Source: a virus
IMG/VR virus record: IMGVR_UViG_3300028400_000014
Span: 1-42,694 of that record
Reading direction: 5' to 3' (one strand)
Length of the DNA: 42,694 bases
Shown one piece after another: positions 1 to 42,694 of the stretch. Positions within the stretch are counted from its first letter, which is position 1, and each line of letters opens with the position of its first letter. The notes under the pieces are model-generated. The model was not told the origin of the DNA. It worked only from the letters and a program-made list of their open reading frames with translations, and ran no database searches. The translations under genes and the position numbers were made by a program.

Positions 1-662
1 TCACTCCCAGCAGGCCAGCGCATCAGCGCCTGGAACGCCTCTGCGGTCGATGAGGGGCCGGACTGGAGGGCGAACGTGTAGGGGCCGGACAACGCGGTCC
101 CCGGCGTACCGGCCAGCGGCGCGGCGTTGTACCGCGACCAGTGCCACGCGGTACTCGTCGATCCGTCCAGGTAGCCGATCGCACCAGGGTCGCCGGCGAC
201 CACGTAGGGCGGGTTCTGGTCTCCCTCGATCACCAGAAACCCACCGCCGCCGCTGGGGCCGACCACAGCCGCATACGCATCGATGCCAAATGTGCCGGCA
301 TCCGGTGTCGATGCGTTGGGGTCTTTTCGTAGCGCTGGCAGGTGAGAATCCACGACGACGCCGCACGCCAGCAGCAGCACACAGTCGCCGGGGTTGATCG
401 TGACCTGACCCGCATCAGGGATGACATGCGAATCAACAGCCTTGTACTCGATCCCAGTCACGCGCCCATAAACATCCCGCCCGAGCGTTTGCCCAGGCTC
501 CGCGTTGTAACTGTAGGACCGCCCGCTCACCCTATCGACGACGATCCCATCGGGCGATGTGAGGTAGTCCAGAAACAGCAGCATGGAATCCGGCAGACCG
601 CCGGACCGCAGAGGATCGTGGCCGGTCAGCGATGGCGACGGCCCGGCGACAGGTCCCAGCAT
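1..662 (-). CDS. Tail-region hypothetical protein, left allele, C-terminus cut by window end
   Basis: This is the left allele of the gene found complete at 41733-42500. The ATG at 660-662 overlaps the stop of the upstream gene (TGATG), and the frame stays open to base 1, giving about 220 residues. It differs from the right copy by roughly 29 substitutions, about 23 of them at third codon positions, so both alleles are under purifying selection for protein sequence. I do not recognise the family; see the full copy for the description. Confidence 0.85.
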   Translation of the reverse strand, partial: MLGPVAGPSPSLTGHDPLRSGGLPDSMLLFLDYLTSPDGIVVDRVSGRSYSYNAEPGQTLGRDVYGRVTGIEYKAVDSHVIPDAGQVTINPGDCVLLLACGVVVDSHLPALRKDPNASTPDAGTFGIDAYAAVVGPSGGGGFLVIEGDQNPPYVVAGDPGAIGYLDGSTSTAWHWSRYNAAPLAGTPGTALSGPYTFALQSGPSSTAEAFQALMRWPAGS

Positions 663-856
663 CAGGCGCTCCAGTTAGGGGCGTCCACCTTCTGCCCGTT
701 CGCCCAGCGCTCACCGATCCACTGGGTGGCCTCCAGCCAGTTGTCCGGCAGCCCGTCGTCGAACACATAGAGCGCCAGCCCGTAGTAGTCCCCGTCGCTG
801 AACATCAGCTTGTTCTGGCTGCCCAGCGACACCGCGCCGAACCCGGACGGCAGCGC
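1..856. repeat. Left copy of the terminal overlap
   Basis: Base 1 aligns with base 41839 and base 856 with the last base of the window, with no gaps and about 31 mismatches counted by eye (about 96% identity). Most mismatches fall at third codon positions of the two genes crossing it. A repeat that ends exactly at the window end, yet carries mostly synonymous differences, fits a circular or permuted genome whose assembly overlaps itself using two strain variants. An exact packaged terminal repeat would not carry such differences. Confidence 0.95.
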
Positions 857-1330
857 GACGGAAACGATCTCGGCACCGCCCTCCGCGTAGCGCAGCAGGC
901 CGGCGTCACGGTCCAGTACCAGGGTACGGTCGAGCACACCGCTGCCGAACGACAGGCTGGACAATTGCACGGTCGTCCCGTTGTCATCCGTAACCTTGAG
1001 ATCGGACGACGGCTTGCTGAGCGCCATCCATCCGTTGCTGCTGTTGCCGCCAACCGCAACGATGGCCGTGCCGCCGGACAGGCTGGACACCGCAACGCAG
1101 ATCGCCGAGCTTCCTGCTGGAATATCGGGCAGCGTGCCACCGCTGAACGCAACCGGTGCGAACTCCAGGCCGTTGGTCACTTTCAGACCGTCGCCACTGT
1201 TCGCGGATGCAGGCTGGTACAGGCCACCCGTGATCGCATCGGCCGGGTCGATGCTGGACCCGGATTCCGAGCAGGGAAAAAACAGCTTGACGGTCGGATT
1301 GCTGGCCATGCGTCCCGTGTCGATGCTCAT
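662..1330 (-). CDS. Hypothetical tail-associated protein, 222 aa
   Basis: The protein is 222 residues long, rich in Ser, Gly, Ala and beta-branched residues, with few charges. That composition suits a beta-sandwich virion or fibre-associated protein. Aromatic residues near the C-terminus (DNWLEATQWIGERW) suggest a folded end. The ATG overlaps the stop of the upstream 146-residue gene (ATGA at 1327-1330), and its own stop overlaps the next start (TGATG), so the string is translationally coupled. Position downstream of the tail-fibre gene suggests a fibre, chaperone or receptor-binding accessory role. This is inference from context only; no family is recognised. A second, partial copy lies at 42500-42694. 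Confidence 0.8.
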   Translation of the reverse strand: MSIDTGRMASNPTVKLFFPCSESGSSIDPADAITGGLYQPASANSGDGLKVTNGLEFAPVAFSGGTLPDIPAGSSAICVAVSSLSGGTAIVAVGGNSSNGWMALSKPSSDLKVTDDNGTTVQLSSLSFGSGVLDRTLVLDRDAGLLRYAEGGAEIVSVALPSGFGAVSLGSQNKLMFSDGDYYGLALYVFDDGLPDNWLEATQWIGERWANGQKVDAPNWSA

Positions 1331-1767
1331 TTGCCCGCCTCCACGAATACGGCGCTCGCGGTGCCGTTGTAGTCGATCAGGTCCATGCGGCGCAGGGGGC
1401 GCGAGAAGATGAACTCTCTCGGAACACCCGCCTCGACGATACGGCGCATGGTCGGTGCGGCGGTCGCCGCGTTACCTGCCAGCCAACTGTTCGCCGTGGC
1501 ATCGTCCGGCGCATCGAAGCACACAGCGACCTTGGTGCCGGATGCGCCCTGCACGTTCACCACCACGCGCAGCACGCCCTCGCCCTCGGTCCAGGTAAAG
1601 CTCTGTCGCGTTGCCGTCGCGCCGCACTCCCGATCCGACGGCACTGCGGAACCGAGACTGCTGTGGAAAGCGATACTGCCTCCGTCAGTCGCGGTCGCCG
1701 GAACGATCTCGCTCTTTCCGGTGGTCGGGTTCTTGTAATACCCACCAATCGTCCTCAATCCAGGCAT
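1327..1767 (-). CDS. Hypothetical tail-associated protein, 146 aa
   Basis: This 146-residue protein has no recognisable domain. It begins MPGLRTIGGYYKNPTTGK and contains a probable beta-rich centre (GVLRVVVNVQGASGTKVAVCF). An AGGAGAGA ribosome-binding site precedes the ATG at 1767. It lies 12 bases after the tail-fibre gene and overlaps the following gene by ATGA, placing it in the tail part of the late operon. A minor tail or fibre-assembly role is possible from position. Nothing in the sequence shows it directly. Confidence 0.8.
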   Translation of the reverse strand: MPGLRTIGGYYKNPTTGKSEIVPATATDGGSIAFHSSLGSAVPSDRECGATATRQSFTWTEGEGVLRVVVNVQGASGTKVAVCFDAPDDATANSWLAGNAATAAPTMRRIVEAGVPREFIFSRPLRRMDLIDYNGTASAVFVEAGK

Positions 1768-1779
1768 CTGTCTCTCCTG

Positions 1780-2814
1780 TCAGGCAAAGTCAGTCAGCGC
1801 CGAGCCGTAGTAGTCGGTGCCGTCGAAGTAGAAGAAAATCAGGTCAATCTTTCCGGCACCCGTGGACAACGTGGGTGCCGTGCCGCCAGACCACTTGACC
1901 GATACGGTGGACCAGTCGATCGTGCCGCCCGTCGAACCCTGCACGACCTTCAGCGTCAGGCTTGTCGGGCCGCCTGGATTGGTGAACGTAGGCTGAAGCG
2001 ATGACCCGTTGAGCGTGATCTTCTGCTTGTTTCCGTTGTTCCAGTCGAGCGGGAAGTTGGCGGTGACCGTGCCGTTGTCATACTCGGCGTCGAAGTATGC
2101 GGTCTTGTCAACCTGAAGGTGATCGTTCAGCGTCTGTTTGCCGGTGAACGTGTTGGCGCCAAGGCTTGCCGCCTGAAGTAGCGTGAGCATCGCGGCGAAG
2201 TCTGCGGCTTGCACAAGGCTGATGCCGTCCGCGCTGAAGTCTAGAAGCGGCAACGATGTTGCGGAGTCCGACTTTCCGAGGATCGCTTCCCAGTACGAAG
2301 TCACCGATACCGTGTTCGGCGTCACGCCGGATACCAGCGTCAGCTTGTCAGACACCAGCTTCAGGTATCCGTCGCTTCCTGTCGGCAGTGTCAAACCGCT
2401 CACGCCGGAGGATTCGCCGGTCTGGATGGCGCGCTCCAGCTCCTCCTGAAGCTGCTGCACCAGCATGGTCAGATAGTCGAAGGCCGCCTCGTGGACCTCG
2501 TGGAAGAATCCGCCCTGGTTGCCGAAGTCGGTCGTCTGGGTCAGCGGAAGCGACCGCCGTATGACGATCCGATGCGTCGCGTCCCACGTCGCCGTGGTGG
2601 TGATGGTGCCGCCAGGATTCAGCTCCTGGTCCGCGTTGCGCGATACCGTGTAATCAGTGCCTTGCGTCAAATCCGTGACGCTTCCAGACGAATCCCGCAC
2701 CGACACCGACACATGGGCGTCGCTGTCCACCCGGAAGGTGAACGCATAGCTGTCATCCGGTACGCCGCCGGTGCCCGGAAGCTCGGTGGTCGTGTTGGTG
2801 CTGGAAATCGTCAT
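1780..2814 (-). CDS. Tail fibre protein with T7 gp17-like N-terminal domain
   Basis: The protein is 344 residues. The first 130 or so resemble the N-terminal attachment domain of T7 gp17-type fibres: a short beta region that includes the GTDYTVSR turn, an IVIRRSLPLTQTTDF strand (compare the ELRR..S.TDR stretch of T7), then a helical segment (HEVHEAAFDYLTMLVQQLQE) that would trimerise. The remaining 200 residues are unlike T7 and probably carry the shaft and tip; this part is short, so receptor contact may be shared with the downstream proteins. A GAGGTGAGAG ribosome-binding site precedes the ATG. The N-terminus should sit on the gp11/gp12-like tail proteins encoded upstream. The domain call rests on pattern and position. 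Confidence 0.8.
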   Translation of the reverse strand: MTISSTNTTTELPGTGGVPDDSYAFTFRVDSDAHVSVSVRDSSGSVTDLTQGTDYTVSRNADQELNPGGTITTTATWDATHRIVIRRSLPLTQTTDFGNQGGFFHEVHEAAFDYLTMLVQQLQEELERAIQTGESSGVSGLTLPTGSDGYLKLVSDKLTLVSGVTPNTVSVTSYWEAILGKSDSATSLPLLDFSADGISLVQAADFAAMLTLLQAASLGANTFTGKQTLNDHLQVDKTAYFDAEYDNGTVTANFPLDWNNGNKQKITLNGSSLQPTFTNPGGPTSLTLKVVQGSTGGTIDWSTVSVKWSGGTAPTLSTGAGKIDLIFFYFDGTDYYGSALTDFA

Positions 2815-2869
2815 CTGCTCTCACCTCGCCGTCGATTATGGGCACGCCGTACCGGATTACGCGCCGGCC

Positions 2870-5800
2870 CTATCGCTCCTTGCGCACCAGCAACTCGTAC
2901 ATGTTCAGGTCCTTCCTTCCCTCCGCCACGTCGAACAGGTGATCCAGCGTGATGTAGGCCTGCCGAGTCGGCAGGTGCAGGATGGCACCGGAGCCGATGA
3001 TCAGGTTCTTCGTCGCATATTCGGAGAAATTACCCTCGGCGTATGCCTTGCCGCCCTTGGCCAGGGTGTTGATCATCGATGCGATTGGCGTGATCTGATA
3101 GTCGAACGGCGTGGAGATCGCATTCACCACATCGCGCAGGCCGACGATGGACATGGCCGGATACACGCCCATCGTCTTGATCGCCCACTTCCACCGGTCC
3201 TCGTCGTCCTCCGGGCCGCGACCCATCAGGATTTCAGACATGACCGCTGGGAAAGCCACAAGATAGAAGTAGGACAGGACCGCGCGAGGAATGTCCTTGG
3301 GAGACTTCGTGCGCTTGCCGAGGCGATACAGCAGATTGAACAGCGTGCTGAAGTAGCTGTAGAACATCGTCAGCATGCGCTTCAGCTCACCGCCGCGCTG
3401 GATGGCCGCAAGGTCCTTCGCGCCACCCGCGCCCTGGCTGAGCCGCACGGCGGAATCAGCCTCTGAAATCGCCTCAGCCTCAGGCTTTCCTTCGGCGATG
3501 GCCTTCTCATAAGCGCCCATCCACGTCGGCAGCGATACCGCCATGTCACCCACACCGATCAACTGGAAGTAGGTCGCCTCGACGCGCGCCTTGAGCGAAT
3601 CGGTCGTCATCCGCTTGATCGCATCTCGCACATCCCGATCGAGCGTCCGCATGCGCGAGCGCATTATGACCGACCGATCCGTGACGAATCGCCAGCCGCG
3701 CGCCGGGTTCGCATAGAACTTCGCCAGACCGAGCGCGGCCCACTTCTCGCCAAGCAGGTCTATTGACTGTGTGAAGCCAAGCGGCTGCATCATCGCCGTG
3801 GATACCTTCAGGCCCATGTTGGCGATGGTCGTGCCCTTGCGGAGATAGCCGATCACCTGCTCTATGCCGGTGTCGAGCTGGCGCTGGTCGTTCGCAATCG
3901 CCTGAAGCCACGGGCGAATCTGGTCATAGGCATGACGGCCAGCGGTTGCGATGATCGCCTCTCGGATGCGTGCATCGTTCCGCAGCTTCTCGGCCTGCAT
4001 GATCGGCTTGCGGAATGCCAGATCGTGAATCACGTTGGTGATATGGCGGGTGAACACGCCAAGGCTCAGCTCGACCGGATAACCCTTGTGGTCCACACGC
4101 ATCTTGGTGTGCCCATGACGGGTGGCCGCGCGCAGCCAGTTGTTTTCCTGCGAGAACAGGTCCTGCTCGGCCTCGCGCTTCTCCTTGATCCGCTGGTTGT
4201 ATCGCGGATCGAACACCAGCGGATAGTAGCCGCCACGCATGCGACGCCCGTCCGGCGTGAAGAACTCGGATGCCTTGACCTTCGGTGGAACGACGCCGGT
4301 CAGCTCTTTCTCCAGCGCGGCGATTTGAGGCCAGAACGAATCGATCAAGTCCCATGCGCCCTGAACGAAGTCCCAATCCTTTTCGTCAAGATGGGATAGC
4401 ACCGCCTTCACCTGCGCCTCGTTCCAACCGAAGCCTTCCATGATCTGCTTGCGGTTGCCCTCGTTGCCCCAGTTCAGCGCGACCGAGATGATCTGTTCCT
4501 TGGTCAGCGATGCATCGATCTCGTCGATCCTGATCTTCTTCGTGTACCAGCCAGACCGCTCCTTGCGGGAGTAGGCATCGAACAACCGTTGCACCTGGGT
4601 AACAGCCTCCTCCATCATCTGCTGTTCCAGGTCCTCCGCTTCTGCAATCGGTGCGAAGAACGCATGCCACCATGCGCCGAGTCGGTCGCCATCCAGTTGC
4701 CGGAATAGCATCTCGGGCTTCAGGTGTTCCGCGACGATGCGGCCGTTCCAGTCCTTCAGCGTCTCCCACTTGCCGCTGCGGAAATCCACATCGTCGTCGC
4801 GCCAGTCGTTGAACCGACGCGCGTCATCGACCAGTGTCTCGACCACCTCGTCGAACTCGCGTTTCTCCTTCGCGGCGACCAGCTTGTGCTTGAGGCGCGC
4901 CAGATGTTCGATGTTGTGGATCGAATCCGATAGCGCCATCAGCTCGCCGAAGGTGGCATCCTTGTAATGCTTGCGCCGCGCGTTCTCCAGCACATCGGGA
5001 TCGATGGCCACCTCGTTGCCCTGTGCGAGCTGTTCATCCACCCACTGCGCGAGCGACTTGCGTCGTTCTATCTCCTTCTTCGACACGGATTTGCGCAGGT
5101 CCCACGCCTCCAGCGCCGCGTCGATCCGATCCAGATAGTCGCGGTCCAGGTTCTTGCGAACGCCTGGCCGGTCGAACTTGGCGAGGTATCGCTGGATTTT
5201 CGCCGCCTGCTCGTTCGCCTTGCGCGCTTCTGTGTAGAGATAGTGATTGATGAGCTGGGTGCGCTTGTGACGTGCGGCAGCCTCCCAATCCTGCGCGGCC
5301 GCCGCCTTAACCGCTGCATTCGCGGCCTTCAGTTCCGTTTTCAGGTAACGGTTCAGCGATGCGGCAATATCGCCGACCTTCATGTCGCGGATGATCTCAC
5401 GCGCAATCTGGCGTGCCACGTTCGCCGGCGTTCCTTCCGTGCCTGCCCGCTTGGCCAGTACCTTCAGCTCCATGGCGATGAACCGACCGGACGGATCGCC
5501 ATGCACCGCATCCAATGCCGCCTCCTCCATCTTGCCTTCCGCAAGAATGTCGCCCAGATCCTTGCGTACCGCCGTCTCCAGTTGTGCCTTGAGCGCCTTC
5601 TTGTAGGACGGCTTTGCTGCGATGGCGCGCAGCATCTCAAGACCTGACTCGAATCCGAACATCAGCGCCGCCGCATCCGGATCGACGCTCTGCTTGCCGA
5701 GAATCGAACGCCTCGCCACCCCGTGGCGCATCAGTCCGTCCATCACCTGCTTCGCGTCGTCCTCGCCTTCCAGCAGGCGCTTGACCGCCTCCCGGTCGAG

Positions 5801-8800
5801 CTGGATGCGCTCTGCCCCTTCAGGCACCTCGTCGCCGGTCATCAGGCGCGTGGCCTGATACACCGGATCGGCTTGCAGGCGCTTCTCGATCTCCGGGCGC
5901 AGTTCGGCCTCAGCGGCCGCCCAGGCTTCTCTGCGCGCGCGTTTCTCGTTCGCCAGGGCCTTCCGTATCAGCTCGGTCTCCGCGTCGCGCAGCGCAATCT
6001 CAAGCGCCTTCTGGTAGCGCGCAAACTGCTCCTCCGTCATGCCGGCAGACTGCGCATCCTTGAACATCGGCGTCAGTTCGACCTGCTGGCGCATCGCCTT
6101 GATCTGATCGTCCGATGCGAGCATGCGGTCGAACACGCCACGAATCTCGTCACTCGGCTCGACGCCAGTGATCCCGATCCGGGCCTTGATGCCGCGATAG
6201 ACCTCGATCAGCCACGACCGGAAGGTGGCGAAGATGCCTTCCAGTTCCGCGCTTGGCGCCTTTCCGTCGAACAGGTACTTCTCGAACGACTCGGCCCACA
6301 TCTCATGTTGCTCGGATGTGATCACATCGGCATCCGATTCGATGCCAAGGAACGCCTTGATCTTCTCCCAGTCCTGCTTAAGTTCTTCGGTCGCGTTCGG
6401 GTCGGTCGCAAGATCGCGGAAGATTTCGAGGAACAGGTGCGCCGACTCGTGCAGGAACGTGGACAGGTCCGCTTTCTGCGAGAGGGTGATCAGGACGTTC
6501 GCATCGCCGAGGCGCGCAGGCAACTGGATGCCGCCACGGCGCTCGTTCTGGCCTTTCTTCTGGAACAGGACATCGACGCCTTTCCGCGCCAGTTTTTCAC
6601 GCAGCGACACGACCGCCGCCTCGCGCGCCACCTGATCGCCATGCGGGTATTTCCTGATCTCCAGTCCGTGCTTCTTGAGTATCTGGAGCGTTTCCTTGTC
6701 CGCATCGTCCGGCACCACGGCGCCAGCGAACTCGTCGAGCTTCACGGCACGATCAGGCTTCGCCTCGAAATAAGGCACAGGCGCCTCCAGCATGGCCTCG
6801 CCGGCCTCCACACCTTGCTCGATGACGGACTTCGGAACGCCTTTGAAACCGACGGACGACAAGGCTTTGCGCAGCGCGGACTCGTTGCCGTACTTCAGCC
6901 GCGTCTCACCCCATTTTGCGATGGCGCGCATGGCATCATCCAGCGCGCTCCAGGTGTCGATGTTCCCTTTCCAGTCGCGGCCCGTGTAATACGGCACCAC
7001 CGCCTCGCGGAAGTCGGACAGCTTCTTCTCAGCCTCCTCTCGCGCCTGTTCGATCTCGTCCTTGCGCTTGATCGCATCTCGCGCCGCGTTTCGCATCCAG
7101 TCGATAGACTCGAACTTCGTTGCCGTTGCGGCACGCGCCTTGCCTGCGCTGAATGTCACGGAATCTTCTTTCGCCTTTCCACGCTCGCGCTGCATGAACT
7201 CGACAATGTTCTCCAGCGTGTACGGAGCCTTTTTGCGCCCGATCATCAGGTATGGCTCGCCCATGATGTCGAGCACCTTTCTGGATGCCCACTCGTGGAA
7301 GTTCGCTTCCTTGCCTTTCAGCTTCTTGTCGAGTCGTTCACGGGTTGCTGCAACATCGACCTCTCGCTTACCGATATTCCGCAGCGAACGCGCAATCTTG
7401 TCAGCCTCCGCATAACGAAGCAGTCCGGCATCATCGAACAAGGATTCACGGAAACTTTCCCTGAGCTTTCCATCGCCAAGAGATAGAGATTCAATAGAAT
7501 CAGAAACTGCATCACTGAGCGCACGGTGATAGTCGTCGCCTACCTGAAAGTTCACATCAATGCCATACGACTTGATGAAGTCGCGCATGATGGCGTTGTC
7601 AAGGAACTCATAGGCTGGCTTGGCATCGCGCATGACAGGGCGCGTGTCTCTCCCGGTAAGCTCCTTCAGGAACCACGCCTTTGCGCCGTTCGAGTCCTCC
7701 AGATACCGGATCGCTTCTTTCGGATTCGGTTTGTCCGAGTCGTAGATAAAATGCCAGATTTGAGAGACAAGCGTCGGAGAACTTCCGCCGTCGTACTTGT
7801 CAGCGTAAGGACGGAAATCGTTGATAAGCGCATCGGCGTCCTTGACCTTCGGCTTGCGATACTCCGGCTTCGGGAATCGCGTGGTGTAGGCATCAGAGTC
7901 GAACACATCGACCTTCGCAGGGTCCGCGAGTTCACTGGTCCCAATCAGCGTGATCTCACCGAACCCTTCCACGCCCATGTCGGACCGGACCACCGCAATA
8001 GATGGCACTGCGATTCCGCCAAGTTCGTCTGCGAACTTCAGGTTTTCCGCGCTCAGATTGTGCAGTGCCGAGAGCCTGTCTTTCTCCTGCTGCACCTTCT
8101 GGTCGAAAGACAGAATCTCCACATCACTGTCGTCGAAGATGACGTAGTTGTAGGAGCCATCGCCCTTGCTGCGGCTGCTGCCGTCCAGGTACTTGATGCC
8201 ACGGATTCCTGCTTTAAGCAAAAATTCAGACGCTGCTTTGGTAGAACCAAGCGCTTTGCTGAGATACCAGTACACTTCACTGACAGAATCCGGATTGCTA
8301 TAGCCTGACCAGCTCTCTATAAGGCCGTTTCTTACAGCGCTGTCAAGATATTCAAGGATCATTTCTTCCTTGGTTATCCCAGGATATGAGGACATTGCCA
8401 CCTTTATGTCTTTTTCCGTTATCCCTGCGTTGTTCAGATATATCTTTGCCGCTTCGATAAGCGCCTTTTTTACCTTATCCGTCTGATACCTTACTGGCTC
8501 ATCCCAAAGCAGATACTCGTCTTCGTTTGGCTTGAGATCGACCTTGTATAATTGCCCCCTCTGGATTTTCCATCCATGCTCGGCCAACGCATATATTGCG
8601 CGTGCTGTATTCTCGATGTTTTTCTCAGCAGCACGCTTTTCTTCTAGCGTACTTATCAAGCTGCTGACATCATCCGCATTCAACCCACTTATCTTTTGAG
8701 CAAGCTCTTTGAGAGTCGATATATCGTCGAAATTGTCTAGCCAATACTCCATTGCGTCCGACATATCGAACCGGCCAATAAAATTCACGCCCTTGTCTAG

Positions 8801-11218
8801 CAACTCCTGCTCAGGACGCAAGCCTTTTTCTTCTGCATACCGCTCCATTGCATTGGCAGCATCATCAAAACCTCCTTCAGTTCCTGTATTGAATGCTTCT
8901 CCATCTGGAGATATTAAAAACTCGCGCGCCATATTCTTGTAATGTTCTGCGACGCTCTTTTTATCAGCAAAATAAAGACCCCAACCGAACGCTTGGAAGC
9001 CTTCGCCGGACCCTACGGCATCCAGAGAAAACCTGTCGAACTCGTAGGGGCTGCCGTGATAAGCGGTCTGATCGAGCATCTGCCCAACAGCTCCAGACAA
9101 ACGAAGCGCACCCTGCACCAACTGGCGCAGATCATCGTCGCTCATGTTCGACACAGCCGCCGTGTCCATGCCGCGCTGCTTCGCATACTCGCGCACCTGA
9201 TCCAGCAGGCGTGCGTCCACGATGTTGCCTACATCCGCACCCTTCAGGCCCTCGGCCAATGCGTCGATCTGGTCCTCTGTCAGCACCCGCAGACCCAGCT
9301 TCTCGAACACCTTGAGCGCGGAACGGTTCGCCCGGCCCTCGACCAACGTCTTGAAGAAGGCGCGATACAACGCTGCCTGCTGGTCCGCAACAGAAACCGG
9401 CTGTCCCGCGTCGATCAACTGCTGGCGCACGTTCTGATAGATCACGTCCGCCTCCTTGTTCGAGGCCATGATCTCCGCCTGCTTCCGCTCAGCTTCCGCG
9501 ATGGTCGCCTTCAAGTCCTGTACCACACCGCTCTTTAGGAACTGCCGCGCTTCCTTCGGCGACATTTCATCCGGGTTGAACCGCGCCAGATCGGACAGGC
9601 CGCCATAGTGCTCCGTGCGCGCAAACCTGATCCAGTCGGCCATCGGAATGACCAGATCGCCACCGATTTCCTGTGTATCCGCGAGCTGCTGCTGCAAGCT
9701 CGGCACCTCTGCCGCCACCGCTTCCGGGTCGATGCCCTGCTCCTGAAAGTATTGCCGGAACTCGTTGGCATCGACGTATACCTCCTTGATCTTGCCGTCC
9801 TTTGTCATGCGCTCCACGAAGTCGCGCATCTTGGTCGGCATCTCTCGTGCGGTCGTCGATTTCTCGGTGATGTCTCCAATGGCACGCAATACCTGCTCGT
9901 TCACGGCCGCCCGGTTCGCGCGACGAATGTCGCCCGCAAGGCGCGGCAGGCCCGGCACGAAGGACGCCAGCAGCATCGACTTACCGGCCTGTTCAATGGT
10001 GTCGATCACACGCTGCTGAATCTCCTCCGCCGTGTATTGCTTCACGTCGTTCTGCGAGAACTCGGCGGCCAACTGGAAACCCGCAATCGTGGTGATCTCT
10101 TGCAGCGTCTCCTGAGTGACGTTGTTGATCCATGCCAGACCGCCCGCTTTCATGTAGTCGAGCACCGCGTTTGCGAAGGTCTGCTGCCGAAGCACCTTGC
10201 CGACTGGCGTCAGGCGCGCGGCCTTGGCGATACCGGCAACCTCCAGCGTCTCCCACACCGCATTGATGACACCGACGCCATCGGAAACCTTGCGCGCAAG
10301 GTCCGGTTCGACACCGGCATTCACATACTCCTCGTATGCGTAGCCGGATTCCATCTGGTAGGACTTCCTGAAGAACTCGACAGCGCCGGATGCGCCAGCG
10401 GTCGCGCCAAGGAACTGGCCGGTGAAGGTCGCAACAGCCGGGGCCAGCTCCGGCTGCAATACCGAGATCGTGCCACCGACCGCCAGGGCTGCAACGCCAG
10501 CCGCGCCGACGTTCTTGGCAACTTCCGGAATCGTCTGCAAGCCGAGATCGATGAACTGCCCGCCAACCTCTATGTTGTCGGCAAGGAATCCCTGAAGCCC
10601 GGTATCGTCTCCAGCCCGGCGTGACAGAATCTCGGTCGCCGCATCCAGTTCCGCCTGCTCGGCCGTCGTCAGGCCGCCATGCGCGAGCTTGTTCAGCAGG
10701 ATGCCACGCCGCGTCATGGCGATGCCGCGCTCGAATGCGTAGCTGGCACCACCCTTGAATATCCACTCCAGGGTGCCAAGGTTGTGCAGGTCGTCTACGA
10801 CCGGCGCGTTGTCATGCTCTGCGGCATACTTCGCCGTCTCCGGGAACAGATCGACATAGCCTTCCGGGTTGCGCTTCTGCACCTGATCGACCAGATCGAG
10901 GCTGCGGAAATTGCGCGCAACGAAATCTGGACTCACCTTGTGACGCGCCGCGAACTCATACGCGCCGAGCCGCTCCTGATCCGACAAACCGAGATCGTTC
11001 TTCAGGTAGTCCTCGGTCTGGCGACGCACCGCGTCCTTGAGGCTCGTCACCTGCTGATCGTGCAGGCTCTTGTAGAGGTTCAGACCATCGCCTCCGATGT
11101 CCTCCTGCGGTATCAGCGCCGCAGGGTCCTGTACCTCCGGCGTCGCGGCGGCCGCCTGAGATTCACCCTCCTGCCGGTTCAACAGCGCCTGATACAGGCC
11201 ACCCTCATTCGCCGCCAT
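2870..11218 (-). CDS. Giant internal virion (polyvalent) protein with ART-like and zincin domains
   Basis: At 2,782 residues this is about twice T7 gp16, whose place it holds as the last ejection protein. An N-terminal part with a hydrophobic stretch (about 225-285) is followed by an ADP-ribosyltransferase-like domain (about 719-1036): a YHGSPYEFDRF start, a GWGLYFADKKSVAEHY core and a YNYVIFDD end, as in polyvalent proteins of phages and conjugative elements. A gluzincin-type metallopeptidase follows, with HESAH at about 1590 and a downstream EMWAESFE probably giving the third ligand. The C-terminal 1,100 residues are largely helical and charged. Such proteins are packaged and enter the cell with the DNA, where they modify host targets or counter defences; here that role is inferred. 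No lytic transglycosylase motif was seen. The stop is TAG. The ART segment is AT-richer than its surroundings. Confidence 0.88.
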   Translation of the reverse strand: MAANEGGLYQALLNRQEGESQAAAATPEVQDPAALIPQEDIGGDGLNLYKSLHDQQVTSLKDAVRRQTEDYLKNDLGLSDQERLGAYEFAARHKVSPDFVARNFRSLDLVDQVQKRNPEGYVDLFPETAKYAAEHDNAPVVDDLHNLGTLEWIFKGGASYAFERGIAMTRRGILLNKLAHGGLTTAEQAELDAATEILSRRAGDDTGLQGFLADNIEVGGQFIDLGLQTIPEVAKNVGAAGVAALAVGGTISVLQPELAPAVATFTGQFLGATAGASGAVEFFRKSYQMESGYAYEEYVNAGVEPDLARKVSDGVGVINAVWETLEVAGIAKAARLTPVGKVLRQQTFANAVLDYMKAGGLAWINNVTQETLQEITTIAGFQLAAEFSQNDVKQYTAEEIQQRVIDTIEQAGKSMLLASFVPGLPRLAGDIRRANRAAVNEQVLRAIGDITEKSTTAREMPTKMRDFVERMTKDGKIKEVYVDANEFRQYFQEQGIDPEAVAAEVPSLQQQLADTQEIGGDLVIPMADWIRFARTEHYGGLSDLARFNPDEMSPKEARQFLKSGVVQDLKATIAEAERKQAEIMASNKEADVIYQNVRQQLIDAGQPVSVADQQAALYRAFFKTLVEGRANRSALKVFEKLGLRVLTEDQIDALAEGLKGADVGNIVDARLLDQVREYAKQRGMDTAAVSNMSDDDLRQLVQGALRLSGAVGQMLDQTAYHGSPYEFDRFSLDAVGSGEGFQAFGWGLYFADKKSVAEHYKNMAREFLISPDGEAFNTGTEGGFDDAANAMERYAEEKGLRPEQELLDKGVNFIGRFDMSDAMEYWLDNFDDISTLKELAQKISGLNADDVSSLISTLEEKRAAEKNIENTARAIYALAEHGWKIQRGQLYKVDLKPNEDEYLLWDEPVRYQTDKVKKALIEAAKIYLNNAGITEKDIKVAMSSYPGITKEEMILEYLDSAVRNGLIESWSGYSNPDSVSEVYWYLSKALGSTKAASEFLLKAGIRGIKYLDGSSRSKGDGSYNYVIFDDSDVEILSFDQKVQQEKDRLSALHNLSAENLKFADELGGIAVPSIAVVRSDMGVEGFGEITLIGTSELADPAKVDVFDSDAYTTRFPKPEYRKPKVKDADALINDFRPYADKYDGGSSPTLVSQIWHFIYDSDKPNPKEAIRYLEDSNGAKAWFLKELTGRDTRPVMRDAKPAYEFLDNAIMRDFIKSYGIDVNFQVGDDYHRALSDAVSDSIESLSLGDGKLRESFRESLFDDAGLLRYAEADKIARSLRNIGKREVDVAATRERLDKKLKGKEANFHEWASRKVLDIMGEPYLMIGRKKAPYTLENIVEFMQRERGKAKEDSVTFSAGKARAATATKFESIDWMRNAARDAIKRKDEIEQAREEAEKKLSDFREAVVPYYTGRDWKGNIDTWSALDDAMRAIAKWGETRLKYGNESALRKALSSVGFKGVPKSVIEQGVEAGEAMLEAPVPYFEAKPDRAVKLDEFAGAVVPDDADKETLQILKKHGLEIRKYPHGDQVAREAAVVSLREKLARKGVDVLFQKKGQNERRGGIQLPARLGDANVLITLSQKADLSTFLHESAHLFLEIFRDLATDPNATEELKQDWEKIKAFLGIESDADVITSEQHEMWAESFEKYLFDGKAPSAELEGIFATFRSWLIEVYRGIKARIGITGVEPSDEIRGVFDRMLASDDQIKAMRQQVELTPMFKDAQSAGMTEEQFARYQKALEIALRDAETELIRKALANEKRARREAWAAAEAELRPEIEKRLQADPVYQATRLMTGDEVPEGAERIQLDREAVKRLLEGEDDAKQVMDGLMRHGVARRSILGKQSVDPDAAALMFGFESGLEMLRAIAAKPSYKKALKAQLETAVRKDLGDILAEGKMEEAALDAVHGDPSGRFIAMELKVLAKRAGTEGTPANVARQIAREIIRDMKVGDIAASLNRYLKTELKAANAAVKAAAAQDWEAAARHKRTQLINHYLYTEARKANEQAAKIQRYLAKFDRPGVRKNLDRDYLDRIDAALEAWDLRKSVSKKEIERRKSLAQWVDEQLAQGNEVAIDPDVLENARRKHYKDATFGELMALSDSIHNIEHLARLKHKLVAAKEKREFDEVVETLVDDARRFNDWRDDDVDFRSGKWETLKDWNGRIVAEHLKPEMLFRQLDGDRLGAWWHAFFAPIAEAEDLEQQMMEEAVTQVQRLFDAYSRKERSGWYTKKIRIDEIDASLTKEQIISVALNWGNEGNRKQIMEGFGWNEAQVKAVLSHLDEKDWDFVQGAWDLIDSFWPQIAALEKELTGVVPPKVKASEFFTPDGRRMRGGYYPLVFDPRYNQRIKEKREAEQDLFSQENNWLRAATRHGHTKMRVDHKGYPVELSLGVFTRHITNVIHDLAFRKPIMQAEKLRNDARIREAIIATAGRHAYDQIRPWLQAIANDQRQLDTGIEQVIGYLRKGTTIANMGLKVSTAMMQPLGFTQSIDLLGEKWAALGLAKFYANPARGWRFVTDRSVIMRSRMRTLDRDVRDAIKRMTTDSLKARVEATYFQLIGVGDMAVSLPTWMGAYEKAIAEGKPEAEAISEADSAVRLSQGAGGAKDLAAIQRGGELKRMLTMFYSYFSTLFNLLYRLGKRTKSPKDIPRAVLSYFYLVAFPAVMSEILMGRGPEDDEDRWKWAIKTMGVYPAMSIVGLRDVVNAISTPFDYQITPIASMINTLAKGGKAYAEGNFSEYATKNLIIGSGAILHLPTRQAYITLDHLFDVAEGRKDLNMYELLVRKER

Positions 11219-13241
11219 CGTTCACCCTCTTTTTCTGGAGCTGATCGAGCGCCATCAGATACATATCCAGGTTCCACTGGATCGGAGGATACTCGCTCGG
11301 AGACGCGCCCTCCGCGATCAGCCGCTTGCGCTCAGCATCCGCCCGCGCCTTGACGTAATCCATGAAACTGCGCACCGTGAACTTGCCATCTTCGAGGAAG
11401 GACTTGTATGCCGTCTTGCCGATCAGGTCAGGCAAGCGACGCTCGTTCTGCTCGAGCCACTTCTTGATGTAGATCGCCTGCCCCTTGCGCTGCGGCGTCA
11501 TCACGCCACCGCCTTCTGTGACCATCGCCTCGATGGCCGGAAGGTCCGCGCCGGCTTCTTTCAGGTTGATCCGCTCGATGCGCGGCACCAGCTCTGAGGT
11601 GCGATCCAGCCGACGCACGCGCTTCGGAGGACCCACCTGCACATCCACGAACACGTCGCCCTGCTCGTCGCGTCCCACGGCAACCGCAGGGATCGTCTCC
11701 TCTCCAAAGAAACCGGACTTCTTCTTGACCGTGTTGCGCAGAACGTCGTCGATCACCTGCTCGATCTCCTTGCGACCGATAGCGACTCCACGACGCTCCA
11801 GGGTGTCGATCCTGTCGTTCACCGCCTTGCGAACCGCGCGCCAGTTGCGCAACTGCTGATCGTCCCATTCGGACATCTTGGTGACCTGCGGGTCAGGGAT
11901 GAACTTCTGATCCACCATGGCGAAGGTCAGCAGGTCATCCACCTCCTTGACCGTGTAGTCGGACTTGTTCCCATTGCCCTGTGCCACGCGCCAGCGCGAG
12001 ACGACAGATTTCCAATCCTGATCGTCCAGATAGGGCCGCAGTTGCAGCTCAAGGTCCGCCGCGCTCATCTGCTTGAGCTGGTTGTCCGTCAGCAAGCTCA
12101 CCTTGTCCAGAACCTCGCGCACCGTCACAGGCTCCGGACCATTGATCTGGAAGGCCTTGTAATCCTCCAATCGCTTCCTGTCCTCCGGGTCCAGTTGCAG
12201 CTCCAGTGCAATCGGCACCGGGCGCCCCTGGTCGAGATACTGCTTCGCCTGCTCCAGCGCGGCATCGCGAACCTGCTTCTTCACCCGCTCCTTGCGGGCC
12301 GTCTCCTCGTCCAAACGACGCTCGGCCTCGCGCCGCTGCTTCGGGTCACGGATCGACTTCAGCGCCTCATAGCGCGCCTGCGGATCGTCCGGGTGCTTGG
12401 CGAAGATTTCATCCACCCAGCGTTGACCGAATGCCAGCAGGTCACCCTTGTCCAGCATCTCCTTGATCTTGCCGATCTTGTCGCCAGGGATCAGTCCGCG
12501 CTTCCGCTCACGGTTGAAGTAGGCCCGAGCCGCAGCGGGGTTCATGTCCACCATGCGGGCGAACACGCCATCGTAATAGACGCCCAGCATCCGCTCACGC
12601 TCGGCCTTCTTGATCTTGTCATCCCAACCGTTCTGCTTCGCCAGCTCGTCGATCTTGCGCATGGCATCCCCGAAGAACGCATCACGCGCTTCCGGGTCGA
12701 ACGGGTTGGCCATCGCGTCACGGAAGTCCGATGCGATGGCGGCCTTCGCGCTCTGGTTGAGATACAGCCGTCGCTGGTTCGCCTCGTGGATCGAAACCGT
12801 CCGCACACCGGCGGCCTCTGCGGTGCGGAATTGTGTCTCGAACAGCTTTCGCTGCCGCTCCGTCAGCCCGTTCATGTACTGCTTGCGGGCCTCGCGCACA
12901 CGCTCCGCGAAGGTCTTGCCGGACCCCATCGCATCGCGGTTCTGCTTGGTCAGCAGTCCGGATTCCGGGTCGTACAGCACGCTGTTCAGATAGTTCTTCG
13001 CCTGCGCCAGCCGCTCGTTGACGACCGCCTTGTCCTCCTCCTCGCGCGACAGCGCGGCGTAGTTGACGACCTCTGCACCGATGTTCTGCGCCGCCTTGCC
13101 AAGCGCCTCGCCGGTGCGGAACCCCGCCAATGCCTGTCCGCCTCCGAACGCCTCGGCTGGTGCCGCGATCCGCTGGCTCGCGCTTACCGGGCCACCAAGC
13201 GGAACCGCGTCGGGTCGTGCTACCGGAACCTTCAATGCCAT
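11205..13241 (-). CDS. Internal virion protein, T7 gp15-like position, 678 aa
   Basis: A 678-residue, highly charged, mostly helical protein (long Lys/Arg/Glu-rich stretches such as EAERRLDEETARKERVKKQ), with a flexible Ala/Gly/Pro N-terminus. T7 gp15 is 747 residues and similarly helical. The gene lies between a gp14-like and a gp16-like gene, the order of the T7 ejectosome, so it probably forms part of the periplasm-spanning DNA-ejection conduit. It overlaps the giant gene by 14 bases and starts 2 bases after the gp14-like gene. Sequence similarity to gp15 itself is not obvious to me; the call is mainly from order, size and composition. Confidence 0.75.
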   Translation of the reverse strand: MALKVPVARPDAVPLGGPVSASQRIAAPAEAFGGGQALAGFRTGEALGKAAQNIGAEVVNYAALSREEEDKAVVNERLAQAKNYLNSVLYDPESGLLTKQNRDAMGSGKTFAERVREARKQYMNGLTERQRKLFETQFRTAEAAGVRTVSIHEANQRRLYLNQSAKAAIASDFRDAMANPFDPEARDAFFGDAMRKIDELAKQNGWDDKIKKAERERMLGVYYDGVFARMVDMNPAAARAYFNRERKRGLIPGDKIGKIKEMLDKGDLLAFGQRWVDEIFAKHPDDPQARYEALKSIRDPKQRREAERRLDEETARKERVKKQVRDAALEQAKQYLDQGRPVPIALELQLDPEDRKRLEDYKAFQINGPEPVTVREVLDKVSLLTDNQLKQMSAADLELQLRPYLDDQDWKSVVSRWRVAQGNGNKSDYTVKEVDDLLTFAMVDQKFIPDPQVTKMSEWDDQQLRNWRAVRKAVNDRIDTLERRGVAIGRKEIEQVIDDVLRNTVKKKSGFFGEETIPAVAVGRDEQGDVFVDVQVGPPKRVRRLDRTSELVPRIERINLKEAGADLPAIEAMVTEGGGVMTPQRKGQAIYIKKWLEQNERRLPDLIGKTAYKSFLEDGKFTVRSFMDYVKARADAERKRLIAEGASPSEYPPIQWNLDMYLMALDQLQKKRVNDGGE

Positions 13242-13242
13242 G

Positions 13243-13974
13243 TCAGGTCACCTTGAATTTCTCACGGGTCACCACCGCAGAGCCAATGCCCTGCAAGGCC
13301 GTCCCGATGCCGGAATAGTCCGTTGTCACGTTGTCCGCGCCCTGATCGTAGTTCGCCGCGCTGGCCAACTGGTTACTGATGCTTACATCTTCGTTCCACG
13401 TCAGCCTGCGGGTCTGTTCCTCGATCAGTTGCGCGTCCATGTACGCCTGCTGCTGGGTATGCTCGAGCACCTGTCCTGCGGTGCCGGACAGGTCGAGACC
13501 GTTGGCGATGAAGTTCACCGTCTGCTCACCCAGCAGGTCGCTGCGTGCCAGTTGCAGACGCAGCAGCTTGCGCTCCTCGTCCCGCTGAATCTGCTCCTTA
13601 CGGTATCCCGCGATCAGGGCGTTGTTGCGAGCCATCGCGGCCTGGAACGCAAGCTGCGCCTTCTGTGCGCTCGATGCCTGCATGGCGCCCAGAACGGAAG
13701 TCACGCCTGAGAGAATCGCCCCGCCTGTCTGAAGCACGGTGCCCAGCGTCAGCGCCGTGGTAGACCCGGTAACAGCCGCCGTAGTCGCGGCCAATCCGGT
13801 ACTGGCGGCCAGGGTGCCACCGAACGAGGCCAAGGTGGCCGATGCAGCCGCCGATGCGCCAGCGGCCGCAGCGGTAGCCGCCGTACCTGTGACGGCTGCT
13901 GTGCCTGCCGCTGCCGCCGTGCCTGCTGCGGCAGTTCCTGCGGCTGCCGCTGCCGGCAACACGAAGAAGCACAT
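13243..13974 (-). CDS. Internal virion protein, T7 gp14-like
   Basis: The protein has 243 residues. The first 100 are almost purely Ala, Gly, Thr and Ser, followed by hydrophobic stretches (LGTVLQTGGAILSGVTSVLG). The rest is a charged helical part with YRKEQIQRDEERKLLRLQ and a GQVLEHTQQQAYMDAQLIEE helix. T7 gp14 (196 residues) inserts in the outer membrane as the ejectosome pore, and a low-complexity hydrophobic half followed by a helical half fits that job. It is followed directly by the gp15-like gene and preceded by the gp13-like gene. The Ala-rich repeats extend this N-terminus well beyond T7 gp14. Confidence 0.75.
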   Translation of the reverse strand: MCFFVLPAAAAAGTAAAGTAAAAGTAAVTGTAATAAAAGASAAASATLASFGGTLAASTGLAATTAAVTGSTTALTLGTVLQTGGAILSGVTSVLGAMQASSAQKAQLAFQAAMARNNALIAGYRKEQIQRDEERKLLRLQLARSDLLGEQTVNFIANGLDLSGTAGQVLEHTQQQAYMDAQLIEEQTRRLTWNEDVSISNQLASAANYDQGADNVTTDYSGIGTALQGIGSAVVTREKFKVT

Positions 13975-13975
13975 C

Positions 13976-14482
13976 TCACAGCCCTCCTTTCATGTGAAAT
14001 CGGTGGAACAGCTCGCCTGTCATGCCCCACGGTTCAGCCGGTTCGATGGTGAACCCTAGCCACCGAAGCCAGCGCACCGCGAGCCGGTTCTGCTCCCAGA
14101 CATGATTCTCCATGATCGGCCACTCACGCGCCCAGATGCGGACCTGTTCCAGACTCTCGCGCAGGAACCGCGCCCTCGCGCCGCGAGCGGCACGCTCCGA
14201 CGCGATCCGGTCCATGTAGGTTGTTCCTACCAGCCAAGGAACCGCGATGCCGCACAGGGCGTTACGGGCGCCGATGCCGAACATGGCCACAAGATCATCG
14301 CCGATATAGCCCGCGTTCGCTTCGATCGACAGATGGACGGTGTAATCCAGGATGCGCCGTTCCATGCCGCCGTACCAGTGACGCATCTCGTCACGATCCA
14401 CGGGTCGCATGTCGTGCCACAGCGTGTCTATGTCGGCCTCTGTTACCGGCCTGATATGGACCTCATCCACCAACTTGGACAT
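13976..14482 (-). CDS. T7 gp13-like protein (DUF2833/GNAT-like fold)
   Basis: The 168-residue protein begins with an acetyltransferase-like pattern (VHIRPVTEADIDTLWHDMRP). It continues with a beta region (DDLVAMFGIGA) and ends with the NRLAVRWLRWLGFTIEP helix-strand unit typical of GNAT folds. Phage proteins of this type (DUF2833; T7 gp13 family) are needed for assembly of the internal core and are not proven enzymes. Gene order (gp12-like, this, gp14-like) matches T7. The start overlaps the end of the gp12-like gene by 20 bases. I see no reason to assign acetyl transfer in the virion, but activity cannot be excluded. Confidence 0.78.
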   Translation of the reverse strand: MSKLVDEVHIRPVTEADIDTLWHDMRPVDRDEMRHWYGGMERRILDYTVHLSIEANAGYIGDDLVAMFGIGARNALCGIAVPWLVGTTYMDRIASERAARGARARFLRESLEQVRIWAREWPIMENHVWEQNRLAVRWLRWLGFTIEPAEPWGMTGELFHRFHMKGGL

Positions 14483-16745
14483 CCGGAATCGCCGCGAGGA
14501 TCGTCATGGGAAGCGGGTCGGTCTGTCGAATGAACACCTGCCCGTCGTCGTTCCAGTCGTTCTTGATGACCACGCGCGCGATCCCGGTCTTGAGCGATAC
14601 CGGATCACCATAGTCCTCATGATCGCGTTGTGCGTACTCGACGAGATTGTCCTCGTCAGGCCCGGCCCAGAATCCGCGCGAATCCTGCACCCTGAGCGTG
14701 ACGGAGGCGACGGTTTTCTTGCGGCCCTGTAGCGTCTGAGGCGATCCTTTCACATCCAGCGGCAAGGTCTGCACGTCTGCGGTGATCGGCAGCCCGACAT
14801 GCACCTTGGATGCCGCTACAGGCAGCGTGACCTTTCCATCACTGGACACCGTAACACCATCGACCACGTTGGCGTCGGCCAGCACCGCGACCGACTCGCC
14901 CGCCAGATGGTGGATGCCGGTGATCTCGGTCACCGCAGGGCCGGAGTAGGTCAGCCCGGAATCGACGAAGAACGCATCGGCCTGATCGTTGACGAACTTC
15001 CGATCATGCAGCCGCTCGATATAGATGCGTGTCGTACCGCCAATCGTCCGCTCTACTGCCGCATAGAGCGCATCTGCGTTGCCCTCGCGCACCGTCGCCA
15101 CATCCCTGAACTGCCCGCCCTTCGTGTCGTGCCGGTGCCACGCCCAGATATCATGCTCCTCGACGAACGTCAGCGCTGCCATGCTGCCGTCATCCAGCAC
15201 GCCCCAGACGATGCTGTCAGGCGCCTCCGCGTAGGCCCAGCTCACGAAGGACTTTTCCGCGTCCACCGTCAGGTGGGTGGCCATCACCGACAGGTTGTTT
15301 CCCGCATAGCCGTCGCGTTCCAGCTTGTAGCCGATGGTCCGCACCAGATCCTCGGACGATTGAACATAGAGCACCGTCGATCCGATGACGATGGGTTCGA
15401 TGTACCGCGCCACGCCCTGATCAACCTGCTTCTTCGCCTGTATCGTGGTCGTCGCAAGACCCTGATCCGATCCGGTCCCGACCTTCCACACGCCGCCGGA
15501 CGTGAAGACCAGCATCCAGTCCAGCGGAACGATGGATCGGATGGCCTCCGCCCTGCGACTCGCCAGCGAAAGCGAGATCGCATCGGTCGCCTTGACCGAT
15601 GGCGTGGTGCTGAAATTGTGAAACTGGCCTGCCACCGACAACTCGAGCCGCTGGTTGTCGTCCACCGTATTGCCGAACACGGCGCGCTGCTCGTAGTAAC
15701 TCGGAACGGCTGGATAGTTCGAGCTGGAGAACGGATCACGACCCACCGGCGGGTTGTCCAGCAGGTCCGGCAGGATGTTGTTGTCCTGAAACGTCGTGCC
15801 GTCCGCGACGCCAATGAACCCGTACACACCGCCACGCTTGCGATACACGTTGTACTTCGACGCGCCCGTGACCGCAGGCCATGACAGATCGACGACCGCG
15901 CCGGCCGCCCAGGTGTCGTAGGTCATCGCCGTCGATTCCGTGGCTTCCGATTCCTCGCCCGTCTCCTCGTCAACGGCCGTGACAGCATATTGGAGCGTGT
16001 TCGCTCCCGCCGTCAGGCCGGACGGCGTGACCGTCACGGACGACGGACCCGGCATGGTGATGACGAACGACACGGCACCCAGCGTCCAGCTCGTGTGCCC
16101 GGTGCGCGACAGCTCCATTACCGGATAGCTGTGGTGCGTGATCGTCATCACGTCGTTCGACTGGGTGAACTTCAGTTCGCGCAGATGTTGCGCCTGATAG
16201 GGTGTGCTGATCTCGTACACCCGCGCTGCCTTTCCACCGCTGGAATAGCTCAGGCCCGTGGTATCGACAGACACCTGGAACGATGCGCCTGACGCGGCGC
16301 TGATCTTCAGGAACCGTCCATTGAGAATATCGCCGACCGTGCCGCCGATACCGATCAGATAAACGGTGTCGCCGTTGTTCCACCCGTGCGAGCCTGACAG
16401 TGTGATGGTCGTCGTGCTGCCCGTCGTAACCGATGCGACACTTTGGTCTGTCTCCAACACCACGCCGCCATCCTTGAGCACCCAGATGTACTCATGGCCG
16501 AACAGCAGCATATAGGTCTGGATCGTCGAATACTCGAACGGCGCAAGCCTGACCTCCGGGTGCCCGGTGTCCTTCGCTTCGACAATGAACTCGAAACCAG
16601 GACGGTTCGATACACCGCCGTGAATGCGAACGAAGAAGTTGCGGCACAAGGCGAGGCCGACGGAATACTTCGCCAGATCGATCCGCGCATGCAGAGACGG
16701 TGCAAGCTCTCCAGCGGCAAATGAGGGTTGCAGCGCAAGAGGCAC
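14463..16745 (-). CDS. Tail tubular protein B (nozzle, T7 gp12-like)
   Basis: A 760-residue protein, close to T7 gp12 (794). The N-terminus (FAAGELAPSLHARIDLAKY ... LCRNFFVRIHGGVSNRPGF ... LAPFEYSTIQTYMLLFG) is a conserved opening of podovirus nozzle or stabilisation proteins. The body is beta-rich, with propeller-like stretches and a fibronectin-like insertion (about 235-315, with DEETGEESEATESTAMTYDT). It follows the gp11-like adaptor by 3 bases. It starts with GTG behind a GGGAG site; no better ATG lies near. The product would hexamerise under the adaptor ring to form the tail tube. Confidence 0.85.
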   Translation of the reverse strand: MPLALQPSFAAGELAPSLHARIDLAKYSVGLALCRNFFVRIHGGVSNRPGFEFIVEAKDTGHPEVRLAPFEYSTIQTYMLLFGHEYIWVLKDGGVVLETDQSVASVTTGSTTTITLSGSHGWNNGDTVYLIGIGGTVGDILNGRFLKISAASGASFQVSVDTTGLSYSSGGKAARVYEISTPYQAQHLRELKFTQSNDVMTITHHSYPVMELSRTGHTSWTLGAVSFVITMPGPSSVTVTPSGLTAGANTLQYAVTAVDEETGEESEATESTAMTYDTWAAGAVVDLSWPAVTGASKYNVYRKRGGVYGFIGVADGTTFQDNNILPDLLDNPPVGRDPFSSSNYPAVPSYYEQRAVFGNTVDDNQRLELSVAGQFHNFSTTPSVKATDAISLSLASRRAEAIRSIVPLDWMLVFTSGGVWKVGTGSDQGLATTTIQAKKQVDQGVARYIEPIVIGSTVLYVQSSEDLVRTIGYKLERDGYAGNNLSVMATHLTVDAEKSFVSWAYAEAPDSIVWGVLDDGSMAALTFVEEHDIWAWHRHDTKGGQFRDVATVREGNADALYAAVERTIGGTTRIYIERLHDRKFVNDQADAFFVDSGLTYSGPAVTEITGIHHLAGESVAVLADANVVDGVTVSSDGKVTLPVAASKVHVGLPITADVQTLPLDVKGSPQTLQGRKKTVASVTLRVQDSRGFWAGPDEDNLVEYAQRDHEDYGDPVSLKTGIARVVIKNDWNDDGQVFIRQTDPLPMTILAAIPDVQVGG

Positions 16746-16748
16746 GTC

Positions 16749-17363
16749 CTACTCCCTCGCGCGCAGGGCGGACGGCACCTCCTCGCCCCGGTAGATCATC
16801 TGCTCGTTCGCGTTCGCCTCCATCGCGCGCATCATCACCTGCTCGTAACCGTTGAACATGGCCTGCTGCACCTTGTCGCTCTTGGTCAGCGGCATGGCGA
16901 TGTTCGCCGCGAGCAACCACGAGAGCGCCTGCACGAACAGCGGATCGTAGAGCGTCGGGTCCTGCACGTCCACGATGTACTTGCCGATGGCGTCCGCCTG
17001 ATGCGTCAGGATCACCTTGTGGTCGCCGCTCGGCGCCAGCGTCACCTCGTAGTCGATAGGATCGGCGCCCGGCGTGCGCTGGTTGTCGATTCGCAGGAAC
17101 CGCAGGCAGTTGGTGGGATAGGTGTAGACGTAGCTGAACCGGTGCGCCAGCGTGGACGAGTCGGCTTCATCCTCCAGGGTGAGCGCAGCATAGACCGTAG
17201 CGAAGTTCCATTCGATGCGCGGGTCGCGCAATACGGCCCGCTGCGTCTGACGGTACGCCACGGTGCAGGCATCGGCCTCCTTCGACTTCTCGTCTACAGC
17301 CTGAACCCGCTTCTCACCGAGATGGGCGAGCGCCTGATTGTAAATCTCGACCACGCTGGACAC
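16749..17363 (-). CDS. Tail tubular protein A (adaptor, T7 gp11-like)
   Basis: A 204-residue protein (T7 gp11 is 196). The opening VVEIYNQALAHLGEKRV is the hallmark of the gp11 family (start of the helical bundle that docks on the portal), followed by a WNFATVYAALTLED strand and a YPTNCLRFLRI beta segment. C-terminal helices (QALSWLLAANIAMPLTKSDK) complete the fold. It starts with GTG, and its TAG stop shows that amber is an ordinary terminator here. Twelve copies should form the ring between portal and nozzle. It lies directly upstream of the nozzle gene, as in T7. Confidence 0.88.
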   Translation of the reverse strand: MSSVVEIYNQALAHLGEKRVQAVDEKSKEADACTVAYRQTQRAVLRDPRIEWNFATVYAALTLEDEADSSTLAHRFSYVYTYPTNCLRFLRIDNQRTPGADPIDYEVTLAPSGDHKVILTHQADAIGKYIVDVQDPTLYDPLFVQALSWLLAANIAMPLTKSDKVQQAMFNGYEQVMMRAMEANANEQMIYRGEEVPSALRARE

Positions 17364-17366
17364 GGA

Positions 17367-17783
17367 TCAGCTCCGCGCGGCGGCGATGTCCCGGTTGAAC
17401 CCAGGGTCGGCCGCCTTCACGTCGTTACGGGTCACCGACTTGTCGCCCAGAATCGCCTCGATCGCATCCATCGCAGGATCGCCCGCCTTGGTCCAGTGGG
17501 CATCATTGTCCGGGTCCAGCTTCTCCAGGGCGCCCCGGATGCGGGCCAGCGGATCGGCCGCTGCGGCCAGGGTGTTTTCCTCCGGATCGACGACAGGCTC
17601 CGGCTCAGGCTCAGGTGCATCGGACTCAACGACCGGCTCCATCCAATAGGCAACCTCGTCGGCGGGCACGAAGAACACCTCGCCCTTGTCCTTCCAGTAG
17701 CGGCGGAATCCAGACGGACGGCGCTTGTCCGGAATGCGAATCTGCCCGGCGATCCGGGCGCGAACTTTGACAACATCAGACAT
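17367..17783 (-). CDS. Small head/tail-completion protein, 138 aa, function unknown
   Basis: The protein opens with a basic beta segment (MSDVVKVRARIAGQIRIPDKRRPSGF), has a Pro/Glu linker (EPEPEPVVDPEEN) and ends in an acidic helical part. The ATG at 17783 is chosen because a GAGGAGAG site lies five bases upstream; an in-frame TTG at 17801 would put that site inside the gene. The gene follows the cement-protein gene after an intrinsic terminator and precedes the adaptor, so it is probably expressed by read-through. Small proteins at this place in BPP-1-like genomes have no assigned function known to me. Confidence 0.8.
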   Translation of the reverse strand: MSDVVKVRARIAGQIRIPDKRRPSGFRRYWKDKGEVFFVPADEVAYWMEPVVESDAPEPEPEPVVDPEENTLAAAADPLARIRGALEKLDPDNDAHWTKAGDPAMDAIEAILGDKSVTRNDVKAADPGFNRDIAAARS

Positions 17784-17799
17784 TGATCTCTCCTCTGCC

Positions 17800-17834
17800 A
17801 AAAAGGCCCGACAGACTGTTACGCCTGCCGGGCC
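17800..17834 (-). terminator. Intrinsic terminator after the cement-protein gene
   Basis: On the minus strand a 10-bp stem (GGCCCGGCAG/CTGTCGGGCC, 17825-17834 with 17805-17814) with a 10-base loop is followed by TTTTT (17804-17800). The one non-Watson-Crick pair is G.U on this strand but A-C on the other, which fixes the direction. It sits directly before the ribosome-binding site of the next gene with no room for a promoter, so it probably attenuates rather than stops, like T7 Tphi after the capsid gene. Confidence 0.85.
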
Positions 17835-17854
17835 TGTTTCACGTCGCTACGGCA

Positions 17855-18283
17855 TCAGCCGCCGAAGTCGTTGTCCTGCACGTCGTACAGGATACCGGCT
17901 TTCACCGTGTGGGTCGGCGAGGAGCCGCCCTGGGTGTACACCAGACGCAGATACCGCTTGGTGATGTTCGACGGCAGGAACTCGATGTCCATGCGGTCGC
18001 CCGCCTTGCCGCCCGACAGGGTGGTGGCCGTGGCCACGGTCGTCTTGCCGGAAGTGAAGGCGGCATCGTCGGCCATCTCCAGCACGGCGTCCAGGGTCGG
18101 GCTGGTGCCACCCGCATCTGCGGTGAGCTGGATCAGCAGCCGTACCGGATTGCCGTTGCCGGGGTTGAAGCGGCTCACGCCGGAGTTGCCGCCACCGAGG
18201 TCGAGCACGTTGTCCGATGCGACGGCGGAAGTGCCACTCAGCGCCTGGTCGTCGCTGAACAGGGTTTGCTGTTCGAGAATCAT
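17855..18283 (-). CDS. Capsid cement/decoration protein, Bbp16-like
   Basis: A 142-residue protein opening MILEQQTLFSDDQALSG, with beta segments (NPVRLLIQLTADAG, RYLRLVYTQGG) and a C-terminal GILYDVQDN. This matches the pattern I know for the Bbp16-type cement proteins of BPP-1-like podoviruses, which bind the outside of the capsid and stabilise it. It lies 24 bases after the major capsid gene and is followed by a terminator, so capsid and cement would be made at high and similar levels. Confidence 0.8.
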   Translation of the reverse strand: MILEQQTLFSDDQALSGTSAVASDNVLDLGGGNSGVSRFNPGNGNPVRLLIQLTADAGGTSPTLDAVLEMADDAAFTSGKTTVATATTLSGGKAGDRMDIEFLPSNITKRYLRLVYTQGGSSPTHTVKAGILYDVQDNDFGG

Positions 18284-18307
18284 GGTATTGCTCCTATTCA
18301 GTCAGGT

Positions 18308-19303
18308 TCAGGAAACCACCGCTTCGGTGTTGACGATGGCATCGCAGCGACGCACCGGCACCTCGCCGAACATCATCACCGGCTTGCCGGCCAGCTCGCC
18401 CATGCTCAGCATGACGTTACTGTTGGCGTTGAGCATCTGCCGACGCAGCCAGCTCTTGATGGTCCGGTTGCAGTAGAACACCGGGGTGCCCGCTTCCAGG
18501 TCCTCGACCTGTTCCAGCGCCTGGACCATGAGGTCCATCAGGTCGGCGCCTGCGGATGCGTCCTTGGTCAGGGCGGCCGGTTCGATGTTGGCGATCCGCA
18601 CGACATAGCGCCAGTCGCGCACAGTCAGGCCCAGGTCCCAGCGCCAGTGGTCGCGGTAGGCTTCCCACATGGAGCCATCCGACTCGGTGACGGTCACCTG
18701 ACCCTTGTCCTCGTGCTGGATGCCGGCGGTGGAACCCTTGGGATAGATGCCGTGGACCGTGTTCGGACCCCAGACGATCAGCCAGATCGAGGTCTGGGAC
18801 GATGCGGTGCTACCGCCACCGAGCAGAATCTGCTCGCCGTTCTCGGCGCTGGTGTCGGAGAAGCGCGGGTCCAGACCCATGAACCGCTCCGGGTAGGCAT
18901 CGGTGTCGCCGTAGAACAGCGTCTGCGCCATCGTCTGGTTCAGGCCATCCATGAAGGCCGATGCCTCTGAGGCGCGGAAGGCGGCGGTGTTGCCGTTCAG
19001 GTCGGCCAGGGCCTTGTCAACCTGGGAGTAGGTCTCCAGCATCCCGCAGGTGTCGGTCACCTGGCGGGTGGTGGACTTCTCAGGCTGAACGCCCTGATAC
19101 ATGCGGCGCCAAGTGCCGGACGGAATGCCCGTCCGCACGGTGGTCATGTGTCCGGTCGGCAGGTTGCCCTCGACCACCTGCATGTCCAGCAGGATTTCGT
19201 TCTTCTTGGCCAGAAGCTCGATGATCCGGGCGATCTTGTGGTCGGGGTCCTCGCGCTTCATCTTGTCCGCGAGGGTGAGGTAGGTAGTTCCCAGCGTGCT
19301 CAT
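18308..19303 (-). CDS. Major capsid protein (HK97-type fold, BPP-1-like)
   Basis: A 331-residue protein. Features typical of the family are the N-terminal helix (ADKMKREDPDHKIARIIELLAKKNEIL), a beta segment with RTGIPSGTWRRMYQGV, and a central NGNTAAFRASEASAFMDGLN helix. The C-terminal half has a VFYCNRTIKSWLRRQML helix and ends in a strand (KPVMMFGEVPVRRCDAI). Size and neighbours (scaffold upstream, cement downstream) match BPP-1-type heads. No prohead protease gene is seen nearby, so maturation may rely on scaffold release alone. Confidence 0.88.
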   Translation of the reverse strand: MSTLGTTYLTLADKMKREDPDHKIARIIELLAKKNEILLDMQVVEGNLPTGHMTTVRTGIPSGTWRRMYQGVQPEKSTTRQVTDTCGMLETYSQVDKALADLNGNTAAFRASEASAFMDGLNQTMAQTLFYGDTDAYPERFMGLDPRFSDTSAENGEQILLGGGSTASSQTSIWLIVWGPNTVHGIYPKGSTAGIQHEDKGQVTVTESDGSMWEAYRDHWRWDLGLTVRDWRYVVRIANIEPAALTKDASAGADLMDLMVQALEQVEDLEAGTPVFYCNRTIKSWLRRQMLNANSNVMLSMGELAGKPVMMFGEVPVRRCDAIVNTEAVVS

Positions 19304-19338
19304 CGCTCTTTCCTCATGTTGGGATTACAGGTCAGTGG

Positions 19339-20061
19339 TTACCCATTGCCGGTCATGCTCGGATACAGGATTTCGCCGTCGGACTTCGGTTCCTTCGGCC
19401 CGGTGGACCCGGTGCCGTCTCCGGCATAGGGGTCCTCTCCGATGCGCTGGCGAATGAACTGCTCCAGGTTGGCGATCCGCACCGCCGTCTTGGCCACGAA
19501 CCTGCGCAGTGCCGGGTTGTTGCCCATGCGGCTGGTGTTCAGCGCCTCGATCAGCTCGGCGTCGCCTTCCTCCTGAATCAGTCGGATGGCATCGCGCTCG
19601 TGCTGCTGGATGATCGGGTCCTTGGCTGCGGCCTCGTTCCACGCCTTGTCCTGCTCGGCCCAGAAGTTCGTCACCTGCTCGGCCTGCTGTTCGAGCAGCT
19701 TGGTCTGGTAGTCCACCAGTTGTTGCGCGATCTCTGCCTCGCTCTTGCCCTTGAACCCGGCGACCATCTCCTTGAACTCGCCGATCTGTTCTTCCGATAC
19801 CTGGACGCCTTCCGGCAGCTTGACCTCGAAGTCCGTGCTGCCTTTGTCGCCTTCACCATCTCCGTCGGTGCCGTCGCCGTCCTTCTGCGGGTCCTGATCC
19901 TGTCCACCGTCGCCGTTCTGATCGTGTGCGCCGTCCTTCGGTTCGACGCCGGCCGTCAGTCCGGTTTCAGTGGTCGTCACATCACCGTTGTCACGGGTGT
20001 CTTCTGCCGTGCCTGCGCCTTGATTCTGAGCGGTGTCAGCGCCGGTATGATCTTCTGCCAT
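19339..20061 (-). CDS. Scaffolding protein
   Basis: A 240-residue acidic protein. The first 80 residues are almost entirely Asp, Gly, Thr, Gln and Asn (for example DQNGDGGQDQDPQKDGDG) and must be disordered. The middle (about 85-200) is helical (VSEEQIGEFKEMVAGFKGK, QLVDYQTKLLEQQAEQV) and would mediate dimerisation and capsid binding. An acidic disordered arm plus helical core directly upstream of the capsid gene is the usual form of podovirus scaffolds; T7 gp9 is similarly acidic. It ends in TAA. Confidence 0.85.
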   Translation of the reverse strand: MAEDHTGADTAQNQGAGTAEDTRDNGDVTTTETGLTAGVEPKDGAHDQNGDGGQDQDPQKDGDGTDGDGEGDKGSTDFEVKLPEGVQVSEEQIGEFKEMVAGFKGKSEAEIAQQLVDYQTKLLEQQAEQVTNFWAEQDKAWNEAAAKDPIIQQHERDAIRLIQEEGDAELIEALNTSRMGNNPALRRFVAKTAVRIANLEQFIRQRIGEDPYAGDGTGSTGPKEPKSDGEILYPSMTGNG

Positions 20062-20062
20062 G

Positions 20063-20311
20063 CTATGCCTCGTTCTCTCGCATCATGGTGTGGAAGTTGT
20101 CACGGTCTGCTGCGAGCAGGTCGCGGTAGAGCTGCATCCCGAAGTCGCGTCGGCCCTCGTTGAAGAAGGTCTGAGAGTTGCCTGTGAAGGAAACGGACCA
20201 CACACCCGCTTCCTCCAGCAGCCGATACGCCAGCCGTCTGCCCCATTCGTCATGCAGCAAACGGCGCAGGTCGTTCTCATACGATTCGAGTTGCGTGCGA
20301 TCCTGACTCAC
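20063..20311 (-). CDS. Bbp19-like small protein, 82 aa
   Basis: The GTG at 20311 gives an 82-residue product beginning SQDRTQLESYENDLRRLL, followed by the pattern GRRLAYRLLEEAGVW and NSQTFFNEGRRDFGMQL. This is the signature I associate with the Bbp19 family found between portal and scaffold genes in BPP-1-like phages; its function is not known. A longer frame reaches back to 20395 but would run through an intrinsic terminator, so the shorter form is preferred even though the ribosome-binding site at 20311 is weak. It ends in TAG, one base before the scaffold gene. Confidence 0.75.
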   Translation of the reverse strand: MSQDRTQLESYENDLRRLLHDEWGRRLAYRLLEEAGVWSVSFTGNSQTFFNEGRRDFGMQLYRDLLAADRDNFHTMMRENEA

Positions 20312-20366
20312 GGTCGTGAGTATGAGAGGGCGGATTGGAGATACGCGCCAGATGAAACGTGCGCGC

Positions 20367-20392
20367 AAAAAAATCCCCGCCGTGTGGCGGGG
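20367..20392 (-). terminator. Intrinsic terminator after the portal gene
   Basis: On the minus strand a perfect 7-bp GC stem (CCCCGCC/GGCGGGG) with a 4-base loop is followed by A and seven T. It lies 56 bases after the portal stop codon. With the terminator at 17800-17834 it brackets the Bbp19-like, scaffold, capsid and cement genes. The roughly 55 bases between it and the next start contain no clear sigma70 promoter. Confidence 0.88.
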
Positions 20393-20448
20393 CAAGGCTG
20401 CGGCTTCTCAGAGGAAACTCAGGGATGGAGACTGTTCAGGTCATCCTA

Positions 20449-22095
20449 CTACTGCCCGAGTGCTGCCGCAAGCGCGTTGCGGGTGTCATCGATCTTGGTG
20501 TCTGCCAGGTCCTTGCCGGTCTCCGCCGCCAGCTTGGCCTGTTCAAGTGCGATCTGCTGCTGCTGCATCTGGGCGCGCTGCTCACGGATCGCAGCCACCT
20601 CCTCGCTGTCCTTGATGATCTGCGGAGGAACGCCCAGCATGGCGGCATATTCGTCGATGGTTTCGTCCACGTCGAGCTTGTCCAGCGCCTCCGGCTTGAA
20701 CGAGGCCGCCTGTCCGATGAACCCGACCATGCGGTCAACCGCGCCGACACCGACCAGACGCTGCGCCTGAGCAAGGATCGACACATACTCGATCTTCAGC
20801 TCCTCGCCCTCCATCTCACGCGGCGGCGGCTCGAACATGCCGCGCTTGTGCATGATGCTGAATACCCGCTCGATCACTATGTTCAGCAGCTCGTTCTCGT
20901 TGCGCTCGATGACAGGACCCAGACCCAGCAGCTTCTCCTCGTGCCGTTCCTCGACCTCGCGCGCCGTCATCTGCCGACGATCCGACAGCGCCAACATCTG
21001 GAACAGGTCCGCGTAGAACGTCTGGTGAATGCGCTGCCGCAGGTCCTGTATCTCCTCGTGAATCGCCGTCACCCCCGCCGGATTCGGCACATAGGCCGGC
21101 TCGAACCGTCCGGTTTGCTCGTTGACGAACGTCGTCCGACCGGCCTCCGTGGTGATCTCGGCATGCTTGAGCTGCGTCGGCCCCTTCATCGGCGGGCGCG
21201 CCAGCTTGTCGATGAGCTGCTGCTTGCGCTTGTGAGCGAACATCAGTTCCTTCACGTCGCCGAGCGCATCCATGCCGGGCGACAGCCCGTAGGCATCGGT
21301 GCTGTTCACCTCCCAGCGCGGGCAGGCGATGACCCCCTCTTCGAACCCACTGACGCCCAGGAACTTGTCCTCGCTTCCCAGCTCGAACCAGATCGACGCG
21401 ATGGGCTTGTCCTCAGCCCGCAGGCTGAACGGGTCATGGTCCTTGCGCGGCTCGATCACATGCACCACGTCGATGCGCTGGTCCAGCGTGCCCTGCCGGT
21501 AGAGCGACTGCACGTTGCCGGAACAGTTCTCCAATCCGAACCGCTCCACGAGCTGGCGCACCGTGAGCTGCGTGTCCCGGTAAATCGTGTCCACGGTCAG
21601 GCGGGCATTCTGAGCGATGTAGTATTCGCCTGCGGTGTACGGATAGAACCGCACCACCTGCTCGTCGTCCTCAAGGATCAGCAGCGGTGCCTGTCCGAAC
21701 AGCCCTTGCTCGCCGTAGACAATGGGCATCACGTTGTAGAAATTCGACTTCTTCAGGACGTGCTGCATCCGCTTGGTGGCGCGATCCAGCCAGACCGTGA
21801 CGGCCTTGCTGTCCATGAGGTCCTGGTTCTCCAGGCCGAGACGGAACCACGGGCGTGCGGGAGACGTGAGGCCCGCCATCATGCCGGACATCAGCACACC
21901 GTGCGCCTTCTTCGCAACGGGATCGACGATGGCACGGCTGCGATTCCGGCCGTTGTTCTTGTCAACGTCAGAGAACCGGCCGCGACGTGGCTGGATGTAC
22001 TGCGACAACTCGCGCCAGGTGTTGAACCACGTCTGGCGCTCGCGGTGCAGCAGCATCCGCCGCTGTAGGTAGTCTGTGACTTTCGGGTCGCTCAT
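20449..22095 (-). CDS. Portal (head-tail connector) protein
   Basis: A 548-residue protein, matching podovirus portals (T7 gp8 is 536). The opening (RRMLLHRERQTWFNTWRELSQYI..RRGRF) and the SGMMAGLTSPARPWFRL motif are diagnostic of the head-tail connector family. A basic helical region (DRRQMTAREVEERHEEKL) and a C-terminal Gln-rich coiled coil (QRAQMQQQQIALEQAKL) complete it. Twelve copies form the channel through which DNA is packaged and ejected. The start overlaps the upstream 67-residue gene (ATGA), and the stop is TAG, followed by an intrinsic terminator. Confidence 0.92.
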   Translation of the reverse strand: MSDPKVTDYLQRRMLLHRERQTWFNTWRELSQYIQPRRGRFSDVDKNNGRNRSRAIVDPVAKKAHGVLMSGMMAGLTSPARPWFRLGLENQDLMDSKAVTVWLDRATKRMQHVLKKSNFYNVMPIVYGEQGLFGQAPLLILEDDEQVVRFYPYTAGEYYIAQNARLTVDTIYRDTQLTVRQLVERFGLENCSGNVQSLYRQGTLDQRIDVVHVIEPRKDHDPFSLRAEDKPIASIWFELGSEDKFLGVSGFEEGVIACPRWEVNSTDAYGLSPGMDALGDVKELMFAHKRKQQLIDKLARPPMKGPTQLKHAEITTEAGRTTFVNEQTGRFEPAYVPNPAGVTAIHEEIQDLRQRIHQTFYADLFQMLALSDRRQMTAREVEERHEEKLLGLGPVIERNENELLNIVIERVFSIMHKRGMFEPPPREMEGEELKIEYVSILAQAQRLVGVGAVDRMVGFIGQAASFKPEALDKLDVDETIDEYAAMLGVPPQIIKDSEEVAAIREQRAQMQQQQIALEQAKLAAETGKDLADTKIDDTRNALAAALGQ

Positions 22096-22295
22096 CCGCC
22101 GAGCTTGGTCTTACCGAGCGCGGCCTGCCCGAGATCGGCGCCGCGCGTCAGATTGGTGCCGGCGAGGCCGGATGCGGCCGCCTTCTTGCGGCGCTGTGCG
22201 TCACGGGTCGAGCGGGAATCGACCGAGATGGTTTCCGGCGCCTTGGGCGGCGGCGGGGGAGGCGGGGGCAGTTTGGGCGATCCACCGAAGCACAT
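22092..22295 (-). CDS. Small proline-rich protein, 67 aa
   Basis: The product begins MCFGGSPKL followed by eight consecutive prolines, then a basic Ala/Gly-rich segment (DAQRRKKAAASGLAGTNL). Small Pro-rich proteins beginning MC(F/G)GG occur next to portal genes in many podoviruses; their role is unknown. An early cysteine is present but no hydrophobic signal, so it is not a lipoprotein. The gene has a good GGAGATCATC leader and overlaps the portal start by ATGA. Confidence 0.75.
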   Translation of the reverse strand: MCFGGSPKLPPPPPPPPKAPETISVDSRSTRDAQRRKKAAASGLAGTNLTRGADLGQAALGKTKLGG

Positions 22296-22304
22296 GATGA
22301 TCTC

Positions 22305-22565
22305 CTAGTCACGTTGTCCGGGCTTGCCGAGATTCGGCTGCGGCTCAGTGTAGTGACGCCTGCGATCCATACGCGCCAGATGACGCGCGCGCTGGATCAC
22401 ATCACGTTTCGGCATGGCCTCGAAGTCGATCCGCTTGCGCTTGTCCGGCAACGGCTCGTCGGATTTCGCCGCCTGTGCGGCATATCGTGCCTCACGCTGT
22501 AACCCGCGCATCCGCATGGCGCGCTTCAGTTCTGCAATTCGCGGTGGCTGGCTCGCGGTCGGCAT
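22305..22565 (-). CDS. Small basic hypothetical protein, 86 aa
   Basis: An 86-residue, Arg/Lys-rich protein (RIAELKRAMRMRGLQREARYAAQ; RARHLARMDRRRHY) with no recognised family. It sits between TerL and the Pro-rich gene, and its start codon meets the TerL stop codon. The basic character suits nucleic-acid or portal contact during packaging, but this is inference. It ends in TAG. Confidence 0.7.
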   Translation of the reverse strand: MPTASQPPRIAELKRAMRMRGLQREARYAAQAAKSDEPLPDKRKRIDFEAMPKRDVIQRARHLARMDRRRHYTEPQPNLGKPGQRD

Positions 22566-24058
22566 CAGATGTTCTCCAGCGGATCGTAGTCGGATTCTTG
22601 GCTCATCGCCTGCTGGTTACGCACCAGACTGGACTTCTTCTCCACATCGTAGGCGAACGTGAGCGCCAGCGCATCGGCGTCGTCCGGGCTGGCCACGCCA
22701 CGCCGCTTCATCGCCTCCTTAGATTCGAGCAGAAGGCGGTCCTGCTTGTCGTGCCCGTACTGCGGCGCTTGCAGGTCGATCTCCAGTTGTGGATCGTCCT
22801 CGATTGCGCCGAGCCTCAGCCAGTCGCGCATCCGCCCCCACATATAGGCCCGCATGTTGGCATAGTGGCGATCTGGCGATTTCCCGCCGAACTGCACTTC
22901 GTACACGTCGTATCCGAGCTGTTGCAGCCGGTCGATGATCGGCCCGCCGACGCCGGTTCCGTCAACCATCACGGCATCCGGTCGATACTTCTGGATCGCG
23001 TTGGTGATGACCGCGATCATGCGCATGGAGTCCCTGGTGTCAGCACCGGGTATGCGAATCGGCGGGATCGAGCGCGCGTCGAGGCCACGTCTGAACCGGA
23101 TGACGTTGTTGTCGGACCCGCCGCGCGCGATATCGATTCCTGCGATCAGTGGATCTGACGGCGAGGCGTCTGCGATGTTCTCCTTCTGCGCCTTGCGGAT
23201 CGTGTCGGCATCGATGAACTGGAGATCGGATGCCCGTGGCGGAAGACCGCGCACGCGGACCCGAAAGAAGTCGCTGTCCTCTCCGTAGTCCTGCTCCCAC
23301 TCCTCGATCAGCTTCTTGTTGGGGAACCGGCACTTGCGCGAGTCGATGCTGCGCTTGATCCAGCGGTGGCGCAGGCGGCCGAACGTGTTTTCATAGAACC
23401 TGCCATCGCGGCGGGTCGGGTTGCCGAATGCGTGGAATTGCGGCTCCCCGTCGGTCAGGCCGCCCTCTGCCACGTTCCAGATCGCCTCAGGAATCGCAGA
23501 TGCCTCATCGAACAGATAGAACGGCGTGGAGTCTGCTGCGTGCAAGCCGGCGAACGCCTCGCTGTTCTCCTCGCGGCATGTGATGCCATCTGCGCGCCAC
23601 GTCTTTGGATGATCGCGGTGGTAAATCTTGGTGCCTGCGATCTCGAACCAGTGTCCGAAGATGGCGCGGCTATTCCACTTTGCCAGCTCTGCCCACGTCT
23701 TGGTTTCGAGCTGTGCAGCGGTATTTGCGGTGACCACGCCCTTGCTGTTTGGCCGGGTGGAGAGTATCCAGAGTATTAACCATGAAGATAGAGCGGTTTT
23801 TCCGCTGCCATGCCCTGAGGCAGTGGTGAACCGGATCGGCGGCACGGTGTTGACCCCATCGAACCGGCGCTTGCGGACTTCCTCGCCGAGCTGCTCCAGA
23901 TATTCCCGCTGCCAGTCGTCCGGCCCGTCGAACCCCTTGAGATCGCCGTGACCCCAGTCGTAGCAGAACAGGACGTGGCCATATGGGTCGGCGTAGAACT
24001 CGGAGAGGATGTCGGAGAGTTCGGCATCCGAAATGGCTGGCGTTTCAGGTTGCGCCAT
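22565..24058 (-). CDS. terL: Terminase large subunit
   Basis: A 497-residue packaging motor. The ATPase half has Walker A GHGSGKT (82-88), Walker B FYLFDEAS (180-187, D184/E185) and a FGNPT coupling motif (211-215). The RNase H-like nuclease half has acidic residues in GIDIARGG (D309), MVDGTGVGG (D366) and SPDDADALAL (D459/D462). All expected catalytic positions are present. It cuts concatemers and drives DNA through the portal encoded two genes downstream. The start overlaps the TerS end by 14 bases. Confidence 0.95.
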   Translation of the reverse strand: MAQPETPAISDAELSDILSEFYADPYGHVLFCYDWGHGDLKGFDGPDDWQREYLEQLGEEVRKRRFDGVNTVPPIRFTTASGHGSGKTALSSWLILWILSTRPNSKGVVTANTAAQLETKTWAELAKWNSRAIFGHWFEIAGTKIYHRDHPKTWRADGITCREENSEAFAGLHAADSTPFYLFDEASAIPEAIWNVAEGGLTDGEPQFHAFGNPTRRDGRFYENTFGRLRHRWIKRSIDSRKCRFPNKKLIEEWEQDYGEDSDFFRVRVRGLPPRASDLQFIDADTIRKAQKENIADASPSDPLIAGIDIARGGSDNNVIRFRRGLDARSIPPIRIPGADTRDSMRMIAVITNAIQKYRPDAVMVDGTGVGGPIIDRLQQLGYDVYEVQFGGKSPDRHYANMRAYMWGRMRDWLRLGAIEDDPQLEIDLQAPQYGHDKQDRLLLESKEAMKRRGVASPDDADALALTFAYDVEKKSSLVRNQQAMSQESDYDPLENI

Positions 24059-24650
24059 CGGCTGCGGCCTCGGCCTGCGGCTCCTGCTGCCCCTGTTCCT
24101 GTGCCTCTCCCCTGGCGATGGCGAGCCGCTGGCGGCCTGCCTGGAGGCGGCGGATCACATCGGTGTCGTCCTCGACCTTGAGCTGTTCGCGGAATGCCTG
24201 CACGTCCACGTGCTTGCCGAGCAGTTCCAGCAGCTTGGTCCGGTCTGCGAGCTGCACCTGCTGGATCACGGTATTGCCCTCCTCGTCCGTGGTCGTCTTG
24301 ACGCCGCGCACGAGGCCCTGGCGCCAGACGTAGGGCCATTGGCTGACCGGCTTGACAGTGCCATCGTCGTTGAGGATGTCGGCGATGTCTGCGGTGACCT
24401 GCTGCACGAGGAACGTCAGCACCTGATCCGCGTCGATCAGGGTCCGCATGGACCGTGCCTTGATCATGCGGGTAATGCCTGCGCGGACGTGTCGATTCCG
24501 CATGAGCCGCTGGGCATCGGCATAGGGGTTCTTGTACCCGCAGCGGCGAGCCGCGTTGGTCGGGTTGCAGTCGATCAGGTACTCCTCGATGAACCGCCGC
24601 TGGCGGTCGGAGAGGCCGTCCTTGCCCTTGAGACGCATGGACTGCGCCAT
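24045..24650 (-). CDS. terS: Terminase small subunit
   Basis: A 201-residue protein. The N-terminal LSDRQRRFIEEYLIDCNPTN followed by AARRCGYKNP is the helix-turn-helix signature of the Terminase_2 small subunits; a helical oligomerisation part and a Gln/Ala-rich tail follow. The ATG at 24650 is preferred because it overlaps the stop of the preceding gene as TGATG; a longer frame exists upstream but lies inside that gene. It recognises phage DNA and hands it to TerL, encoded immediately downstream. Confidence 0.88.
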   Translation of the reverse strand: MAQSMRLKGKDGLSDRQRRFIEEYLIDCNPTNAARRCGYKNPYADAQRLMRNRHVRAGITRMIKARSMRTLIDADQVLTFLVQQVTADIADILNDDGTVKPVSQWPYVWRQGLVRGVKTTTDEEGNTVIQQVQLADRTKLLELLGKHVDVQAFREQLKVEDDTDVIRRLQAGRQRLAIARGEAQEQGQQEPQAEAAADGAT

Positions 24651-24868
24651 CAGCGATACTCCATCGGGATTTGCGCGCGGCGCTTGTAGTTCACGATGTC
24701 GCGGACGGTCTCCCATGCCACCTCGAATTTCTCCGCGATCTCACGGAACGACAGTCCGTATTCCTCGTGCAGCTCGCGGATCAGGTGGACATCGGAGTCC
24801 GACAGCTTCGCGTTGTGGTGGTCCTCGCCGATCGGATATCCGAGTTCGTTGCGGGCTTTGACGGCCAT
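24650..24868 (-). CDS. Small helix-turn-helix DNA-binding protein, 72 aa
   Basis: The segment LSDSDVHLIRELHEEYGLSF followed by REIAEKFEVAWETVRDIVN forms a clear helix-turn-helix (homing-endonuclease/AraC-like NUMOD type). The 64-residue protein at 29680-29874 is a paralogue: LSDxDVxLxRELHE, the Glu-Ala/Glu-Tyr turn and the TxRDIxxY recognition helix are shared. Each paralogue lies close to one of the two divergent control regions carrying the same CAACAC motifs, so both are candidate regulators. It could instead help TerS recognise packaging sites. Start ATG with a GGAGGAT site. Confidence 0.8.
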   Translation of the reverse strand: MAVKARNELGYPIGEDHHNAKLSDSDVHLIRELHEEYGLSFREIAEKFEVAWETVRDIVNYKRRAQIPMEYR

Positions 24869-24878
24869 GCGATCCTCC

Positions 24879-25244
24879 TCAGTGTGGGTAGGTGGACAGT
24901 TCTTCGAGCCTGCGGTGGTAAGTGGATGCGGCGATCAAGACCTCGGCCAGGGCGAGCTGGCTGTTCTCCGTGATCGTCGGCAGGTCGGGGGCGATTTCCT
25001 GTGCTGCAGCTACGATCAGTTCGGCGAGATTGGGCGCGAGGGCCACGAGCTGGTCGAGCATTTGCGCGGATTCCATGGCGGCGCAGAGGGTGCTCAGCGT
25101 CTGCGGCGGCGCTGGCACTTCGTTGTCCTGTTCGTGGAGCGCGCGCCGCAGTTCCTCGATGGACTCGACCTTCCTGAAGGCGGGCCGGACGCCGCGCAGC
25201 CCGCTGGTATTTTTGGCGATCTCTATCGTTGGCTTCTTGGCCAT
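24879..25244 (-). CDS. Hypothetical protein, first gene of the late operon, 121 aa
   Basis: The first gene after the leftward promoter at 25270-25297; a strong AGGAGGAG site precedes the ATG. The N-terminus is basic (MAKKPTIEIAKNTSGLRGVRP) and the rest helical (ELRRALHEQDNE; AQMLDQLVALAPNLAELIVAAAQEIAP). No family is recognised. Its place ahead of a DNA-binding protein and TerS suggests a packaging or regulatory accessory role, which is inference. Confidence 0.75.
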   Translation of the reverse strand: MAKKPTIEIAKNTSGLRGVRPAFRKVESIEELRRALHEQDNEVPAPPQTLSTLCAAMESAQMLDQLVALAPNLAELIVAAAQEIAPDLPTITENSQLALAEVLIAASTYHRRLEELSTYPH

Positions 25245-25269
25245 AGTCTCCTCCTATGTGTTGAGGCGG

Positions 25270-25297
25270 ATTGTAGAGTGTTGTCCAGGTATTACAA
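25270..25297 (-). promoter_or_regulatory. Predicted sigma70-like promoter of the late operon
   Basis: Read on the minus strand: TTGTAA (25297-25292), a 16-base spacer, TACAAT (25275-25270). Transcription would start near 25263, about 20 bases before the first start codon. The spacer contains CTGGACAACACTC, the same motif found at the other predicted promoters, so a bound protein would cover the polymerase site. Confidence 0.6.
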
Positions 25298-25421
25298 GGC
25301 TTTCAGCGATAGTGAGCACTAACTAACCACTCGCAGACCTCCGTGCGGAGTCATTAGCATTTTCCTATCGTTCGACGATGAAACGTAAGAAATTCCAATC
25401 GTCCAACACTGGACAACACTC
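25276..25421. repeat. Inverted operator-like repeat in the divergent control region
   Basis: A perfect 12-base inverted repeat: GAGTGTTGTCCA at 25276-25287 and TGGACAACACTC at 25410-25421, 122 bases apart. Each arm overlaps one of the two divergent promoters. The right arm is within CAACACTGGACAA (25404-25416), which recurs inverted at 30084-30096. Between the arms lies a short palindrome (ATCGTTCGACGAT). Such spacing would allow DNA looping. Confidence 0.65.
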
Positions 25422-25438
25422 ACCAACACAACTAGGAT
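25410..25438 (+). promoter_or_regulatory. Predicted promoter for the two-gene rightward island
   Basis: TGGACA (25410-25415), 17 bases, TAGGAT (25433-25438). The -10 match is modest. The spacer again contains ACACTC and CAACACAAC motifs. The transcript would lead into the genes at 25498 and 25799. Confidence 0.45.
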
Positions 25439-25497
25439 TAAATCCACAATGACATTCAGCGGCCAATTGTGCCGCGAATTCCAGAGGAGACAAGACA

Positions 25498-25809
25498 GTG
25501 AACATCACAATCCAGCGCACAGACGTCGCTCCACACGGTGAGGTCTGGGACGTTATGCAAGAATCGAAGGAAACAGAATTCTTCCCTGCAGAAACCGAGT
25601 GGCTTGGCTCATTCGTGTGGACCGAAAACCGAGATGGCTCCGGCTCCGCGCTGATCTCGCTGCCAGGAGTCTCCACGCGAATCGAGATGACATTTTCATC
25701 CCCTAGACATGCCGGGGAGTACATCGCGGACGGTAAAGCGCGCCGGGTCATCCGGGCCGCCATCCAGCAGGCAATGTCCATCGATCAGGAGGTTCGCAAT
25801 GACAATTGA
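25498..25809 (+). CDS. Hypothetical protein, 103 aa
   Basis: Starts with GTG behind GAGGAGA. The product (MNITIQRTDVAPHGEVWDVM...) has an acidic, aromatic middle (SKETEFFPAETEWLGSFVWTE) and a probable beta core (ALISLPGVSTRIEMTF), then a helical end. No family is recognised. It and the next gene form an isolated rightward pair between two leftward operons, driven by their own predicted promoter. That is a common setting for early regulators or anti-host proteins, but no function can be read from the sequence. Confidence 0.75.
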   Translation: MNITIQRTDVAPHGEVWDVMQESKETEFFPAETEWLGSFVWTENRDGSGSALISLPGVSTRIEMTFSSPRHAGEYIADGKARRVIRAAIQQAMSIDQEVRNDN

Positions 25810-26161
25810 CACCGCATTCCGCGACCTGCTCCGCGCGCTCGAAAGCGCCGCGCATTTCGAGGAACATGGCGACCGTCGTTCGGCGGACGACTACTACCAG
25901 CTCGCCAATCGCCTCATGAATGATTTTTATGATGCGACCCTGGAGGATGTCTGGTTGTGCGCCACCATCGAGGAGGCCCGCCGGAACCGCTCGATGAACA
26001 GTTATATCCGGCGCAACTATCCGCAGGAGTGGGCGCGCGCCATCGAAACGCGCGAACCCGTGAAGATTCATTGGGGTGTCGGAACGCTGGCCATTATTCC
26101 GTGCCCGTTGAATGATTGCGCAGACGTGTATTCCGTCACACTCGACTACGCCTCCGCGTAG
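25799..26161 (+). CDS. Hypothetical protein, 120 aa
   Basis: The ATG at 25799 lies behind a perfect AGGAGG site and overlaps the end of the preceding gene by 11 bases. The product has a helical first part (FRDLLRALESAAHFEEHGDR; DDYYQLANRLMNDFYDATLE) and a beta C-terminus (IHWGVGTLAIIPCPLNDC). It ends in TAG, with TAA five codons later. No family is recognised. Co-expression with the 103-residue gene suggests a shared role. Confidence 0.75.
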   Translation: MTIDTAFRDLLRALESAAHFEEHGDRRSADDYYQLANRLMNDFYDATLEDVWLCATIEEARRNRSMNSYIRRNYPQEWARAIETREPVKIHWGVGTLAIIPCPLNDCADVYSVTLDYASA

Positions 26162-26210
26162 GCGGCGACTATGTAAAACATCAAAACGCACACCCCGTAC
26201 TTAGCATCGG

Positions 26211-26244
26211 CAGGGTCACAAACTGGCCCTGTCGCTTGTGTTTT
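26211..26244 (+). terminator. Possible terminator of the rightward pair
   Basis: An 8-bp stem (CAGGGTCA/TGGCCCTG, one G.U pair on the plus strand) with a 5-base loop is followed, after a gap of some bases, by TTTT. The gap makes it a weak intrinsic terminator. A second hairpin (GCGAGA/TCTCGC, 26320-26336) lies in the same 212-base convergent gap, which otherwise shows no gene. Confidence 0.35.
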
Positions 26245-26373
26245 GCGTACTGTTTTCCGCGAATCTGCCTATAACAGTCCACAGAAACCCCATTCAGACG
26301 CCACCAGAGCGCGAATTTAGCGAGATCTCGTCTCGCCTATGGGTAACTAGCGCATTAAGGGAGATCGCCGCTC

Positions 26374-26724
26374 TTAGGCCATCTGAGCGGCTCTCAGCAC
26401 ATCTTTCGCTTTCTCCAGGTACTTGCCCTTCCCGATCTCGCGCATGCGTTGCGCCTCGTCCACGAGATGGATGTAGAAATCCGGGTCATCTCCGCGCCAG
26501 GGCACGCCCTCCTCGGTCACGCCGGCGACGATGATCTTCCGCTGGGTTTCGCTGATCGAGAGCCACATGGCCATAGACGCGCGGAGCCGGGTCCCGTAGT
26601 CGCTCCACGACTCGAACCGCCCCTTTGGCGCGGCAATCTGGTCGTAGAAGGCGGCGGCGAAGTCGGGATCGCGATGCTTGGCCGCCAGCATTTCGCGGAG
26701 CTGGTCAATGATCTGCGAGCGCAC
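26374..26724 (-). CDS. Hypothetical protein, last gene of the replication operon, 116 aa
   Basis: The GTG at 26724 is chosen because AGGAGG lies seven bases upstream; a longer frame from 26763 would bury this site. The product is helical with conserved-looking aromatic patches (DPDFAAAFYDQIAAP, FESWSDYGTRLRASMAMWL, GDDPDFYIHLVDEAQRM). No family is recognised. Its start overlaps the end of the replication accessory gene by 20 bases, so it is probably part of the same process. Confidence 0.72.
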   Translation of the reverse strand: MRSQIIDQLREMLAAKHRDPDFAAAFYDQIAAPKGRFESWSDYGTRLRASMAMWLSISETQRKIIVAGVTEEGVPWRGDDPDFYIHLVDEAQRMREIGKGKYLEKAKDVLRAAQMA

Positions 26725-27199
26725 AGCGGGCCTCCTGTGTGAGTTTCTTGTCTGCCGCGACACACTCGATCCCGTAGTGCCGCAGGTAGTGCCGCTCGTC
26801 GCGGGTCAATGCGCCGGTGTTCGCCCGCGCCACGTGCTCGTCCCAGCGTTCCAGGAACTCCATCGCCCGCTGGCGCTGCTCGTAGTACGACAGGCCCAGC
26901 CAGTCACGCATGTGCGCATAGGCCACGATTCCGATCACATCCGTCTTCGCCTTGGCCATCGCTATCACCCGATCCGGGTCCGGTCGCGGCGGTTTGGCCT
27001 GCGCGAGGATGTGCGCCGGTCTCGGCCGGTTTGGAGAGTGGGTCAGGTGATGTTTGCAGGCGGCGGCGAATTGTTCGATTGTCAGGTCCTGCATCAGGTG
27101 CCACCAGACGTCGGTCACCTCGTCGTTCCATGGCATCTCGTAGACGGTGAGCATGCGGCGCAGGATTTTCGAGAATGCTGGCAGATCGTCTTGCGTCAT
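26705..27199 (-). CDS. Putative replication accessory protein (helicase-loader position), 164 aa
   Basis: The ATG at 27199 overlaps the replication initiator stop (ATGA). The N-terminal half (FSKILRRMLTVYEMPWNDE, VTDVWWHLMQDLTIEQFAAA, HSPNRPRPAHIL) follows the pattern of small phage proteins that accompany DUF1376-type initiators: a helical domain ending in a Pro-rich motif. The C-terminal half is helical, with no ATPase motif. In lambda-like arrangements the gene after the initiator brings the host helicase to the origin. I propose that role from position; it is not shown by motifs. Confidence 0.6.
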   Translation of the reverse strand: MTQDDLPAFSKILRRMLTVYEMPWNDEVTDVWWHLMQDLTIEQFAAACKHHLTHSPNRPRPAHILAQAKPPRPDPDRVIAMAKAKTDVIGIVAYAHMRDWLGLSYYEQRQRAMEFLERWDEHVARANTGALTRDERHYLRHYGIECVAADKKLTQEARCALADH

Positions 27200-28026
27200 G
27201 ATTTCCACTCCTCCATGCGCTTGCGCGCCCATGCCTCTGCCGGGTCTTCGGGTGCCGTGCGCGTGAGTTCTCCGACGTACTGCTCGCACTTGCTGGCCCG
27301 GAACAGCGTGCCCGGCCGCAGGTACTGGTGCATCTTGTCGTCGTTGAGCCACTGGGCACATTTGAGGTCGATCACCCTGATCAGGGTGTCCTTGCCGTGC
27401 TCGGCGATTCTCAGCCGCACGAGTTCGGCGTTCTTGCTGATTTTCCCGTTCGCGTTTTTCACCCGGAATGCGCTGCCGGTTTTCCGGTTCAGGTGTTCGA
27501 GCACGTCGGCCACGTCGGCCAACGTCGGGCGTTTGCCCGACCCCTCCCCCGGAGGGGGATATTTCTGGGTCTGAGTGTGGGTATGGTTTTGGCTTTGGTT
27601 TTGGCTTTGGTTCTGGATGGTATTCGTCTGGTATTCGTCGCGTATACGATTCGTATTCGATTCGTATTCGTCGCGTATACGATTCGTATCTTCGGGTTTT
27701 CCCTTATTCCAGCGTGCTGAGATGGCCTTTTTCGCGGCCTCTGAACGCCGCTCTCTCAATGCCTCCACCCGCTCCCTTTCCGCCTCGAGTCTGGCATTGA
27801 TCCAGCCTTTTTCGGTGAGTGTCCAGAAGTGATCCAGAATGTACCTCAGCGCCTCAATCGGCGGATTCGCTGCAAGGCGAGACAGATGATCCATGTCATT
27901 CGGAAGCGGACCGCGTTGCCAAGATACTGCCAACAACAGCATGTAGACGCCGTGCTCACAGCATGACAGACCCATGGTGTCGGAGAGATAGTCACCGACG
28001 AAAAACGGCATGTACGGTGTTTTCAT
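27196..28026 (-). CDS. DUF1376-type replication initiator
   Basis: A 276-residue protein starting at 28026. The N-terminal domain (PYMPFFVGDYLSDTMGLS, HGVYMLLLAVSW) is a clear DUF1376 motif. A basic linker (RRSEAAKKAISARWNKG) leads into a low-complexity part made of two 11-residue repeats (NTNRIRDEY plus two residues) and a Gln/Asn/Ser stretch. A phage C-terminal replication domain (VADVLEHLNRKTGSAFR ... KMHQYLRPGTLFRASK) closes it. The repeats are encoded by iteron-like DNA, so the protein may bind an origin inside its own gene, as lambda O does. A terminator-like hairpin lies directly before the start; the ribosome-binding site (GGGAA) is weak. Confidence 0.82.
   Translation of the reverse strand: MKTPYMPFFVGDYLSDTMGLSCCEHGVYMLLLAVSWQRGPLPNDMDHLSRLAANPPIEALRYILDHFWTLTEKGWINARLEAERERVEALRERRSEAAKKAISARWNKGKPEDTNRIRDEYESNTNRIRDEYQTNTIQNQSQNQSQNHTHTQTQKYPPPGEGSGKRPTLADVADVLEHLNRKTGSAFRVKNANGKISKNAELVRLRIAEHGKDTLIRVIDLKCAQWLNDDKMHQYLRPGTLFRASKCEQYVGELTRTAPEDPAEAWARKRMEEWKS
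27584..27690. repeat. Iteron-like repeats inside the replication gene; candidate origin
   Basis: Two perfect 26-base copies (27631-27656 and 27664-27689) recur with a 33-base period. Each contains the palindrome CGTATACG, and a partial third copy lies just before them. Next to them a 12-base unit (TGGTTTTGGCTT) repeats at 27584-27607 with a partial third copy, giving a strand-asymmetric T/G tract. Direct repeats beside a strand-biased tract inside an initiator gene are the layout of the lambda origin. Confidence 0.55.
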
Positions 28027-28039
28027 GTTGTTGATTCCC

Positions 28040-28116
28040 AAAAAAAAGCCCGCATTGGCGGTGATCGCTGACCCGGGGTGCACGAACAACACCCCACGAC
28101 CACCCCAATACGGGCT
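28040..28116 (-). terminator. Extended nested hairpin with U8: terminator or attenuator before the replication gene
   Basis: On the minus strand an outer 12-bp stem (28116-28105 with 28058-28047), a middle 8-bp stem (28104-28097 with 28067-28060) and an inner 6-bp stem (28095-28090 with 28080-28075) stack into one rod. A run of eight T follows directly. Both imperfect pairs are G.U on this strand and A-C on the other, so selection acted on the leftward RNA. The T run ends 14 bases before the replication gene start, a suitable place for attenuation control. Confidence 0.75.
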
Positions 28117-28177
28117 TGCAGATGTTCGTGATTGTCATGGCCACTTCGGGGTCAGTCTCGGTCGCCACGGGCAGATA

Positions 28178-28672
28178 CTAGCACACGCTAGAGCGTTTGC
28201 GCTCAACCGAATTTTGTAATTTGTGCCACCAGGAGTGGCATGTCGGGCATAACCATCGAACATCCAGCGGATTGCCATAATCGTCATGGTGGCCATGGAT
28301 GCGATCTGTTGATCCGCAGCATTCGCAAGGCTCTTTTGCAACTACGCCACTACGAATAGCATTATTAAGCGTGTAGTGCGCCTTTCTCTTTTCAGGATAT
28401 CGTTCGTCATATTTCTGTTTAGCCGCTCGCATCCTTTCTTTTCCACGTTCCGTTAACTGATATGCTTTTCGCGCTGCCACTCGATGAGGCTTGCTATTCC
28501 TTTGCCTGTCCCACTCCATGTAGTAATCAATCTTTTTGTGCCGATTTTCCCTAACCCTTGCTTTCACGCATTCTTTGCAATGCGACAGTAATCCGTCCCC
28601 CATTCTCGGATGTTTGTAAAATTCACTGCGTGGTTTCTTTGCTCCACATTTTTTACACATCTTCATAACCAT
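28178..28672 (-). CDS. HNH endonuclease with N-terminal zinc ribbon
   Basis: A 164-residue protein. An N-terminal zinc ribbon (C6/C9 and C32/C35) is followed by a long basic helical part. The HNH nuclease core comes last: CECCGSTDRIHGHHDDYGN with C116/C119 and H126/H128/H129, then LCPTCHSWWH with C142/C145. It could be a free-standing homing endonuclease inserted in the replication operon; the gene is visibly AT-richer than its neighbours, which supports late acquisition. A packaging role, as for some HNH proteins beside terminases, is less likely because the packaging genes are 4 kb away. An AGGGGG site precedes ATG 28672, with ATG 28666 as an equally good start. Confidence 0.82.
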   Translation of the reverse strand: MVMKMCKKCGAKKPRSEFYKHPRMGDGLLSHCKECVKARVRENRHKKIDYYMEWDRQRNSKPHRVAARKAYQLTERGKERMRAAKQKYDERYPEKRKAHYTLNNAIRSGVVAKEPCECCGSTDRIHGHHDDYGNPLDVRWLCPTCHSWWHKLQNSVERKRSSVC

Positions 28673-28678
28673 GACCCC

Positions 28679-28954
28679 CTAAAAAGGTATGCTTTCGTAG
28701 TCGAAAGAGTCCTGCTGTACAGGCGCCTGCTGCTGCGCCGGCTCAGGCGCCGGAGCGGGCTGGTCGTCCTTGCGACGTATCGTGAACTTCAGCGCCGGGT
28801 GATTCTTCGGCTTGTCCGGGCCGCGCTTCCATGCCGACACCCAGTATTCGACGCCTTCCACGTTCAGGCTGCCCGTGAAATCCGGGTGCGTCTCCTTCTC
28901 CTTACTGTCGTTCTTCCAGATCGCGCCTCTGTTTGTATCGTCATGATTTGACAT
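28679..28954 (-). CDS. SSB-like small protein, 91 aa
   Basis: The ATG at 28954 lies behind AGAGGAAAA. The product has a small beta domain (FTGSLNVEGVEYWVSAWKRG; ALKFTIRRKDD), a Pro/Ala/Gln linker and the acidic C-terminus DSFDYESIPF, which ends like the tip of bacterial SSB proteins (DDDIPF). Such tips recruit host replication and repair proteins. The domain is too short for a normal OB fold, so ssDNA binding is inferred. It overlaps the upstream gene by 14 bases in an operon with RusA and the initiator. Confidence 0.65.
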   Translation of the reverse strand: MSNHDDTNRGAIWKNDSKEKETHPDFTGSLNVEGVEYWVSAWKRGPDKPKNHPALKFTIRRKDDQPAPAPEPAQQQAPVQQDSFDYESIPF

Positions 28955-29123
28955 GATTTTTCCTCTCGTAGAATCGGCGGATGGCAAACACCGTCCGCGC
29001 ATGCGAAACCAGCCGCGCCCGCATTTCCTCGGGCGCCGATTGGATGATCTCCCAGGCGTGCCGCCTGTCCCTGGCAGCCGTGATCCTGGCCTGGATGACG
29101 CCGAGGTTCGGCCTATCCGGCAT
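28941..29123 (-). CDS. Small hypothetical protein, 60 aa
   Basis: A 60-residue basic helical protein (VIQARITAARDRRHAWEIIQ; HARTVFAIRRFYERK) in the tightly overlapping recombination operon; it overlaps both neighbours by 11-14 bases. Small proteins of this look are common next to RusA genes. No function is known to me. Confidence 0.68.
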   Translation of the reverse strand: MPDRPNLGVIQARITAARDRRHAWEIIQSAPEEMRARLVSHARTVFAIRRFYERKNHVKS

Positions 29124-29310
29124 AGTCCGCGAGATAGGCCGCGATCAGGCGCGTGTACTCGTTCAGCTTGCGCTCCTTGACCCCGCGCCCGGTCAGCCAT
29201 TTCTTGATCTTCTCGCCATCGTCGAGCATCCGCTGGTGCGCATTCGCCGCGTCCAGCGACTGAAAGATCTTGCCATCGCTCGTCTTGTATTGCTTCAGTT
29301 CTTCAACCAT
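29113..29310 (-). CDS. Small hypothetical protein, 65 aa
   Basis: A 65-residue charged helical protein (KYTSDGKIFQSL-like start, then DDGEKIKKWLTGRGVKE). It overlaps the RusA gene end by 8 bases and the next start by 11, so it is firmly in the operon. A GGAGCACACCC leader precedes its ATG. No family is recognised. Confidence 0.7.
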   Translation of the reverse strand: MVEELKQYKTSDGKIFQSLDAANAHQRMLDDGEKIKKWLTGRGVKERKLNEYTRLIAAYLADYAG

Positions 29311-29683
29311 GGGTGTGCTCCTGTTGGTCTATTCGCTCGATCTCGATTTCCAGATACCCCTGGCCGGGTGAGACCGGTCCCCGGATGATTCTCAGATCGT
29401 CGATCTGCGCATCATCGTCGAACAGCCCCGCATGCGAGAGGCTGTCGAGCAGGCTCTTGAGCAGGTTGTCCAGGTCGCGCGCTCGCCTGTCCGGTGCGCA
29501 CGCCAGAATCCGGATCGCCAGACGTGCGTCGCCGAACCCGGTCGTCCGCCAGTGATCTGCCAGCCCGATGGTCTGGATGTGCTTCCGGTAGGCGCGCCCT
29601 TTCTTCGAGATCAGCGTCCGCGAACCGACCCGCCGCCAGTACGTGTTCACCGTGGGCGGCCACGGCAGCTTGATCCGCATCAT
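29303..29683 (-). CDS. rusA: RusA-type Holliday junction resolvase
   Basis: A 126-residue protein (E. coli RusA is 120). The conserved opening PWPPTVNTYWRR, the RARDLDNLLKSLLDSL motif with D70 and D72, and the DDDAQIDDLRI motif with D91 carry the catalytic aspartates at the same numbers as in E. coli RusA; K76 is also present. It would cut four-way junctions formed during phage recombination and resolve branched replicating DNA before packaging. It overlaps the upstream regulator gene by 4 bases and the downstream gene by 8. Confidence 0.92.
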   Translation of the reverse strand: MMRIKLPWPPTVNTYWRRVGSRTLISKKGRAYRKHIQTIGLADHWRTTGFGDARLAIRILACAPDRRARDLDNLLKSLLDSLSHAGLFDDDAQIDDLRIIRGPVSPGQGYLEIEIERIDQQEHTHG

Positions 29684-29874
29684 TCTGCGGGCGCCACGCG
29701 GATGCGCGTGCGGTACTTGCAGATGTCGCGTGCGGTCCAGTAGCTGATCTCGAACTTCTGCGCCACCTCGGACACCTTCAGCCCGTGCGCCTCGTGCAGT
29801 TCGCGCATCAGCTCCACGTCCTCATCCGACAGCCGCGCCTTGTGGTGTCGCTCACCGTGCTGCGCCGCCATCAT
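29680..29874 (-). CDS. Small helix-turn-helix protein, paralogue of the one beside terS, 64 aa
   Basis: The ATG at 29874 overlaps the preceding stop (ATGA). The 64 residues contain LSDEDVELMRELHEAHGLKV and then SEVAQKFEISYWTARDICKY, a helix-turn-helix closely matching the 72-residue protein at 24650-24868. It is the second gene of the leftward operon whose control region shares CAACAC motifs with the late promoter. I infer a regulator of early/late transcription; the paralogues may recognise the same or half-related sites. Confidence 0.78.
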   Translation of the reverse strand: MMAAQHGERHHKARLSDEDVELMRELHEAHGLKVSEVAQKFEISYWTARDICKYRTRIRVAPAE

Positions 29875-30080
29875 GCCGCTCCTTTTCCTTCCGCCAGCCA
29901 TTGAAAATAGCGGTCCTCGTCGATCCAGCAGGTACGGCCCTTGTAGACGACCGCGCCGGATTCCGCCATCCCGTTGCGCTCGCGGTTGAATATCTGCCAG
30001 CGCAGGGAACCCAGCGTGATCCCGCGCTCCCGGTGCCGTTCCGCGAACGCCTTGACCCGGTACAGATTCTGCTTGCTCAT
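29871..30080 (-). CDS. Excisionase-like small DNA-binding protein, 69 aa
   Basis: The product (NLYRVKAFAERHRERGITLG, LRWQIFNRERNG, VVYKGRTCWIDEDRYFQWL) has the winged-helix layout of AlpA/excisionase-like phage proteins: a recognition helix followed by a wing with GR and an IDEDRYFQWL closing helix. No integrase is present, so it is more likely a transcription regulator acting on the adjacent divergent region than an excision factor. It is the first gene of the leftward operon; the ATG at 30080 follows a GGACAA operator-like motif. Confidence 0.75.
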   Translation of the reverse strand: MSKQNLYRVKAFAERHRERGITLGSLRWQIFNRERNGMAESGAVVYKGRTCWIDEDRYFQWLAEGKGAA

Positions 30081-30109
30081 GGTTTGTCCAGTGTTGTGGT
30101 GTGCTGTGG

Positions 30110-30138
30110 AGTGTAGGCGCGCGGAAATTTTTTTGCAA
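30110..30138 (-). promoter_or_regulatory. Predicted promoter of the leftward replication operon
   Basis: On the minus strand TTGCAA (30138-30133), 17 bases, TACACT (30115-30110). It lies back to back with the rightward promoter, with six bases between their -35 boxes, and CAACAC motifs lie downstream of it. Confidence 0.5.
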
Positions 30139-30144
30139 ATCCGC

Positions 30145-30172
30145 TTGACACGCCACAACACGCGGCTATACT
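30145..30172 (+). promoter_or_regulatory. Strong predicted sigma70 promoter of the rightward operon
   Basis: TTGACA (30145-30150) is a perfect -35 box; after a 16-base spacer, TATACT (30167-30172) differs by one base from consensus. The spacer holds CCACAACAC, so the operator-like motif lies under RNA polymerase. Transcription would start near 30179, ahead of the AAGGA site of the first rightward gene. Confidence 0.8.
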
Positions 30173-30212
30173 CGCCAACACACTACAACGCGCGGCAACA
30201 CAAGGAACTCAT

Positions 30213-30512
30213 ATGATCGACGAACTACGGAAACAGGCAGACATGATCCGGCGAGGATTCCGGATCGTTACCTGGGAAACCGAGATCGAGCGGGACGACG
30301 ATGTGCTGTTCGTCGTCGCCCGCGCCACCATCGCACCCGAGGATCGCGCCTCCGGCACCGAGGCGCAGGTCGAGGACATCGACCTGTTCCTCGAGGACGG
30401 CACCCGCATCCTCGATGAGTTCCCTCCTGAAGTCGATGACCGGCTTGAATCAGAGGCATGGAAGGCCCTCAAATCCCAGGATGACAATGCCTGGATGTGG
30501 GAGGGCGACTGA
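30213..30512 (+). CDS. First gene of the rightward operon, hypothetical, 99 aa
   Basis: A 99-residue acidic protein (MIDELRKQADMIRRGFRIVT, IERDDDVLFVVARATIAPED, DIDLFLEDGTRILDEFPP). It follows the strong promoter directly, with AAGGA before the ATG, so it should be the most abundant early product. Its strong negative charge would suit a DNA mimic or host-protein inhibitor, but that is speculation. No family is recognised. Confidence 0.78.
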   Translation: MIDELRKQADMIRRGFRIVTWETEIERDDDVLFVVARATIAPEDRASGTEAQVEDIDLFLEDGTRILDEFPPEVDDRLESEAWKALKSQDDNAWMWEGD

Positions 30513-30709
30513 TGGAGCGTCTTGAGCTACCCCTTCTGTTCGCCCTCGACTGGACCGTGCTGAAGGACAAGTCGCTGGCGTTCTTCTGGAACGGTGCGGC
30601 CTTCGGCACCGTGGCCTGCCTGCTGGCAAGCGGGGAGATTTCCAAGACCGTCGCGGGTTTCTGGTTTGAAGTCCTCGACGCATGGAAAGACTACGTGGAG
30701 GAGAAATGA
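30512..30709 (+). CDS. Small hypothetical protein with hydrophobic centre, 65 aa
   Basis: The ATG at 30512 shares bases with the preceding stop (TGATG). The central segment LAFFWNGAAFGTVACLLASG is hydrophobic enough for a weak membrane helix; the ends are charged. No family is recognised. It is coupled to genes on both sides. Confidence 0.68.
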   Translation: MERLELPLLFALDWTVLKDKSLAFFWNGAAFGTVACLLASGEISKTVAGFWFEVLDAWKDYVEEK

Positions 30710-30933
30710 GAGACAAGGAGCACGAGCTGAAGCTGGCGCACGCACGCCAGTGCCACAAGGATGCGTCACTCGCTGCCCAGCGCGGCATGGACTTCCTGGC
30801 GGCCGCCAAGTACCAGAAAGCGGCGGACGCCTACCGTGAGGCGGCCTATCACCTGGAGACAGCCGCGCTCATCCACGGCGCGCTCGCAACCGAGCGCCGG
30901 ATCGAAGCGGAGCGGAGGATACGCGATGGCTGA
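30706..30933 (+). CDS. Small helical hypothetical protein, 75 aa
   Basis: The ATG at 30706 follows GGAGGAGA and overlaps the preceding stop (ATGA). The product is helical and Ala/Glu/Arg-rich, with a repeat-like AAAKYQKAADAYREAAYHLE (TPR-like helix pair). No function is known to me. It overlaps the next gene by 8 bases. Confidence 0.7.
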   Translation: MRDKEHELKLAHARQCHKDASLAAQRGMDFLAAAKYQKAADAYREAAYHLETAALIHGALATERRIEAERRIRDG

Positions 30934-31033
30934 TCTGTTCCTGCTGCTGGCGTGGATCATCATTCTGAGCGGCATGCTGCTGATCGCTGGCCTGATCGGC
31001 GCTGTCATAGAACGATTCTGGAGAAAGAAATGA
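30926..31033 (+). CDS. Tiny single-span membrane protein, 35 aa
   Basis: 35 residues, of which LLLAWIIILSGMLLIAGLI forms one membrane helix, followed by a basic tail (RFWRKK), so the C-terminus should be cytoplasmic. GGAGG precedes the ATG, and the stop overlaps the next start (ATGA). Its gene size and coupling suggest it is real despite its length. Such early micro-membrane proteins can alter host membranes or exclude other phages; no function is shown here. Confidence 0.65.
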   Translation: MADLFLLLAWIIILSGMLLIAGLIGAVIERFWRKK

Positions 31034-31224
31034 GCAACCCTTCTCAGATGGCGAGCGAGGATTTCGCGTACATGGAATACCTGACCGAGGCAGAGGCCGC
31101 GTACCATGACTGCATCGAGGACTACCGGCGTGGTCGCGGCGTGGCCTCGTTCTACCGCTATCGCGGGCGTCTGATCCAGGCGCACAAGCGGTTCATGCAG
31201 GACGTACAGGAGCGCCGGTCGTGA
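31030..31224 (+). CDS. Small hypothetical protein, 64 aa
   Basis: A 64-residue helical protein rich in Tyr, Arg and Glu (SEDFAYMEYLTEAEAAYHDC; SFYRYRGRLIQAHKRF). The start overlaps the membrane-protein stop (ATGA) and its own stop overlaps the next GTG start (GTGA). No family is recognised. Confidence 0.7.
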   Translation: MSNPSQMASEDFAYMEYLTEAEAAYHDCIEDYRRGRGVASFYRYRGRLIQAHKRFMQDVQERRS

Positions 31225-32066
31225 GCCGCCCGCGCGGAATCAAGGGGCTGGAAGGACGCGAGCCGGTCGGCGTGGTCCTCTCGCTCGGGATCAAGGACGC
31301 GCGTGGCGTGCCGGTCGAGAAGGACCGATTCCACTTGGTCGTTCCCCACGAGGCGGACGGGCGCCGACCGCACCATGCAGCGTTCGCGCCATTCAACGCC
31401 GCGCCACCAGAGAAACGGCAGATGATCCGGGGAAACCTCGTGCATGCCACCGAGGCAGAGTGCTTCGACTATCGGCTGCGGGCGCAGGTCTCCAAGACCC
31501 TCGGGCTGCGCGCCCACCCCAATCGCCGCCCGGTCTGCGAGGGCGACGGGGTGCGCGCCATCCGCTGGACCGGGGATGACCCGGACGATTTCACCGAGAT
31601 TGACTGTCCGAACAAGGATTGCCCCGCCCGTCTGGTCGAGCCTGCCGAGTGCAAACCGTTCGCCCGTCTGCTGTTCCGGCTGCGCTGGCCGGACGGCAAC
31701 CCGCTGCCGTCGATGGTGTGCAAGTTCACCACCGGCGGATGGAACACCGCAGCCAACCTCAAGGGGTTTTTCGATCAGGTGCGGCGCACCGCGCAGCAGA
31801 TTGGTCTGACCGACTACACCCTGTTCGGCCTGCCGTTCACCCTCACGCTGCACCAGCAGACGCGCCCGGCGGCCCGCACCCGGTTCCCGGTCGTTGCCAT
31901 CAGCCCTGACATGGACCTGATCGAGTTCTTCGCACGCCAGCAGGAGCGGATCGCTCAGCTCCAGGCGGCGCCTGCGGTCAACCTGATCGAGGGTCCTGAG
32001 ACAGACCCCGCCATCGAGTATGAGGATGTGCGCCAGATTTCAGGACCGACGAGGATCGACCAATGA
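31221..32066 (+). CDS. gp3/RDF-like (metal-binding) recombination-associated protein
   Basis: A 281-residue protein with a GTG start. The cysteine cluster CPNKDCPARLVEPAECKPF, followed by a beta strand and the FTTGGWNTAANLKGF motif, resembles the family annotated as recombination directionality factor-like or metal-binding phage protein, where the pattern is C-C-C then TGSWHS-N. It overlaps the Fe-S nuclease gene by 4 bases, a pairing seen in many phages, so it probably works with that nuclease in end processing or annealing. With no integrase in the genome, a directionality role is unlikely. The family match is from memory of the pattern. Confidence 0.65.
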   Translation: MSRPRGIKGLEGREPVGVVLSLGIKDARGVPVEKDRFHLVVPHEADGRRPHHAAFAPFNAAPPEKRQMIRGNLVHATEAECFDYRLRAQVSKTLGLRAHPNRRPVCEGDGVRAIRWTGDDPDDFTEIDCPNKDCPARLVEPAECKPFARLLFRLRWPDGNPLPSMVCKFTTGGWNTAANLKGFFDQVRRTAQQIGLTDYTLFGLPFTLTLHQQTRPAARTRFPVVAISPDMDLIEFFARQQERIAQLQAAPAVNLIEGPETDPAIEYEDVRQISGPTRIDQ

Positions 32067-33235
32067 GCAGGACCTACAGCAGCAGCAGCCTGAAACCGTT
32101 TCTGAAGAACTGCCCCAAGGCCCTGGATTTCTACCAGTCCGGGACGCCTGTGGATCGCACCGACCTGGACCGGGGTGTGTGCGCCCACGCGATCCTCGAA
32201 TATGCGGCGGGCAGGACGTTCCATTCCCGCGAGGAGATCGAGAAGCTGGCAGACGATGTGACTGCCGAGCTGATCGCTCACGGGCGCGCATTCCGTGGCG
32301 AGCCGCAGCCGCCGCTGGTGCCGGAATCCGCGTTCGAGGGACGCGACCTCGCGGTCGAATATCTGATGATGACCGACGTGCCGCGCGGCGATGCCGAGGT
32401 CGAGCTGTGGATGGATGCCAAGGGTGGACACGATGGCGAGGCTCGCTACGTCGCCCTGGTCGATCTGGTCTACCGCACAGAGATCGGAGAGGAGGACGAC
32501 ACGCTCTCGGCCATCGTGGTGCGCGACTACAAGACCGCGTGGTCTACCGGACCGGATGAGACCGAAACGCTCCAGATGCGTGGACAGGCGGCGCTAGCGG
32601 CCCTGCACTACCCGGACGCGCAGGTGATCGTTCGTGAGGCGGTCAATGTCCGCACCGGCGCGGTCTACCGTTCCGAAACACTGCGCGACGAGGAGGGCGA
32701 GGCGCAACTGGCGCTGTGGCGCGAGAACATCCTGCGCCTGTGCGACGCGGCCGATGCCAATGCCGGCGCCCGCATGGCACGCCCAGGTTACGGGTGCCTG
32801 TCGTGCTGGTACGCGGATCGGTGCGAGGACTGCCTGAGCGCGATGCAGGGCGACGATCTCGCGCTGGCATGGGTGACGGCAAAGGCGCGCATGGAGTCGC
32901 TTCAGAAGGCGCTGAGAAAGGCAGCGAAGGATCGTGATCTCAAGGTCCCCGGCGGTGTGGCCGGATACCGGAAGAAAGCCAGCCGCAGGCCGTCAGAGTA
33001 CGCGGCGGACGTGATCATCGAATACAGCTATGGCAACACCGGCTGGAACGAAGATCGTGTCAAGGGACTGCTGATGAAGCTCAAGCCCGGCGTGACCCAG
33101 ATCGAGAACTTCGCAAAGGCGAGTTTCGAGCGCGGCGACGTGCGGCGAGATGACTTTCTCGATGCTGCACTGGAGACGCAACAGGTCGCTCGTTTCGGAG
33201 TATGGAACGATAAAGAGGAGAACAATGAAAAGTGA
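32063..33235 (+). CDS. RecB/Cas4-type PD-(D/E)XK nuclease with Fe-S cluster motif
   Basis: A 390-residue exonuclease-like protein. Nuclease motifs are GVCAHAILE (H42), VALVDLVY (D134), VVRDYKTAW (D155, K157) and the following QMRGQAALAA (Q171). Four cysteines follow the AddB/Cas4/Dna2 layout: C17 near the N-terminus, then C245-x2-C248-x5-C254, which in that family hold a 4Fe-4S cluster; C257 is extra. It would degrade or resect DNA ends for phage recombination, working with the metal-binding protein encoded just upstream. The C-terminal 130 residues, basic and helical, may bind DNA. Confidence 0.85.
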   Translation: MSRTYSSSSLKPFLKNCPKALDFYQSGTPVDRTDLDRGVCAHAILEYAAGRTFHSREEIEKLADDVTAELIAHGRAFRGEPQPPLVPESAFEGRDLAVEYLMMTDVPRGDAEVELWMDAKGGHDGEARYVALVDLVYRTEIGEEDDTLSAIVVRDYKTAWSTGPDETETLQMRGQAALAALHYPDAQVIVREAVNVRTGAVYRSETLRDEEGEAQLALWRENILRLCDAADANAGARMARPGYGCLSCWYADRCEDCLSAMQGDDLALAWVTAKARMESLQKALRKAAKDRDLKVPGGVAGYRKKASRRPSEYAADVIIEYSYGNTGWNEDRVKGLLMKLKPGVTQIENFAKASFERGDVRRDDFLDAALETQQVARFGVWNDKEENNEK

Positions 33236-33455
33236 AGAACTGATCAAACGCGCCCGCTAGCTGGCTGCGCACATTTCGCGCGGCATGGACGTATTTGCCA
33301 TATCGGACGACATCGGAGACATGATGGTTGTTCTTATCAACATCATGGAGCGAAACGGACTGACGATGCAGCAATGCCTTGAACAAGCCTACGACGACAT
33401 CAAGGACAGGAAAGGGCGCATGGTGGATGGCGTATTCGTAAAGGAATGCGACTAA
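33225..33455 (+). pseudogene. Small gene interrupted by an in-frame amber codon (76 codons)
   Basis: A frame starting at ATG 33225, behind AGAGGAGA and overlapping the nuclease stop, runs 11 codons to TAG (33258-33260). It then stays open for another 64 codons to TAA (33453-33455). The second part (ERNGLTMQQCLEQAYDDIKD, RKGRMVDGVFVKE) looks like real protein and recalls the C-terminus of MazG-like phage proteins (IKDRxGxMxDGVFVKE). The likely cause is a CAG to TAG change or similar. Alternatives are amber read-through in a suppressor host, or re-initiation at ATG 33285. Confidence 0.8.
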
Positions 33456-33480
33456 TAATCATCAATAAATGGAGGCAGTC

Positions 33481-33864
33481 ATGTCTGATTCAAAAAGAGG
33501 TTGGCATGAGATCAAGATTTCGTTGAAGGACGGAAAAACAGCGACCGTGCTTGCAAAGACGATATGGCTGGAGGTTCCAGGAACAGACATAGAGGTCAAG
33601 CTGGCAATCCATGATACGTATGGCGTGGAAACAGAGTTTGGGCAGCTATCACATTACGGTAGCGGAATGCGAATTGCATGCCTTTCAGACGAGCATTATA
33701 GGACGGGGATCACGGATGACAGGGAGCTTGCAAAGAGCGCATTCGAACGAGTTGTACAGCAAATAGGCGCTGCACAAGTTCTCGATAATATGCGGCGTTT
33801 GGCAAATCCCTTGAATGAGCCTCATAAGGAACGTTGGAAGAAGATAAAAGGAGTTGATGAATGA
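33481..33864 (+). CDS. Hypothetical protein, 127 aa
   Basis: The ATG at 33481 is preferred over 33469 because the latter overlaps its own GGAGG ribosome-binding site. The product has a beta first half (WHEIKISLKDGKTATVLAKT, VELAIHDTYG-like) and a helical second half (RELAKSAFERVVQQIGAAQV). Base composition drops here, marking the start of the AT-richer accessory region. No family is recognised. Confidence 0.7.
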   Translation: MSDSKRGWHEIKISLKDGKTATVLAKTIWLEVPGTDIEVKLAIHDTYGVETEFGQLSHYGSGMRIACLSDEHYRTGITDDRELAKSAFERVVQQIGAAQVLDNMRRLANPLNEPHKERWKKIKGVDE

Positions 33865-33947
33865 GCAACGAGACCCCGCCCCTGTGGCTCCCCATCTTTT
33901 CCATCCTGGCTCTGCTGCTGGTGCTGCGGATGATCTTTGGAGGGTGA
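33861..33947 (+). CDS. Tiny membrane protein, 28 aa
   Basis: MSNETPPLWLPIFSILALLL then a short tail ending in IFGG: one membrane helix. The ATG overlaps the preceding stop (ATGA). A frameshifted look-alike lies at 34214-34281, which supports this being a genuine gene family. Role unknown. Confidence 0.6.
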   Translation: MSNETPPLWLPIFSILALLLVLRMIFGG

Positions 33948-33950
33948 AAG

Positions 33951-34217
33951 ATGTACGCAAATATTCAGAAGACGTATCGCGGCAAGACCGCATATCAGTG
34001 CCTCAAGGACGCCCGTATCCAGCTGACGCAAGCCGGTAACCACGAGATCGTTTCTCCGTTATGGGACGGGGTGCTGGAGAAAAATTCTGTATGGGGCACC
34101 CTGGTTCTTGTTGATGCTGAGCATGATGCTGTGGTGCAGCTGGAGCTTTCACAACGGGCTTGGGATCGCATCGAGGCCCTGGAGGCGCAACGGGAATCTA
34201 AGGAGAATTTGGAATGA
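33951..34217 (+). CDS. Hypothetical protein, 88 aa
   Basis: An 88-residue protein with a basic start (MYANIQKTYRGKTAYQCLKD) and a beta/helical end (TLVLVDAEHDAVVQLELSQR). GGAGGG precedes the ATG. Its stop overlaps the next ATG (ATGA). No family is recognised. Confidence 0.7.
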   Translation: MYANIQKTYRGKTAYQCLKDARIQLTQAGNHEIVSPLWDGVLEKNSVWGTLVLVDAEHDAVVQLELSQRAWDRIEALEAQRESKENLE

Positions 34218-34281
34218 ACGTAGAGAATCACCCTGTCTTTCTTTCTTGGCAGCACTGTTGAAGCTGATTTACGGAGGGTGA
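34214..34281 (+). pseudogene. Frameshifted relative of the 28-aa membrane protein
   Basis: From ATG 34214 the frame reads MNVENHP and soon stops (34259-34261). Shifting frame after Pro gives LSFLAALLKLIYGG and a stop at 34279-34281. The composite matches the 28-residue protein at 33861: M-N/S-N/E start, Pro, one hydrophobic helix, and a (M/I)(F/Y)GG end. The start overlaps the previous stop as a real gene would. A one-base loss is the simplest reading; the match is short, so the call is tentative. Confidence 0.45.
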
Positions 34282-34284
34282 GTA

Positions 34285-34707
34285 ATGGCAACTAGAAAAC
34301 CATGCCCCGGCTGCGGTGAGGTGAAGCCGAAGCGCCGCGCGGATGAGGTATGCGGAGAGTGCAAGTACAAGCTAGAGCGTTTCGGCGAGTTAGAGAAAGA
34401 AAACGAAGGGCTGAGACACAAAAGCGGACTTTCTGAGTGCGACTTTAGAAAACCGTTCGAGGCGCGCGGCGCGACGGCAGAACTCGCGGACGCTATTTTC
34501 CGAGCCATGCGCAACATGCCAAAACGAGGACAGCGCTACCTCATGCCGGAAGCATTCGATATATGGGGACTGTGGCGTGATGTTCAGGAAATAGCTTACA
34601 GCGAGTACAAGCGTGGGCTGCAAGATGGGACAAATTTGCTGAGGCGGCTTAATGATGGATCACTTTCTATGGACGAATTTCTGCACAGGAAGGAGAGCGG
34701 AATATGA
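34285..34707 (+). CDS. Zinc-ribbon hypothetical protein, 140 aa
   Basis: The N-terminus holds a zinc ribbon (KPCPGCGEVKPKRRADEVCG with a further CGEC), followed by a charged coiled-coil-like helix (LERFGELEKENEGLRHK) and a mixed C-terminal part. GGAGGG precedes ATG 34285. Zn-ribbon proteins of this size in phage accessory regions are often unassigned. No function can be given. Confidence 0.72.
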   Translation: MATRKPCPGCGEVKPKRRADEVCGECKYKLERFGELEKENEGLRHKSGLSECDFRKPFEARGATAELADAIFRAMRNMPKRGQRYLMPEAFDIWGLWRDVQEIAYSEYKRGLQDGTNLLRRLNDGSLSMDEFLHRKESGI

Positions 34708-34973
34708 CAGCATTCGAACACACCCTGCTCGCACTCTGCATATGCATCGTCACACTGGCATTTCTGCTGTCGGAATGGACGAAGCTGGACTCACAAGCTC
34801 ATCACCCGTGGCAGCGCCACCTGTACCTGCTACGGCCGCTGGATACAGTCGAGTGGTTCATGCTCGGGCGAGAGGAAAAGGACGAACTATCAGAGTGGGA
34901 GTGTGAATACATTCACCAGATGACGAAGTTCATGGATCGGATTCTGAGCAAGTACGAAGGGGAGCAAAAATGA
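34704..34973 (+). CDS. Small membrane protein, 89 aa
   Basis: An N-terminal membrane helix (TLLALCICIVTLAFLL, about 7-22) is followed by a soluble charged domain (EWFMLGREEKDELSEWECEY). The start overlaps the zinc-ribbon stop (ATGA). The topology suggests a membrane-anchored early protein. No family is recognised. Confidence 0.7.
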   Translation: MTAFEHTLLALCICIVTLAFLLSEWTKLDSQAHHPWQRHLYLLRPLDTVEWFMLGREEKDELSEWECEYIHQMTKFMDRILSKYEGEQK

Positions 34974-35230
34974 AAGTCACTGTATTAACGGTGGACGACG
35001 TAAAAATCCGCCGCTGGCATTGGTGGTCGAACTGGATCGACGTGGCTGTATTCGATTTCGCTGGCGCTGGCCACCTACTTCAAATGCGGATAAGCCGGAC
35101 GAACGCCAAGCAGTTTCGGTGCCGCAAGTTCGCATCACCGTTTTCGATGGGCGTTCCTTACGCCAACATAGTGGAGGCAGGCGATTTGGTGCAGATGGAA
35201 AGAGAGCAAGTACGAGGAGGGGTGAAATGA
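34970..35230 (+). CDS. Hypothetical protein, 86 aa
   Basis: An 86-residue basic beta-rich protein with many aromatics near the start (IRRWHWWSNWIDVAVFDF) and a basic middle (RISRTNAKQFRCRKF). ATGA overlaps on both sides. No family is recognised. Confidence 0.68.
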   Translation: MKVTVLTVDDVKIRRWHWWSNWIDVAVFDFAGAGHLLQMRISRTNAKQFRCRKFASPFSMGVPYANIVEAGDLVQMEREQVRGGVK

Positions 35231-35430
35231 AAGGATTAAAGGGACTGACGCTGGTGGAGGTTGTTTTCATCATCATCCTGTTCGTAACTGCCACGTGGTT
35301 ATGGAACGCATATAAGTTCATGTCGTGCGACTTATCGCCCGACTATAAGTGTGAGGTCGTGCACGGCATCGGAATCGTAATTCCTCCGCTGTCAGTGGTG
35401 ACAGCGTGGGCGGAGGACGACGGAGCATGA
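35227..35430 (+). CDS. Small membrane protein with prepilin-like N-terminus, 67 aa
   Basis: The product starts MKGLKGLTLVEVVFIIILFV. A short basic leader ending in Gly, then LTLVE and a hydrophobic helix, matches the type IV prepilin cleavage pattern (G then x-TLxE). Two cysteines (C34, C42) follow, in a small exported domain. It overlaps both neighbours (ATGA). A phage pseudopilin mimic could jam pilus assembly and so exclude other phages, but the likeness may be chance in so short a protein. Confidence 0.65.
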   Translation: MKGLKGLTLVEVVFIIILFVTATWLWNAYKFMSCDLSPDYKCEVVHGIGIVIPPLSVVTAWAEDDGA

Positions 35431-35635
35431 GCAAAACTCTCTACATCATTCACGGCCTGCCCGGTAGCGGCAAGTCCACCCTGGCGAAGGTACTTGTTTC
35501 GCACAGCTCCCAGCATTTGGAAGCGGATATGTTTTTCATCGAGTGTCACGGCGAGTTCGGCAGTATCACAACGTACCCGAGCGCACCATCCGCCGCATGC
35601 GCGAGCGGTGGCAGCCGACACCAGTAGATGGGTAG
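35427..35635 (+). pseudogene. Remnant of a P-loop nucleotide kinase-like gene (internal deletion and frameshift)
   Basis: The frame opens MSKTLYIIHGLPGSGKST, a perfect Walker A (10-18), and reaches EADMFF, then jumps to IECHGEFGS. In intact phage relatives about 80-90 residues separate these parts, and GEFxS(V/I)HNVPE..I.RMRERW is the C-terminus. Here that ending (HNVPERTIRRMRERWQP) is present but one base out of frame; the zero frame ends at TAG 35625-35627, the shifted one at TAG 35633-35635. An internal deletion plus a one-base loss explains it. Any product would lack the kinase core. Confidence 0.75.
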
Positions 35636-35664
35636 ATTATCAAAAATGTTTAAGGAGAAAGATT

Positions 35665-36003
35665 ATGGATTGGAAACAAGCTGAAAAGTGGAAAGAAGAA
35701 GCAAACAGCACAGAACGGAACTACGACATGGAATGGTCGTGGGATTGCGGTTTTAAGCTGGACTATGATGGTCCGCTAATTCACGTAAGCAGTCGTTTCT
35801 ATAAAAATAATGGAGATATTTTTGATGGCTCTGTGTCTTTTTACATTGGCGACGAGTGTGTATTCACCAGGGAGTTTAGCTGCAGGCATATCAACATATT
35901 GCGAGAGGACGTTCTGGAATATGTAGCAAGCGTAAGAAATAATATCCATAACTTGGTCATCAACAATATATCCGTATTCATAACTAAGGACATGCAGAAA
36001 TGA
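35665..36003 (+). CDS. Hypothetical protein, 112 aa
   Basis: The ATG at 35665 follows AAGGAG; an upstream extension would overlap the kinase remnant and is rejected. The product has an N-terminal helix (WKQAEKWKEEANSTERNYDM) and beta strands (SVSFYIGDECVFTREF), ending in a hydrophobic helix. It is clearly AT-rich. No family is recognised. Confidence 0.7.
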   Translation: MDWKQAEKWKEEANSTERNYDMEWSWDCGFKLDYDGPLIHVSSRFYKNNGDIFDGSVSFYIGDECVFTREFSCRHINILREDVLEYVASVRNNIHNLVINNISVFITKDMQK

Positions 36004-36341
36004 GCTGCATCTGTGACACCGAAGCGCCACGTCTGTTCCGCGAACAGTGGCGAACAGCCAGGAAAGCGCACAAGTGCTGCGAGTGTGGCAGCGCTATTAA
36101 CCCTGGCGAGACATACCACTATGTCACAGGCATATGGGACGGAAGGTGGCGCGTGTATAAAACCTGTGAGCGGTGCGCCGATCTCCGCAATGCATTGGAA
36201 TCTGTCTGGTGCGTCTGGTTCGGAGGGTTGCGCGAGGAATACATCGAATATCTGGATTATAACGACCTACTGGAATACGACGACGAAGACCGGATTATCA
36301 AGCCTGTCAACCATCTGACGCGGCCTGACGAAGTGAAATGA
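36000..36341 (+). CDS. Zinc-ribbon hypothetical protein, 113 aa
   Basis: Cysteine pairs in KCCECGSAINPGETYHYV and KTCERCADL form a zinc ribbon like those in phage proteins that bind nucleic acid or host factors. The C-terminal half is acidic (EYLDYNDLLEYDDEDR). ATGA overlaps the preceding stop. The pattern (CCECG..I..G..Y......D......TC..C) is common in phage hypothetical proteins; no function is known. Confidence 0.75.
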   Translation: MSCICDTEAPRLFREQWRTARKAHKCCECGSAINPGETYHYVTGIWDGRWRVYKTCERCADLRNALESVWCVWFGGLREEYIEYLDYNDLLEYDDEDRIIKPVNHLTRPDEVK

Positions 36342-36529
36342 AAAAGTCCATCAAACACATCTGCCCCAAGTGCCACCATCGCATGAAGCGCGGCATTGCG
36401 TTACAGCAGACATACAAGGGGCGTGTGACAATCAGCCCGGGTGGTACGGGCAAGATCATCCCATGCTGGAAGTGCTCGACATGCGGCTGGAGTAAAACGA
36501 TAGGGAGGAAAGACGGTGGCAGAACTTAA
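36338..36529 (+). CDS. Small zinc-ribbon protein, 63 aa
   Basis: 63 residues with two CxxC pairs (HICPKCHHRM and PCWKCSTCGW), a complete zinc ribbon with basic flanks. ATGA overlap with the previous gene. It may bind nucleic acid; this is inferred from the fold only. Confidence 0.72.
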   Translation: MKKSIKHICPKCHHRMKRGIALQQTYKGRVTISPGGTGKIIPCWKCSTCGWSKTIGRKDGGRT

Positions 36530-36770
36530 ACACAAATTGATCTGTTGGGGCGACTATGCAATCCAGGTGCCGCTGTGGGCTAACTGGATAGCATGGGATA
36601 AGAGTGGAGAGGTATGGGGCTATGAATTACGTCCAACCTTACACCCAAGAACCTATGGCAAGTGGGTAAATTTTAATACAGGGAGAATTGAGCAGATCTC
36701 GGATATATTAGACATTCCACCCCCTGAACCTGGTCCGTGGACCGAGCAACTTTATTGGGTAGGAGATTGA
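36516..36770 (+). CDS. Hypothetical protein, 84 aa
   Basis: GTG start behind GGGAGGAA, overlapping the zinc-ribbon gene by 14 bases. The product is aromatic-rich (DYAIQVPLWANWIAWDKSGE, VWGYELRP) and looks like a small beta barrel. Proteins of this look are frequent in phage early regions; their role is not known to me. Confidence 0.7.
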   Translation: MAELKHKLICWGDYAIQVPLWANWIAWDKSGEVWGYELRPTLHPRTYGKWVNFNTGRIEQISDILDIPPPEPGPWTEQLYWVGD

Positions 36771-36771
36771 T

Positions 36772-36996
36772 ATGAAAACAGTTAAGGTCAGAATCGCTGT
36801 CGCTGTTGACCCTGATGGAGATTGGAACGCATCGGGTTGGCTGAAACCCGACGGAAGCCCAGCAGCAGAAGAAGCAATGGACATCGCGCTCGGCGAGGTG
36901 AAAGAAAGCGCGGCCCGATATTGGATAGAAGCAGAACTTCCACTGCCGGAGCCGAATATTTATAACCATAATGGCATAATCATAACGAGGGACTGA
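36772..36996 (+). CDS. Hypothetical protein, 74 aa
   Basis: A 74-residue acidic protein: an N-terminal strand (VKVRIAVAVDPDGDWNASGW), a helix (AAEEAMDIALGEVKE) and a C-terminal strand (YWIEAELPLPEPN). The layout resembles a small alpha/beta fold. AGGAG lies before the ATG. No family is recognised. Confidence 0.7.
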   Translation: MKTVKVRIAVAVDPDGDWNASGWLKPDGSPAAEEAMDIALGEVKESAARYWIEAELPLPEPNIYNHNGIIITRD

Positions 36997-36997
36997 C

Positions 36998-37210
36998 ATG
37001 AAGAAATGCGATGACTGCAAATACGCAAAGTGGGAGCGTGACAAAGCAGGACGGTTGCATCACAACAAGCAAGGATACTGCACATTCAATGTGAAAATAC
37101 CTGCGCTGCCAAATGCGTATTATTTTATGCCCAAGCCAGTGTTAACAGGCGGATATATAGAGCGTGGGCAAGAGTACGAGAAACGCTGTCCTTGCTACGA
37201 GCCTGAATGA
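36998..37210 (+). CDS. Cys-rich small protein, 70 aa
   Basis: Cysteines in KKCDDCKYAKW, YCTF and KRCPCYEP suggest a small metal-binding or Fe-S-like knot. Starts one base after the previous stop. No family is recognised. Confidence 0.7.
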   Translation: MKKCDDCKYAKWERDKAGRLHHNKQGYCTFNVKIPALPNAYYFMPKPVLTGGYIERGQEYEKRCPCYEPE

Positions 37211-37234
37211 TAACGACCATGAGTAGATGAAACG

Positions 37235-37444
37235 ATGAACATGAAACCTTGCCCTTTTTGCGGTAGCGCCGCACTAGACGTGCAAAGGCTGAACGGTTTC
37301 AGTAATTGGGCGGCTGTGCATTGCAATAACTGCGGTGCTGTAGGCCCTGACGTTCGTATCCTGCCGTATTAGCAGCCATACGAATGGGAACGCCGCGCTA
37401 TCGAAGTGTGGGATGAACGAGTAACCGGACAGGAGACAGACTAA
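37235..37444 (+). pseudogene. Lar-like antirestriction zinc-ribbon gene interrupted by an amber codon
   Basis: From ATG 37235 the frame encodes MNMKPCPFCGSAALDVQRL and then HCNNCGAVGPDV, the Lar-type zinc ribbon, and meets TAG at codon 46 (37370-37372). The same frame continues for 23 codons (QPYEWERRAIEVWDERV) to TAA at 37442-37444; AIEVWDERV matches the usual AI.AWN.R ending of Lar-like proteins. Lar of the Rac prophage eases type I restriction. The truncated form keeps all four metal cysteines, so it may still fold. Amber read-through is possible in a suppressor host. Confidence 0.8.
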
Positions 37445-37881
37445 TGAGCAAGACAATCGAACTGACAGACGAGCAATGGGCCGCATACCAGCGTGGCGAG
37501 CCGGTGACGGTGCAGAAGCCGAAGCTGTGGGAGCCCAAGGGCGGCGAATTTACAATATTTGTAGAAGATGTTTTTCAGGCAAACTCATCCAATGATTACA
37601 GACAATTCGGGCTAGAGTATCCCACGAAAGAACAAGCCGAACGCGCCCGTGACCTCATGCGCCCGATCCATCGTTATATTGCCTACGCGATGGAGCACTG
37701 GCCGGACTACGAAGTGCCGGAGCCTGGAGAAGCAACATATTTTGTAACCTACGATGCCGAATGTAAGGAGTGGGGTGTGTATACACACATTGAGAGTCGT
37801 TGTCCATGGATTCCCTACGGCCCGTTAGATAAGGTAATAGAGCTTGCAGACCGCCTCAATCGTGGTGAGGTGAAATTCTGA
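37444..37881 (+). CDS. Hypothetical protein, 145 aa
   Basis: The N-terminus (MSKTIELTDEQWAAYQRGEP) followed by VTVQKPK is a small module found at the start of several phage and prophage proteins. The rest is mixed alpha/beta (QAERARDLMRPIHRYIAYAM; DKVIELADRLNRGEV). It overlaps the end of the Lar-like frame (TAATG). Role unknown. Confidence 0.72.
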   Translation: MSKTIELTDEQWAAYQRGEPVTVQKPKLWEPKGGEFTIFVEDVFQANSSNDYRQFGLEYPTKEQAERARDLMRPIHRYIAYAMEHWPDYEVPEPGEATYFVTYDAECKEWGVYTHIESRCPWIPYGPLDKVIELADRLNRGEVKF

Positions 37882-38117
37882 TGAATATAAACAAGTATCG
37901 CTACATTGTAATTAAATCAGCAGATGCAGAAGCTGCACTATCTGAAAGCGAGCTAAACAGACTCGCAGAATTGATTGACAAGATAGCAGATTATAGACGC
38001 CACAATGGTAAAGAAGATCGCAACTATATCTGCATATCCGATAAGTGGGAGGAAGAATACAGCGCTATGCGCAGGGCGATTGCAAGACGTTTTGCAGACA
38101 AGGAGAAAAGCCTATGA
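37881..38117 (+). CDS. Hypothetical protein, 78 aa
   Basis: A 78-residue charged helical protein (YIVIKSADAEAALSESELNR, LAELIDKIADYRRH). The start overlaps the previous stop (TGATG). No family is recognised. Confidence 0.7.
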   Translation: MNINKYRYIVIKSADAEAALSESELNRLAELIDKIADYRRHNGKEDRNYICISDKWEEEYSAMRRAIARRFADKEKSL

Positions 38118-38329
38118 ATATCTACGGAGTGTTATTTAGTTTTTATCTTGGGGTTGCTATTTCGACTTTTGGGTATGCAGCGGCTAATACAACGTCCTGC
38201 GTTAACTACAGCAAGCGCGAATTCGGAGAGACATCGTGCAGAATGGTGGTTGGAATGGGCGCAGGCATAGCGTGGCCTTTCTATCTTAGTTGGAATTTGT
38301 GGGAGAGGTATTTCAATGAGCAACGATGA
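38114..38329 (+). CDS. Small membrane protein, 71 aa
   Basis: Two hydrophobic segments (VLFSFYLGVAISTFGYA and MVVGMGAGIAWPFYLSW) flank a short loop with two cysteines, so a two-span hairpin is likely. The start overlaps the previous gene by ATGA, and the stop lies within the next gene. Role unknown. Confidence 0.7.
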   Translation: MNIYGVLFSFYLGVAISTFGYAAANTTSCVNYSKREFGETSCRMVVGMGAGIAWPFYLSWNLWERYFNEQR

Positions 38330-38546
38330 CAAGCTTGACATCATCGCGTGGTTCGTCATGCTCAGCGTGACGTTCCAGCTATCGCATTCTCCAAACGTAT
38401 GGCACCAGATCGGCGCGTATATCGTCGGTTCGGTGCTGTCCGTCTGGGTTCTAACGGACCTGCTGAAGTCCTGGCTTCGATGGAGAATATCCAGGCTTGA
38501 ACAAGAACTGGATGAAATCCTTGGCAATCCAAAACAGATACGGTGA
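38316..38546 (+). CDS. Small membrane protein, last gene of the rightward operon, 76 aa
   Basis: Two hydrophobic helices (IIAWFVMLSVTFQL; IGAYIVGSVLSVWVLTDLL), then a charged cytoplasmic tail (SRLEQELDEIL). It ends two bases before the stop of the opposing late operon, with no terminator between. Role unknown. Confidence 0.7.
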   Translation: MSNDDKLDIIAWFVMLSVTFQLSHSPNVWHQIGAYIVGSVLSVWVLTDLLKSWLRWRISRLEQELDEILGNPKQIR

Positions 38547-38548
38547 CG

Positions 38549-39175
38549 CTAGAACACGTCGCCAATCACGCCAGAAGATGGCTTTCTCGTATGCACGATC
38601 AGCTTGGCATACGGCGGATAATCGGAAGGCTGAGTAAACGAATACTCATCGAGTGAAACTTCTCCAGGGTCTATCTCGTCCCAGTGATACCCGAGAATGA
38701 AGTGGACGTGAGTGATCCCGCTTCTGTTGATTCCAGGCGTCTTTCCACGAATGTCGTCTATCACGTCCAGCGTTCTGCGACCTGTGACGCCTGTTGCTTT
38801 GAACTCCCCGATCTTCGTCATCGCCGCCATTTCTGCGCGTGAATCCCAGTTGTCCACGTTCACCGGCGTGTTGGTGTCCGGACTGATGGCAGCAACCAAT
38901 CGCGTTGCCGTCGTGGCAACGGAAAAATCCACCTGAACATCGACCTTCACAATCTCCTCATCGACAGGGATTCCAGACGTATCGACGTGGAAGATCGCGC
39001 GCTCTCCTCTCGCTAAGGTACTGGACGCGATATACAGCGTCTGAGACGGTGATCCGAGCGATGATGCGGTGACAGATGTTGCCGGACCATCGAGCCAGCT
39101 CGTATAGGGAAGTGCGCGCAGATTCTGAATCTGTCCTCCGTCGCCTGTCAGCACATCGAACTCATGAATCGGCAT
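38549..39175 (-). CDS. Hypothetical virion-associated protein, last gene of the late operon, 208 aa
   Basis: A 208-residue beta-rich protein of low lysine content (SVTASSLGSPSQTLYIASST; VDVQVDFSVATTATRLVAAI), which suits a fibre or capsid accessory protein. It lies after the endolysin gene, overlapping it by 14 bases, and ends in TAG. No family is recognised. Confidence 0.75.
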   Translation of the reverse strand: MPIHEFDVLTGDGGQIQNLRALPYTSWLDGPATSVTASSLGSPSQTLYIASSTLARGERAIFHVDTSGIPVDEEIVKVDVQVDFSVATTATRLVAAISPDTNTPVNVDNWDSRAEMAAMTKIGEFKATGVTGRRTLDVIDDIRGKTPGINRSGITHVHFILGYHWDEIDPGEVSLDEYSFTQPSDYPPYAKLIVHTRKPSSGVIGDVF

Positions 39176-39602
39176 GAGCGTTCCCCATGACTATCGGCGT
39201 CGGGTCGATGAATGACCCGTCTGGCCGCTTGATCTCGTAGTGAATGTGATCCGTGATGCCGGGGTATATGTCCTGCAACCCCTGCGCCTTTGCAAGCGGC
39301 TGGCCTTTCTCGATATTTCGGCCAACATCGGCCAGCGCATCGGTGTAGAAGAACCGATGATTTAGCCCGCCGTCATCCGTCACTTGAATGTAACGCTTGT
39401 GCCCCTTCGGTCCATCCGGGTTGTAGGGGAATCCAATCTTCGTCACGACGCCTGAGACGGGCGACAGAATCACGTCGCCCGCTTCGCACACCAGATCGAC
39501 ACCGTGATGCCGCCGGCGGCCGCGATCACGGGATGCGCCATACTCGCCGGACCCCCAGCGATCCGGTCCACGGACCATCATCGGCGTCTGGCGCAGAATC
39601 AT
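39162..39602 (-). CDS. M23-family peptidase (endolysin)
   Basis: A 146-residue peptidase of the LytM/M23 type. The zinc ligands are H33 and D36 in RHHGVDLVC and H121 in DHIHYEIK, with H119 and H82 as further catalytic histidines. It should cut peptide cross-links of peptidoglycan. There is no signal peptide, so it needs the holin-like gene upstream to reach the wall, unless it acts from the virion. ATGA overlap with the upstream gene; its place between lysis and structural genes fits a late endolysin. Confidence 0.88.
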   Translation of the reverse strand: MILRQTPMMVRGPDRWGSGEYGASRDRGRRRHHGVDLVCEAGDVILSPVSGVVTKIGFPYNPDGPKGHKRYIQVTDDGGLNHRFFYTDALADVGRNIEKGQPLAKAQGLQDIYPGITDHIHYEIKRPDGSFIDPTPIVMGNAHADS

Positions 39603-39967
39603 GCCACTAGCGCCTCCTGGACCTGCTCAGCGAGCGTATTGCCAGGGTAGCCATCCATCATGCGGTCGAGCTGTTTCGCCTCGTCACGGGTCAGCCGGAG
39701 CTGCACGCCGCCCTCATTGCTATCCAATACCGCCTGAATGGCCGATGCCGCGATGTGCAGCACGATCCCGGCCTCATGGCCCACGATGAACTCCGGCACC
39801 GGCGGCGTCTCGTCGGACAGCAGGGCATCCACCAGCCGCTCGAAGTAGTCCCGCACCTCGTCACTCATGCGGTCGAACTTGCTGCCCTCCGGGTGGCCGT
39901 CCCAGGCGCAGTAGGCCATACCGGCCTGTGCACCGACGCGGGCCAATTGGGTTTTCCAGTCATCCAT
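39599..39967 (-). CDS. Hypothetical protein in the lysis region, 122 aa
   Basis: The ATG at 39967 overlaps the preceding stop (TGATG). The helical product contains DEVRDYFERLVDALLSDE and a weakly hydrophobic helix (GIVLHIAASAIQAVL) that may contact membrane. It is coupled to the endolysin gene (ATGA). A lysis-timing role is possible from position; no family is recognised. Confidence 0.72.
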   Translation of the reverse strand: MDDWKTQLARVGAQAGMAYCAWDGHPEGSKFDRMSDEVRDYFERLVDALLSDETPPVPEFIVGHEAGIVLHIAASAIQAVLDSNEGGVQLRLTRDEAKQLDRMMDGYPGNTLAEQVQEALVA

Positions 39968-40173
39968 CACTTCTTGTCCTTGCGCTTCCGCCATGCCACC
40001 ACGGCACCGAACACGATGACAGCCAGGATCACCCAGGCCCAGAAGCCGCCGATGTCACCCTGCACCTGATTCTCCAGCATATCTCTATCCTCCTGTTTCC
40101 ACGTCAATGAATGATCCGCCGCCATCGGCGGAGTTGCCAACCACACGGGCTGATAGTACCTGTACCGCCTCAT
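39967..40173 (-). CDS. Small single-span membrane protein of the lysis region, 68 or 37 aa
   Basis: The frame starts at 40173, overlapping the holin-like stop (ATGA), with GGAGG close upstream. A second in-frame ATG at 40080 has a better-spaced AGGAGG. Either start gives a membrane helix (FWAWVILAVIVFGAVVAW) followed by a basic tail (RKRKDKK). Two starts in one frame recall dual-start holins or antiholins, which use a short leader to change timing, but a spanin component is also possible. Confidence 0.6.
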   Translation of the reverse strand: MRRYRYYQPVWLATPPMAADHSLTWKQEDRDMLENQVQGDIGGFWAWVILAVIVFGAVVAWRKRKDKK

Positions 40174-40646
40174 GCGCCTCCAGCCTTACGTTCTGACCAT
40201 CGCACGATTGCGCCCTTCATACTGTCCATCACTACTGGACCGCCGAAATAGAACGCGAGGATGGTGCCGACCAGCAGGTTGTTCTGCATCGCTGCGGCCC
40301 ATAGCGCATCGGCAGAATCCGCAAGCAGCTTTGCGCGTGCATCGCCTGCCCACGGCGCGACCGCTCGCAATACCGTGGCAGCAGTCGTCTCCAACACCCA
40401 GGGGCCTGTGAACGCGAATGCCAGGAACCGGCGAGCAAGACGGCTCCCCGTCGTCGCTTCCAGCCAGCGGGAATACGTCCTCAGCGCCTCGGACCGTGCC
40501 TTGGCGCGTGCCTCAGCTTTCTCCTCGTCGGTGTACACCAGCTTGTCCAGCCCGTTCGAGAGATGATCCACCATCTTCTCGGCGGCCTTCGATGTGCCGA
40601 ACAGATTGCCCAACACGTCACCTGCGGCAGACAGGAAGCCCATCAT
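40170..40646 (-). CDS. Holin-like membrane protein (3TM holin type), 158 aa
   Basis: The ATG at 40646 follows AAAGGAGG and overlaps the previous stop (ATGA). The soluble first part (GLDKLVYTDEEKAEARAKAR, SEALRTYSRWLEATTGSRLA) and the hydrophobic stretches (FLAFAFTGPWVLETTAATVL; LLVGTILAFYFGG) match the three-span holins described for gene-transfer agents and many phages. It would make the inner-membrane hole for the M23 endolysin encoded two genes later. Confidence 0.78.
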   Translation of the reverse strand: MMGFLSAAGDVLGNLFGTSKAAEKMVDHLSNGLDKLVYTDEEKAEARAKARSEALRTYSRWLEATTGSRLARRFLAFAFTGPWVLETTAATVLRAVAPWAGDARAKLLADSADALWAAAMQNNLLVGTILAFYFGGPVVMDSMKGAIVRWSERKAGGA

Positions 40647-40981
40647 CCGTCCTCCTTTGGCAGTTCTTTCGCAGGCGCGACACCGCGCACCGTGCTGCGC
40701 TGGTCGATATGCTGTGAGATCACCTTGGCGATGTGATCGGTCATGGCGTTGTAACCGAACAGCAGCGCGGCGGTCAGAACAGCCCCAAGGACCGTCCTGC
40801 GAACCACGTTTCCTGTCAGCTTTGACCGCTCGTACTCGCGCCGCAGGTGCGCCCAGTGATCGGTCGTCAGGCCAAGCTCCTGAGTCCACGCCTGTATGCC
40901 CTCCCGGACACCCTCGCGGATCAGCAGTTTCAGCGTCTCCTCGTCTCTCACGATGATGCTCTCTCGCAGTACAGTCGTCAT
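40643..40981 (-). CDS. Membrane-anchored hypothetical protein, 112 aa
   Basis: An N-terminal helical part (LKLLIREGVREGIQAWTQEL; WAHLRREYERSKL) precedes one membrane helix (VLGAVLTAALLFGY), then a short polar end. This shape is common for small proteins directly upstream of holins. The ATG at 40981 is chosen; a longer frame would run into the glycosidase-like gene. ATGA links it to the holin gene. A spanin or holin-partner role is inferred from position. Confidence 0.68.
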   Translation of the reverse strand: MTTVLRESIIVRDEETLKLLIREGVREGIQAWTQELGLTTDHWAHLRREYERSKLTGNVVRRTVLGAVLTAALLFGYNAMTDHIAKVISQHIDQRSTVRGVAPAKELPKEDG

Positions 40982-41031
40982 GGACCGATCATCTCCAAGA
41001 TCACCCTGTCCAAGGTATAGCCCAGGTCCTG

Positions 41032-41736
41032 CTAGGCTGCTGTGATGAACTCCCGAAGCACGGACACCCACGGCGCCGCGTCGTCCCATTCCAGCCGGCC
41101 ATCGGTGCCCCATCCGCCCCAGATCACCACACCGTCGGCCAGCGACAGCACCAGAGCGAGCTGATCGCGGAACGTCTCAGCCGGCATGAACGCCCACGGC
41201 TGTTCGCTGGACGGGTGGAACTGCGGCCAGATGAACGGATACACCAGCACACCCAGCCGCTTGGCCTCGCGGATGTGCGCGGTGGCGTACTCTGCCCATC
41301 GGCTGGTGTCGGTGTACATCGTGTACAGGCTTGGGTGAACGATGCCGGCCTCGCGCGCCAGGCTCTCGCGCAGCTCGATGCGCTTCTGCCACGCGCGATA
41401 CTTGCGCGATTGCGGCGGTTCGATCGACGCCCAGTAGTCGCGTTCAGGAACGACGCCGTAGAATCCGACGCGCCGCGCCGGGTAATGCCGGCTCCACTCG
41501 CGCAGCGTGGCGATATGCCGCGCGCCAGCGGGGTCAGGCCAGTGCTCGATGTCGAGAAACACCGCATCGCCGTCCGGCACCGTGCCGCCCTCGCTCTGGA
41601 AGATGCGCCCGAACCGCGTCGGCAGGCCCTCTCGCTCGCGCCGCCAGTCGTCCCACAACGTAGTGTGGTCGAGCTGGTGCATGCGCGGGATGCCAAGGTC
41701 CGGCTTGTTGGCGTAGAGGGTGGCATCGAAGATCAT
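41032..41736 (-). CDS. TIM-barrel glycosidase-like protein (hyaluronidase-type motif), 234 aa
   Basis: The ATG at 41736 overlaps the preceding stop (ATGA). The product alternates strands and helices in barrel fashion: FDATLYANKP, then AVFLDIEHWPDP (D62/E64), RRVGFYGVVP, VLVYPFIWPQFHP and GVVIWGGWG. The DxE..W motif after a hydrophobic strand, and the last strand ending in WGGW, recall family GH56-type hyaluronidases (DWExW and LWGGW). As part of the tail-lysis region it could act on host surface polysaccharide or on the wall. The match is from motif memory only. Confidence 0.62.
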   Translation of the reverse strand: MIFDATLYANKPDLGIPRMHQLDHTTLWDDWRREREGLPTRFGRIFQSEGGTVPDGDAVFLDIEHWPDPAGARHIATLREWSRHYPARRVGFYGVVPERDYWASIEPPQSRKYRAWQKRIELRESLAREAGIVHPSLYTMYTDTSRWAEYATAHIREAKRLGVLVYPFIWPQFHPSSEQPWAFMPAETFRDQLALVLSLADGVVIWGGWGTDGRLEWDDAAPWVSVLREFITAA

Positions 41737-42500
41737 GACTGCCCCCACCATAGCAGCGGTGGATAGATCGTGAAGTGCCCCTTGCCCCACTGGTCCCACA
41801 TCCACGCCATGCCGTCCTTGACCATCTGAAGCGGCGGTTCACTCCCAGCAGGCCAGCGCATCAGCGCCTGGAACGCCTCTGCGGTCGATGAGGGGCCGGA
41901 CTGGAGGGCGAACGTGTAGGGGCCAGACAGCGCGGTCCCAGGCGTACCGGCCAGCGGCGCGGCGTTGTACCGCGACCAGTGCCACGCGGTGCTCGTCGAT
42001 CCGTCCAGGTAGCCGATCGCCCCAGGGTCGCCGGGGACCACATAGGGCGGGTTCTGGTCAGCCTCGATCACCAGAAACCCACCGCCGCCGCTGGGGCCAA
42101 TCACCGCCGCATAGGCATCGACGCCAAAGGTGCCGGCATCCGGCGTCGATGCGTTCGGGTCCTTTCGCAGCGCGGGCAGGTGCGAGTCCACGACGACGCC
42201 GCACGCCAGCAGCAGCACACAGTCGCCGGGGTTGATCGTGACCTGACCCGCATCAGGGATGACGTGCGAGTCAACGGCCTTGTACTCGATCCCCGTCACG
42301 CGCCCATAGACATCCCGCCCGAGCGTTTGCCCAGGCTCCGCGTTGTAGCTGTAGGACCGCCCGCTCACCCTATCGACGACGATCCCATCGGGCGATGTGA
42401 GGTAGTCCAGAAACAGCAGCATGGAATCCGGCAGATCGCCGGACCGCAGAGGATCGTGGCCGGTCAGCGATGGCGACGGCCCGGCGACAGGTCCCAGCAT
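41733..42500 (-). CDS. Tail-region hypothetical protein, 255 aa
   Basis: The complete copy of the gene cut at the left window end. The 255 residues are Gly/Asp/Pro-rich with beta character (DGIVVDRVSGRSYSYNAEPG, RVTGIEYKAVDSHVIPDAG), then an Ala/Pro-rich part and a Trp-rich C-terminus (DGMAWMWDQWGKG; LLWWGQ). The composition fits a virion surface protein. It is coupled to genes before (TGATG) and after (ATGA). It may assist or decorate the fibre. No family is recognised. Confidence 0.78.
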   Translation of the reverse strand: MLGPVAGPSPSLTGHDPLRSGDLPDSMLLFLDYLTSPDGIVVDRVSGRSYSYNAEPGQTLGRDVYGRVTGIEYKAVDSHVIPDAGQVTINPGDCVLLLACGVVVDSHLPALRKDPNASTPDAGTFGVDAYAAVIGPSGGGGFLVIEADQNPPYVVPGDPGAIGYLDGSTSTAWHWSRYNAAPLAGTPGTALSGPYTFALQSGPSSTAEAFQALMRWPAGSEPPLQMVKDGMAWMWDQWGKGHFTIYPPLLWWGQS

Positions 42501-42694
42501 CAGGCGCTCCAGTTCGGGGCGTCCACCTTCTGCCCGTTCGCCCAGCGCTCACCGATCCACCGGGTGGCCTCCAGCCAGTTGTCCGGCAGCCCGTCGTCGA
42601 ACACATAGAGCGCCAGCCCGTAGTAGTCCCCGTCGCTGAACATCAGCTTGTTCTGGCTGCCCAGCGACACCGCGCCGAACCCGGACGGCAGCGC
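41839..42694. repeat. Right copy of the terminal overlap
   Basis: Partner of the repeat at bases 1-856. It covers most of one complete gene (ending at 41733) and the C-terminal part of the next. Joining the copies makes the late operon continuous across the window ends and gives a unique genome length of about 41,838 bases. Confidence 0.95.
42500..42694 (-). CDS. C-terminal end of the 222-aa tail-associated protein (right allele, cut by window end)
   Basis: About 64 residues in the same frame as the gene at 662-1330, with the stop at 42500-42502 sharing bases with the next start. It differs from the left copy at two sites: one synonymous and one giving Gln/Arg. The N-terminal part lies across the join, at the left end of the window. 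Confidence 0.85.
   Translation of the reverse strand, partial: ALPSGFGAVSLGSQNKLMFSDGDYYGLALYVFDDGLPDNWLEATRWIGERWANGQKVDAPNWSA

Follow-up and report, generated by a model that had tools for sequence, protein, structure and literature searches.

The binding sites of the lambda CII protein (TTGC-N6-TTGC) are short direct repeats located one helical turn apart at promoters; they consist of two units only, lie around the -35 region and serve activation. The Apl operators of phage 186 are direct repeats one turn apart, several of them adjacent, which are placed over and between the early promoters. Apl binds them cooperatively with one monomer per repeat, needs at least three adjacent operators in vitro and represses both pR and pL (PMC7498355). 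The operators of the C repressor of the temperate phage P2 are direct repeats flanking the -10 of the early promoter, namely two 8-bp repeats 22 bp apart at one promoter (PMC4752584). Furthermore, Cluster A mycobacteriophages possess L5-type stoperators, asymmetric sites that are common to many promoters and oriented with transcription; each stoperator is a single 13-mer, there are more than 20 such sites, also inside operons, and repression is lost when they are reversed (PMC9283540).

In the phage genome analyzed here (the window, i.e., the complete stretch of 42,694 nucleotides), the repeat unit is the decamer CAACAC-N4, which occurs in tandem, in the same direction and in exact 10-bp register. 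Four such arrays were detected in 41.8 kb when both strands were searched. They are confined to two divergent intergenic gaps, with one array per promoter.

Genome organization and transcription units

The first 856 bases of the window (1-856) recur at 41839-42694 with 96% identity; the two ends of the contig thus join, their differences reflecting strain variation. The most probable form of the genome is either a complete circle or a circularly permuted molecule of approximately 41.84 kb (the record is classed as linear). Judged by its gene content, the virus is a tailed, podovirus-like phage; its terminase shares 55% identity with the terminase of Pseudomonas phage HU1, and its head-tail adaptor strongly matches PHROG 332.

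The late block is transcribed leftward from 25244 down via the terminase and portal genes and across the junction into 42.5-38.5 kb, and an island of two genes is transcribed rightward from 25498. Two early operons diverge at 30.1 kb. The early-left operon comprises gene A, gene B, RusA, an ssDNA-binding-like protein, an HNH protein and the replication gene, where the HNH and ssDNA-binding names represent a reading of the protein sequences. The early-right operon extends from 30213 onward and includes Gp3-like and PD-(D/E)XK proteins. The genes adjoining the two gaps are as follows:

24879..25244, minus strand: first gene of the late operon, 121 aa, no family match
25498..25809, plus strand: island gene 1, 103 aa, acidic, no family match
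25799..26161, plus strand: island gene 2, 120 aa, acidic, no family match
29680..29874, minus strand: gene B, 64-aa HTH-like protein
29871..30080, minus strand: gene A, 69-aa basic protein with a pI of 9.9, first early-left gene, under its own CAACAC array
30213..30512, plus strand: first early-right gene, 99 aa, very acidic with a charge of about -16, no family

The product of the first early-right gene is possibly a DNA mimic or antagonist. Within the early-left operon, a very stable hairpin (28030-28125, minus strand; -50.7 kcal/mol, z -5.8) followed by U8 is located directly upstream of the replication-gene start (about 28026). It looks like a terminator or attenuator, which would imply antitermination or dosage control in this operon. 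Moreover, 11-bp direct repeats (GTATTCGTC...) were found at 27620-27685 inside the DUF1376/Phg_2220_C replication gene. They are probable origin iterons, and phage PfDIW6 also features 11-bp repeats in the corresponding replication gene.

Promoters and decamer arrays

Each of the four transcription units is preceded by a predicted promoter:

25270..25297, minus strand: late promoter, TTGTAA-16-TACAAT, driving 24879-25244 and the terminase/structural genes; poor consensus match (9/12)
25410..25438, plus strand: island promoter, TGGACA-17-TAGGAT; weak (9/12)
30110..30138, minus strand: early-left promoter PL, TTGCAA-17-TACACT; 8/12, read by eye and below the threshold of the promoter scan
30145..30172, plus strand: early-right promoter PR, TTGACA-16-TATACT; near consensus (11/12)

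A preliminary description of this DNA had reported the late promoter (minus strand, 25297..25270) and PR (30145..30172) with an ACAACAC motif inside each spacer, related motifs at the island promoter and a 13-mer common to both loci. All of these were recovered: at the island promoter, CAACAC is found in perfect form three times (25404, 25414 and 25424), and there are exactly two copies of the 13-mer CAACACTGGACAA, at 25404-25416 (plus strand) and 30084-30096 (minus strand). The accompanying view that the operators lie inside the spacers holds in part, since the spacer motifs are present but form only part of tandem decamer arrays covering the promoter core. These arrays, written in the sense of transcription and with unit positions counted from the first base of the -10 hexamer, are:

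25254..25293, minus strand: late array, AATACCTGGA CAACACTCTA CAATCCGCCT CAACACATAG, units at -18, -8, +2 and +12
25404..25433, plus strand: island array, CAACACTGGA CAACACTCAC CAACACAACT, three perfect units at -29, -19 and -9
30077..30116, minus strand: PL array, CTACACTCCA CAGCACACCA CAACACTGGA CAAACCATGA, units at -1, +9, +19 and +29
30156..30205, plus strand: PR array, CAACACGCGG CTATACTCGC CAACACACTA CAACGCGCGG CAACACAAGG, units at -11, -1, +9, +19 and +29

In the late array, the first and third units are degenerate, so that a degenerate unit separates the two perfect ones, and PL and PR possess three to five perfect or near units. The register -1, +9, +19, +29 is common to PR and PL, with the -10 box itself representing a degenerate unit; at PL, the -10 is contained in the first unit and the last unit overlaps the ATG. 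The late and island registers differ from that of PR/PL by 2-3 bp. At PR, PL and the late promoter, the arrays span both the -10 and the expected start, and the island array covers the -35 and the spacer, upstream of the -10. Every array points along transcription, for which the chance probability is 1 in 16. The spacer tetramers (N4) vary between units, which fits operators and is unlike a minisatellite.

Statistical evaluation of the arrays

Every hexamer was tested for four-unit arrays at period 10 over the genome, with both strands included. Here, CAACAC was the top non-palindromic hexamer, reaching a score of 19 in four places, and the next hexamer scored 8. In 100 whole-genome dinucleotide shuffles, 0.01 CAACAC clusters were obtained per genome, and the best score for any hexamer was 16 (with self-complementary hexamers, which count twice, included). 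Within the two gaps, periods of 6 to 15 bp were compared: CAACAC reached 19 at period 10 and 0 at each of the others, other hexamers never exceeded 4 at any of these periods, and the best score of any hexamer in 300 gap shuffles was 5. The closeness of the four registers to each other is not significant alone (estimate about 0.2).

It had been predicted that the motif would cluster in the two gaps only. This is true of the 10-bp-phased arrays; the bare ACAACAC heptamer is not enriched, with five matches versus 3.3 expected (24 of 100 shuffles reach five), the fifth being located at 28086 in the loop of the terminator-like hairpin. Nevertheless, the idea of an operator code shared by the early, late and island promoters receives strong support from these statistics, according to which the arrays appear to be a real and statistically very strong regulatory feature.

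Occurrence in related phages and other viral contigs

Relatives found by means of the terminase possess neither gene A nor CAACAC arrays. In fourteen of these relatives, other motifs likewise formed no such array, except for GC-rich noise and the iteron-like replication-gene repeats of PfDIW6. The lack of both arrays and gene in relatives indicates that the array system is peculiar to this lineage, and their joint absence fits, albeit weakly, a role of gene A as the binder.

In IMG/VR, triple CAACAC-N4 arrays were detected on 114 contigs, compared to 62 for a reversed-motif control. After removal of micro- and minisatellites, 22 variable-spacer arrays were left (21 without the window's own) versus five in the control. 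Despite this excess, the arrays are tied to no one gene family, several are located inside genes, and no common gene or register was found among them. CAACAC arrays thus recur in unrelated phages. A common promoter register in other phages was also considered and discarded: no site matched a TTGACA-anchored pattern, and the 29 matches to a TATAAT-anchored pattern came mainly from one sequence family, coding DNA or microsatellites.

Three individual contigs are described here in their own right. An unrelated viral contig (L172, 3303-3365) features TTGACA-19-TATAAT followed by CAACAC units at +9, +19 and +29 from the -10; alone among the 29 TATAAT-anchored matches, it suggests the register of PR and PL, though with a 19-bp spacer. 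On a second unrelated contig (L190, 803-1005), arrays of the decamer TCAACACWTC are located about 200 bp apart on opposite strands and read outward, a layout resembling a divergent promoter pair. On a third viral contig (L103, 3440-3470), a CAACAC decamer array overlaps the possible start of an HTH-like protein, and this position suggests autoregulation.

Proposed mechanism and candidate binding proteins

We propose, with moderate confidence, that one phage-coded regulator acts cooperatively on helically phased direct-repeat operators and limits transcription initiation. A single protein would bind neighboring units on one face of the helix, head to tail. At the early and late promoters, the resulting row of protein would lie over the -10 and the start site and block polymerase. 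At the island promoter, it would cover the -35 and spacer, where repression is likely and activation also possible. Initiation at all four transcription units would be limited in this way, and the earlier suggestion that a single repressor may silence all operons is plausible. A point against the mechanism is that the promoters are not uniform in register relative to the -10, with differences of up to 3 bp.

Less surely, the binder would be the 69-aa product of gene A, made from PL and repressing its own promoter. Early transcription would then turn itself down, and the late operon would be held until binding is relieved, e.g., when replicated DNA dilutes the protein or an antagonist intervenes. 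We regard the gene A product as the best-placed candidate because of its position, as the first gene at its own array, and its charge. None of the other three units begins with a gene for a basic protein; against the pI of 9.9 of the gene A product, their first products and that of island gene 2 lie at 4.2-5.2. Moreover, the Pseudomonas phages AF and HU1 encode a small HTH regulator in gene A's position, i.e., as the first gene of the early operon at the divergent gap.

Gene A matched nothing in Pfam, NCBIfam, PDB or the phage and plasmid collections, and a comparison with PHROGs yielded only E=0.05. Putative homologues from viral and genome collections, phages, plasmids and several hundred genomes were inspected and discarded as chance matches. 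A single-sequence AlphaFold2 model was poor (pLDDT 66), and a Foldseek search with this model returned nothing significant. The impression of a short winged-helix protein, gained from the sequence, received no support from the HTH_17 search, which gave no match at gene A, or from an alignment with the BPP-1 excisionase (122/2000 shuffles, not significant).

It is possible, though clearly less probable than the mechanism proposed above, that the same arrays are read by another binder, i.e., gene B, an island protein or a host protein, with gene A being irrelevant. Gene B is a second candidate on account of its predicted features: it has weak HTH matches and shares 44% identity over 55 aa with Bbp27 of Bordetella phage BPP-1. 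BPP-1, however, keeps this relative of gene B without a CAACAC array in the 22.5 kb examined. The three best units are located at the island promoter, as might be the case for the own promoter of an autoregulated regulator, but the island proteins, with a pI of 4.8, are acidic and without a match to any DNA-binding family.

An activating or mixed activity in place of repression, either CII-like around the -35 or in early-to-late switching, is considered unlikely. The island units at -29, -19 and -9 over a weak -35/-10 pair and the poor consensus match of the late promoter (9/12) would suit an activator. In contrast, PR is already near consensus (11/12), and the units of PR and PL occupy the -10 and the downstream region as far as +29, where a bound protein would block polymerase.

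Even less probable is an action in RNA, with the arrays serving as a C/A-rich leader element for a translation or elongation factor or as an unstructured leader aiding translation. In favor of this view, the four arrays share the direction of transcription, transcripts from PL and PR should include the units at +19 and +29, and both leaders are predicted to be unstructured. However, several units, namely those at -11 of PR, -8 of the late promoter and -29 to -9 of the island promoter, are located upstream of the expected starts and would hence be untranscribed, so the arrays cannot act only in RNA; furthermore, the strict 10-bp period suits the DNA helix better than single-stranded RNA. Finally, chance, composition bias of CA-rich leaders or a functionless leftover of tandem duplication is highly improbable, for although most CAACAC arrays in other viral contigs are mini- or microsatellites, dinucleotide-keeping shuffles stay below the observed score, the spacer tetramers vary, and the arrays are located at four separate promoters on both strands and nowhere else, coding DNA included.

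Early shut-off and timing versus lysogeny

For the proposed regulator, both a lysogeny-like and a timing role had been suggested, without a recognizable CI or Cro. Profile searches with PF00589, PF00239 and PF01381 found no tyrosine integrase, serine resolvase or HTH_3 (CI/Cro-type) domain in the genome at E<=10, and control genomes were matched. The stated lack of a recognizable CI or Cro is thereby borne out, and the lysogeny-like reading is not supported. Early shut-off and early/late timing are likelier than lysogeny given that integrase, resolvase and HTH_3 repressor were not found, and a timing switch is possible. A lambdoid CI/Cro switch was rejected, as PF01381 was unmatched and the repeats are direct, not inverted. 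Replication iterons were likewise rejected as the identity of the arrays; the arrays coincide with four promoters, and separate 11-bp repeats exist in the replication gene.

We tentatively advance a broader reading that is rather doubtful at present: a phage with no detectable integrase or CI/Cro would keep every major unit under one direction-coded decamer array and a single small protein of an undescribed family, serving as a global timer or as a device for immunity. Should a single small protein read the arrays, the phage would offer a compact and testable case of operon ordering without known repressors, and the orphan protein would join the few known direct-repeat binders. The precise operator code (CAACAC every 10 bp) can be searched for, mutated and used to pull out the binder.

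Comparison with known systems

Among related podoviruses, AF and HU1 resemble the phage in having a small protein first in the early operon at the divergent gap. Their regulators are CI/Cro-like HTH proteins, whereas gene A is unrelated to them in sequence, and their genomes are without arrays. The lambda CII sites are similar in being short direct repeats one turn apart at promoters; their sequence differs. As in the case of the P2 C operators, the repeats are direct and not inverted, but decamer arrays at four promoters replace two repeats at one. The L5-type stoperators share the asymmetry and the orientation, with four of four arrays following transcription. Unlike stoperators, the phage sites are tandem decamers at four promoters only, with no arrays inside operons, and an L5-type repressor was not found in the phage.

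Closest in working principle are 186 Apl and the P2-type Cox proteins. The direct repeats fall within the 10-11 bp spacing of these systems, in exact 10-bp register in all four arrays, and three or more adjacent units are placed over or between early promoters. The differences are that the phage motif is unrelated as far as checked, that no integrase (PF00589 and PF00239 unmatched) or attachment function was found, and that the late and island promoters are covered by arrays as well, each array following its own direction of transcription. Based on this comparison, the principle of helically phased direct-repeat operators is known, and the arrays described here appear to represent a new variant of it.
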